From assembly GCA_003833135.1 (NCBI GenBank), contig QZLH01000230.1, positions 1-64,000 of the forward strand: a stretch of 64,000 nucleotides of DNA, given 5' to 3'. Both the position numbers and the translations under genes were made by a program. Below the pieces are notes generated by a model. The model saw only the letters and a list, made by a program, of their open reading frames with translations, made no database searches and was not told the origin of the DNA. This document shows positions 1-64,000 of the stretch, in pieces. This DNA comes from Oehlia diaphana (lineage: Eukaryota; Glomeromycota; Glomeromycetes; Glomerales; Glomeraceae). Every line of letters starts with the position of its first letter. Positions within the stretch are counted from its first letter, which is position 1.

Positions 1-380
1 GAAGTTTAGGTGGGTGTATAATATGAAATGGCATTATAAACAACACTAACAACATTATTTTTTTATTTTTTAGATTTCTGGCTTTCTCTTGAAATGGGAT
101 ATGCAGGTAGGTGTTTGAGTGGTGTGTGGTTGTGTGTTTTTAATATCAAGAACTATTCTAACGTTTCTTCTACTTTAGGTTGCCAGAATTCTAAGATGAG
201 CTGTTGGCTTTGAATGTAAGTTAGAGGGAGAGGGGAAATATTTCTTAATATTTTAAAGAAACATATTAATGTTTCTTTCTTTGTTTTATTTTTTTAGGTT
301 GTCGGACTTTTGGATGATGGGGGAGTTATACTTAATTGCGTAAAGAAATATATATTTTTTTACTTTTAGGACATGAACTT
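1..380 (+). other. Exon/intron-like units at window edge
   Basis: Short stretches of 33-42 bp are separated by spacers that look like introns: pyrimidine-rich ends in TTTTTAG or ACTTTAG (acceptors near 73, 178, 298 and 369) and GTAGGT, GTAAGT or GTAAAG starts, one with a TTCTAAC branch-like motif. No reading frame through the stretches is long enough to name. It could be the 3' end of a gene of tiny exons that begins outside the window, or a copy of the intron-like repeat seen near 41.2-41.65 kb. Undecided. Confidence 0.35.
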
Positions 381-514
381 AAAGGCATATCATTGATTTA
401 TAAGAAATTTATTGTTATTACAATAAAATAAAAAATACAATAAAACAATAAAATAGAATATGTTGATATTTTTTATTGAAGTGTAAGTGAAAAAAAATAA
501 AGAATGCCGAAACT

Positions 515-700
515 ATGCGAAACTCATATAAAATATTATTATGTATTATGCCGAAACTATGGATAAATGAGATTTTGCAGTTTCGCAAGTTTTGGCAGTT
601 TCGCAGTTTTGGCCAGTTTCAGCATTTCGGCATTTCGGCAGTTTTGCTACTATATACGAGTTTCAGCATTTTGCGTTGGGCCAAATGGATTTCGGTAAGC
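515..700. repeat. Repeat built from GCCGAAACT / CAGTTTCGGC motifs
   Basis: Many copies in both orientations of a short motif (GCCGAAACT on one side; GCAGTTTCGCA, GGCAGTTT and CATTTCGGCA on the other), so the stretch can fold on itself. The design resembles the flanks of the hairpin-array elements at 34.6 and 41.65 kb, and its right side carries GGCCAAATGG, close to their CAAATGG end motif. The 81-codon open frame over it is low complexity and is not called a gene. Confidence 0.45.
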
Positions 701-779
701 AATCTTACGTGTGACGATCATAGCAGAAGGAGAAACTTACCTATATATCGTAAAAGATAATTATTTTTATTTTTTTATT

Positions 780-1060
780 ATTTATTAAGTGAGTAGCTAG
801 GCCCAGTCCGTACCAAATATCGGCTGGAGACTCACATTTTTTTTGGGCTGTGACTGATACTGACGTCCACGCTGTACAGCCTGATACTATTTTATAAAAT
901 AGTAGCGAACAAGTATCAAATGTGTATTTTTTTATTAAGTTATAAAAAAAATTAGAATTTACTTTAATTTTTAACATAAAAATTGTAAAAATAAATTTGC
1001 TTTCCCAAACTTAAAAAAAAAGGTGTTTATATAAAAGAAAAGGTGTTTATATTATTTTTG
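780..1060. other. Non-coding, hairpin-rich spacer
   Basis: No gene seen. It contains a stem of GTGAGT (near 788) with ACTCAC (near 830), GGCTGT paired with ACAGCC around a repeated CTGATACT, and an 18-bp perfect palindrome ACTATTTTATAAAATAGT near 887-904. These are the sort of structures found at ends of small transposons, but no paired terminal repeat or target duplication could be defined. Confidence 0.4.
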
Positions 1061-1126
1061 ATTATTCAATAGTATCACATACCCCTTGTATACATTCTAC
1101 TGCATACGCAGCTTAACGATTGAATA

Positions 1127-1640
1127 GTAATATTACGCAGGTTTACAATCTCGTAAATTTTCAAAATATTTTAACCGTAATATTACGCAGGTTTATAGTT
1201 TCGTAAATTTTCGAAATATTTTAATCGTAATATTACGCAGGTTTACAGTCTCATAAATTTTCAAAATATTTTAACCGTAATATTACGCAGGTTTACAGTC
1301 TCATAAATTTTCAAAATATTTTAACTGTAATATTACGCAGGTTTACAGTCTCGTAAATTTTCAAAATATTTTAACCGTAATATTATGCAGGTTTATAGTT
1401 TCATAAATTTTCGAAATATTTTAACTGTAATATTACGCAGGTTTACAGTTTCATAAATTTTCGAAATATTTTAACCGTAATATTACACAGGTTTACAGTC
1501 TCGTAAATTTTCGAAATATTTTAACTGTAATATTACGCAGGTTTACAGTTCATAAATTTTTGAAATATTTTAACTGTAATATTACGCAGGTTTACAGTTT
1601 CATAAATTTGCAGAATATTTTAACCGTAATATTGCGTAAA
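1127..1640. repeat. 50-bp minisatellite, about 10 copies
   Basis: A unit beginning TAATATTACGCAGG, followed by TTTACAGTCTCGTAAATTTTC and ending AAAATATTTTAACCG, recurs every 50 bp (GTTTA at 1141, 1191, 1241, 1291, 1341, 1391, 1441, 1491, 1541, then 49 bp on at 1590). Variation is mostly C/T and A/G changes. Degenerate copies trail off to about 1780. No coding role is apparent. Confidence 0.9.
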
Positions 1641-1799
1641 TCTTATGATATTGAAAACTTGTGTAATATTTTAACTGTAATATCACATAAATTGTAAACT
1701 TACGTAATATTTTGAAATTTTTCAAAATATTATGCCATAAACTTTCGTAAACTTACAAAATCGTAAACTTACGCAATTTTTCGCACTATAAAATTTCCT

Positions 1800-3408
1800 G
1801 ATGTACATCAAATGCTATTAACCATAAAGTTGAAGAAAGATTACGATTAATATTAGCACTAGAAGATCTGTCAATAATATTTGATTTGCAAGTAAATAGT
1901 GGATTTAAGGAAACAAAATTTGATCCATTTTGGGAAGAATTAAATCTATATTTTAATGAGGTATTTTTTTTTATTGAAATTAAATTAAATTTTTTATAAA
2001 TAAAATTATTAACAAAAAATTTAATTACAAAGGAAATACCTGCTGTAAATGATCGATAGCATAATACAATTATGCATATGCCTTTGGCAATTTCTATATA
2101 TAATCTTCATAATATAATTTTAGCAAGACTACATATTAAGCATGATGAACCTCTTTTAGTAGTAATTCATATACCATTATATGAATGGATTGGTTGCAAT
2201 TTTGGCCAATAAATCCTATGACATTAAAAACTATACAATATACAGAAAGATATCAAATTAAATTTAAGGTACAAGGTAGACTTCTTTATAAAAAAAATAT
2301 GGATGCTTACTACTGTGCAGTACTTTTTCGTTATTTACGTGAATTTTCAATTAAGTATCGACAATATGTATGTTTTATATCAGCTGATGATAAGCATAAG
2401 GTTTCTATTGGTGAAGGTATACCTGTTTCTACTGGAGTATGCAATTATCAATCATTAGCAGCACAAAATAGTACTTTAGATGCAGCTGACCATGATTTTA
2501 CAAAACTTTCTTTAACACCTTCAGTCATTTTTTTTTGTTTCAATTCCAAAAAATATATCAGATGGATTTTATAATGGAGAGGTTTTTGTATCTTTTAAAG
2601 ATACTGTTTTTGAACCTAATAGTGCTATTCAGTATATAACTGAATTTTATAATGTTATTAATACAAAGTATACCCATTATACTTCTCCACCAATTTTGTG
2701 TTTGTATACAAATGGAAGACCTAATCATATATGTACTTATAGCTCAATTCAAATTGCTTTAATCAGTCTTTTTTTAAGTGAAGATTATGATATGCTTATT
2801 GCAATGCAGACAGCACCTCATCATAGTTGGACAAACCTAGTAGAAAGAATAATGAGTATTTTGAATTTAAGACTTCAAAATGTAGCAATTAAGCGAAATA
2901 CAATGGATGAGGAATCAGATGAAATTCGTGAAAGTGCAAATAAAAATCCTAATTTAGAAAGGGAATTATGAGATTACATCAAAGACATTCAAAATTTATT
3001 GCATAGCTGTTCTGAAAGATTAGTTTTAAAAGATCAACCTTTTAAATGTTATGATGCTACAAGTGAACAAGATATTAATTGTTTGTTTGAGGTAAGCAGA
3101 GAATTCAGAATAAACAAATATTTATATTTTATATTACATAATTCATTTTTTATCCATTAAATTTATACAAATTTACACTTTATATAGTTTATGTCAAAGA
3201 TTGAATCTTCATTAACTTGTAATGATACTACACAAGTTCAATTAATACGACATAAAGAATTGATTAATTTTATAAAAACTTATTGTTATGAGCGTACTTA
3301 TTCTTTTCAAGTATGATTTTATTTTTAAATAATTATACAGTTTGTTTAAATTTAATATTCTTATTATGTTTTTTTAGATAAAAAAATGCTAAGACCTGTC
3401 ATGTGGCA
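1800..3408 (+). pseudogene. Decayed DDE transposase, N-terminal part
   Basis: Remains of a multi-exon transposase-like gene of a DDE family that I recall as abundant in Rhizophagus and some invertebrates (from memory, not searched). Visible pieces are SADDK (first acidic residue present), PHHSWTN followed by LVERI (the glutamate kept), and between them YTNGRPNH where the family has TDGGPDH, so a catalytic Asp is gone. Frame changes occur near 2195 and in a T run near 2530, and in-frame stops near 2068, 2969 and 3393. Apparent introns lie at about 1961-2030, 3090-3187 and 3310-3377. The frame ends at 3408 in a Cys-Gly pair and resumes at 5278 in the 3' part. It cannot encode a working protein. 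Confidence 0.75.
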
Positions 3409-3606
3409 CATCATGAAGTTTAACCAAATGGGAGTCTTGTATTTATCAAATAGCAGTATTTGATAAGTATTAAAAATTTGTATTTATTAAGTAATAAAAA
3501 AATTAAATACTTAAAAACTACAATATTTTATTATTTATTAATTATTTAACTTTTTAAGCATTTTTTTAATACTTTAATATAACATTTATAGATACTTTTT
3601 CAACAT
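3409..3606. repeat. Direct repeat, copy 1 (truncated TIR element)
   Basis: 198 bp matching 5017-5214 with two mismatches. It starts CATCATGAAGTTTAACC, the terminal repeat of the element described at 5017-5277, and stops exactly at the single undetermined base at 3607. The last 63 bp of the element are missing here. Its left flank is the transposase pseudogene. Confidence 0.9.
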
Positions 3607-3607
3607 N

Positions 3608-4214
3608 AATTGCAAGATTGCGATACTTTTTATATTAATTTTATATAATAAAAAGTGAGTTGCAATATTGCGATTCACTTTTTTGATTTTATATAATAAA
3701 AGTGAGTTGCGATATTGCGATTCACTTTTTTATATTAATTCTATATAAAAAAGTGAATTGCAGTATTAGGATTCACTTTTTTATATGATTTTTAATATAA
3801 AAATGTTGAATCGCAATATTTCGAGAAAAAACGGTGCGAAAACGTTTTTTTCATAATATTATATTAAAAAAATGTTTCATTACGTTTTTTTTTTGATATT
3901 TCAATAATAACGTTGTGAAAACAATTTTTTTATAATGTTATATTAAAAAAAATGTTTTGCAATATTTTTTTTCAATATCTTAATAAAAAAATGTTGCAAA
4001 AACATTTTTTTTCATAATATTATATTAAAAAAAAAAGTTTTGTACCGTTTTTTTTCAATACTTTAATAAAAATAGTCCTGAAATTTTTCAGGTTTCAGGT
4101 CAGGTCAGGTCAAACAGACAACCTGATATAACCTGATTTGACCTAACCTGAAAAAAAATTTCAGGTCAGGTTTATCAATTAATCTGACCTAACCTGATCC
4201 ATTTGGAACTCTAG
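3608..4214. mobile_element. Hairpin-array element A (left end missing)
   Basis: Tandem self-complementary units of about 65 bp (GTGAGTTGCAATATTGCGATTCAC and variants) separated by TTTATATAAT spacers, then AAAATGTT/AACATTTT hairpins, then a subterminal zone (4075-4214) full of CAGGT and ACCTG in both orientations. It ends CTGATCCATTTGGAACTCTAG, the reverse complement of the terminal motif of element B at 41649. The left terminus is lost at the N. No open frame; a non-autonomous element is the best description. Confidence 0.65.
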
Positions 4215-4684
4215 TAGTTTCTATACAAAAAATATTTATATTGTTGCAAATATTATATTTGAGTAGTTCCATACCTGTTAAACAACTTAGTCTAAGCTAT
4301 CTAAACCTATAAACTAAAGTCCTGAAATTACACTACAAAATAAAAAACAAATACAGCTCAGTAATTTCTTTTAAAAAATACCAATATTTGCATAAAAATA
4401 ATATATATACTTGTTAAATAACTTTCTTCAAGTGCTAAAACCTTGTTTTTATTTATTTTATTTGGCTAAAATATTCACAAAATCTACAAAAAAAAGCATC
4501 TATTGTAAATAAAAATTAACTATAACTTTATAACAATATTTTACACTCTAGCTTTTCAAAAATATTTAAATTTTTATTGTTTAATAGATTTTTTAAAGAA
4601 TATTTTAACGTGAAAAAAGTGGAGAAAAAAAAAGAAAACAGGAAGAGAGTTTTGTTGACAAATAAACAATAAACAAATATAAAC
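4215..4684. other. AT-rich spacer, no gene seen
   Basis: No exon, RNA gene or clear repeat was recognised in this stretch. It separates the hairpin-array element from a hAT remnant. Confidence 0.5.
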
Positions 4685-5016
4685 TAGGGTGTCCAGGATT
4701 TGTTGACGTAATGATCCAAAAATCTTGGAATGAAAATCATGAAAATCGTAAAAATCGTGGCCTTAATTTTGGCCTAAATTAACTTAATTTTAGCGAAATA
4801 TATCCATAATTTTATATAAATTTATTTATTTAAAATCAATAAATCAAATATTACATTTGTAATTGCATACTATTCTATTAAATCATAATTATTAATATTA
4901 CTACCAAGATTAAAATATAGAAAATTAAGCATTTGAATGCTTTCTTCTTTAAGTATTATTCTTCTATCTGATAAAATACCTTTATAACTAGAAAAATTAC
5001 GCTCAACATCTACACC
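4685..5016 (-). pseudogene. hAT transposase remnant, C-terminal end
   Basis: Read on the minus strand, 5016-4885 gives VDVERNFSSYKGILSDRR and then a Leu-rich tail ending at a stop, the typical C-terminal dimerisation segment of hAT transposases (family motif roughly VERxFSxxKxILxxRR). The 3' flank carries GGTGTCC near 4690, a plausible hAT end. Everything upstream of the motif is missing because the sequence meets the 5017 element directly. A fragment only. Confidence 0.65.
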
Positions 5017-5277
5017 CATCATGAAGTTTAACCAAATGGGAGTCTTGTATTTATCAAATAGCAGTATTTGATAAGTATTAAAAATTTGTATTTATTAAGT
5101 AATAAAAAAATAAAATACTTAAATACTACAATATTTTATTATTTATTAATTATTTAACTTTTTAAGCATTTTTTTAATACTTTAATATAACATTTATAGA
5201 TACTTTTTCAACATATCTTGTATTCAATAAATGCTATTTATAAATATTTAGTAAATGCTTTGATAAACATTATGATG
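5017..5277. mobile_element. Small TIR element (MITE-like), full copy
   Basis: 261 bp with imperfect terminal inverted repeats: CATCATGAAGTTTAACCAAA on the left, and on the right the reverse complement of CATCATAATGTTTATCAAAG (15 of 20 match). No coding capacity. Its right flank continues the transposase pseudogene exactly where the left part stopped at 3408: joining 3408 to 5278, less one CA pair, gives TGTGGCATATGT (Cys-Gly-Ile-Cys), so insertion made a CA duplication. The first 198 bp also occur at 3409. Confidence 0.75.
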
Positions 5278-5975
5278 CATATGTACACCAATACGCCTTT
5301 CACAAATTATCTTTGATAGTTTACATTTTCTACCTGATCCAATTCCTGCAAAAGGTATATTTATATTTTATATTAATAATTTTTATATTTTATCTCATAA
5401 AAGCTACATATATATACAGTATTACAAACAGTCCAGATCATTATTCTTCATTTCATACTGTTTATGGAATGGAAACTAGTGAAGAATTTCGTCTAACATT
5501 GCAAATTAACCAAGTTAATGCTGAATCTGCGCTAAAAGGAGTATTAATTAGAGGAAAAATTTGTGATTATGTTACATGTTATGATTGTGGAAAGCGGCAT
5601 TGTATTTTTAGTGATAAAGCATTAAGTCAGGAGGAAATGCAGGATTTCAAACAAGCTTTGGATGCATATGACTATTCATATGGCGCACCTTTATTTTCTG
5701 ATGATCATTACTTGATAGAAGTATTATTTATTTGTGTAAAAATATCTTGTGACACCCCTATAGAAATTCTTTACTATTCTAGCCAAAAATCTGGAAATTT
5801 TGATATATGCTATTATTGTGGTGCAGATAATGATTTAATTGATCCACCAAGTATACTAATGGCTAAATATAAGATAATATATCTATTATGTCAAAGATGT
5901 CAGGATAAAGGCAAAGAATTTAGTACTTATTTAGAAGTTAAAGTAAATAATAATAAGCGAAGAAAAACCAGCTAA
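5278..5975 (+). pseudogene. Decayed DDE transposase, C-terminal part
   Basis: Continuation of the gene broken at 3408. The true frame starts with CTPIRLSQ, then FDSLHFLPDPIPAK, an intron at about 5355-5426 (GTATAT...TACAG), then the long exon with DHYSSFHTVYG, YVTCYDCGKRHC, CYYCG and LLCQRC. The paired Cys motifs look like zinc-binding knuckles. A continuous open frame from 5313 runs through the intron but starts in the wrong frame. This half is much better preserved than the N-terminal half and ends at a natural-looking stop with basic residues. Not functional without its catalytic half. Confidence 0.75.
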
Positions 5976-7301
5976 TTTAGATTAGAAAAATGTTTCTTAC
6001 AACATAAATACATAGTAAAATCATAATATAATTGATTTGTAATAAAATTTGGTTAATATTTTGCTAATTTCTGTTTATTTTGTTTAGAAAATAAGCTTTA
6101 TACATAAATTACATGATAATATTTATTATAAAAATCAAAATTTATGACACAATATACTAAATAAATCAGTTTCGTACTTATTCACATTTATATTTTTTTT
6201 TAACCTCTCCTTTCTGGATTTGATTTCCTATATTATGTAAAACACAGATTCTAGTTGGTCAGGCCTATCCAGGTATTATTCAGATTATTCAGATTATATC
6301 CAAATAAATCAGCTGGATATCCAGATAAACGGATAACACAAAAATTGGATATCTCAGTGGATGGACGGATATAAACTCTACTGGTGATATATATCAATTT
6401 TATGATATTTAATAATAATAATTTTTTTAGCTAATCAGATTTCAAATAATAAAATCACAAAAAAAGGAAAAAAATCTACTCTAAAAGTAAGCTAGAAATT
6501 TTCTTAAAAAAAAAAAAAATATTAAATACTGGTTTTCATTAAAGAAAAAAAGTAAGATAATGAAAAAAAAAGAAATTTTACTTTTAGGTTTCTGGTAACC
6601 TATCTTATAAGTAAGCAGATCTTAACTTCTAATAAAACTATAATTTTATATAATTAAAACTAAAATTAAATTATTATTATATAGTTTAGTTAATAATGAA
6701 ACTAAAACTACTAGTTGGTGATAAAACTGAAATTTTTGGCAAAAAAGGTTTAATCAGGTATTACTAGTTAGGATTAGATTAGGGATTAGGTTTATTTATT
6801 ACAATATATTGTCTTTATTTTTGTTAATTAATCTGGAGACTTGGAAATTATTATTAAAATTTATTTTATTATAATATTACCTATTATTCATTATGGAAGG
6901 AATTTTTCATTGATTAAAATTAGAAATTTTCTTAAGTTATATTTTTTTTAAAAATTTTTTTATATTTAAATTTTAATTTTTTTTATATTTATTTTATAAA
7001 TATTGGCTTAAATGCAATACATTATCATATTGAATTATATAAAAAATATTTTTTTTTCTTTAAAAAAAAATTTATATTCAGATGCATAACAAATTTTAAA
7101 TCCATAAATTTATTATCTTCACATTAAAAAAAAAATTATAATTATATAATATAATTATTATCTATACTTAACATAAAATAAATAAATATATAATACATAT
7201 AAATTATTTATTTAAAATATTTTTCAAAAGTAAATTCTAAAAATAATCAACTCTAATTTCACTTTGTTATTAATTTAAGGAGAATCCTACAGGTAATCTA
7301 A
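5976..7301. other. AT-rich non-coding DNA with a folded repeat
   Basis: No gene seen. At 6247-6390 there is a run of GGATATCC-type palindromes and ATTCAGATT repeats flanked by TCTAGTTGGTC and, inverted, ACCAGTAGAG, possibly a small degenerate foldback element. At 6580-6620 TTTAGGTTTCTGGTAACCTATCTTATAAGTAAG matches the end of the repeat pair at 46.76 and 47.1 kb. The rest is A/T runs. Confidence 0.5.
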
Positions 7302-8337
7302 CTAAGTATTACCAATTTGACTTACAATCCAATCTAGTCCTTCAAATAAACTATAAATTAAAAATTTTTTAATCAATAAAATTATTCTATATCTATAAGG
7401 ATAAATGTAGAAAAAAATTATTACCCGTCTCCAGTTAGTGCACAACATGCCTATATTTAATGTAAGTTTAATTTAGAAAAGGTTTAAGAAATTACCAATT
7501 TAATTTAAAAATTTTACTTGTATATGCCATTGGCGATCTCTTAAACTTGTCAGATTCAAGGCCTCAGATATCTGTGCAGCAGTTAATGCTCCTTTCATAT
7601 CTTGCTTATTTGCAAAAACCAATAGTACAGCACTTTTGAGGTTCTATTATTTGGTTAAATAGATAAATAATAATAATAAAAAAAAGAATTGCGCTTGGAA
7701 TTTTGGGATTACTGATTTTAATTGTATAGTTACCTCATCCTCCATCATTGTATGCAATTCAGTCCTCGATATATGTATTCGATCTTTATCAGTACTATCA
7801 ATGACCATAATCACAGCTTTTGTTTTTATATAATAAGTTTTCCATGTCGCACGTAAAGAATCTTGACCTCCAAGATCCTGAGAATTGGAAAAGAAAGCTT
7901 GAATTCGGGAATAAAACTGATCTATTTATGAAAAAGATGTTAAAGGAACTTACCCACATTAAGAAATGTATATTTTTATAAACGATTTCCTAAATAAAAT
8001 AAGTAAGTTTCTTAACAAAACAAAAAGAAATTCAGATCAAATTTTTTAATAGCCATAAACGCAAAATCATTACAGTTACCTCGACATTACTACCTATAGT
8101 TGGTGTTGTTACAACAACTTCATCTAATAATCTATTTTATAAGAAATAAAAGTTTCGGGCCTTATTTTTGTAAAGTATCGTTTCGTTGGAAATATCTTAA
8201 AATATTAAAGCTTCAACAGATATTTACAATTTATACAAAACTGTCGTTTTTCCCGCGTTATCTAAACCGACGAGCACGATTTTCACCTCTTCTTTACTGG
8301 TAAGTTTACGCCATAGTTTGGCAAGAACTATTCCCAT
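7302..8337 (-). CDS. ARL5: ARL5-like small GTPase
   Basis: A 180-residue ADP-ribosylation-factor-like GTPase of the trans-Golgi, in the ARL5 group. Exons on the minus strand: 8228-8337, 8080-8131, 7954-7989, 7734-7877, 7518-7643, 7425-7450 and 7302-7350; they sum to 181 codons. The protein starts MGIVLAK (Gly2 available for N-myristoylation), with the P-loop GLDNAGKTT, the switch I stretch [15 protein letters not shown] (switch II), NKQD (guanine specificity) and CCALTGDG. The SNVEE and LMWDLGGQ wording and the absence of a C-terminal Cys favour ARL5 over ARF1, SAR1 or ARL1. ARL5 recruits GARP tethers in animals; the same role here is inference. It is divergent from the P0 gene 410 bp away. 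Confidence 0.9.
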
Positions 8338-8747
8338 GTTTTAAATCTAAGAAATTTAGGCAAAGCTATAAAACGGTTATATGAAAGTTTAAATACTTGC
8401 ATGCAGATCGAATTTGATTGGTTGATCTTGATTTGAATTTTTAGATAAAGAATTTTTTTTAAAAAATTTTTCTTCTTAACTCGTGAATACCACATTTGCG
8501 GTAGGTAGAAATCAACTTGATAGTTCTTGTTGTTGTGCTTTTTCATATGTACAATTTATATTTATATCATGTTATGATTAAAAAATGTAAATTATAGAAT
8601 GGATGAAATACATTTAGGTTATTTCATAGTAGCTCTAGTTTAATTATCGTTTGAAAAACAAATTAAATTTTTTTTTCTCCCTCTATTTTATCAGAACGTT
8701 CTTTAAGCTTCCTGACAGGATCCCCTTGAACACGTGAAAATTCAAAG

Positions 8748-9940
8748 ATGTCAAAGGGAGACGTTCGCACAAAAAAATTTGAATATTTCAATAAGCTTAA
8801 GACCTTGTTAGAAGAGTACCCTTCCATATTTATTGTGAATGTTGATAATGTCGGGTCCAATCAAATGCATCAAATTCGTCACACTCTTCGTCGCAAAGCT
8901 GTTGTATTAATGGGAAAGAATACAATGGTTAGAAGAGCCCTTAAAGGTCTTATCCCTGAAAACTCCCAATATGAAAAACTTTTACCACATGTAAAAGGTA
9001 ACGTTGGGTTTGTTTTCACTAATGGTGATTTGAAAGAAACTCGGGATGTTATTTTGTCCAACAGGGTAAGATGTAATATATCAAAATCTCGCAATTATAT
9101 TTGAAATGTCTTAGATTAATATTTGTTGGTGTAGGTTAAAGCTCCTGCTAAGGCTGGAGCTATTGCTCCTATCGACGTATTTGTGCCAGCGGGTAATACT
9201 GGCATGGAACCGGGAAAGACCTCTTTCTTTCAGGCTCTTGGTGTTCCAACCAAAATTGCTCGTGGTACAATTGAAATCATTAATCAAGTACATTTGGTAA
9301 AAAAAGAAACAAAAGTTGGTGCATCTGAAGCTACTTTACTTAATATGTTAAACATCTCTCCATTTACTTATGGGATGACTGTTACTCAAATTTTCGATAA
9401 TGGCACTACATTTCATCCCTCTGTTCTTGATATTGAAGAAGATACCTTAATTAGTCATTTATTGGCTGGAATTAGAAAAATTGCTGCTCTTTCTTTACAA
9501 CTCCATTATCCTACACTAGCTTCTATTCCTCATTCACTTATCAATGGATTTAAGAATCTTTTAGCCGTATCTGTTGCTACTGAATATACTTTCCCTGCTT
9601 CCGAAAAGGTAATAACTCTACTTTTTTAATAGAACCATGTGATGTTCGTTTAATTTGAAGGATTTAAAATGACTGTACAAAAATTACTATACTCTAATTT
9701 TTTACTGATGGTTTTATGTGAATTTAAATTATGTTATTCTCCTTGATTTTTCAATATTTGCTTAACCTTATTATCTTTGTTTAATAGATTAAAGCTTATC
9801 TTGCAGATCCAAGTGCTTTTGCGGCTGCCGCTCCTGCTGCTGCTGCTGCTGGTGATGAAACTAAAGAGTCTGCACCAGTTAAAGAAGAAGAACCTGATGA
9901 AGAAACCGACGAAGATATGGGATTAGATCTTTTCGGTTAA
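8748..9940 (+). CDS. RPP0: 60S acidic ribosomal protein P0
   Basis: Core of the ribosomal stalk (uL10 family): binds 28S rRNA and carries P1/P2 dimers that recruit GTPase elongation factors. Exons 8748-9065, 9135-9608 and 9788-9940 give 314 residues, the normal length. Visible family landmarks are the N-terminal rRNA-binding half ([21 protein letters not shown]), [27 protein letters not shown], an Ala-rich hinge after [11 protein letters not shown], and the acidic C-terminal tail ending EDMGLDLFG shared by all stalk P-proteins. The upstream DNA has a pyrimidine-rich run near 8668-8690 ending TTTATCAG, either a transcription signal or the 3' end of a leader intron. Confidence 0.97.
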
Positions 9941-10184
9941 AAGCAAAATTTTTTGCAAATATTGTCTTGGATTACTATTAGGGATATAATCCGTCACTAT
10001 CTTGTAATTTAGAGTATCAGGATCTTGGGAGATACCACGATAACGTGGATATTATTAGATTTTGTAATCATAAATTCAACTACTTTTTATAACCTTTTCA
10101 AAATAAAATATTATCTGAAACATTACACTTTAAAAATTTATTACAATGTAAACTGTATTATTAGAAAAATAAATTTTTTATTAT
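9941..10184. other. Convergent 3' spacer
   Basis: The P0 gene (+) and the PSMA4 gene (-) end towards each other across 244 bp. Several AATAAA-like A/T signals serve either strand. No other feature seen. Confidence 0.5.
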
Positions 10185-10347
10185 TTACTGTTGTTCAGTT
10201 TCTTGACCTCCTAAATTGTGTTCTTTTAATAAGAGGTCAATTTCATCAGGTTTATAAAGATGGTAAATAACCTTATTTTCATCATTAAGACTAATAGTAG
10301 CGAATTCCACTAAGCAAAAAAAAAAAAAAAAAAAATTAATAAAAATA

Positions 10348-10379
<32 letters not shown>

Positions 10380-11288
10380 GAAATAACTAAAATGAATGAG
10401 ACATTACATTATATTACATACATTTTTCGCTACTTAGAGTAGTAGAATCCATTGTTTTACTTAAAACTTTAGCAGCCAATTCTTTAGCCTCTTTAAGAGT
10501 AATATCATCTTTATAATCTTGCTTCAATAAAGACTGTGCAGACGCATTGTTAGCTCCAATACATGTTGCTTTCCATCCACCGTAATTACCGGATGGATCA
10601 GAATGATATAGTTGAAAACCATAATGACTATCATGGCCAGCATAAATAAATGATACACCAAAAGGACGCAGTCCTAGAATTTAGAATATTTGTTTTTTAA
10701 TTTGCATCCAGAATAAAAAGGTCATTAAATAAAAACCTTGCCTCCATATTGAGTATATCCTTGTTTTAAATCACATAGTCTTTGTACTAATTGTTCAACG
10801 GGGATATCCTCATCATAAGTAAAAAGATACTGCTGAGCAGCTTGACGAGCATAATTTATCAAAATATTAGCATCAGCAGTAATTCCTGCTACGCCACAAA
10901 TGACATTGCTTAAAAATTTTAAATTCCAATTCAATGAATGGAATTAATAATTAAATTACATTTGAACTATTAAAATCAAAAGAATTAAATCAGTAAATTT
11001 AAATTACTCGTTTAAAAGATAAATTTTTTCGCTGGTTGTTGTCTGCTCCAATAATTTTGATGTTACTTTCTTCTCAGCAGCAATAACAATACCATCAGAC
11101 GCGAGAATACCCAAAGCCGTACCAGCATGAGATATGGCTTCCATAGCGTATTCAACTTGGTATAGTCTACCTAATTAGTTAACAAATATCAAAATTATTC
11201 TAGAAATTTAATATAATCCCTTAATATTCTTTATTATTTTACCCTCTGGTGAAAAAATGGTAGTTCTAGCATCGTATCTGCGAGCCAT
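10185..11288 (-). CDS. PSMA4: 20S proteasome subunit alpha type 4 (alpha-3, Pre9-like)
   Basis: Alpha-ring subunit of the 20S proteasome, 250 residues. Exons: 11243-11288, 11008-11170, 10742-10908, 10422-10673 and 10185-10309. It begins [20 protein letters not shown], the alpha-subunit signature, followed by [18 protein letters not shown] and [11 protein letters not shown], and has [14 protein letters not shown] and GGWKATCIG, which identify the alpha-3/PSMA4 type. A Gln/Glu-rich C-terminus replaces the long KEKE tail of animal forms. The third intron must start with GC (TATGGAG|GCAAGG) to keep GGLRPFG in frame, a GC-AG intron. The fourth intron holds two long A runs (T on the coding strand) at 10315-10375. 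Confidence 0.95.
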
Positions 11289-11595
11289 TTTAAAATTAAA
11301 AGGATTTAAAGATATAAAATAATTTTTTTTTTTTCAAACGTAATTAGCCGATAACGTTAACAATGTGACATATTTGGTGACAAATAGCATTTCCTTACTG
11401 TCAGTAATAGTGGAAAACAAGGGCGTGATACAAGTAGCTCTAAACTCCCAGCGGACGTTAATTTTTAATTGAAAGATCTGAGCGAAGCACGTGTAATACT
11501 CCAATCAAAAAAAAGTATATATAGTGCAGAGTTTGAGTTGAGTAGTTGAGTTGAGATAGCATTAATTATATCTAAAAGATAAATAAATAAAAAAA
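11289..11595. promoter_or_regulatory. Shared upstream region of PSMA4 and SLT2
   Basis: 307 bp between two divergent start codons, expected to hold both promoters. A TATATAG stretch lies at 11517-11522, about 75 bp before the kinase ATG, followed by a GAGTTGAGTAGTTGAGTTGAG repeat. No known proteasome control element was recognised with confidence. Confidence 0.45.
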
Positions 11596-13997
<2,402 letters not shown>

Positions 13998-14490
13998 TTA
14001 TTTTTGTTGGTCATAATCATTTTCAATGATCTTCCGACTTGTTTGATTGGTTTGATTTATAATTTAATTAAAACAAATGGAAATAGAGCAAATACCTATT
14101 CTAATTTATCTTGTATTTTACACTACTAATATAAATAAATAAATCTAAATTAAATTCAGGTTTAAAATAACGATCATGTAGCATGTAAATTAAAATTTTA
14201 ATGCAGTATTATACAAAATTTACTAGTAATGATTTTTGGATAAACTCATAACTTTCATAACTTAATTTAAAATAAAATTTTTGCACATCAAGAAATTACG
14301 CAAGATAACGAAATCGCACACCTGACAGGTTAGCTCACGTGCAAGTGACAAATCCGGCCATCATTTTCTTATGAGTTGTAAAACATGCACTAGCCCAGCC
14401 GCAATTTTTGCACAGTCACGTGATCGCGTTTTAATTCATCACTACCGTCACATCCCGGCTGAGTTTTCACTGTTTATATTTGTCTGTGGG
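13998..14490. other. Spacer and left flank of the MULE
   Basis: 3' flank of the MAP kinase gene, then a GC-richer stretch (14300-14480) with CACGTG-like E-box motifs (TCACGTG near 14335 and 14416). The last nine bases, GTCTGTGGG (14482-14490), are the left copy of the MULE target-site duplication. The 62-codon open frame from 14371 runs across the element boundary and is not a gene. Confidence 0.5.
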
Positions 14491-14491
14491 G

Positions 14492-14633
14492 GCAAATATA
14501 TGAATCTTGACCCACCTCGTGCATGGATCCATCAAAATATGCAACTATATGCAAGTTGATACACCCCCTTTTTTGTATTAATCTTGACCCAGACGCGTGA
14601 TATTTGAGTGTGATATTTGTAATATTTGTAATG
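14492..14633 (+). repeat. Left TIR of the MULE
   Basis: Matches the reverse complement of 18480-18604 almost base for base, apart from 17 extra bases at 14515-14531 (CCTCGTGCATGGATCCA) after GACCCA. It includes the T-rich block CACCCCCTTTTTTGT and TAATCTTGACCCAGACGCG. Confidence 0.93.
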
Positions 14634-14644
14634 TGATATACTGA

Positions 14645-14675
<31 letters not shown>

Positions 14676-14987
14676 AAAAATAATGGATTTTTTTTTATTT
14701 TTTTTTTTTTTTTTTTAGACTTAGAAGAAAATAGATTTAAATTTAAAAAATTCTTAAGTTTATTAAAAAAAAAAAAAAACTTAATTTAAAATTTTTTTTT
14801 TTTTTTTTTTTCATAAAAACGAAAAAAAACAAGATTTCTTTTAAGTATTAATGCTTATACGAAAAAAAAAATATAGTTTTATTTCATAAAATAACAAAAA
14901 TATGTTTATTTTTTCGATATTTGCAGTTTTTAACTTTTGAATTCTGAATTGAGGTGCAAAATATTCTTCTTACTTTATTATTGGTAA

Positions 14988-17900
14988 TTATAACAAATAA
15001 TATTCAAAGCTGTTTGTTTTCCCATTTGAACTTGGATTAATATTAACATTTGTAAATGAATTACTACTCATGGTATAGTTATTTAAAGGAGTGGAAAACT
15101 GCTGTTCTTGTCCATTAGGCAAATGTGAATTTAACAAATTCTGTTCTTCACGAAAGTGTGAATTTATAGGCAACGAACAAGGAGTTACTGACATATGCAT
15201 ATTTGGCAAATATTCATAATTAGAGGGTGAAGGATGAATACTAGTAAAAGAGTGTGTAGAGTGTGCGTAAGAATAAGGTGTAAATGATTGAGGAGTAAAA
15301 GATGATAACGTAAGAGGACTTTGCACTCCTTGCATGGGAAGATTAGAATAAATTTCATTTTGATAATATTCGGTAGGATTTTTATTAATATGTTGTTCTT
15401 TTGTTTGTTCCTAAATTAATGTAAATTTCGTTAATATAGTAATAAATACAATAAATAAATAATATTATTAAATTATACTTTAGTGGCACGAATATTTTTT
15501 CTTATTCTTTTGGTGGCTCGTTTTTCGGACGCAAATGAGCTTGTTTCTTGAGAATTTTGTTGAGCTGCTTGAAGAATTCTTGGTTTTCGTGGCTTTGCTT
15601 TAGGTTTAGGTGGTGCTCCAAAACTTGTTGTTCCATGATTATTTGGCATGATTGGACGAAAAGGATCATTATTAATATCTGATTGTATTCTATTAGCTTG
15701 AAAAATTGCTCCACCTTTTTACAATAGTAAAGCAAATTAGTAATTTTACTATTAAAAAATAATTAAGAAGCAATTTACCTTGAATCTCAAATATTTTTAT
15801 GATCTCATCAAATGCTATTTCTACACCACCATTGTAAATTAATTCATTTTTTTTTTCTGCTGAAGTACTCTATGCTTATTTTTAAAATAATTTACTAAAT
15901 CAGCTTTTACTTGTTGAAATAATAAATTATTTGTTTGTGATTGTTGATAAATTTTTGCTGCGTGATTATGTTTACAAACATCACGAAACGGACCATTCCA
16001 GATATAATCATAGCATATTAAACATTCACCAGTTGATATTCTTGTTAAATAATATCCTTCTCGTTTTGGTACAATATTAATATGAGATTCTATAAGTTTA
16101 TCATAAAGTGGAGTTAAATAATTCATCACTGAATCATCTAATTCTATTAAATTGCCATTATAAGCTGATTCAAGTAATTGACTTTTATCTATTTTTTTAA
16201 CATAAAAATAATCTGGATGTTGCGAAGGTTCAACTAGTCCCAATAAGAAATATAATCTTCCTTGATTTAGTCTTCGTAATTTATCTGTAGATAAAGTTGC
16301 AGCTTGATTTTCCTAAAGTAAATTATTTATTAATATACTATAAAATAAAATTAAATAAATTAAGTAAATTAAAATACAAACTTGTTCAATAGATTGCATA
16401 TTGAATAGTGTAGCTAAACCTGCTTCAAAATAAGTTTCTCCAGTTTCCCTACCAATATTTTCACGTTTTAGCTTCATACCATACAAACGTTCAACAAAAT
16501 TTACTACTGTTTGTATACTATTATACTGTGTTTCAATAGTACGATGTATACGTTCTGTAAAGTTGTTTGTTGTCATAGGATGCTGTGTAGTATCACTAGG
16601 AATTCTTCCAGCGTCAATCAAGCTTAACCTCCACTCGTCACATATCCAATTTTTAAATAAATCATTTTTTAATTTATTTTTTTTTTCAACTGACAATGAC
16701 AGTTTATCAATAAATGATTTATATAAACTTCCAAGCTCCAATGCCTGCTCTTCTGTACGAGATCTTCCAATTATTTTAAATGCAATTGCAATTGGATAAC
16801 TAAAAAACAATTTACCATATTATGTTAACAATGTTAAATAATAAACAATACACAATTAGCTAGTAAAGTAATTTAAATTTTACCGTATTTGCCATGGAAT
16901 TGCCCATTGATTAAAATTTTCACCTAATGTCTGCATTACATGAAACCAACACAAAAAAGTTCCCTGTAATATATCCTTTACTGCAGACTTTGTTGGACGG
17001 CTTTTATCAATCATTGCGAAAGGTTTCCATATTTGTGAATTTTTATTACATTTAAGAACTCGCTGAAAACCTTTTTCATTTGGCAAATCTTCATAGAACC
17101 ATTCATGAGAACAGTTATTATCATTGCAAGGAATATTATTCTTTACAGCTAAAATGGCTAATTGGATACTTAAAGAATTTTCTCTATTACTTAAGCCTAA
17201 AAATTAGAATTATAAAATATTAAAAAATATTAAATACTTTAAATAATAATATTAATAAATTTATTACAAACCAAATGCTAAAGGTGTTCCTACTCCAGCA
17301 TTGTTTTCAACAACAAATGTTAATATAGGTGCTCTGTCATTATTCAAGTCATGTTTACCATCAATTCCAATACAATATTGACCAAAATTCTTTCCGTTTT
17401 TTAACCAAAAATCATGAGAAAGAGTTAATTGATAATAATGTTCAAAGCTATTTTCAGGTTTTGTAATATCTGGCTGCTGATAGTATAATACAAATCCCTT
17501 TGGCTTTAATAACTCAATAACCATATAGTGAAGTATAGTCCATGGACCCGCATTCTCTTTTAATTTTCTATCATCATACATTATAAAACTTCTTAATTTA
17601 GTATTATCACAAAGTGTTTTTTGATTTTTTAGTAAAGCTTCTCTTAATTCATTTTCGCTAGCATTATTATATGGAGCCAATAATTTAGCTTTTATATCTT
17701 TTGCCGTCTTATGATCAGCCCTTCGACTAATAATAATATTGTCTCTTGTTTGACGTGATAAATTTAGTCTAATGATAATAGGAGTATGTGATGCAAGAGT
17801 ATTTATTGGTAAATGAGATCCAATAATTTTAATACGAAGTGGCTTTTCTTTTTTTAACCAGGAAAGTTTTGATTCTGAAATTCACGAACTTTACATAGAT

Positions 17901-18351
17901 GCATATCATGATAATTTTTTATATTATTTGGTAGAGAATAATTTGCACAATTTTCTTTACAACTACCGATCCCTCCACATTCATGCTGACAACTATTCCC
18001 CTCTCCTGAACATTACATTACCCAATACCAGCATGTTTTATCTTTCTTTTCACCAGCTTCTATTTGCCTAACATATTCATCACCTTCAGGTGTTAATTTA
18101 ATTATATCATCTATTCTATTTGTTGATTTTGCACTCCCTTTTTTTGTACTCCATTCAATATAATCAACTGCACCTTCAACACGACTAACAGAAATAATAT
18201 TTTTATTAACTAGTTCTGAAGTTTTCTTTCTACTTTGACATTTTAGTCTAATATTTTTTAATAGTGAGTGGTTTGAAATATACCATTCAGCAACGCGTCC
18301 AAAAGGCATATTTACTGTATCATCATCATTGTATTTAATTAAATTTTCCAT
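14988..18351 (-). pseudogene. MULE transposase with SWIM zinc finger (lesions present)
   Basis: Exons from splice motifs: 17273-18351, 16884-17196, 16382-16799, 15779-16312, 15479-15714 and 14988-15410. In order: an N-terminal DNA-binding-like region, a Cys-rich knuckle (SCQHECGGIGSCKENC), the MULE catalytic core with Asp in CIGIDGKHD, Asp in FAMIDKSRP, the family CxxH in CWFHVMQTL and Glu near TERIHRTIE, then a SWIM finger (CLIC...CKHNHA), and a Ser/Asn/Pro-rich tail. Three lesions: an in-frame TAA at 18013-18015, a one-base frame change near 17885, and an A10 run at 15845-15854 where one more A would restore the frame. Some may be sequencing errors in homopolymers. As written it does not encode a full protein. 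Confidence 0.85.
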
Positions 18352-18479
18352 AGTTACTTTTATTATAGTGCAAAAAACGCGAAAACAAGTTTTTTATGTT
18401 TAAAAAAAAAAAAAAATTATATTATTTTTCGAACAATTAAACAATTTGAATATTGTTTGTTAATTCGCATTACTATTCG

Positions 18480-18604
18480 CATTACAAATATTACAAATAT
18501 CACACTCAAATATCACGCGTCTGGGTCAAGATTAATACAAAAAAGGGGGTGTATCAACTTGCATATAGTTGCATATTTTGATGGGTCAAGATTCATATAT
18601 TTGC
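18480..18604 (-). repeat. Right TIR of the MULE
   Basis: 125-bp inverted partner of 14492-14633 without the 17-bp insertion. It lies about 130 bp upstream of the transposase ATG and so probably carries its promoter, as in other MULEs (inference). Confidence 0.93.
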
Positions 18605-18613
18605 GTCTGTGGG

Positions 18614-19063
18614 ACAGTTTTTTTCGAGTAAAAATTTATTCGTCACCCTTATTCGTCACCCTTATTCGTCACTGTATATTTTCACGTGTTAGTGCATAAC
18701 GCCGTAATGCGGCCCGGGTAGTTGTAAACATGACCATCCTAATATAGTAATGATCGACCTAACTTGTCACACATTACATATATGCGACAAATGCGGCTAC
18801 AAATTTATTTGTGATTCGTTTAAAGGACATAAATTAATCAATATGCAGGATTCTCGTTAATAAAAAAAAACACCGATAAAGCGACTTCTATTTATAATAA
18901 AATTCGTGTTTTAGTTGGTAAAAAGGTTACTTCCCCCATTCCCCCATTCTCACCATTCCACCCATTCCTCCTAATTACTTTTTCTTTCTTTTTGCTAAAG
19001 TTAATAGATAATACGGAACTGCTAGCCAGTTTTCTATAAATTTTCTAAGATCTCTTTAATAAA
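18614..19063. other. Spacer with a 13-bp tandem repeat
   Basis: Right flank of the MULE. ATTCGTCACCCTT is repeated 2.7 times at 18638-18672. A CCCATTC-rich stretch (18935-18975) precedes the next gene and may be part of its promoter. No gene seen. Confidence 0.5.
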
Positions 19064-20323
19064 ATGAATAATTCAATAATAAGAAGAAATTATATAAAGT
19101 TATCGGTATTTTTTTTTATCTTATTCTTTTTTTTAACGATAAAATTTAGTGACAATATTATTCCGCCAAATGACGATTTTTCGCAAATTGGTGAGATCTT
19201 TATAAACAAATATTTTTGCTATGGTTTCAATTGTTATAGTTACTAACTTTTTCATTCCGACTGATTGTTAGTCGAGTGTAAAAGTGAATCGTGTAATAAA
19301 CAAATAGATAATATAGAGAATGGCAAACATTTTAAACCTCCAGAAAAGACAACGAAGTCTGACAAGAAGAGCAAGAATACAACGCTGTCATTTACTATAG
19401 TAACGGGAGCAAGTGCAAATCATTTCTGCGAATTGCAAAGTTGGTTATATTATATGTCAGAAACATTAAAAGAACTTCGGAAGGAATATAAACCAAGAAT
19501 AATAGTGTATGATTTAGGTATGGTGGAATATCAAAAGAAAATATTAAATTTGCTAGAAAATAAGGGAGGATATTTTAATGAAATTCATGAATTTAATTTT
19601 GATAAATATCCGAAATTTTGGGACGTCAATGAAAATAGAGGAGAATATGCATGGAAACCTGGTATAATCAAAGAAGTTTCAATGAAATATCCCGGAATAA
19701 TAATTTGGTTAGATAGTGGAAGTTTTTTATCAAAAGGATTTTTTGCTATGATAGAAGAATTACTTATACAATATAATGGATTCATTAGTCCTAAATCAAG
19801 TGGAAAATTATTAGAATGGACACATCCCGGTGTTTTTAAATATTTTAAACAAGACATTAAGGACTACATAAATAAAAATCATGATAATTGTAACGGAGCT
19901 GCAATAATATTTGATACAAATAAGACTCAATATTTAATTGACCAGTGGTATGAATGTGCTCTTGTGAAAGAATGTATAGCTCCCGAAGACAGCAGCAGAG
20001 AAAATCATAGACAAGATCAAGCAATACTTACTTATTTAGTAATAAATGATAATAGATTGTGTAATTACCATAAATCATTTTTTGGCTTGAAAACTCACAT
20101 GGATGACCAATGTGCTCGAAATATTTATTATTATGATAAATTGCATGGTGAATTCTATTGGCCATCAAGTGAAGATCTTGAGGAAATCAACAGATTAAAA
20201 GAAGAATATACTGATCATGTAATTTATGACATATGGAGTGAAGGTGCTTTGGAAACATTATTATCTTCTTTCATAGAGCATTCATTATCAAAACATGAAC
20301 AAATAGAAGCGGGTGAAAAATAG
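19064..20323 (+). CDS. Glycosyltransferase-like type II membrane protein
   Basis: 392 residues from exons 19064-19190 and 19272-20323; the intron has a TACTAAC branch site. A short cytosolic N-terminus is followed by a hydrophobic anchor at residues 12-27 (KLSVFFFILFFFLTIKF), then a lumenal domain. FTIVTGASANHFCELQSWLYY, YAWKPGIIKEV, IIWLDSGSF, WTHPGVFKYF, NCNGAAIIFD and ENHRQDQAILTYL resemble the DUF1647/GT-A-like proteins of nematodes and fungi, with several conserved Cys. The Golgi location and transferase role are inferred from topology and fold-like motifs; donor and acceptor are unknown. Its stop lies 7 bp from the stop of SEN2 on the other strand. Confidence 0.8.
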
Positions 20324-20330
20324 TTTCTTT

Positions 20331-21614
20331 TTATTTGAGTTTTGATGGAATGCATCTTTTAACTAATACGTGTCGTACTTTATATTCCTTTATACATTCT
20401 GTAATAGTAGGATAAGTTGTGGTTGATGGAATTATTACATGACATAAAACCAATGACTAACATATATCAAAATAATCATTAATATAATTGTGTTCTTAAT
20501 AATTTTAAGATAATTAATTAAAAACATACCTTTTTAACTTGTACGCAAACTCTATTTAAATTCATCATCCAGCTCCATGATGTCATGCAATTATTTCTAA
20601 AATCAACATCAACCTGTGAATTATCAAAATTCTGAGAAGTGTGAATCGGTAATATTATTACAGCATACCTAATGACGAAATACACAATTGGAATATTAAT
20701 GTTTACTTCCTGTGTCCCTTTTCACTCCCCAGAACATTATTACAAATTACTTACTCTGCATGTTTAAATACGGGTCCTTTCTCGTATAGTACATAATCTA
20801 CTCCAAATTTCATACCACACCTAACAACCCATCCCAAACTACGAAAATAATGATACACAATATATCTAATTATAAATCCACTAGATGTAATCTGAAATGA
20901 CTTCCAACTTTCTTCTACACTCAATAGATTCTATTATTCACATGCACATAATCAATTAATATTATGTATATCATCTTTATATATAAAAATAAATTTACCC
21001 ACATCTTGCAAATCATATATATCAAGTATTCCCAAACCATAACATAAAAAGAACGCTTCTTGTGTTGTTAACATTAATGTCTCTATATCCTCCAATAATA
21101 CATTCTCTTCCTCTTGTGTTAAAGTCTGTTCTATTGTTTGTTCTTCGTCTTGTTCCTTTTCCTGTACTTCCTCTTTAGTTATCTGTTGAACTTTACTCAT
21201 ATTTTGAACTTGATTAACTCGGCCCTTCTTATTTCGCTTTCTAACAATTCTACGTTGCTCTGTAATTTGTTCTGCTGCCAACTTTTGTTTTTCTTTTCTT
21301 TTTCCTTTTCCGTTATCATTATTACTATTTCTCCAAAACCAGGTAGGTTCACTTCTACTTAAATTACCTTTACCGAAAAATCCTTCTTTCCATAATTTTT
21401 CCATGTCTTCTCTGTTACATATTATAACCGCCTGAGCTTTCTCGTCATACTTACCTTTAACTTTTCTCGTCGAAGTAGTAAAAAGAGTAAAAGGGGTGAA
21501 ATAAGAGAGAAAACGTGATAAAAGAGAGGGAGAAAGTGGCAGTGGAAGTGGAACTTTGTATGAAGATTTTTTTGTCGGTCCACTTGTTAAACTTGACTTT
21601 ATTAAATTTGACAT
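20331..21614 (-). CDS. SEN2: tRNA-splicing endonuclease subunit Sen2
   Basis: Catalytic subunit that cuts the 5' splice site of pre-tRNA introns. Exons 21003-21614, 20755-20930, 20530-20668 and 20331-20456 give 350 residues. The N-terminal half has the Sen2 motif [19 protein letters not shown] and a Lys/Glu/Gln-rich linker. The C-terminal nuclease domain has [34 protein letters not shown] (catalytic Tyr), [11 protein letters not shown] (catalytic His) and [13 protein letters not shown] (catalytic Lys), so the triad is intact. The first donor is GTGGGT; only this choice keeps the frame into NLLSVEES. Divergent from ATG15 with 153 bp between starts. Confidence 0.95.
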
Positions 21615-21767
21615 TTCACTTATCAGAATTATTGCGTCCCTAATTTTGTATCTAAATGATTAGAAAAATAATTAAATATGATTGGCTTTTGCATATCAGA
21701 TCCCAATCTGGAACAGGGTTAAAATGTCTCGACAAAAATTGGATTGTAATGAAAATTTCTGATAGCA

Positions 21768-23470
21768 ATGTGTGAAAAAATATTATTTATATTTTATTTC
21801 ATAATTTCACATTATATCGCTATTTCATTCACTCAGCAAATTCCTTTTGTGTCGAATAATAATCATTATCAACGACAAGGTATTCTTGACTTTTCTCCTC
21901 CTACATCAACACAATGTCAACACACGCAAACGAACACTAAAGTATTTAAATTAAAACATATATTACATCACGGTACAACTCCTTCCAACAGACATCTTTT
22001 TAGACAACTTAATATTAACGATATAGAAAAGGACCCATTGCACTCCACCGCTATAACTTTTAATGAACACGTAATCAATAGCATAAATTTTGCCGGTTCA
22101 GAAGGAACTGGTGAAATGAATGTAAAGAATCTTCAAGTTAAAGAAGTACCTAATGCTAAAGACAAAGCAACTATATTATCAATGGCTAAAATGTCTTATG
22201 ATGCTTATATTGAATTGGAACCATTAAAAGATCATTGGATTGATTTAGATGATTGGGATGTAAGTGTACATATGACTTTAATATATATTTTTAAAAATTA
22301 AATATAATAATTTAATTTCGATTACAGACAATACCATTCGGCTGGGAAAAAGATGGTGTTCGAGGATATGTTTTTTCTGATAGTGAAAATAAAACTATTA
22401 TTGTTGCTATTAAAGGAACAAGTTTATCTTATTTACCATACGGTGGTGGACCAATATCGAAAAACGATAAATTTAATGTATGGTTTTTTCTTTTTCTAAT
22501 GTTCGGTATTTGTAATTTGTAATCGGCATTTAAAATATTAACATATATATAAAAAAAAAAAAATCTCGCAGGATAATTTAATGTTTTCTTGTTGTTGTGC
22601 AAAAATTGATATAACTTGGAAAGGTGTATGTGGATGTTATAAAAGTGGTTGGAATTGTGATAATACATGTTTACATAAGGAATCTAATGTTGAGGGTTCT
22701 TATTTTATTAGCGCCAAGGTATGCTTTTATTTATTATATACTGTATTAAAAAATATGAAATTATAATTGATTTTGGAAAATATAGATAATATACGAAAAG
22801 GTTAAAAAAGATTTTCCAGATTCTGATATTTGGTTAACAGGCCATTCTCTAGGTAATATTTAACAATTAACTCTCTTTTAATCTTTAGTAGAGAGAGTTT
22901 TTGTTTTCTTTTTCATGACATCCATTATTTCTTTTATCTGTTACATAGGTGGATCTTTAGCATCGTTATTAGCATTAAATAATAGTTTACCAGCATTTAC
23001 ATATCAAACACCGGGTGAATTATTATATGCAAAAAGACTAGGATTAATTACTCATGATTCTCATAAATTACCCATTTATCATTTTGGTCATACAGCTGAT
23101 CCTATATTTATGGGTGTATGTAATGGCAGGACAAGTATTTGTTATCATTGGGGGTTTGCTGTAAGTAATAATATTAGTTTTTTATTACACTTTTCGATAA
23201 CAGACCGCATTCACTAATTAAAAAATTCTTTTTTTTTTACATCTAATGTTTAACTAAAAGATGGAAACTAAATGTCATACAGGTTTGTCATGTGTGTATG
23301 ATACAAAATCAAAGTTGGATTGGAAATCTGATGTAAGAAGTCATGGTATAGTACCTTTTATTGAAGTTATTGATAATTGGAATGATATAACTAATGGCAA
23401 AGATGATGTTGCTAGTTGTATTAATGAGGAAAATTGTAAAGATTGTCAACATTGGAATTTCGTAAAATAA
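21768..23470 (+). CDS. ATG15: Autophagic-body lipase Atg15
   Basis: Class 3 phospholipase that breaks down autophagic-body membranes in the vacuole. Exons 21768-22259, 22328-22477, 22572-22718, 22786-22852, 22949-23160 and 23261-23470 give 425 residues. An N-terminal hydrophobic anchor (residues 4-22) suits multivesicular-body delivery. The Atg15 pattern is clear: IVAIKGTS, a Cys cluster (FSCCCAKIDITWKGVCGCYKSG), the lipase elbow GHSLGG split by an intron, HFGHTADPI and YHWGFAMETKCHTG. Active-site Ser is in GHSLGG; Asp and His candidates lie in HTADPI and SHGI. It lacks the long Ser/Thr C-terminal tail of yeast Atg15. Confidence 0.94.
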
Positions 23471-23529
23471 AGGTTTATCGCCAAGTCTAGTATTAATATG
23501 TTAAACTAATTTTGATATTCCTAATAGAT

Positions 23530-26500
23530 TTATAATTTACCATATTTTTTAGCTTTTTCGTAAGCTTTCTTTTCACTTTGTTCATTTTCAAGTGTGCCCC
23601 TGATTCTATTAATTTTCTTTTTATAAACAACATCTTTTTCTTTGATCTCAATAATATGCTGTTTGGCAATAAATTGACTATCTTTACGTAACTCTCTTAT
23701 TGCTCCTTTATGTTCTCTCTTATATTGTGATTTAAGTTTATTTATCTTTGCGCGTTCTTTATTCGTATCATAATATTTGTCAATAGAGAAGCTATAAAAA
23801 GACAAATAGGAAAAAATTATCAGTTAAATGTGAAAAACTGAACGTACAATATATAGAAATAATTATGTACTTTTCTTGGAATTTAGGAATATATGTGGGG
23901 ATTGGAATTGGTTTATGCAATTGTAGTTCAAGTGGTTTCCGATTTTGTTTAGAAAACTTTTGAAATCGTCGTAATGTTTCCTGAATAGTCTCTATCTTGT
24001 TCTACATAAAAAAAAAAGTGTTAATGCCATATATTCAAAAAAAAATGAACCACCATATAATACCTTAACTAACTGCTCAAATTTATTCAATGGGTAACTA
24101 GACAATAATTCCGAAACAGGATTAAATAATTCTATGAAAGCAGAAGTAGAATTATACAATTTTGCATATAATTCTATGATATGTACGGTAGCTAATAATA
24201 CCGATACTCTACAGGAAAAGAAAAAAAAAATATAACTTTTGAATTTTCATATATTTTATATTTAATTCGAATACATAATAATAAAAGCTTATTTTACCTA
24301 AAATCATCAGTATCTAAATTATCGACGTTTTTATTTAATATTTCGGAAAATTTTAATAATTTAATTTCGATATTCTTTCCATCTTTTATTTGGAGTATGG
24401 AAGGTATGGAATTAATACTATTAGGAAATGGGAATGTTCCAGGGATTGATGGTGTATTATTGAATGTATTTTTCGGTGCAAGATATACGAGTGTCGTAAA
24501 TAAAAAATTAATCGCTTCAGGAATGATACGTTGTGATAAGGCTTGATACTAAAAAGGAATATTCTTCTTAATAACAACTTGCAACAAAAAGTTAATTTCT
24601 TCATATTACTCACCTCATATAATAAATTACACAAAAACAATCCAGATATTAAATCTTTTCCATTAATAACTTGACATTGAGACAAATATTGTCCAATTAA
24701 TAATAAAGTTGGAGTAATAATGTTATGATGAAAATCTGACGTAGAAAATACTTTCCCGAATAGCTTAAATAAAAAAAGATCGGTAATTCCTGGAAATTTA
24801 TTATTTCTCACTAAATTATTTTTTTGATAATCGATTTTTTCTTTAAAATATTTAATAGCATATTCTGGTATTTGTTGTACTAAATCGTATATTTGTAATG
24901 ATAATCGATTTATCAAATGCATTTGACATGGAATTTCTTGTATCCGAATATAAATGTAGTCCATCAAGATATTAAAAAAATTCTAAATTGGAAAAGTATT
25001 ATAAATTATAATTATATAAATCGCAAACTGAGCATTGTATATATCATACCTCTAATTTTTCTTGGTTATCGGGAGAAAGTTTTATATGATGAAGGATTCG
25101 AATACGATGTACAACTACTGGCACATCTTTATCTTCAACATCCTCTAAAATTTCCAAAAAATTTTCCATAGTTGAAGGACAAGGGAAAATGTATCCTAAT
25201 ACCGATTCACTTTTATTATTTTCTTCTTTGTTCTTTTCCTTTTTAGTAGCTTGAGAATCTACACAATTCTTAGTCTGGAGTATCTTAACTTTTCTAAATG
25301 AAAAATCATTAATGTCTTCTAAGAGATGACATTCATTATCAATATAGTTGTCTTCCCCTTCATTGCCTCCATCACTCTCATCATTCTCTTCGTCCTCGTC
25401 CTCTTCATCTTGGCTTTTTTTTTCATCATCTATATCTATTTCGTCTGATTCTCCATATTGTGTTCTTCCGATAGTACCAAAATTTCTTAAAGTAATTCCT
25501 TTCCCTAATCCAAAATCATCATTATCATTCTTATCCGTCAAGTAATCTTCATCTAAATCATCAGCTATTGGAATATGTCTTTGTTTTTTATGTTTACTTT
25601 TATTATCATCATCTTCTGATCCTGAACTCAAGCCTTCCATGCGTCTTTTTCTTGCATTCTATGAACCAAAAAAAATTATTTTTAATTACACCTAATTTAA
25701 AACAAATATTTATGATATTTTTTATACCTCTAATCTTTCTAATTTTTCTTTTTCTTCTAATGCAATTTCCTCCTCGGATTTGGTTCTATTTGTAGGTCTT
25801 GCTCGTTTTTCAAAAGCTAATTCACGAACAATTTTATCATATTCTTCATATTTTTCATCAGACCTGTCAACTTCTATTGAACCGGATTGCTGAAAAAAAG
25901 AATTACTGTTTAGAGAATATATACAATTAATATGAAGCTGTATTTCATAGAATACCTTCTGAAAACCAGATTCTTGAAAAGGTTCACCATGAGGTATAAT
26001 AAGTAAATTACGGATTGAATCTAATTCAATATCTAATTTTTGTCGAACTTTTTCATCTTCATCTTTCTCCAATTGACACTTGTACTAAATAATAAATAAG
26101 TTTAGTTTATATGATGAATATATTAATTTGATAGAATTCAAATAAATAAAAATACTTTGTGCATTTTACTCTTAGCAATAATTTCTTTCATAACTTCATT
26201 TTTGTTTTTCTTGCGTCCAACATCCTAAATTTACAAAATTTATAATATGTGTTAATAAAGACTATAATATGTTATTATTATTAAATATATTGTAGTTAAA
26301 TTACATTGTCATTCGTAATTTCGAACCCACCAAAGTGGCTTCTAGATACAGTCTCCATATCAATAACGCCTAATCATATAAAATTAAAAATTAATTACAG
26401 GATAATATAAATTGTATATACAAAAATGTAATTACAAAATAGTCTCGATTAAAATAATACCCTTTTCATCATCTTCGCTTAAAACCAAATCTGGTTCATC

Positions 26501-27155
26501 AAAATCGTCTATTTCAGCCAAAGATTGACCATAATGAGTCAAATCATCATCATCCTCTTCAAGATTAAATAATGATTTCGATCGCTTCTATTATTGAGAT
26601 GTTTTATCAATTAATTGATTAATTGAATTATTGAATTAAGAATTTACTTTAAATAAATTGTAAAAATACTTGTCGTTCTTTAGTAAATCTTTCTAAAAAT
26701 TTTTCTTCGGGTGAAATATTTGAATTATTTTCACCAAACCGGTGATCGACTATTCCTCCAACTTTATTTTTGTTCTCCATTTCAACAAGTAACGTTTTCA
26801 TTCTCTGTTATTATTAAAATTTATTTAGAACAATTCGCTTAAAAATAAAAAAAAAATTTTATATACAAGCCTTGTCAATTCCAATTTGCCTTTTTAATCC
26901 AGGTTTACCTTGAACACCTTTAATTTTCTTTCCTAATACGTCATGTTTAACTTTATTAACTTTCAATTCAAAAGGATTGATTTGGTTTGGCACTAAACTA
27001 TTCAACTTAGAAATATTAGCATTCCTATCTCTTGGGTGTGTTCTTTTTTTGCTAGCTGAGCGTGATTTTGGTCCTACTAGCCCAACATCCTTTAAAGTAG
27101 CATTTAAACGTTTTAAGGCCGAACTTCTACCGCTTTTCGGTTTGGTTACTCTCAT
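23530..27155 (-). CDS. NOP14: Nucleolar complex protein 14 (SSU processome)
   Basis: U3-associated factor for 18S rRNA maturation and 40S assembly. It starts MRVTKPKSGRSSALKRLN; the first exon is 26871-27155 and the second 26670-26804, followed by about twelve short exons. Landmarks: NPFELKVNKVKHDVLGKK, VGGIVDHRFGEN, FLERFTKERQ, ETVSRSHFGGFEI, YDKIVRELAFEKRARP, a long acidic stretch (25300-25440, DEEDEDEEN), YIFPCPSTMENFLEIL, and a basic C-terminus with EHKGAIRELRKDSQFIA. The first intron seems to begin GC (GACAAG|GCTTGT); a GT choice 4 bp on creates a stop. The C-terminal exons are clear down to KKYGKL and stop. Confidence 0.93.
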
Positions 27156-27524
27156 ATTTTTCTAAAGTTTGTTTTTTCGAACAAGGAATTTATCAAAAAA
27201 AATTTTACTAGGATCTCATCTTTATAAGTCACGTGTCAATTTAATTTATACGGTATTATAATCATTATAGTAAGCCTTTACTTTTGGTTTAAGTTAGGTT
27301 TTTTTTAAAAAAGTTGAAATCAATTTATAAGTAATGGACCATAAATCTTGCTTTTAATGCTTTAATAAAAAAAACTGACTAAAATATAATTATAGAATAA
27401 AAAATATATATTATTTATCAGTCAAAATTTTAAGAGTTCTAATTATTTTTTTTTAAAAAAAAAATTAATCGTTAATTTATAAAATTTATAAACAAAAAAA
27501 AAATGTTAAAATTTTACTATATGC
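27156..27524. other. Spacer between RPL4 and NOP14
   Basis: 369 bp downstream of RPL4 and upstream of NOP14 (both minus). A TCACGTG motif lies at 27229-27235. Otherwise A/T runs. Confidence 0.4.
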
Positions 27525-28901
27525 CTACCTAGCAGAAGTTTTAGTAGATTCTTTAAATTGACGTTTCTTCTTTATAATTTTACCAGCCTTACGTTTTTCA
27601 GCTGCAATAATTTCAGCTCTTTGTAATATTTTAGCATAAGGGTTAAGACGAATCTTAACGCCATTATTACGCAAGGGATTCTTCTTTTGAGTAAATGGGC
27701 GTTTTTCATGTTTTTCGCCGGCAGGTCGAAGAACTGATTGAATTTCTTTAGAATTGATAATACTGGTAACATCTGAATTGGTAATAATGTGTGATGGAAG
27801 ACTGTGATAAATTCAGAGAATGGATAAAAATAATGGTTTAACTTGTATTTTTCTCTAAAAATAAAAATAAAAATAAATACACATACTGATAATCTCTTTT
27901 AAGAGCAGCGGATTTCCTATAAGTTCCAAACAAACTATCCAATAAAGCAAAAGCACCCTGAGACCAAATAATAAATCTACCAACGTGGCCACCAGGAGCT
28001 AACTGTAATAAATTTAATCTTCTAACATTAACTAATTCAACACCAGGAATATTACGAAAAGCTTTAACGACGCCATTATCTTCATTATAAACAATAAGTG
28101 GACCTCTACGTTGACGATGTCTACGATTACGCAATTTGCCTTTACCAGCTCTTAATTTACGAGAATTTGAAACCTTTACTACATCTCTATAAGCATGAAC
28201 AGTTTTAAGAAGTGCCACTGCTGCTTTAGTTTTAGTTAAAGACTCAATGCCACTACCAATTACAAGCGGTACTTCCTGAATTTCTTCAATACGATGTCCT
28301 CTTGCTAATACGAGTGATGGAATTGATGATGCTGCTAAAGCTGATGCTGTGGCAAATCTTTTTTGATTCAAATTAGTTTTAACATGCCATTTACGCCAAA
28401 TTTTGGTAGGTGCAAACATACGACCACCTCGACACATATTACCAAAAGCACCCTAATTAATACCAAGAAAACAAATAAATAATTAATTAATAAAAAAAAA
28501 TTTTTACAATAATTATGACTAGTATCTTAATAATTTATATCAACCTGTCCAGCACGGTGAGTACCGCCCCCAGACACACGAGGAATACGGGCAACTGCAC
28601 GACCAGTACCCCAAGATTCAGCTGAAGTTTGATGTCCAGCTTTTGAAGAAACCGCATAAGGCTGACGATTACTCTTTGAGATGTTTGTATGAACAACCCT
28701 CACAATATCAGGACGAATTGGAGCTTTAAAAACAGCTGGAAGTACATGCTTTCCGATAGTACTATCTCCTGACTCAGAGTAAATATTGATCTGGGGTCTT
28801 ATGGCTGTAGACTGAAATTTAAAATCAAAATTGATTATGAAGTATAAGAAGATTCAATGAAACTATTTATAAAAACAATGGATTGATAAAAAACTCACCA
28901 T
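27525..28901 (-). CDS. RPL4: 60S ribosomal protein L4 (uL4)
   Basis: Large-subunit protein lining the exit tunnel. Exons 28899-28901, 28545-28811, 27887-28452 and 27525-27801 give 370 residues. The first coding exon is only the ATG, followed at once by GTGAGT. The protein has [51 protein letters not shown], the tunnel loop [32 protein letters not shown] split by an intron, GHRIEEI, and the basic eukaryotic extension. The leader just upstream of the ATG is pyrimidine-rich on the coding strand (TTTCTTCCTTTTCTCCTCTC), as often seen at ribosomal protein genes. Divergent from GCP2 with 168 bp between starts. Confidence 0.97.
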
Positions 28902-29069
28902 CGTTATTAATGACGAGAGGAGAAAAGGAAGAAACAGTGAAAAAAAATTTTAGAGATTTGTACCACAGATCTGGCAAATCACATGATATCCATCAAAAGA
29001 TGGACATTATAACAAATAATAGAAAAAGTTTTCGTCAAAATTTATTTTTGGCGCCCGACGTTAATATAA

Positions 29070-32000
29070 ATGAGTAAACCAAGGCCTAGATCATTTTCTG
29101 CAACTCCTTCAGCTGAGCAGACCAGTAAAAATGTTATAACAGCATCCGCTAAGGGGTTACTTACCGAGCAACAAGTAAACAAGGTACTCTGATATTTACT
29201 TGACTAGCCAATGATAAATATCTTGTATTCAACGCGTTATTTCGTAAAATAAAGCTTACTGCACGGCTAGCGAACATTCGTCAAAGCACCAATGGGAAAA
29301 GTTTCGAATCGTCAACAAATAAATCACGCGTTTCTCAATATAAATTAACCCCTGAAGGTAACTTTTTTAGAGTGAGGACACTGGTAGACACTGGTATATA
29401 CATTTTTTAGTTAACTAACTTTAGAATTAACCATTATTCTCAAATAAGGTTATACCTCAAAGTCATTTTATGATGAACGTGAGTTCATTAGCGCGCCATT
29501 AAATTCTAGAGTTCGTTATTCACCGACGGTACGTAGTGCATTTATATAATAACGGGATCATAAACACTAAATTAATCGCATATTTTAATTATTATAAGAG
29601 CAGCGGGACATCAATGAAAAAGATTTGAAAATAGGTTTATTACCACTGCAATTACAAGAATATGCAATTATCGAGGATTTATTATTCGTGATGATGGTAT
29701 GAAATAAATTACTTAAGGATATTTATTTCACTATAGTAATATTGACACATTCAATACTACTAAAGGGGATTGAAGGCAAATATATCTTAATGGGCAAATC
29801 TGAAGAACAGACAGAAAGATTCAACTATTTTGTAGATGAATCACTAGGTATTAATTTTCCATCATTAGTATAGTTAACATTTAATAATTATATATTTGTT
29901 TATTCATTATTCTCAGATCCTTCTTTTAAGGACTTGACCGAACGCATTTTACCCCTTGCAGCGTATTTTACTTCAATCGATGCTTTTATTGAAAAGCATT
30001 CTAAGTTTGAATATGGATTTGTCAGCCATGCTTTATGTGCAGCCATGCGCGGGTTATTAAAGGTATTAATATATATCTGATCTTATATTCGGCAGTTTAA
30101 CTCGATAGTTTAAAAATAAAATCAACTTTTTCTTATTTATCCTCAGGAATATCTCATTCTAATTACTCAATTAGAGCATCAGTTCAGAACGTCACCTTCT
30201 TTTACTCTTCAAAAGTTTTGGTTCTATGTGCATCCAACTTTACATACAATGTCGAATCTTCATTCACTGGTAATGGATATTCTAGATGCGGCACAGGATG
30301 CAAGTGAAGATGAAGACGATATATTAATGGTTGAGGGTTTTAATAATAAAAAAGATGAAATACCGCAACAGATCAAAGGTGGTGGCATACTAACTATATT
30401 GGTTGATAGAATGACCACAATGAGCGGGTAAATAGACAGATATCATATAAAGTATTACTTACTCTACCATTTATTAATAATAAATTGTCGTCTCCGAATA
30501 GCGATTCAGCAACGAAAAAGCTTTATGTGCATTTACTATCAAAAGCCTCGCAGCCTTATGTATCAATGTTACATTCCTGGATACACCATGGCGAAATTCG
30601 AGATCCATATGAAGAGTTCATGATACAGGAACGTAAAAATGTTAAAAAGGAAAATTTAAAAGAAGATTTCAACGATGCGTATTGGGAGGCCCGTTACACA
30701 ATTCGCGATAAAACTTTACCTCCATTTTTGATTCCATTCAAGAATAAGATATTATTAGCTGGTAAATATCTTAATGTGATTCGCGAATGTGGAATTGCAA
30801 TTCAAGAACCACAACAACAATCAACCGAAGAAGTTGTGGGAAAGGATGGTGTAGATAGAACTGATGTAAATGTGAACAGTGATATATTAGTAGCTATGGA
30901 TGGTGGAAGGTTAGTGGTCTTCAAAATACTTATTAATTATAATGATATTAAATATATTGGTAACCTTTTATAAACGATCTATCATTAGGTTCGTAGATAA
31001 TATTGAGATTGCTTATAAATGCGCAAATAGAACTCTATTAGATCTATTATTGAAAGATCAGCAACTTATCGCTCGTCTACGGTATACAAATTTAATTTAA
31101 TTTATTGTTGCTTTAAAAATTTTTAAAAATTTACCTAATAGGCAAGAAATGTGATTCCTATGTATAGATCGATCAAACGTTATTTCTTCCTAGACCAATC
31201 TGACTTTTTTACGCACTTCCTTGACCTTGCCTCAGCTGAATTGAAAAAACCCTCAAAAGATGTTTCTCTTACAAAGCTTCAGTCTCTACTTGATTTAGTC
31301 CTTCGTAATCCTTCTTCAGTTGCTTACACTGATCCATTTAAGGAAGATGTGAAAGTTGAAATGAGTACCGTTGGTCTAGTAGACCAATTGCTACGCATTA
31401 TCAATGTTGCCGGAATGATGGAACCGACTCCTGCATTTAGTCGGGCAAATCGTTTGGCTGAAAGCTTTGCTTTCAGAAAAGAAAATGTAAAGATGGGAGA
31501 TGTTGAAAGCGAAAATGAAGGTTCAGAAGATGGCGTAGGAAGTGGTACGGAAAAACCAGGCTATGCTTCTAGTGTGGCAGGTAGCGTCACTGGAAGTATT
31601 GTTAGCAGTTTGGCTGGAAGTATATCTGGGAGTATCATGGGTGGAAGTAACAAACAACCATTGACAGGTTAGTTTTCTATGTCCATTTGGACAATATCTT
31701 GTTTTCTAACTTGCGTTAGCCCCATTTAATGATAGTTTGTTTATTATAGGAATTGAAGCACTTACTTTGGATTATATCGTTACCTTTCCGTTATCCTTAG
31801 TTATTTCTCGTAAAGCACTTACCAAATATCAACTATTGTTTCGACATTTACTTTATCTTAAATATATCGAACAATTACTATGTAATACGTGGACTGAGCA
31901 TACTAAATCATTCCACTGGCGTCGTGGTTCAGGACATTCAGCTCTAGAAGCATGGAAAAGCCGTGCTTTTGCTCTCAGGCAGAGGATGTTAGTTTTCGTA

Positions 32001-32623
32001 CAACAGTTTTCGTATTACGTAACAAGTGAAGTTTTAGAACCTCAATGGAGAAATTTGGAGGCAAATTTAGTTAAGGTAAGGTAATCAATCTCTTTATAAT
32101 TATTACTTTTAAGAGAATAGGCATATAAATTCTTCTTTCTATGCAGGTTTCAACAGTTGATCAAGTGTTGCAATATCATTCCGATTTTCTGGATACTTGT
32201 CTTAAAGAATGCATGTTAACTAATGCTAAATTATTGAGAGTAAGTTATGTACAATAAAAGATTTCATTATATTAGAATTAAATTAATTGTTCTAAATACT
32301 TCATTTATTAATTTTAGATTTATGCAAAAATGGTACATACAATAGTATTATTCTGTCTTTATTATGATAAATTCACGAGATCCCTTATTGCACTTGAATT
32401 ACAATTATCACAAGTGGCTTCACAAATGGACTCTATAGATAGGACATTACATAAATTTGAAGATAATTTTTTTTATCATTTAAAATTATTAATTGAAGCT
32501 TTAAATTTTTATTCAGCTACTGAAACAGTTCAATTTCTATGTTTAGTAGTTAGATTGGATTATAATTTGTATTATGCTAATCATGAAGGATCAAATGGTA
32601 GTGGTATGGGAGGAGGATATTAA
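29070..32623 (+). CDS. GCP2: Gamma-tubulin complex component 2 (GCP2/Spc97/Alp4)
   Basis: Core of the gamma-tubulin small complex that nucleates microtubules. Starts [12 protein letters not shown]; the first exons are 29070-29183, 29255-29357 and then from about 29448, followed by about ten more, ending TAA at 32623. GRIP1-like N-terminal part: [46 protein letters not shown]. Middle: [25 protein letters not shown] and [18 protein letters not shown]2-like part: [53 protein letters not shown]. The EVLEPxW and [13 protein letters not shown] wording marks GCP2, not GCP3. A Gly/Ser-rich insert (residues coded at 31500-31665) sits between the two halves. Confidence 0.93.
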
Positions 32624-33440
32624 CGACATATACGTTTAAAATAAATGGTTTCCGAGATCTTTTGAGCAGTAATGTTAATTTAATGCGACTTTTTGGCGGC
32701 ATTACCTAACATGTTGTGGAATAGAATTTAAAATTACAATCACATAACTGTTATACTTCAAATAATTATATATCCATCAAATAATATTTCATGAGCAGTG
32801 AGTGTTGCAGGGATGCAGGGTTGTAAACTGGTAAGTTTATACCTAAATTATCAGATAAGTTACTGGCAAATTTTAAGACATTGGTGAGTAATCAAAAAAA
32901 AAGTTTATTGAATAAAATCAACTTTCTCCACCCTCTTGAAACATAATGAAAATTTGAAAAATGTGCATTTAGAAAGGATGTGTATTTAGAGAGAGAAATT
33001 TTATGTTTTCTATATATTTGGAACTGAGCAAAAGAGTGGTGTATTTAGAAAATAAATATATAATATGTATATTTAAAGAGAGTGTATTTAGAGAGTTGAC
33101 TGTATTAAATATATATATATTATTGGATGGGATATAGTTACAGAACTAAAGTTGCCTACTGTATTTTAAAGTATATGAAATTGTAGAAATTATATAAAAT
33201 ACTGTAAAAATGCCAAAATTATATTAAAATTATATACAAGTATTTGTAGAAATGCCAAAATTAATTTCTACAATTTCTACATTTTTACAAATTTTCAAAT
33301 ATAATTTTAATATAATTTCTGCATTTTTACAAGTTTTAAATTTTAATTAAAGTAATTATATAAATAATTGTAATTATAATATGGTGTATATAGTTTAAAG
33401 TTAGGTAATTTCAAGGGAAGCTTGAAATAGAATCCTGGAT
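32624..33440. other. Spacer with inverted repeats
   Basis: No gene seen. At 33203-33238 CTGTAAAAATGCCAAAATTATATTAAAATTATATAC pairs with 33298-33333 in inverted orientation, with smaller TGTAGAAAT/ATTTCTACA pairs around and between them, so 33150-33340 can fold into nested hairpins. It may be another small foldback element; no target duplication was found. Confidence 0.55.
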
Positions 33441-33757
33441 ATTTAATTTAAAAGTCATAATGGACTTTTGGCCAAAAACACCCCTTTTTGCTGAAACTTA
33501 AAAAATCTTATTTTGTAGCATCCAGTTATTCAATTTTGTTGAACTTTTTTTATTTTGTAACCTTCATTTAACTCCACAATTTAAAAAAACAAGTTCATCA
33601 AAATTGGACTACTGGATGCTGAGATATTTACAAAAAATGATTTTTTGAGCTCTTAAAAAATGGGTCAATTTGCCAAAAGTATGACTTAGGCCAAAATTTT
33701 TACTAAAGAAAATTTTCACTTCATACTAATACAACCCTATTACAACTCAACTTAATT

Positions 33758-36410
33758 ATGCCTAATCATCGTAAAAATAACAACAGTAACTCCAGAGAGA
33801 GCCCTGCTATTTGAAAAGAGAAAAGAAAAGAAGCAGCCAATGGCTCTTCTTCAGATACTTCCAGTTCAGATACTGAATAAAATAAAATTAACAAAACTCC
33901 TCAAAAAAGAACCAGAATTACTTCAAAAGATGATATGGTCATATGGATGAAGACTTTACTGCCAAAATAGCAGTGGCAAATATGGACTTGGGTGCTTCTA
34001 CTTTCCAGCCCATTGTTCTCATTCCTGCTGGCCTTCTTCTCCAAACGGTACTGCACAAAATGCGCAGTCAAAAAATGCATTGCCTAATTCAGCCAACGCG
34101 TCAATGCATAATCCTACCAACAATGATTTCACCTTCTTAAACATGTCAACTGATAAGGAAGTGATAAACAAAAACTCCAGTGATCATACATCCAAGCCCA
34201 CTATTTCTATTCTTAAACAAGATTTTTAGACTGCAGCCACTCCTAATGCGTTTCCTGAATTCCTTAAAAATATCCAACTAATAGGGCAATAATTGACGCT
34301 ATCAATAATCTTTTTTTAGAAACTTACCAAAGTTATATTGGTAAAGCTAAAACCATTGGAAAAGACGAATCTAAATGTCTTATCATACATTTTTATACTG
34401 CGAAAGATCAAGACACTTGTGTCAATAGTTTCCATTCTGATCTTGCCAATATTAAATTTCATGCTTACAATTCAAAACAACTAAAGCTCGCTAAGGATTT
34501 GTGAGCTGTCCAAGTCACAGATATTCCTTTCTTTATTTCCAAGGATGATATTATTGCAATGTTCAAATGCTTCGGCAATATTGATTCATACCACCTACAC
34601 ATGCGTACCAATTAAAGCTCTAAATGGTCTGGATTGGTCTGGATTGGGGAGTAACCCAGGATCAGACTGAAAAATTAGTTCATTTCGGTCTGGTCCAGTT
34701 TATATTAAAAGGAGAATCTGGGACCAAACTAGACCAGACCAGTTATTTTGGTCCAGTCTGGTTTGGTCCTATAATAAAAAAATGTTTTGATAACATTTTT
34801 TAATTATAATTACTTAGAAAAAATGTTTCACAACATTTTTTTGTTAAGTTAATTAAAAAACAGTGCACAAATATTTTTCTTATAATAATATACTTAGAAA
34901 AAATGTTTTGCAACGTTTTTTCGTTAAGTTAATTAAAAAAAATATTACGCAAACATTTTTTTTATAATAATATACTTAGAAAAAATGTTTCACAACATTT
35001 TTTCTTTAAATTAATTAAAAAATGTTGTGCAAATGTTTTTTTTAATTAAATATACTTAGAAAAAATGTTTTGCAACGTTTTTTCTTTAAATTAATTAAAA
35101 AAATGTTGCACAAACATTTTTTTAATTAAATATACTTAGAAAAAATGTTTCACAACATTTTTTCTTTAAATTAATTAAAAAAATGTTGCACAAACATTTT
35201 TTTAATTAAATATACTTAGAAAAAATGTTTCACAACATTTTTCTTTAAATTAATTAAAAAAATATTGCGCAAACATTTTTTTAATTAAATATACTTAGAA
35301 AAATGTTGTGCAATATTTTTTCTTTAAATTAATTAAAAAAAATTGTGCAAACGTTTTTTTTATAATAATATGTTAAAAAAAATGTGACACAACATTTTTT
35401 TATTTAATAATTAAATAATTGCAACAGTTTTAATATAAACCATTGCGTCCAGTTCCAACCCATTTAATTCAGTTCAGGTTAGATTTATAATCTGAAACTG
35501 GACTGGACCAGACTGAATATTTTAGTCTGGGTTGAAGCATCAACCCAGACTGGACCAATCTGAATTTTTAGTTCGGGTTGTCAGATTAGGACTGACCTGA
35601 TTAGAGCTTTAGTGCCAATTCTAAAGTTCAGCAAGTTCAGATTGTTTTTGATAGTGCTGACACCATCTGACACTTTAATGATCAATGGGCGGTTTACTGT
35701 TACTCCATCTGTTTGCAAATCACCCATGTCATTTCACCCAAAGAAATCTTACCAGAAATTTATCACACTACTTACTCAGCTTCCCGCCAATACCAAAGAT
35801 ATTGAATTTAGTACCGCTTGTTCACCAGTTAAGTGCAAAAGCGGTTAATAATGTGCTCTTATCTCTTAACTCATATAATCCTAAAAGATGGGTCTATGTT
35901 ATCTTTAGTTTCCAAAAGCTCCTTAACACTACTATGAAACTGACGATTGCTCTTTAGGAATACAATCTTAAATGGAATCTTTCAGCCAATACTACAAAAT
36001 TCTGTCATTATTGCGGTAAACTAAGTTGTAATCTGCAGTTTTGCCCTCTACGTGAAGAAAGAGAACGCTTGCATATTCATAATCCAGTGGCCAAGTTTTA
36101 AGACAGATTTAAGCTTAATCAATCTGGCAACTATCATGCTAATTCTGACAAACCACGATCAAGATCATGTTCTAAATCCCGTGATCGATCCCATTCTAAG
36201 GTTTTTCACTCCAGATCTGATAATGCTAATCCTGATCAGTGCAATCAGAAATCTTCCAATAATAATAATAAACAACACCACAGTTCTGACCATGCTCATC
36301 CTAAATCTAAGGATCGTAATGGCAAGGAATGCTCTGTTTCCTTTTCTGCTGATAAGCGTAATTCCTTATCTCAACCTAACAATAAGACACAACTGCTATA
36401 ATGAAGACTC
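33758..36410 (+). pseudogene. LINE ORF1 (RNA-binding, zinc knuckle), broken
   Basis: From MPNHRKNN, a Ser/Lys-rich start, through QDTCVNSFHSDL and VTDIPFFISKDDI (RRM-like zone) up to MRTN at 34613, where element C is inserted; the frame resumes at 35621 with SKVQQVQI. A Cys knuckle (CHYCGKLSCNLQFC, near 36003) and an Arg/Ser/His-rich tail follow. Stops include 33875, 34227 and 34502; several are explained by CAA, CAG or CGA becoming TAA, TAG or TGA. The tail lies in a 384-bp tandem duplication. Confidence 0.7.
34614..35611. mobile_element. Hairpin-array TIR element C inside the LINE
   Basis: 998 bp inserted in LINE ORF1. Ends are AAAGCTCTAA on the left and TTAGAGCTTTA on the right; flanks are GTACCAATT (34605-34613) and GTGCCAATT (35612-35620), an 8-9 bp target duplication with one mismatch; removing the element restores MRTN-SKVQQ. 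Interior: seven units of 79-82 bp starting TACTTAG (34811, 34891, 34973, 35053, 35133, 35213, 35292), each with two hairpins (AAAAATGTTTCACAACATTTTT and AAAAATGTTGCACAAACATTTTT). Both flanks of the array carry GGTCTGG/CCAGACC motifs in both orientations. No coding capacity. Confidence 0.85.
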
Positions 36411-36912
36411 CTGGTAACTTTAATATATCTAATCAAACTGATCAACTTAATGAAATAATGTTCATTCTAAAGGATATTTGTGAAGAAATAGCCAACATTA
36501 AATAGCGTATTCTGACCCTAAAGCTTTCAGATCAAACTATGATCAAGATCATGTTCTAAATCCTGTGATCAATCCCATTCCAAGATTTTCTGCTCCAGAC
36601 CTGATAACGCTAATTCTGATCAGCAGAATCAGAAATCTTCCAATAATAATAATTAACATCACAGTTTTAACCATGCTCATCCTAAGTCTAAGAATTGTAA
36701 CAGCAAGAAACACTTTGTTTCCTTTTCTGCTGATAAGCTTAATTCTTTATCTCAACCTAACAATAAGATACAACCGCCTATAATGAAGACTCCTGGCAAC
36801 TTTAATATATCTAATCAAACTGATCAACTTAATAAAATAATGCTCATTCTAAAGGATATTTGTAAAGAAATGGCTAATGTTAAATAGCGTATTCTGGCCC
36901 TGAAGCTTTCAA
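36157..36912. repeat. 384-bp tandem duplication in the LINE
   Basis: Two head-to-tail copies, 36157-36540 and 36541-36912, both starting GATCAAGATCATGTTCTAAATCC and both containing CATGCTCATCCTAA, TTTCCTTTTCTGCTGATAAGC and GAAGACTCCTGG. Both carry the same AAATAGCG stop (near 36505 and 36888). Divergence is about one base in ten, mostly transitions, so the duplication is old. Confidence 0.85.
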
Positions 36913-37124
36913 ATTAATGGATGACTAGGATCAAATATTATTTATTTAGGGAAAAAGTCCTGGACTCCTTGTTTAATCTTCTGATACTGAATCATTCTTT
37001 TACTTCTACCTTGATGGTGTTGGATCATCCTGATTCAGATTCTACCTTCTCATGACTGCCTCCTATACTTCAAAATAGTCCTCCTATTCAGACTGCACCT
37101 TCTAATTATTCTCCTTCTCAACAC

Positions 37125-40100
37125 TTGCTTGATGATTCTCAGGAGCCTTCTGGTTTAATCTCGAATATTTTACCTTCTACAAATGTCTCCTCTCCCTATA
37201 TCGATGTATGTGATCACAAAGTTCAAGAACTTTACTCTGTACATGCACATATTAACTCAAAACTTGATACACTCACTACTCATATAGGTTGTTTTATTAA
37301 ATCTATTACTTGTAATAGATCTACCATGGAAGGAGCTTCTAATGCTTCTTCCAGTTTTCTATATCCCGTAATTTTTCATCATTGTGACTCAATAATTAAC
37401 AACAATATTGATTATGATTCCTTTATGTATAATCTGCCCAACCCTGTAAACCTAGAATTAAACAATAATATTTTAGAACAGTTATTTATTACTCCTCTAT
37501 CATCTGTCCCTCTTTCCTCCCAAACCTTTATTATTGCCACATTTAATATCAATGGCCTTATATTACATGGCCAAATCAAAATCTCTGAACTATCAACCTT
37601 TTTAGAAATGAAAAATATTTCCTTTTGTGATGTCGTTGACACTCATCTTTCCCCTAAATGTATAAAATTCTTGGCCAAACGCATCACAAATTATACTGTT
37701 ATCAGCTTAAATTTGGACATTTTCCATCAGGGCTATGCTTCTGGTGGTATTTCTTTGCTTGTCCATCATTCCATAACCTCTCACATTTAAACTTACCAAT
37801 CACATTCTTCCTGTATTCTCTCAGTTAACTTTTATTTTAAAGGTTCTATTAAATTACAGATTTTTGTGATTTATATACCTTTAACAAATGATCATGTTCT
37901 CAGGACTTATATCATTACTCAACTTACAGAACTTTTAGATGATACTTGTAATCACCATTTCTATCATGCTGTTTGTAAAGATTTCAATATGCATTTGGAC
38001 AAATATTACCCTATTTTCATTAATCAACCACAGACTGCTACTAAATCAATGTACAAATTGATGTACTATTTACTTTCACATAATTGTAAGGAGTATACAT
38101 CTCACAATTTCTCAACTCAATTAGGAATTTACCAATATAATGATCTAATTATTCGTATAGATTATATATGGTCATGTCCTATGCTCAAAGGTTATAGTTT
38201 AATGGCTTCAATTTTTGATGCTCGTGACATTTGCACTTTTGACCACAACTCAGTTATCTTTTATTTTGATGCCTCATTAATCTTTTCATTCACTAAGCGT
38301 ACACGTGCTAAACAATTACAATGTAATTGGCATCAAATTTTTAAATTGGACTCTGTACCTGCTTCTCAATAGGAAGATTTTCTGTTTTGTTAGATTCTCT
38401 TTGTGATGTCTTCTTTGAGGAATTCAATGCTTGGCATTTGAATCGAAAATGTGAATTTCTTCAATTTCAGATTATTAAGGCAGCGATCAAGACACTTCCT
38501 AATAGTCATGTCTCAAATCATTATACTTCCAAGATTCCAAAGAAATTAGATTTGCTCACCCAGGACTACCGTTTCATTACTAAAGTAACTGCTACAATAC
38601 GATCTCTTACCCAAAGATCAGAGGATTTTTCCTTTGCTCATAAAGCTAAATGGTCACATTATCTCTCAAAACTTTCTGCCATCCTTGCTCGTTATAAAAA
38701 TATTTTTATGGATGCTCCTTCTTTACCAGATATGCTCGCTTTTGGCACTTTGGATTCCTTTATTTCTCTATATTCTTCTCTCTCCCATATTTCTAAAACA
38801 TTGTGAGAACTACATATTTTGAAAGAAAAAGAATTTCAAAAAGATTCTATTGCTTCCCATATTGATAAACGTAATGAAAATTTTGAGTCTGATATTTTTT
38901 CTTTTATTCTTTCTAGGACCTGGAGATGTATTATTCTGGATCGTGTATTTATCGATCATTCTACTCAACCGTGTTTGATTACTGATCTCAGAGATATTAT
39001 GTCAGAAGCTATTAATCATTTTCAAAATTATGTTTCCATTAATTTACCATTTACTGGTGAGCCTTTAGCTTTACCTGAACGCTGAGCTAATGCCTATACT
39101 CCTTTGGCCTCAGTTAATGCCTCAATTTATGATTCTTTATTAAATTCGCTTTCTATAGATGAATGGCAATTTACAGTCACATCTATGCCTAATGATAGTA
39201 AAACTCCTGGTCCATCTATAATCTCATATGAAATGTTGAAATATTTGAAACCACATATATCCTCTTTATTATTGAATTTGATTCATTTCTACTTTGGTGC
39301 TGCTGATATCCCTGACTTATGATGGCAAGTTACGGTCTTTTCTATTCCTAAGCCTCATGAATGAAAATGTCAACTCAAAAACACCTGACTTATCATTTTG
39401 CTTAAAGTAATTTGCAAGATTATGGTTAAGTTATTGTACAATCATCTTATCCCAATCCTTGAAAAGAATCAAGTATTGCAAGGTGATAATTTCGCTGGTT
39501 TACCTGGTGGCTCCTGTCATGATCCTATTATCATATTGGAATCTATTATTCACGATTCAGTGGTTAATAATAATTCTTTATAGATTTTATTCTAAGACAT
39601 ATTGAAAGCATTTGATTCTGTGGATCTAAATATGCTTCAATTTGCATTAAAGCGACTAAAATTTCCTGGTACCCTCATCAAGATTTTATTGTCTTTATTC
39701 ATAAATAGATCCAATCAGGTTATAATTGCTTATGAACCTACTTCTTGCTATAGAGTACGTATAGGTATTGATCAAGGTGAGATTATATTACTCTTACTTT
39801 GGATTATTTACATTGATCCATTACTTGTTATTCTAAAATCCTCTATGATTGATCCTTATTCTCTTAACGTTCCAGATCTTCCTATATTACTTTCACCTGC
39901 TCTTGTTTCAGCTCAACTTTTCTATGTTAATAACTTGTTTTTATGAATAATTCCATCTTAATTGCTTCATCTAAGGCTGGGCTTGAACACATACTCTTTA
40001 TTACCGAAGAGTTTTATTATCTCAATAATACTGCTACCAATTACAACAAATATGTCCTAATCACTAACGCTATTGTGGATTGTACTTCATCTGTTAATCT

Positions 40101-40430
40101 GTCCCTGTCACTTTTAATCTAACAATATCTTCTTTGAACTTGTTGAATAAGATTACTATTACACCCATGACCCATCCCTAAACCACTTCTTTTCAGTTTT
40201 TGGGTGTATGGTTTAATGTCAATGCTTCCCACAACTTTATTAAATTACAAATTAAAAAAGAATGTGCTATTTTTGCAGCCATTACTTGACCAGTTAAATT
40301 ATTGGCCAAACAAATTGTTTACTTGCATAATACAGTTCTTATTCTGAAGCTAGAATATCATATGCAAATTACACATTTATCAGAAATTGAATATTCCTTC
40401 GCTACAATACTTATACGAACTTTGGTTAGT
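37125..40430 (+). pseudogene. LINE ORF2 (endonuclease and reverse transcriptase), broken
   Basis: Endonuclease part: IATFNINGL near 37537, VDTHL (usual ETHL), DFNMHL near 37980, IDYIWS near 38157, FDHNSV near 38240. Reverse transcriptase part: KTPGPSIISYEMLKYL near 39200, FAGLPGGSCHDPI near 39490, LKAFDSVD near 39604 (motif A, Asp kept), GIDQGEIILLLLW near 39770 (motif B), and FYVNNLFL near 39920 where motif C should have two aspartates. Multiple stops (38370, 39083, 39319, 39361, 39385, 39583 and others) and frame changes. The 3' third is barely recognisable. Apurinic-type endonuclease LINE; clade not assigned. Confidence 0.75.
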
Positions 40431-40436
40431 TAAGAG

Positions 40437-41648
40437 ATCAAATAATACCATATAATAAATCATCAACATTTAGTTTATAGAAAATTAATTAATAAAGGTA
40501 TATTTTTTTTCATTTTTTTTTATTTTTTTATTTTTTTATTTTTTTATTTTTTTATTCTAATTACCTCTTATCTGTTTTTAGGTCCCAATTCTTTAGCTAG
40601 ATTCTATTTACTTATAAATTTATAAAATAAAATAGACGATTTCTATTTGTACACTAATATGTGTTTGAACACAATTTCCAAAAAAGTAAATTTTTATGCT
40701 GATCATTTAATGTTAAAATTTAACAAAAAAAAAAGTAAAAAAAAGATTGTTAAATAACTCAAAAATAACATTCAAAACCATCTATGATATACTAAGTAAA
40801 CTTGCAAAATAGACTAAAATACACCTAATATATATTTCTTTTAAAGATTTATTTATTAGATTTTTTTTTACAAAATTTTTTTATTGAATCATGTGATATA
40901 TGTTTTAAACACTAGTGTACATTAAGAAATTTTCAATAAAATAATATCATATAATTTAGTATTTAAAAATTGTAAAATTTAATTAAAAAATATAATATAG
41001 TGAAAATAACAAATTTATTATATCACTATCCAATCAATGTTATTCATATCTATCCCATGCTATTATTAATAAAAAATAATGAATATTTGCTATGACATGA
41101 TTCTGAAAAATAGTTTTTCTAAATTCTAAATTTGTGTTCAATTGAAAATCTTTGAAAATGAGAAAAGTAATGTATATCAAGATGCATTTCAACTTTTCAG
41201 TTCAAAGGTACATCTTTTTTTTCATTTTTTTTGTTTTATTCTTTGTTATTTTCATTATTTTCGTTCTAACTAATTTTTCTTTATTTTAGATTCTAGTTTT
41301 TTAGCATTTCAGTTTTTTGGTTTGAAGGTATATCTTTTTTTTATTTTTTTATTTTGTTTTTTTATTCTTTTGTTTTTTTTATTCTAACCACCTCTTCTTT
41401 TCTCTTAAATCTTAATTCTTTTTTTGACAACTTCAGCACTTTAACATTCAGTTCCACATTTTAGTTCTAAGATAGGTTTTTCATTTTTATTTATATTTGT
41501 TTTCTTTTTCATTTTCATTTTATTCTAACTTATTTTCTTTTATGTTCCAGTTTTTTTTTCAGCTACTTTAATGCTTTGGCATTTCAGTTTTACATATAGG
41601 TGTATTTTTTTCTTTTTTTGTTTTCTTTTTTATTTTCTAAATTCATTT
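40437..41648. repeat. Intron-mimicking tandem repeat
   Basis: A copy at 40498-40582 and three to four tandem units at 41200-41650 alternate a 40-60 bp piece (TTTAGCATTTCAGTTT-like) with an 80-90 bp T-rich piece starting GTAYATCTTTTTTT, with TTCTAAC near its 3' end (41264, 41382, 41523, 41633) and ending in TTTAG, CCAG or CTAG. Spacing between branch motifs is 118, 141 and 110 bp. No frame runs through the pieces. 40583-41199 is AT-rich with no feature seen. Confidence 0.6.
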
Positions 41649-42132
41649 CTAGAGTTCCAAATGGATCAGATTATCTGTTTAACCTGACCTGAACTGAAAC
41701 CTAAAATTTTCAGGATTATTATTAAAATATTAAAAAAAAAATGGTTAAACCATTTTTTTTTTGAAATATTGCAATCTACTTTTTTATATTAAAATCATAT
41801 AAAAAGGTGATAGCAATAATACAACCAACTTTTTTTATATAAAATCTATATAAAAATGTGAATTCCGATATCACAATTCACTTTTTATATATAAAATATA
41901 AAATCTATATAAAAATGTGAATTCTAATATTGCAACTTATTTTTATTATATAAAATCAATATAAAATGTGAATTATAATACCATAACTCACTTATATAAA
42001 ATTATAGTTTTAGGTCAACAGGTCATTCAGGTTATATTGATATTATAACCTGAATTGCAATTGCTAAATCTAACCTGATAAATTCAGATCAACCTATCAG
42101 GTTACCTGAATTTGGTCAACCTGTTTTTTCAC
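41649..42132. mobile_element. Hairpin-array element B
   Basis: Starts CTAGAGTTCCAAATGGATCAG, the inverted match of the right end of element A (4194-4214). A zone of ACCTGA/TCAGGT motifs follows, then units TATATAAAATCTATATAAAAATGTGAATT...AATTCAC, then again CAGGTT/AACCTG motifs to about 42130. The right terminal motif is not intact (it fades at AACCTGTTTTTTCAC). Same family as element A. Confidence 0.65.
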
Positions 42133-43491
42133 TGTGCTTTTTTTTACTTTTTTAAGAAAAAAGAGAAAAAAAATGATAAACATGTAATTATTTTTAATGC
42201 GTTATATTATATACTGTAAATATCAAAATCAGTTTTGCGCACTATGTGATTACATAACTGTATATATAGATAGTTTAATCCACATGATTGCAGTGTTTTT
42301 AAATATTTAGATTTAGTTAAATTCTAATCTCAAATTTAATTATAATTTATCAGATTTTTAAAATGCACTTATTTACCATCTAATAATCCTATAAAAATGA
42401 ATCATATTTATTTTTTTGAAATCTTTTTATCATGATGCATTAAATGATAGTAAATTTATATCCCTATTATTAATATATACAGAAGGCAATCAAAAGTATG
42501 CGGACACTTTTATTTTACCAAATTATGCTGAACATTATATATTAATGTAATATAAATTAAACATTATTCTGTACTTACAGTCATAATAAACAACTTTTAT
42601 ACTTCATATTTTTCAGAATTTTTTGGAAATATGAAAATATTTGTTGCAAAATTCTATGATTTATATAGCAAGTATAATAATAAGTTAAAAATTATAAAAA
42701 ATACCATAATTTAGTCATTATTAATTCAATCAATATGTATTTGCTATCATTTGAAACATCTCAATGAGATGAATATAATGAGCTAAAGATCATGAAAATC
42801 CAATCATTGGATCAAAAACTATTCGTACAGAAATATCTAAATGTTAAAGCGTAATTGTATACTGAATATTGATTATGTAAAGATGATATTACTATCATTC
42901 AAATCCTCCCAATGAGATTAATCAAATGAATGTTAAATTATGAAATTTCAATCACTAGATACCCAAATATCTTTGAATGTCCATATAATATTGATTGTTC
43001 TCTATAATATAATATAAATTATTTATAATTATTCAATATTAACCAATCATATATTAATGTAGATTTACCACCATTTAATGCATTATGATAAGAGGATTCC
43101 AAAGAGCTATAATTTATCCTTATAGGTAGTGAGTAAATTCATTTTAAAAATCCAATAAATTTATAAACTAAATTTGAGATTAGAATTTAGTTGAATTTAA
43201 TGATTTATATTCAAAAAGTAATGTAAATGGCAATATTTTTGCTATAGTACTATTATTAAAATTTTTTTCCTTTAACAATTCTAGGTTTTAGCCCTTTAAC
43301 CCTTAAAAATATAAAAATGCTAAATTTGTTTAGAAATATAATAGTTGCAGAAATTATATTAGCATTTTTTTTTTATTCTAAACATTTTTAGTTAAAAATT
43401 TTGAGGAAATATTATTTGAGAAATAACTGATAATTCCCCGATATATATTAGTATCTTTTACTGATTCCGAGACGGGACCACGAATTAACTT
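42133..43491. other. AT-rich spacer with a Tc1-like end
   Basis: No gene seen. At 42486-42512 GCAATCAAAAGTATGCGGACAC resembles the terminal repeat of Tc1/mariner elements (family ends often read CAGTCAAAAGTATTTGG). No matching opposite end or transposase was found, so this is at most a remnant. The remainder is A/T-rich with short ATTCAATCA-type repeats. Confidence 0.35.
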
Positions 43492-45200
43492 TCATTCCAT
43501 TAATTCAGCCAATTCACGTTCTTCCTCTTCAGTTAACAATGAAGAGTTGACTTCTTTTTTAATTGGAATTGATTTTTGTAAGGACTTTTTATTTTCTGTT
43601 TTAGTACGAATATCTTCTTCTTAAAAAATTAAATATTAATAGATTTTAATATATCATTAAAAAATATATCTTCAGTTATCAAAGGATAATTTAATTCATG
43701 TATACCTGCAATGGACCATTTTCTTATAGTACAATCCAAAGAACCTGTATATAATGTAGTTCCTCTGACAGCCATGCAGGCAACTTCATTAAAATGACCT
43801 TCAAATTTATGGATCATGTCCCCATTCTAATAAAAGAATTGATTAATATATATATATATATTAAAATGTAGGAAACTTTCATACAAACCCCGATCTCAAA
43901 AATTCTAATATTCTCATCACGTGATCCAGTGATAACATATGGCCCGATAACCACAAGACATTTAACGAAATCTGGATGTGTTAAAGTTGTATCTGGTTCA
44001 CCAGTCTAAATAATAAATTACCCTTTAAGCATTTATTAGATGATAAAATAGGAAACGATATTTATAAAGTATATTACTTCTAAATCCCATCTTTTTACTG
44101 TTTTATCAGCAGATGCTAAGGTACCATTATAATTATAATATTAGCTTAAATAAAAATCTATTGTAACATAAAAGCCTGAATACTTACCCGTCCACATTTC
44201 TTCATTAAATATTTTCAACGCATATACACTTGTTAAATGCCCTTTAAATACATGTGAACATTCACCTGTCTTTGCATTCCATTTTCTAATATACCCATCT
44301 GATGAAGCAGAAAATAAAAAAGTTTCTGTTTCATCAAGAGCAAGATCTTCTATACCACGAGAATGTCCTTTGAATTTTTGTAATTGTTCGCCGGTTACAA
44401 GATTCCATGAATAAATAAAATTATCTGAGGAACCCGAATAAAGAATTGATGCAAAATGAGAAATTGCTAATGATTTTACAAAATCAGTATGCGCAACAAA
44501 AGTATGAATGGACTCTTTAGTCTATAATTGATCATAAAGCTAAATTAGTTAATGTTATTAATTCTTAAGTTTCAATCCGTCATCTGATTCTTCATTTAAA
44601 TTTTGGTATTTATTATAGGATATCTCAAAAAATGTTTTCTTAAATTATCAATATATATATAAATATAAAAATTAAAATGTAATTACTAAAATGTAATTAC
44701 CAAAATGAAACTATCCGAGATAATAGATTGGAATTCTAAATAATGTTCTTACAAAAATCAATTTATTCACCTTTGTATCCCATTTGATGAGAGTTTTATC
44801 CCATGATCCTGTTATAAGATATTCATCATTATCTTTATACCATAAACCAAGACAAGTAACAGGTCCAGTATGTCCCTTAAAAACTTTAGTAGCTTTTCCA
44901 GTCTAATAAAGAGTGGATTAGCATTGTTGGCAGAAGTTTTATATATTATGTTTCTTATCATACCAATAAGTTTATCCTTTTCGCGATGAAACCTGATTCT
45001 CCAATATAAGCATACTCTGATTCTTCAGCTTTTTCGGACAGTACCAAGCATAAGACTTTAGAAGTACACTCTATTGGATCACCAGCTTTATTTTCTCTTT
45101 TTGCGGTTCGACGCTCTTGGGTTGCCAGATCACTATCAGACTGAAAAAAATGATCAGCACTATTGCCTATTAGTGGTCCAACTGGTGTTTTATCAGTCAT
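43492..45200 (-). CDS. WD40-repeat protein
   Basis: 368 residues from exons 44964-45200, 44771-44902, 44188-44521, 44078-44115, 43889-44005, 43706-43826 and 43492-43619 (sum 369 codons). The N-terminus (MTDKTPVGPLIGNSADHFF) is followed by about seven beta-propeller repeats: GESGFIAKR, FKGHTGPVTCLGLW...WDKTLIKWD, VAHTDFVKSLAI...YSWN, FKGHSRGIEDLAL...IRKWN, FKGHLTSVYAL...VKRWD, LTHPDFVKCLVV...IRIFE, FEGHFNEVACMAV...IRKWS. A Lys/Glu-rich tail ends ERELAELME. A full propeller with no extra domain: a scaffold whose partners cannot be read from sequence. I do not recognise a named orthologue. Confidence 0.85.
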
Positions 45201-45793
45201 TATAATATTAGATATTTATTTTTCCGGAATACTGTCCCAGAGGTTTAAAATACGAATCTTTGATCCATTACGTGCATTAATTATGACCCGGGATTTTCCA
45301 TAGTGTAATACTACTTGCACTTAACTACCCCTTGTTTCCATAAAACGCTCGGGGTCATTTTGGCATTCAAACAATATAAACAATTTTTGCAGTGGATACT
45401 CAACCACTCATGGTTCAATCACCTTAATTACATTAAGTTTTAAACCCATTTTTTTAAATGCTTATACATTTTAATAAATTCGAACAAGAGCTATAAAAAT
45501 ATAGCAAAAGTTATATGCATTGTATCTTAGTAAAAAATTTATATGTATATACTATATAATATTCATATTATATTTTGGGCTTAATACTTTTTAACAATTA
45601 AATTTTTACTAAAAAATGCAGTAAAATTAACCAATTAATATAATTATAAATTAAAAGTTATACATTTTGTAAAATAAAGTTTGATGGCTGGCATTTAATA
45701 AGAAAAAAAGTTATAATTTGGAATTCTATCTTGATTTATTACTTTTTCTATAATCTCAAAAAAATGTAATAAATATATGGGTTTTGTTTTTTA

Positions 45794-45985
45794 TCGCACC
45801 TGCGTTATGTCGCACCCCTATAATATGTTACATATAAAAGTCAAAAATGACCTTTTTGATATATTAAGAAAACTTGTAGAGTGGTCAAAAATAAAATCTT
45901 AACGAAGTCATGTGATCAAAATGATCGACATAATTAATATATAAAAATTACCCAAAAAGGGAGATGCGACATATCGCAGGTGCGA
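45794..45985. mobile_element. MITE with 28-30 bp inverted ends
   Basis: TCGCACCTGCGTTATGTCGCACCCC at the left pairs with the reverse complement of the right end, TCGCACCTGCGATATGTCGCATCTCCC. 192 bp between the ends, no open frame. T and A runs outside the ends hide any target duplication. Confidence 0.75.
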
Positions 45986-46558
45986 AAAAAAACATATTCC
46001 TAAATATATTTAAATAATTCAAATATTAAAATAAGATAATGGGGAAAGTTTGTAAAAAAATATGAGAATATATAAGGAAATAAATCAAATAATAATTAAA
46101 ATAATATTAAATATATTAATCCATAATTTTTAGCAATTATTAATGTTAGAAATCTATACTTGCAATAAATTGTGATAATTAAAAACTTTTAAATTTTAAA
46201 AAATAAAATTTTATATAATTTTAAAAATTTATTATTTAAATAAATTCAGATTAATAAATAGATATTTGATAATTACTAAATCATAATAATAGTAAATAAT
46301 TAATTAGTAAATGGATTATAATAATTTTTTTGTGAAAAAAATTTTATTTTTATGATTTTATATATAAAAAATGTTTTTTAACAATATAAGTATAAACTAT
46401 TTGGATTTCTAGTAGGCTACCAATATAAAAAAGAATGGAAAAACTCTTGTTTAATATACTGCTATGGCTCCAAATACTTTTGACAGTCTAGTAAAACTGG
46501 CATCTTTTAATACTGTACTTACAGTCTATTCAGAACTCTGCTTACTTCTAATAAAGGT

Positions 46559-47105
46559 CTCTAGGAAAAATTTCAAATTTACTAGTAATTTTACCTTACT
46601 TCAATTCTTAATATTATTGGTTAATTGATTTAAAAGGAAAAAAATCATAACAATGCAGTGTAATATTTTCTTTTTTAGATGTAATTTATCTATTTATAGT
46701 AGGATCATTAAATTTTTTTTCTTGGTGATTTTACCTTAGAGTTACAGTGATCTTTATTATAAGTAAGTGGGGTCCTGTCTATTTAGCTGTTTGAAAAATA
46801 TAAATGTAATGCTAATATTTTAAACCTATATAAGAATGAACTTTTGAACCTTAGTATTAGTAACTTGAGGATTCCACTTACCTTTTATAGAAGTTTCTAG
46901 GAAAAATTTCAAATTTATTAGTAATTTTACTAGTAAATTCTATTAGCTAATTGTCTAAAAAGGAAAAAAATCATAATAACTTGGTGTAATATTTCCTTTT
47001 TTAGGTGTAATTTATCTATATATAATAGGATTTTCAAAAATTCTCAATTATAAATCTTACCTTAGGTTTCTGGTGATTTATCTTATAAGTAAGTGGGATC
47101 CTGTG
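46559..47105. repeat. Two direct repeats, about 336 bp apart
   Basis: 46559-46780 and 46896-47105 both start CTAGGAAAAATTTCAAATTTA, share AAAGGAAAAAAATCATAA and TAATTTATCTAT, and end TATAAGTAAGTGGGRTCCTG. A third partial match is at 6587-6615. The ends look like a mobile-element terminus, but the boundaries are not defined. Confidence 0.6.
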
Positions 47106-47487
47106 ACTCTAATATTTTTATTATTACTATGCAATATCTAAAAATTGGCACCATTTGTTTTGTTTTAATATGATTTAAATGAGTTGAATAAATGTAATAA
47201 AATATGAAATTAAAATAGTTATTTATTATACTTATAATAATACCTATAAATATGAAAAGATTTCTGATATTTTTTTTTAAAATTTTGCCAAAATTTGCTT
47301 CATTTATGTATAATGCTGAAACTATTTATAAGTTAAATTTCCATACTTGGAAGAACAGCACCTATAAAGAAACCGAATTTTCGCTTCTTTGCTAACTCTT
47401 TTTAGGTTGAGTTGCAATTTACAACTAACCAATTCGCTTTGTTTAAATCGGTTAACCGGAAAACATATAGTGAATGAATATATTTAT

Positions 47488-47873
47488 TTATTTGCTAATT
47501 AATTTCTTAAAGTCATCCAACCCAGTATTTGAACGTTGTTGTGCTTCATAAAGTCTTCCGCCAGATGAAGTTAATTGAATCGCATCTAATATTGTTCGAT
47601 TTCTAAATTATAAATAAAAAAAAATTTTTGTCCTTAATAAACAAACAAACAAACAAACAAATAAATATACATAAATTTATTACATTGATTCGATAGCATT
47701 CAAAATGCCACGAAGTTCATATAACACGTGAGTTTCATGATCATTAAGGAATTTCTGTTCTTGTTCTTTGGGATTTGAAGTTGACAAACTAAAGGAAATT
47801 CAATCGAGTTTATTGACAAATCGCTCGATAAAGTATATGATAAAGTGAAAAAGTGTTACCTATTAACAGACAT
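47488..47873 (-). CDS. Small 77-residue helical protein, unknown
   Basis: Three exons too short for a simple ORF search: 47860-47873, 47684-47788 and 47488-47602, summing to 78 codons including stop, all with GT-AG borders. The product starts MSVNSLSTSNPKEQEQKF and continues through HVLYELRGILNAIESINRTILDAIQL to QRSNTGLDDFKKLISK. It is predicted to be mostly helical with heptad-like Leu/Ile spacing, no membrane segment and no Cys. The size and layout recall small kinetochore (DASH) or tethering-complex subunits, but I cannot match it to one. Supported by exon structure and codon-phase agreement rather than by family. Confidence 0.6.
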
Positions 47874-48070
47874 GTTTTTTGAAGCTTAGGTTCAAGTTTT
47901 AAAGACGCGAAATCATAACGAATCGATTTCTGTGGCCATATAAATATTTGGTGGCTGGTGTTACGTTTCAAGAAAACAAACAATGAATCAATGAAAAAAC
48001 TAAAAAAAGCCATTCTCGAATTTTTATTACTTAGATTTTTACTTTATATTTTCAACTCAAAAATTTTTTT

Positions 48071-49649
48071 ATGATGACAAAACCAAGAGCGTCTCTCCTT
48101 ACACTTCCTACTGAAACACTCTTTCAAATTATTTCTTATCTTGGTTCTGCACATCTTAAACAACTTTCCCTTACTAATCGTTCCTTATATTCTCTTACCC
48201 CTACTTATCTTTTCAAAACTGTAATTGTTTACAATATCTCACCTTTCTTTTTACAGACGATAGTTCCAAAGTATGGACAATATTTTGGAACCTTGAATAT
48301 TCAAGGTCGAGCTTCTCAAGAGTTTATTGATCAGCTTGGTGCATTATTAGTAATACTAGACGATTATTGTGATCGACTCGAAAATTTTAATATTATTGTG
48401 TTAGAACAAACACCCGGACTGTTAGAATTTAATCCACCCTGTTTCAGTCAAAGTCTACGTAAAAATCGATCAAAATCTTTGAAATTAACTTGCTCTGCAC
48501 AGTTAATTACTTTTTTGGCACCAATTTATTTTCCTTCATTTAAAGGAAATAATTTGGATTCATCAGATTTGGGATTGTTAATACATGCAGTCATTCAATC
48601 AGTATTCTGTTTAAATCATTATACCGAAAGATATGGTTCTCAAATCACAAGAGCCCATTTATCTTTTGAAGGTTTGTCTGATGTTTGGGTATTAGAACTA
48701 TTTAATAATTGTTCATGTTTACAAGAATTAGTTTTAGAAAGAAAATACGTAGACGATTATATTGAGATAACTGATGCTACTTTGGATGGTTTGTGTGCTC
48801 TCTCAAATACTTTGAGATCACTCTCTTTCATTTCGGAATGTGATTGTCCTGTTACAGAGTGTTTCACTCTTGCTGGTTGGAAACAAATGTTATGTAGTAC
48901 TCCTAATTTAGAAAAATTAGATATTTCAGGACTTAATTTGTATTTTACTTCCAATCTATTACCTTTAATTGCTGATCATTATAAATCTCGACATTTATGG
49001 TATGTTTTTTTTTTTAAAAAAAAATTTATTCATTTATTTATTTTATGTTAATTAATTAATTTTTCATTGTACAAGGTTAAAACAAACAAATGTACTAAAT
49101 CATTTACCTTCCCGAAATAAACATGAACAAGAACTCATGAATTTGATATCAATTTGTAAAAACAATTTATTAGCTCTTGAATCGAGTTATATAACAGATG
49201 CTGTTATTAGATGTTTAGCTATGTATTCTCCGGGACTTATTAGATTATGTTTTGATGGTGATTTACTTAATAATAGAAAAATATCTTTAGACATTATTGA
49301 ACAACGTCTTGTAAATCTGGAAACATTTCGTACATGGAATTTATTGCCACGGAAATGGCCTATTGGTCTACGTGAAAGATTTGGAAAATTGAAGAATGAG
49401 TATAACTGTTTAGATGATGCAGATGATGATGATGATGATGATGATGATCTTGAAGACTATCATAACAATCATAAAGATTTTTTACATGATACAAAATTAC
49501 GATACACTAATGTTGATAGCCAAATGCGAAGTCGGTTGCGTCGAAATTCTTCTGTCAGAAAACATAATCGATTAAATATATGGATTATTTTATTAATATT
49601 TTTTTTAATTTTTTATTACTTTACAACTCAGGAGGAAATAAATAAATAA
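48071..49649 (+). CDS. F-box/LRR-like protein with C-terminal membrane segment
   Basis: 500 residues from exons 48071-48999 and 49076-49649. The N-terminus has an F-box (LLTLPTETLFQIISYLGSAHLKQLSLTNRSLYSL, residues 8-43), expected to bind Skp1 in an SCF ubiquitin ligase. Then irregular leucine-rich repeats (LENFNIIVL, LQELVLERKY, LRSLSFISEC, LEKLDISGLNL) that should hold the substrate. A run of nine Asp (coded by GATGAT repeats at 49420-49448) precedes a basic stretch and a last hydrophobic helix (IWIILLIFFLIFYYF) near the C-terminus, so it may be tail-anchored. Met1 and Met2 are adjacent; either may start. Confidence 0.85.
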
Positions 49650-49776
49650 TTTTTATTTTCAGCAAAAAAGTGACTATCTTAAGTAATTAAAGCGAATAAG
49701 CATTTATAATTTCACACGTCTACTTTAAAATATTTATTTCAGTATGTCTTTATGAATATAACGTATTTTATTTTAA

Positions 49777-52700
49777 TTATTTTAATGTAATTACTGGATA
49801 CCAAGGATGATACTTAAATTCAAAGTTTGCTACTTTATTATCCTTCCGCAATGAAATCAATTTTTGCGTTTGTATTGGTGATGATGATGGTGGAACAGAG
49901 GAAGAGGTTAATGATTTCTTATTTTTCTGTCGTTGTTTCTGTTTTTGTTGTTTATGGCTAGTTGTAACAATTTCATTTTCTTGAATGGTATTTGGCTCAA
50001 GCTTAGGTTTACATTCTTCAATAATTTTATGCAGACTCACTATATTTGCAATACATACGCGCAGCATAGCTTGTAATTCCTAAATTAGGTTAGAAGTAAA
50101 GTTTTTAATGGTGGTTTATTTAAATAATTCACAACTCCATTAATTATTACCTTTGTGAAATCAGCATGACAAAGATCCGTCCTTAGTTCTGGAGGTTTCA
50201 TTGCTAACAATCTCTCTATTGAAGATCTAGCTGCCTGAAAATTTTGCAAAGACACGTTGAAAAGATCCATTGCCTGAAAGATATATAATATAAATTAATC
50301 TATTCTATATATGATAAATAATTCAACACTTTAATTTACATACCGTAATGTTATCAAATTGAGTCATATCTTTGAAATCCTTATAAGACAGTATTGTTGG
50401 ACTTCCTAATGTCCTATACATTCTAAATCTATGCCAAAACCTAGTGCTTTCGTCATCAAACTCGAGACATGAAAATATTGCGTGTCCAGTTTTCCGAAGT
50501 GCCGATACGGTCTTTAATAGAATTTACCTTATTAATTTGTTGAAATCATTCAAATAATTATAATAAATCTTACTCTGTGGATTCCCCGACATATATCTTG
50601 TTTTGCTATTATCATCATTCGTTGACTAGTTAATAGTGATATTGTGGATGTTGGAGGCGGCGCTGATCGAAGATTTTCTTGTTGGCTCTTTGATTTTTTA
50701 TTTTCTAAATATAAAAAAGAAGTAAATATCTATTTGGTATTCAATTAACTTATCTTTAAAATAAATTACCAGTAACATGCATGTGAGTTCTTTCTAAATG
50801 CTGATAATGGACACCTAATAAATAATCGATATACCTATAAAAATTAAAAATTTATTTAATGAAAATTTTAGAATAGATATAATAATACATTAATAATATG
50901 ATTTAAAATAATTTTACTAACCAATAAATCATCACATATTCATGAGTTCCATACAAATCCAGTTCAAATCCGAGAAATAATATGTCTTCTAGTAATACTA
51001 ATTTTCGATGATATACCCAAGAAGACAAATGAAAGGAATATGAAGGTCCTTCCTACATATTTTTAAAGTTAATTCAAAGTTGTTTTATATTGCTATTAAA
51101 GAAATAATTTATAATACTTCTGTTATAATAGGCTCTTCATTGGTTAAAGACTGCAGTTTTGTGTCAATATGTTCTGCCTAATGATTTATTGTAATATTTA
51201 GCAATTTTAAATTTTAAGAAATTGACATTAACATGTAAATAAAACACTTGCTTCTTCTTGTAACAAATCCCAATCTGTCAAAACTTTACACATATTTCGG
51301 CGTTGTCTTGAGCGGTTATGACACAAAATCCGATAAAGGTCTGTCAACGGCTAAAAAATAATGTAATAACTTATATCAATACAAACAAATCTTATAACAA
51401 ACATACAATATCTATAAATATTATTGTACCTTAACTGTGCTATCAACAAAATTATGAACCAATTTTGATATTTCGGACCTATTTTCACCAATACGATCAT
51501 CTTTTGATGATGCATTTATGTCTATTTTAGGTGCAAAGTATACATATGGCGGATTCGTCAATTCTGTAACAGAATCTTTTATCAATTGAAACATCGACAT
51601 TTTACCAAGAATACGATTCTCAGTGCATATAGTTGACTGAAAAGAATTAGTGATATTTTATCAATAAAAAATTATAAATTATATAAAATTTTCCCGTACA
51701 TACTTGTAATATTGACCTTGAAAACGCACAAGGTGGTGGTTGCTGACTAGCATGATAAACTAAAAAATTCTAAAATAATGTTAGTTAATACGAACTTTAT
51801 TCAGTAGAAGACTTTTTAAATAATTTCTATTTTCATTCTTACCATTAAACTAGTTGCCGATTTGTAATTAATAATTTCGCATGTAGCATTGATACTTTTA
51901 AGCATATTCATCATTTCATTAATAGACTGTAAAAGATTAATTATTGAATATAAAGATATTAAGAGCAAAAATTTTAATCATTGGCTAGAAAATTCACCTC
52001 TTGCATTGTTAAAAGTCGAATTGGTCTTGGTGGAGTTTGAGATACAAGCTTCCTATTAATAAGTGGATCAAAAGCTAAGGAATTAAGAAATCAGATTAAT
52101 CATTTCGAACAATAAGTTACCGTATAAACATTATCACCATCACACAATCAAAAATACACACATACCTCCTGAAACGTCAATTCCTAAGTTCAAGCAGTTA
52201 ATGCTTGCTCCTTCTTTAATTCCATTTAACAACTGCATTGACGTATTAAGATGCCGTTGCGCTTGTAAATATTGCTGACAGTGTGACTGCGACATATGCA
52301 AAAGAACTAAAAGAAAGGACTATAAATAGAAAAAAAATATTCATAAATTTTTCTCATCAAATAAAATTGATATTCACAATATATATTGGCCATGTTCAAA
52401 TTCGTTCGTTCGGTTTTTTTTTTGCATTCAATTGTTATTTTTATTTCGTAAATAATCGATTGTCTTTGATAATTTTTGGGCTGATATTGCTACAAAAAAT
52501 CCTAAAAAACCGAACGAATAAATCTGAACAAAGCTATTACCAACAATCATGTATGTACATAGAAAAAATAATAAATACTTTTCGTAAATGAAGACGCGAA
52601 AGAATTGCTCGGATAACATTCTCACAGTCGTGCTGCCCTATTTAATAAATAATTGCAATTCTATAAAGAAATAGCCTAGTGAATATTATCATGTCGATAT

Positions 52701-53967
52701 ATATTTACAATACCTTTCTGGCGAATCCACTTACAACCATGTTGTTCCATCCAAGCCTCAGCATCCTCTATTAATTTTATACATTGCGAGTCTGGAAAAT
52801 TCTCATACATCGAGATACCATATTTATTTGTAGAAAAATCTTCTTCCTTAAAAGACAAATCAATAAGTAAATATATAAAATTAACGTATATTAAGATAAT
52901 TTATACTTACTTCATATACATTTCCTTTTGTCATCTCATCCCATACTAAATGACAACATTTTATAGTGCCAAGAACGTACGATTTCAAAACTAAAATCAC
53001 AAATTCAATAGGCGAATCGGAATCGGTAGAATCATCATTTGGGCTATTAATAAATAATTCTGGATTAAGTTCCGAGACGTGATGAAAATACATGCAGGTA
53101 AAAAGCGTTTGAGATAGGGAATGTCCAGAATGCCATGTCATCTGTAGCAAAAAAAAAAAAAATATATATATATATATATATAATCTTTATTTATTCTAAT
53201 ATATCGAATATAATTATGTATAATGATATATATAACAAATATATGAAGTCAATTACTTCGCAATTGAACAAATGATCTATAATTCCAAGAACTTCCTTAG
53301 GCTTTAAACGGGCACGTAAATTAAATGGTGGTTTATTTAAATCACTGTCCAATATCATCCCACTATCCATTTTTGGATCCATTATCTAAATAAATTACAA
53401 AACTCTTAAAAATCGAAATTTTAATAAAATAAATTTATTAAATACAAGATAGAAAACCTCAATTGAACTCATCGCATCATATAATCCAAATGATTCAAGG
53501 TGTACAAGCTGTCCAATTTCGAATTCTATTCTTTTACAAATAGATCATAAAAATATTGATGATGATTCTATTTCAAAGATCAAATATGAAAAACATTCCT
53601 AGACGAATTAAGGCAATTAACAGTACCATCGGTGGCTTCATCTAAAAACTTAGTAATATCTTTGTATTGTGGCAGTAGAAAACTATTTGAATTTTCCGTG
53701 TATTCCTCAGTTTGGTCAGCAGTTAAATTTAATTTTGATAAAGCAACTAAATTATGCAATATTTAATTAAAAAAATGTATAATTTACTAATTTACTTATA
53801 AAATAGTATAAAATGAATACCTTGCGTTTTCTCCACAAGGTCGTCTTTACTGTTGAAATATTTGATAATAGCCTGAGATTAAATTTATATAAACAGACAA
53901 ATTTCTACGGTGATAAAAAAAAAACAAAAGGAAAGGAAACTTACGGTAATTCACTTGGTAAAGTCAT
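49777..53967 (-). CDS. NAA35: NatC N-acetyltransferase auxiliary subunit (Mak10/Naa35)
   Basis: Anchors the NatC complex to ribosomes for N-terminal acetylation. The start at 53967 is set by a small first exon (MTLPSELP) spliced to KDDLVEKTQVALSK. Landmarks: YKDITKFLDEATD, GQLVHLESFGLYDAMSSIE, the family signature IMDPKMDSGM (53353-53382), IIDHLFNCE, MTWHSGHSLSQTLFTCMYFHH, YVLGTIKCCHLVWDEMTKGNVYEEEDF, SQSHCQQYLQAQRHLN, FWHRFRMYRTLGSPTILSYKDF, and a basic Gln/Lys tail ending YPVITLK. About 17 exons. One intron (52320-52563) contains a MITE. Confidence 0.92.
52394..52529. mobile_element. MITE in a NAA35 intron
   Basis: 136 bp bounded by GTTCAAATTCGTTCGTTCGG and, inverted, CCGAACGAATAAATCTGAAC, with T and A runs inside each end. 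No coding capacity and no clear target duplication. It lies wholly within the intron between the HLRK and SFLLVLLHMSQ exons, so it need not disturb the protein. Confidence 0.7.
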
Positions 53968-55812
53968 ATTAAAAACTAATTTTAAACGCGAATCGGTTGC
54001 AAAAAAGAAAAAAAATTTTTGCAGAAATCTTTTATGTAATCATTATTATCAGCTGACTTTAACAAGCCACCAAGGTTTATAAAACCTGTATCTCGGATGT
54101 GGGACTTTGGGTTATAAATACTATTAGGTCCAGATTTGACTTAATATAGTAGAGCTAAAATTTCAACAGAACAATTATGGTAAGAATTGGCATGTTAATA
54201 GCAATGAATAGGAACCACCTTCTAGGTGTTAAGATAATGATATCCATTCAAATAGATATCAAATGAAAGATTCAAAATCTTGTTTAACCACTAGCTTTTT
54301 TTTCAAGTGTTATTTCGATCACCCCGCTTCTAAAAATAGATTTTATTTGTCACCACCATCACACCCTTCACGTTTCCCGTAATCCATAAGTATCTGGAGA
54401 GTCAAAAAGATAATTTTTGCATCTGGAGGACTTGTTTTTTTTTCGTTAGTCAAAATCCTATTTGTCACGCCGTTAATCATCACTATGTTGTTTCCACTGT
54501 CACGTGTTAGAACTGGTTGGGACTGGTTTAATTAGTAAAATCTATTTTTAGAAGCGGGCGGGATGACTGCTCTGTTATTTCTTATCAAAATTTATTACAT
54601 TATTCGAAAGATGTCATATGCATCAAACATGCTCGTTTTCTTTATCAATTAAAAACCATTAAACGAGAAAATACCGTAAGAAATTTCCATTATTCAATTA
54701 TATCATATTTAATTTGATATTAAATTTTGAAATTCCCTTCGATTGATTGACGTTTAATTTAATTATGCGAAAAGAAAAATACCGTGTTATCATTTATAAC
54801 TGCGCTTCGGACTTGATAGTAGTTCAGTATAATTATTGCGCAGATTTATATTGAAAATAAAGATTTAATAGAAATTTCGGTATTATTGCAACATTAAAAA
54901 CATTAAAATAGTTTGTTTTATTATACTTTAATGTATTATTACGAAGTATCATAGTAAAAAAATAATTAGCACGTTTATGACTTGTAAATTTCAAGATCAT
55001 AATTTATATAATTAATAGATAACAAATATTTTTCTTAACTATTTGTAATAATACAATATACATTATAACAAATTTATTTATTTAAAAATAAAGTATATAG
55101 TTAAAATTTCTATTAAATATCTTTAAATATAACACTCAATTTTTTTATCAATTTGGGGAACAATTTTACTTAATCCACAAAAAATAGCGGTAATTAGTAA
55201 AAAAAAAAAGTTTACATAGGTAAATGATACTAAGGCTTAAACTATCAGAGAAAGTCCGAAAAATTTTCTTAGCATAAAGGTGTTAGTTTTATGGGTATTA
55301 TCGTATCTAAAACAACTTTGTCATAGAACCGAACATCCAGATTGCTTTATATAAATATTATATAAATAAATTAAATTAATAATTTATCTCTTAATAAAAT
55401 GAAATAGCGGACATTTTTAGATTCTTAACAGGGTTTCTTTCCCGAATTATTTCGCTATACATGCGGCTATACAAATAATTTCCGCCAACCTCCATTTTCG
55501 CTAACATTTTCATGATCTAATAAAAGTTAAAAAAGGATGGATATGCAAAAGTCCTTGGAAGCTTCACAAAGTTATGAGAATCGAGAGCAATAGAAACCAA
55601 AAATCATTAATTTCGCAGCTAGACCGTAGAAATAAAATAAAAATTATGCTTTATACAGTATTTAGAAGAGCAAATTTATTGTTTCTATATAAGAGATATT
55701 TGAATAATCATATCTAAATTGTTGTGCATTAACTATTATTTAGCGACTAATTTAAAATTGCAAAATATTAAAATATTATATTAATAATACATAAATGCAA
55801 ATTATTGTGTAA
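53968..55812. other. Spacer upstream of NAA35
   Basis: No gene recognised in 1.8 kb. It contains the 256-bp MITE at 54317-54572. 54600-55800 is A/T-rich, and no further exon of the TPR gene was recognised here. Confidence 0.5.
54317..54572. mobile_element. MITE with 9-bp target duplication
   Basis: TGTTATTTC occurs directly at both sides (54308-54316 and 54573-54581). The ends contain a perfect inverted repeat GCTTCTAAAAATAGATTTTA (starting near 54326 and ending near 54553), preceded by GATCACCCC on the left and GTCATCCCGCCC on the inverted right. 256 bp, no coding capacity. A 9-bp duplication is typical of Mutator-type transposition, though its ends differ from those of the MULE at 14.5 kb. 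Confidence 0.8.
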
Positions 55813-58800
55813 TTAAATTTCTAAATAACTTACATCGTCAACTTTAGGAGCATTATCTTTGAAAGAATTATCATCACCTGCATTTTCTATCATACTTGCT
55901 TCCAAATTTTCCTCGAATTGGTTGTTATCAAAAGATACGAACGAGGTATCGGCACCAGCTGAAGGCTTTAGATGTATGGGTATATCTTGACCAGATTGAA
56001 TTAAATCTTCATCTTGACTCAAATCCACATCATCATCATCATCATCATCATCCTGGATATCAAAAACTTCCTTTGAACTGAAACTCGAAGAGGGGTATTG
56101 TTCATCCAAATTCTCACTTGGTTCTAAATTATCATCAAAACCAGCTAACTCTACTTCGTTAGTAATTTCGTTTGGAATAATATCCTTATTTTGTTTCAAG
56201 GGTTCGGTTGAAAGTTCGTTTGGAATGATATCCTCTTCTTGTTTCAAGGGTTCAGTTGAAAGTTCGTTTGGAATGATATCCTCTTCTTGTTTCAAGGGTT
56301 CGGTTGAAAGTTCGTTTGGAATGATATCCTCTTCTTGTTTCAAGAGTTCAGTTGAAAGTTCGTTTGGAATGATATCCTCTTCTTGTTTCAAGGGTTCGGT
56401 AGAAATAACAACGCGCTTTATTATAGGTTTGACATTTTCATCATCACCATCTTTTTTATCTTCGAATGGGATAGCCGTCTGGTGTATCACAGAATCCTCC
56501 TCTAAAATAGTATCAAAATCGTCAATCGATACGTCTTCTTGTTGCACTACAAGCTCATCTTGACTGAATATTGATGACAAGTGTTCGGTTAAATCGTTTG
56601 CTCCTGGATCTTTATTATCAGGAATAAACCTATAAAATATTGATGGATATATAATATAAATATAATGTAACCATATCATCCCAGAAATTATTCATAGGCT
56701 CACATTCGATATCCCGGTTCTTCAATTTCGGCATCAAAAATAAAAAGTTTTTTAGATAACGAAAAACTAGCAGATACGTTTTTCGACCAATTTTGATGGA
56801 TTTCTAAACAACGTAGACCTTCAGCAGATCGTGATTTGCGATGATGTGTAATCATCGACTACATTTTCATCATATAGGGATTCGCTATTTTAGTTTATCA
56901 AATCGATACTAATTTAAAGGAAATATTATGTACGCACCTTATATAATACGGCCATAATTAAAAATAAGTCTTTTTGCAAATTCACGACTTGATCATCATT
57001 ATAATCCTGCATATTAATATCTCCACGAATTTCTCGAAGACATTGTGTAAATTCTTCATTAGACATCAGATCACCAGTATAAATACGCTTATCCGGATCA
57101 TTCTGTCACATAAAAAAAAGTTTATTAATCTTTCCTAAAAATTAAATGTCTTCGTTACATACCTTCCCGTAAAATGACAGTAACGTTCGCCAAAACTTTT
57201 TCTGGTTTGTACTAGCTTTCCAACAACCTTTTGATGCCAAATATAAAATTTGACCTAAAGTTTCGGCTCCTAACCTGATAATACAATGATATTGCCTTTG
57301 TATCAATAAAATCAAGAGGAAAAATTCAATGTCCACCAATGTTGGAATTTCAACGATAGAACTTTTCATTGTAGTAACATTTCTTTCTGATAAAAACTTC
57401 TCCCAATTAGTCAAAAGTCGATCACGTGTAGATAGATTTTCAAATAAGGAAGCTAAAGCATTTACAGGCGACTCTTGCTTATTTGCAGATTTTTCTGAAT
57501 CTTTTATCTATTTAAAATAAACAAGTTTAAACACAATTGATTTATATATATTAATTTATATGCATAAAAAAAACAAAAAAACCTTGAGACAATCTTGTAA
57601 ATTAGGGAAAATATGTCTTAGAAAATCTCTAATCTCTCCATTTTCTATATACCAAGCTGCGGCCATTAAGAATCTGATAATTTAACCAAATTAAATTAGC
57701 GGCAATATAAATATGTACAAAAAAAAATAGATGGAGGTACCTATCCAAGTCGTATGGGGCGCAAAATGCTATTTTATCCACCTGAAGTGCCATTTTTGAT
57801 AACCACTTTAATGTACTCGATTCTGCTAGATTTTCTTTGCCAACTTCTTTGTATAAGATTTTAAGAAACTTTTTATGACCAGGCAAAACGAAATTTTGTG
57901 TAATATTATCTTCATTTTCAGAACACAACCTAAAGATATTATCCGCTTCCTCTTTTTTGTTTAACCACGAATAATCAAAACATTGCAATAAAACAAGAAG
58001 TTGATGAGAAACATCGCTAATGCGTTGGCACATTAGATAAATAAAGTGGCTAATCGGACGTGCAGGATCGCGGAAAGTTTCACGCCGGAAATATAAACAT
58101 GACTTGAATTTTAAGTAAGCAACATTTAGGTGGTCTTGATTTTTTTGTATTGTGGAAGCATTTTGAAATTGTATTAAATCAGAGGTGGCAAGATATAATT
58201 GGAAGTAACCGTCATGTCGTAAGCTTCTTGAAAGATACTCCTTTAAATTGAATGATCAATAATTATGATTCATATATTATAATAATTCAATATATAAATG
58301 ATGATAATAAAAACCTGTTGAAAACGCGTCCACTTCTCCAATAACTGAGCGTTTTGCGATTTTGGAATTTCCCAAGTTTTAACTAATTCCGAAAATTCAT
58401 TCACAAGTCTATCAGATTCTTCTGGTGACCTATGTTAAATTAAATAATAATGTGGTATTAAACAAAAAAAAAATCGAATATTTGCGAACGATTTACCTCA
58501 TATTCAAGGATAACCTCACAACATTATCATTTGCAAAAAATATCAATTCGGTGGGTTCATGTAAAGGCTCCTTTTGATTATCGATAGTAGCCTCCAATTT
58601 ATACTTTGGAAATGTTGTTTTGACAAAAGTATTCCATTCTAGACTATCAACAAAATTATACCGCCGTTGCATTACGTGTTTCCATGCTCTAACGAAGTAT
58701 TAAGAGTAATAATTAGATAAGAATAATAATCATTAAATAATTAATAATAGATTTCGGGAATATATTAAAAATATTAAAAATCGAAACCCGAGCAATTCTA

Positions 58801-59859
58801 CCGTTGATAATCTTGAATTTTAAGCAAACTCTTGGTCAACAGTATATGTAATAATGGGTCAATAAATGTTTCTTCTGATGAGATTAGGTCTTTTACAGAC
58901 TCATCAATCCATTTGATGTTCACCACTATTAGAAATATTTATTGTAAGTAAACAAAATAAATTTAAATAGTTTCAATAATTAAATAATTAAATATTAAAA
59001 CCTGGTGGAATTCCCTCTCGACGTTTCAGACATGAACGCTTATCTAATTTCTTTTCGGCATTGCGAACCAAAATAACATATATTTTTTGCAACAATTGAA
59101 CTGCCTGAGGGTCATATTTATTATTATTCAATGAACGTTTCCTAAAAATTAACAAGCATGTAAAAATTATTATTAATTTTTGAATTTAGTTTACGTTTGA
59201 CGCCGAACCTTTCTATCCAGTATAGAGCTTTTGTCATCAAATTTTTAATTTCAGATTCTTCTTTTTGTTTCTTCACTAGTTGGATACAGAGCTCAGCAGC
59301 TTATGGATTAAATAAACTCAAAAATTGTATATTTAATACAAATAAAAATATATATATATCCAGAATGATAACAGAAATTTTACCATCATGCGCAAGAGTT
59401 TGTGGTGCATTTGGAGTGGAAAGAGCTCTGTACAAAATTGTTAATTTTAATACATAAAGAATTTAATAGGGTTGCAATTTTGAATAACTTTTATATACCT
59501 TTCGTAATATTCTAATGCGTTTGACAATTGTCCTTGATTTCTGTATGTTGTACCTAGTAATTCTAAAGCCTATTCAGCTGTATACGTTAGTAAATATACG
59601 ATTAATATTTTCATACGTAAAATAAAAATGACCTTGTTCAAGAGTTCACCTCGTAATTCTGAGGGCTTATTAATATAAGTCTAAAGAGAAATTCAGCGGT
59701 CATACTGTAATTTCCGACACTAAAATACATTTTTGCAATAGAGAGCCAATAATGTTTAATTTGGCCCGAAGTTGGCTTTTGTCCAAAATTGTATAAAACA
59801 TAATTATCGATTGCTTTGCTATCTTTAAAGAGTGGTTTAGATGGGGTGAAACGACTCAT
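55813..59859 (-). CDS. TPR protein with acidic repeat tail, unknown
   Basis: Multi-exon gene starting MSRFTPSKPLFKDSK at 59859. The N-terminus has TPR helices: KHYWLSIAKMYFSVGNYSMTAEFLFRLI and ALELLGTTYRNQGQLSNALEYYERAL. A long helical middle follows (ALYWIERFGV, WIDESVKDLIS, LRHIFPNLQDCL, DIEFFLLILLIQRQ, KKFWRTLLSFYGK). The last exon (55813-56640) is acidic with five tandem 16-residue repeats of STEPLKQEEDIIPNEL type (48-bp units, 56165-56405), eight Asp in a row, and ends VDDVSYLEI. The TPR-plus-helical layout is loosely like the N-terminal domain of Nup358/RanBP2, a guess only. The stop may lie inside an unspliced intron: GATGTAAGT is a donor-like site. Confidence 0.7.
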
Positions 59860-60493
59860 TTGTATAAGGAACTTTGCGATTAAAATTATTCAACGCGTTT
59901 TTCTAATAGACGTGCTACAAGATCTAGTTAAAATATGAATAGTACAAAATCATGTGAATTTTAGCAGTTAATTAAAATTCTAAATATATTATGAATAAAT
60001 TGCAAACATGTTTAAAAACTTGTTTCAAATTGTTACAGTAGTTTCTTTTTATCAAAGATCGATGATAAAATTTCCGAAATTGACAAATTCGCCGGATGCA
60101 GCCAATTTCGGCCCTTTCAACGAATCAAAAAAAAACAATTTTGTCAAGATATTTTCCTTTTCAAAATCTGTTAAAAGTTCGTTAAACTTGTTATAGGAAG
60201 AGTCCTCTTCCTTTAAAATTATAACGATCAGATTATTTACCGGAGCTGTATCTACGCAACCGGTTTATTTACCTTGCAGTCATACCATTTATTCCCGTTA
60301 ATCTAATAGGGAAATATAACAACATTCTTTTACATCGCCTTACTTGATCTATATAGTTTTTTGAGCCTGTTCAAATTGCTTTTCTACAATTTCCATATTA
60401 CTTGTCCTGGCGACATTTTCTAAAAAACCGACGTGTCTATAGACAAATCGTTCTTTTTTTTGCAATTTGAACTTAACATATAAGTGTCAACGA
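59860..60493. promoter_or_regulatory. Shared upstream region, TPR gene and NIPA gene
   Basis: 634 bp between divergent starts. CCGAAATTG and CCAATTTCGG form an inverted pair near 60074-60112, and GGAAGAGTCCTCTTCC is a perfect palindrome near 60198-60213. A 62-codon frame here is low complexity and is not called. Confidence 0.4.
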
Positions 60494-61967
60494 ATGAGCA
60501 TAAACGATAAATACATTGGGTTGACGTTAGCCGTCGCCTCCAGTCTGCTGATTGGCACGTCTTTTATTATAACAAAAAAGGGACTAATAGATGCAAACGA
60601 TAGACATGGTAGTTTTTAAAGATATTTTTCTTTCCAAAAATTGTTTTATATGCTATAAGTGTTTTGAAATTTTTTTATTTACCTTTAGGGTTCGCTGGTG
60701 ATGATCATAGTTATTTAAAAAACCCAATTTGGTGGTTAGGAATGGCAACAAGTAGGTTCATTTGACTATATTATATTTTAAGAATAGAAATAATATATAA
60801 ACGAAACAATTAATTTTAATTAAATAGTGGTTTTTGGAGAATTGTTAAATTTTGCGGCATACTCCTTTGCGCCTGCCATACTTGTAACACCGCTTGGTGC
60901 TCTTAGTGTTTTGATTGGGTAAGTGTAGAAAGTTGAGTACTTTCATATACATATGATCGATATCTTAATTAAAAATTTTATATAATAGAGCTGTTTTGGC
61001 ATCATTCTTTCTTAAAGAGAGTCTTGGGCGGATAGGAACAGTTGGTTGTGGGTTATGTTTAATCGGATCTATTATGATAGTGCTTCACTCACCTGAAGAT
61101 AAAGAAATTAAAACTGTCGACCAAATTTTACAATTTGCCCTTAAACCTGGTATGTCAACTATTTTTTATTTTTTAATTAATTAAATATATTTTTTTTCGA
61201 ACAACTTAATTAAATTTTTCTTTTCTTAAAAAAAAAAACTATATAGGATTTTTAATTTATATTGTAATAGTCGGTTGTTATACGGTTTTTGCTATATATC
61301 ATATTGTACCTAAATATGGCAGAAAAGATCCCTTGGTGTATCTTTCAATTTGTTCATTAGTTGGATCAATATCAGTGATGTCTTGTAAAGGATTTGGCAT
61401 TGCATTAAAGCTCACTTTTGCAGGCAATAATCAATTAACTCATCCATCAACGTATGTGTTTATCATCATATCTACTCTTTGCATATTAATACAAATGAAT
61501 TATTTTAACAAAGCTTTAGATCAATTTGAAACTAATATGTAAGTAATAATTCATAATGTTTTAAAAAGTTTACATAGGAACTAAGTAATTTATCTACTTT
61601 TTCTTCTTTTTCTCTCGTTAGAGTAAATCCTATATATTACGTATTTTTTACAACATCAACGATTTTCGCATCAGTTCTTCTTTTTCGAGGATTTAATACA
61701 GAGAGTATGAATGTTGTTAGCTTATTTTGTGGATTCCTTACAATATTTGCGGGAGTATACTTATTAAATACAGCAAAAAATGATGGACTTAGATCAATGC
61801 AAACTGGAACTGGGATTTTAAGATCATCAATATCGGGAGAAGGACGCGATTCTTTAATGAGAACGAGAGATGCGACTTTATTTAATGCTTTTGATGAAGA
61901 AAATCGCTTAGAAAACTTAGGATTAACACAATTAAATGATGACTCAACAGATTCCGAAGAAGACTGA
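60494..61967 (+). CDS. NIPA-type magnesium transporter
   Basis: 355 residues from exons 60494-60608, 60689-60751, 60828-60918, 60989-61149, 61247-61538 and 61622-61967. About nine membrane helices of the drug/metabolite-transporter fold: LTLAVASSLLIGTSFIITKKGL at the start, [50 protein letters not shown] (the NIPA signature), GTVGCGLCLIGSIMIVLHSP, LIYIVIVGCYTVFAI, SICSLVGSISVMSCKGFGIAL, and NPIYYVFFTTSTIFASVLLFRGF. A soluble tail ends in an acidic STDSEED. Human NIPA1-4 carry Mg2+; substrate here is inferred from family. Confidence 0.92.
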
Positions 61968-62386
61968 GAACAATAAGGACAATTATAAGATTTTAATGAT
62001 ATATACTATTATAATTTTTCACACTTAGTAAGTTAAGAATATCAATAATTGCAGGGTAATTTAACACTCCCTTTTGTTGTACAGTTATTCTTGTAAAAGT
62101 ATAAAGTGATTATTGCTAATTCATAGATGATTTTAATAATATTTATAATATTTTAATCTTTGATCACACAAAGTTAATTATCGTAATTATCGTACGTGTT
62201 TGAGATCGGCGGTTGCACGAATACATATGCATCGTATTTAGAAATTAGTATAATTGAAATAATGAAATAATTGAAATTAAGATATTTTTAGATCATTATA
62301 ATTAATTTAGTTGTAAATAGATGATATTCTTGGCAGCCTCTACATTAAAATACATGGCTCTACGATAAACAAATAAAAAAACCAAA
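61968..62386. other. Spacer between NIPA and EXS genes
   Basis: 419 bp, tandem genes on the same strand. A/T-rich with no recognisable element; holds the 3' end of one gene and the promoter of the next. Confidence 0.4.
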
Positions 62387-63794
62387 ATGTCCACCATAGA
62401 GTGGAACTTTTCAAATACTTTTCCTTTGCCTTATCGTGTGCTCATTATTTCCGTAATAGGCCTTTGGGCATGGGGTTCTAATTTGCAAATACTTACTTGG
62501 CTTTCTATAGACGTTCCACATCTTTTAGATAAAAATAATAATACCCCTTCTTCTCATAAAGCCATTTATAATTTAGCATTCATATTTACGTCTTGGATTG
62601 GGTTAAATTTAGTTATCTTTTGGCAAGTAACTGGTGGTGTTGAAACAGAAATAATAGAATGGACTTCAATTCCTTTAGTTTGTTATGTTATCGTTTTTGC
62701 CATCATAATATGTCCCTTCAATTGTTGTAGGAAAAAAGAAAGAATGAGATTTTTGCGGTCAGTTAACGCTTCCAATTGTTTTAAAAAATCTTTATATACT
62801 TAATTTTCTAACATTATTCTCAAATAGGTGTATTCGAAGAATTGTGTTTTCTTTTAGTAGCGATATACCTCTTGCGGACGTAATAATGGCAGATATTTTA
62901 ACTAGTTTTGCCAAAGTTTTTGGCGATTTATATGCCACAGGACGTATTTTATTACATTGTGATGAAGTTTATGTAGGAAATAGAGGTTGGAATTATATAA
63001 TAGCTCCTTTGTTTACTAGGTAATTAAATTTATGCCACGCTCTGTTTACACGTAACGTAATTTATAGCTGATATTTTACACTCTTTTGAAAATTTTGAAA
63101 AGCATTCCATACGTTATTAGGTTTAAGCAGTGTATGACAGAATATATCGGATCTAATCGTAACGACAAACGTCATTTATTTAATGCTTTTAAATACGCTT
63201 CAGCATTTCCCGTCATATTATTTTCAGTATTACAAAAATGGTATAAATATGAAGCTCTTACAGCTCAATCAATTGTATGGGTTTCTCATTCCACTTTATT
63301 TAGATTATGGTAAATATATAATTTTTGGTTTGGTTAATATTTCCTACTTAATTTGATTAAATTTAAAGATATATTTTAATATTATTAGGATAATATCAGT
63401 AGCTTTTAATTCTATGTATTCTTTTTACTGGGATGTTGTAATGGATTGGAAACTAGATTTCTTTTCACCAGCATATCCAGGCACTTTAATACCTGGTTTA
63501 CAACTTCGATCGAATTTGCACTTCAATGAAAGTTTTATATATTATGTAGCAATATTTATAGATTTTTTACTTAGATTTACGTGGTCTTTGAAACTATCAT
63601 CTCATTTACATATTATACATCAATTGGAAGGTGGTGTTTTTTTAATGGAACTCTTAGAGGTTATGCGACGTTGGTTATGGATTTTTTTTAGATTGGAAAG
63701 TGCTCATGTAGAAAAATTCGATAAAAAAGGCGGTGCTTACAGTATAGTAGAACTTAGAGATCATAATTCATCTGACATAGAGTTAAAAGAATGA
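62387..63794 (+). CDS. ERD1: EXS-domain membrane protein (Erd1-like)
   Basis: 391 residues from exons 62387-62757, 62828-63019, 63103-63309 and 63389-63794. The first donor is GTCAGT. Several membrane helices: PYRVLIISVIGLWAWGSNLQIL, AFIFTSWIGLNLVIFWQV, SIPLVCYVIVFAIIICPF. The EXS motifs follow: DVIMADILTSFAKVFGDL, FIxxxPYVIRFKQCMTEY, KYASAFPVILFS, FNSMYSFYWDVVMDWKLDFF, and WSLKLSSHLHI...MELLEVMRRWLWIFFRLESAHVEKF. No SPX domain, so it is the short Erd1 type, a Golgi protein linked to phosphate recycling and glycosylation in yeast, rather than a Syg1/Xpr1 exporter. The symbol reflects family, not tested orthology. Confidence 0.88.
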
Positions 63795-64000
63795 ACTTTT
63801 TCTTCATAAGGGTCTTTAACCGGACAATATGAAAATTAGAGTATTTAAAAGTATTTTAATGTATAATCATTAATATTATATAAGTTATTTATAATACGGA
63901 AAAAAATACGTAAAACTATCACATTAACTGCATAATCCTTCGAAAGTCACAAATATATTTAGAAACAATAAAATTCAAAATAAATCAACTATTACTAAAT
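63795..64000. other. 3' flank of the EXS gene
   Basis: A/T-rich end of the window with AATAAA near 63967. No gene seen. Confidence 0.4.

Follow-up and report, generated by a model that had tools for sequence, protein, structure and literature searches.

A hairpin array inside a probable non-autonomous hAT transposon of Oehlia diaphana is common to families with different ends

The window analysed here is a stretch of 64,000 nucleotides (positions 1 to 64,000 of contig QZLH01000230.1, forward strand) from the genome assembly GCA_003833135.1 of the glomeromycete Oehlia diaphana. It harbours a non-autonomous hAT-type transposon, designated family A, which occupies 999 bp on the plus strand (34613–35611) and is delimited by its ends, a target duplication and copies elsewhere in the genome. 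The ends are exactly matching terminal inverted repeats (TIRs) of 11 bp, TAAAGCTCTAA, located at 34613–34623 on the plus strand and at 35601–35611 on the minus strand: these are the two exact matches to this sequence in the window. By itself the 11-mer is not rare, as three occurrences with no more than one mismatch are present in the window against 2.84 expected, and support for the ends derives from the copies elsewhere instead. On either side lies one copy of an 8-bp target duplication, GTACCAAT at 34605–34612 and GTGCCAAT at 35612–35619, with a single mismatch between the two. A sequence-only reading of this stretch had proposed an element with defined ends, which the 11-bp TIRs and the multiple copies with the same ends bear out; it had also given the duplication as GTRCCAATT, which is real but 8 bp long, the ninth base (T) being part of the TIR. 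No open reading frame (ORF) of at least 170 amino acids overlaps the element.

The transposon is inserted in a stretch resembling ORF1 of a LINE. When the element and one copy of the duplication are excised, one frame is continuous over the join. The earlier contention that deletion restores the LINE frame is thus correct in that the frame crosses the join and the site is exact, but other stops persist on both sides. A search of the assembly with 200 bp of each flank fused together disclosed four other places that align across the join, one at 84% (C239) and three at 68–69% (C673, C853 and C576), which indicates that the insertion site is present in an empty state in relatives of this LINE. 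Within the host LINE, just downstream of the element, there is a 382-bp tandem duplication (36149–36911). An ORF near the element displays 66% identity to a protein of Funneliformis mosseae, with further matches in Entrophospora, Gigaspora, Rhizophagus and others.

The interior of the element is a tandem array of 14 hairpins spaced ∼40 bp apart (34775–35415). TRF assigns to these coordinates a period of 80 bp, 8.0 copies and 85% matches, and a hairpin scan of the window copy shows that the orientation mostly alternates between the hairpin and its reverse complement. The 80-bp unit therefore consists of two inverted halves of ∼40 bp each, in agreement with the earlier description of 80-bp units that each fold into two hairpins. 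The array reads almost the same on both strands: in a search with the whole element, the minus strand of the window was matched with 76% identity over the array. The predicted folds are markedly more stable than those of shuffled sequences, with z = −15.2 for RNA and z = −12.7 for DNA (20 shuffles each). The repeated core can be viewed as a hairpin of an A-tract and a T-tract alternating with its own reverse complement, and its ancestral form, as judged from the less decayed copies, would have been close to AAAAAACGTTGCGAAAACGTTTTTT. The length of the array differs between copies.

Two end zones, recognized by motif count and end alignment, frame the array. The left zone (34613–34772, plus strand) contains six GTCYRG and two CYRGAC motifs, whereas in the right zone (35425–35611, plus strand) the motif is found mostly in the opposite orientation, as two GTCYRG and five CYRGAC. 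These 15 motifs compare with a mean of 0.40 and a maximum of five in 2000 mononucleotide shuffles, which confirms the zones of GGTCTGG/CCAGACC motifs in both orientations that had been noticed around the array; within the window array itself no GTCYRG or CYRGAC was found. The GC content is 42% and 39% in the end zones and 15% in the array.

Two further elements in the window share this architecture and are assigned to family B. One of them lies on the minus strand at 3608–4213 and comprises two kinds of hairpin array (3608–4075), an AGGTC zone and the end TAGAGTTCCAAATGG (4199–4213); its other end was not found, and the start given is that of the array. The other lies on the plus strand at 41650–42130, the last coordinate being approximate, and includes the end TAGAGTTCCAAATGG (41650–41664), the only one found, and an array (∼41745–42015) with AGGTC-like motifs on both sides. 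The fold z values are −13.8 and −3.7, respectively. The hairpin of the family-B arrays in the window is partly different in sequence (AAAAAGTGAAT...ATTCACTTTTT). The window also contains tandem repeats of 50 bp (1127–1633; 10.2 copies, 92% matches) and 48 bp (56167–56405; five copies), the latter inside an ORF of 292 amino acids.

Searches of the 108.8-Mb assembly with end patterns of family A retrieved 50 left-end and 45 right-end matches, with none for the reversed-pattern controls. Pairing by eye yielded 28 same-strand pairs of ends, 26 of which span 456–2576 bp; two same-strand pairs, on contigs C1251 (14953–20959) and C1101 (13103–19210), measure 6.0–6.1 kb. Twenty-one fetched copies, the window copy included, have both ends aligned and range in length from 614 to 1901 bp (seven loci overlapping others were left out of the end alignment and the duplication test). 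Thirteen of these 21 copies are flanked by 8-bp duplications that differ at no more than one position, in comparison with 3 of 420 cross pairs; the remaining eight have no such duplication. For two of these eight, L007 and L032, a comparable repeat appears, by eye, to be offset by two to three bases. Copies, duplications and empty sites, which the sequence-only reading had suggested looking for, were therefore all found, and the copies have defined ends. Among the best 40 of 606 candidates from the whole-element search, a sample that makes copy numbers taken from it lower bounds, the copies that match over nearly the full length are 73–80% identical to the window element, and family A is thus not the outcome of a recent burst.

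The aligned ends disclose how the copies have aged. Twenty-four columns, eight in the left end and 16 in the right, are split between TG and CA, most of them with some CG; this analysis also left out L075, L022, L083 and L028 for the left end and L071 for the right end. Columns of this kind are the signature of CpG sites that have decayed, on one strand or the other, and the ancestral subterminal motif was probably GGTCCGG/CCGGACC, of which the GGTCTGG and CCAGACC of the sequence-only reading would be decayed versions. Transitions exceed transversions 3.0-fold in the left end and 4.0-fold in the right. As a YpR context accounts for 46% of the pairwise transitions in the left end and 57% of those in the right, CpG decay makes up a large part of the change, not all of it. 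CpG methylation of transposable elements is reported in an account of R. irregularis (PMC8647823), and the strong CpG component in the decay of the O. diaphana copies is what would be expected if they were methylated.

The same type of decay offers a test of whether the hairpins are maintained. Each hairpin arm has one CpG-derived dinucleotide, and a constraint on pairing predicts that TG in the left arm should be accompanied by CA in the right. The test covered arrays of at least four hairpins (34 arrays, 297 hairpins; eight overlapping loci were left out). The arm states match in 93 of the 297 hairpins, against 95.8 expected from the margins; within-array shuffles gave a mean of 104.5 matched hairpins and reached at least 93 in 1956 of 2000 cases, and arms taken from neighbouring hairpins match at a frequency of 0.35–0.39 against 0.31 for true pairs. 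In left arms TG outnumbers CA by 146 to 44, and in right arms it is CA that predominates, by 138 to 34, although ACGT is symmetric. The arms hence decay independently, and no selection for hairpin pairing is seen in resident copies; any function of pairing during transposition itself lies outside the scope of this test.

The 8-bp duplication, the TIR beginning with TAAAG, the clustered subterminal motifs and a relative with hAT coding sequence (L034) together place the window element in or near the hAT superfamily. The hAT TIRs are short and begin with YARNG: TAAAGCTCTAA is of this type at both ends of the window element, and so are the ends TAGTGTTCCGATCC of a coding hAT, L091. The 8-bp target duplication of hATs is present in family A in the proportion given above, and clustered short subterminal repeats, another hAT feature, occur at both ends of the window element. 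With respect to the target preference nTnnnnAn known for Hermes, the 13 duplications agree only in part, with T at position 2 in seven cases and A at position 7 in six. Domains of hAT type are numerous in the genome, as shown by a scan with PF05699 in which 150 of 273 candidates were scored. The previous verdict that the element fits no named family consequently needs amending as regards the superfamily, which is hAT or near it; it stands as regards the interior, since no description of a hairpin array common to families with different ends was found in the open-access literature.

A hAT partner for family A is likely but not proven. The family-B element L034 carries the end TAAAGCTCTAAATGG, with the same TIR as family A at the single end seen, AGGTC subterminal motifs and a decayed hAT coding sequence; its other end falls outside the locus. 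Its match to PF05699 (Dimer_Tnp_hAT) has E = 3.4e-4 and 20.8 bits, just under the Pfam cut-off of 21.4. When a 41-residue piece of L034 was used as query, 34 genome matches were obtained at E ≤ 1. One of them, with E = 9.3e-6 and 48% over 40 residues, falls between the family-A ends of the 6.1-kb C1101 pair; by simple arithmetic, a given 6.1-kb stretch would include one of the 34 by chance with a probability of ∼0.002. A second piece of the L034 transposase gave eight genome matches, none in the C1101 pair, and neither 6-kb pair was among the matches listed by the PF05699 scan, which scored 150 of 273 candidates, or by a query with the L075 transposase, for which 150 of 155 candidates were scored. 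The C1101 pair is a possible candidate for the autonomous partner.

Other candidates were examined and discarded. L075 (C1594) encodes a hAT C-terminus ∼740 bp from a perfect TIR: comparison with L089–L091 places its own ends, TAGTGATCC..., ∼50 bp inside a family-A fragment, which identifies it as a nested element and not a partner. This nested hAT (L075:529–2050), with its TAGTGATCC end, is interrupted in turn by unrelated sequence with what appear to be helicase-like ORFs. In L010, a TIR match lies close to a kinase-like gene, an association taken by eye to be due to chance, and a KDZ transposase search gave two genome matches, both on C1154 and away from all pairs. Elsewhere in the genome, L091 is a hAT with an ORF of 606 amino acids and 14-bp inverted ends, TAGTGTTCCGATCC, for which no matching 8-bp duplication was found. 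Four hAT loci on four contigs (L055, L056, L057 and L058) are 99.9–100% identical over 2.05–2.12 kb, a likeness that reflects either recent activity of this hAT or duplication of the sequence.

The hairpin array extends beyond family A. Its core, AAAAAAYRTTRYRAAAAYRTTTTTT, has 303 exact matches in the genome and the reversed pattern has none. Locus L044 contains a 907-bp element with a perfect TIR, TAGGGCTCCGATCG, and an exact AATTTAAA duplication on both sides, in which CGGTTTCGG-type subterminal motifs are combined with 11 hairpins of the window-array core; its end pattern recurs at 49 places in the genome, with no match for the control. On contigs up to C286, which hold 100 of the 303 core places, a count by eye put an exact core within 1 kb inwards of six ends out of 12 for the L044 type and of eight out of 20 for family A. 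The array further adjoins motif zones of CAGATC type in L041 and L056, of GGCTCGAG-like type in L083 and of GCAATT type in L087 and L088. The core is constant among the families, the spacers between cores vary, and the TIRs are alike by eye (TARNGNTCY). L087 also includes, at 2169–2390, a 222-bp element with TIR TAAGGTTGCTTGCC, an exact 8-bp duplication CAGATCAC and TGCCGAAAC-like repeats; a similar element is found at L028:1212–1455.

When the window array was compared with the fetched loci, eight of which were left out as they overlap others, the best bit score (571 bits, at 83.4% identity over 596 bp) was that of L088, whose ends are not those of family A; the best-scoring family-A locus was L006, with 553 bits. 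Higher identities over shorter stretches were observed for family-A loci L027 (90.2% over 326 bp) and L008 (87.4% over 412 bp), and many other family-A copies are 72–82% identical to the window array. A second subtype of right end, recognized by eye, has one spacer type in all nine copies typed (L002, L004, L007, L025, L031, L076, L080, L082 and L085), whereas spacer types are mixed, again by eye, among family-A copies with the first subtype: arrays thus follow the ends in part. L088 is a mosaic. In steps of 150 bp, window-like units (85–90%) extend to ∼1740 and are succeeded by family-D units (82–93%); the left flanking zone resembles L087 (87%) and the right one L056 and L045 (82%). Recombination inside the array may have left this pattern, which is seen at one locus and may also stem from misassembly, to which tandem arrays are prone. 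L087 independently pairs window-type spacers with GCAATT zones, an observation that backs the sharing of arrays and not the breakpoint in L088.

In our preferred reading, to which we assign a probability of about 0.78, the window element is a non-autonomous hAT transposon moved in trans, and arrays have at times been exchanged between hAT families by recombination. By analogy with hATs such as Hermes, a transposase encoded elsewhere would recognize the 11-bp TIRs and the clustered subterminal motifs and move the element by cut and paste, giving rise to the 8-bp duplication. The array core, which recurs between different ends and partly with identical spacers, would at times have been passed among families through recombination inside the array, for which L088 is the best case, and the copies would decay after insertion with a strong CpG component. 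The superfamily is a known one, hAT: what is unusual is a hairpin interior common to several families. The mover might instead belong to another superfamily. Target duplications of ∼8 bp are also made by P, Merlin, KDZ/Zisupton and Novosib elements, a TIR and a duplication alone are compatible with these, and the hAT match on C1101 is short; hAT is indicated by the type of TIR, by the clustering of subterminal motifs and by L034, the relative with hAT coding sequence, and KDZ is represented by those two matches on C1154 outside the pairs, which renders a non-hAT mover very improbable. A further proposal regards the array as a functional module under selection, acting either as DNA (a platform for transposase or host factors, or a cruciform) or as RNA (a precursor of small RNAs). 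It draws on a core that is alike in several families with differing spacers and ends, on the same architecture in family B with a partly different hairpin sequence and on predicted folds more stable than shuffles, less so at 41650–42130 (z = −3.7), where 1 of 200 shuffles was as good. The independent decay of the arms (93 of 297 matched, 95.8 expected) weighs against it, the uncoupled changes lend no support to the small-RNA version, and exchange or common descent can account for part of the conservation; we consider selection of this kind doubtful.

How families with different ends came to possess the same array can be explained in other ways. Slippage of AT-rich palindromes might have produced arrays in each family independently, and the likeness would then be convergent. 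AT-rich tandem arrays do expand easily and the family-B hairpin is partly different, but the window array and those of L088 and L087, located between different ends, have spacers in common and not just cores, and 303 exact core matches stand against none for the reversed pattern: convergence is hardly credible. Vertical inheritance from one ancestral hAT that carried the array, with ends diversified beyond recognition, is a more serious contender that we nevertheless rate as rather unlikely. The mutual resemblance of the TIRs, the closer identity of family-A L027 and L008 to the window array and the partial correspondence of array type and right-end subtype in family A are in its favour; it does not readily accommodate the L088 mosaic or window-array spacers that are common to L088 and L087 and absent from many family-A copies. 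The exchange that we prefer can be taken further, in a proposal that we advance as speculative: the array would be a transferable cassette, inside which recombination would bring together the left end of one hAT family and the right end from a second. If this were true, array-bearing elements would test new combinations of ends and capture new transposases, and the dyad symmetry of an array that is alike both ways would allow exchange in either orientation.

Many of the repeats found in arbuscular mycorrhizal fungi lack a classification, including two thirds of the transposable elements in an account of R. irregularis (PMC11075540). A hairpin array shared by several hAT families could provide a means of assigning some of these, and a class of AT-rich satellites would be explained as transposon interiors. 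The system also furnishes a concrete case for testing the swapping of ends between transposon families.

The window element is reminiscent of several known systems. It is MITE-like in being short, bounded by TIRs, present in multiple copies and associated with a target duplication, and in that no coding sequence was found in it. MITEs are usually smaller than about 600–800 bp, a limit exceeded by the 999 bp of this element and by part of the 614–1901 bp range of the 21 copies, and unlike MITEs this ∼1-kb element encloses a tandem array of variable length. Helitrons and DINEs are not known to possess a TIR or a target duplication, and the window element differs from them in having the two. DINEs, in which the tandem repeats are central, and the Drosophila foldback Tetris resemble it as non-autonomous elements with tandem repeats, which can seed satellites; the same source describes DINEs as Helitron-type and locates the Tetris repeats in the TIR (PMC9659126). 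In foldbacks such as Tetris and Galileo the TIRs are long and built of repeats, whereas here the TIR is 11 bp long and the array is central. Closer parallels come from the hATs themselves, for which an 8-bp duplication is described as typical and subterminal repeats as usual (PMC4763223, PMC10368747). Hermes shares with the window element the 8-bp duplication and numerous short repeats in the subterminal zone of each tip, which in Hermes are bound by BED domains; it differs in being autonomous and in having AAG(T/C) as the repeat, and the part of the source on which this comparison draws mentions no hairpin array (PMC10368747). The Ac/Ds system of maize, with its Ds-like non-autonomous hATs, has TIRs of 11 bp and subterminal repeats like those of the window element, and Ds depends on transposase made elsewhere (PMC3260210). 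Unlike Ac/Ds, the element described here resides in a member of the Glomeromycotina and has an interior of alternating hairpin half-units that is found in other families as well.
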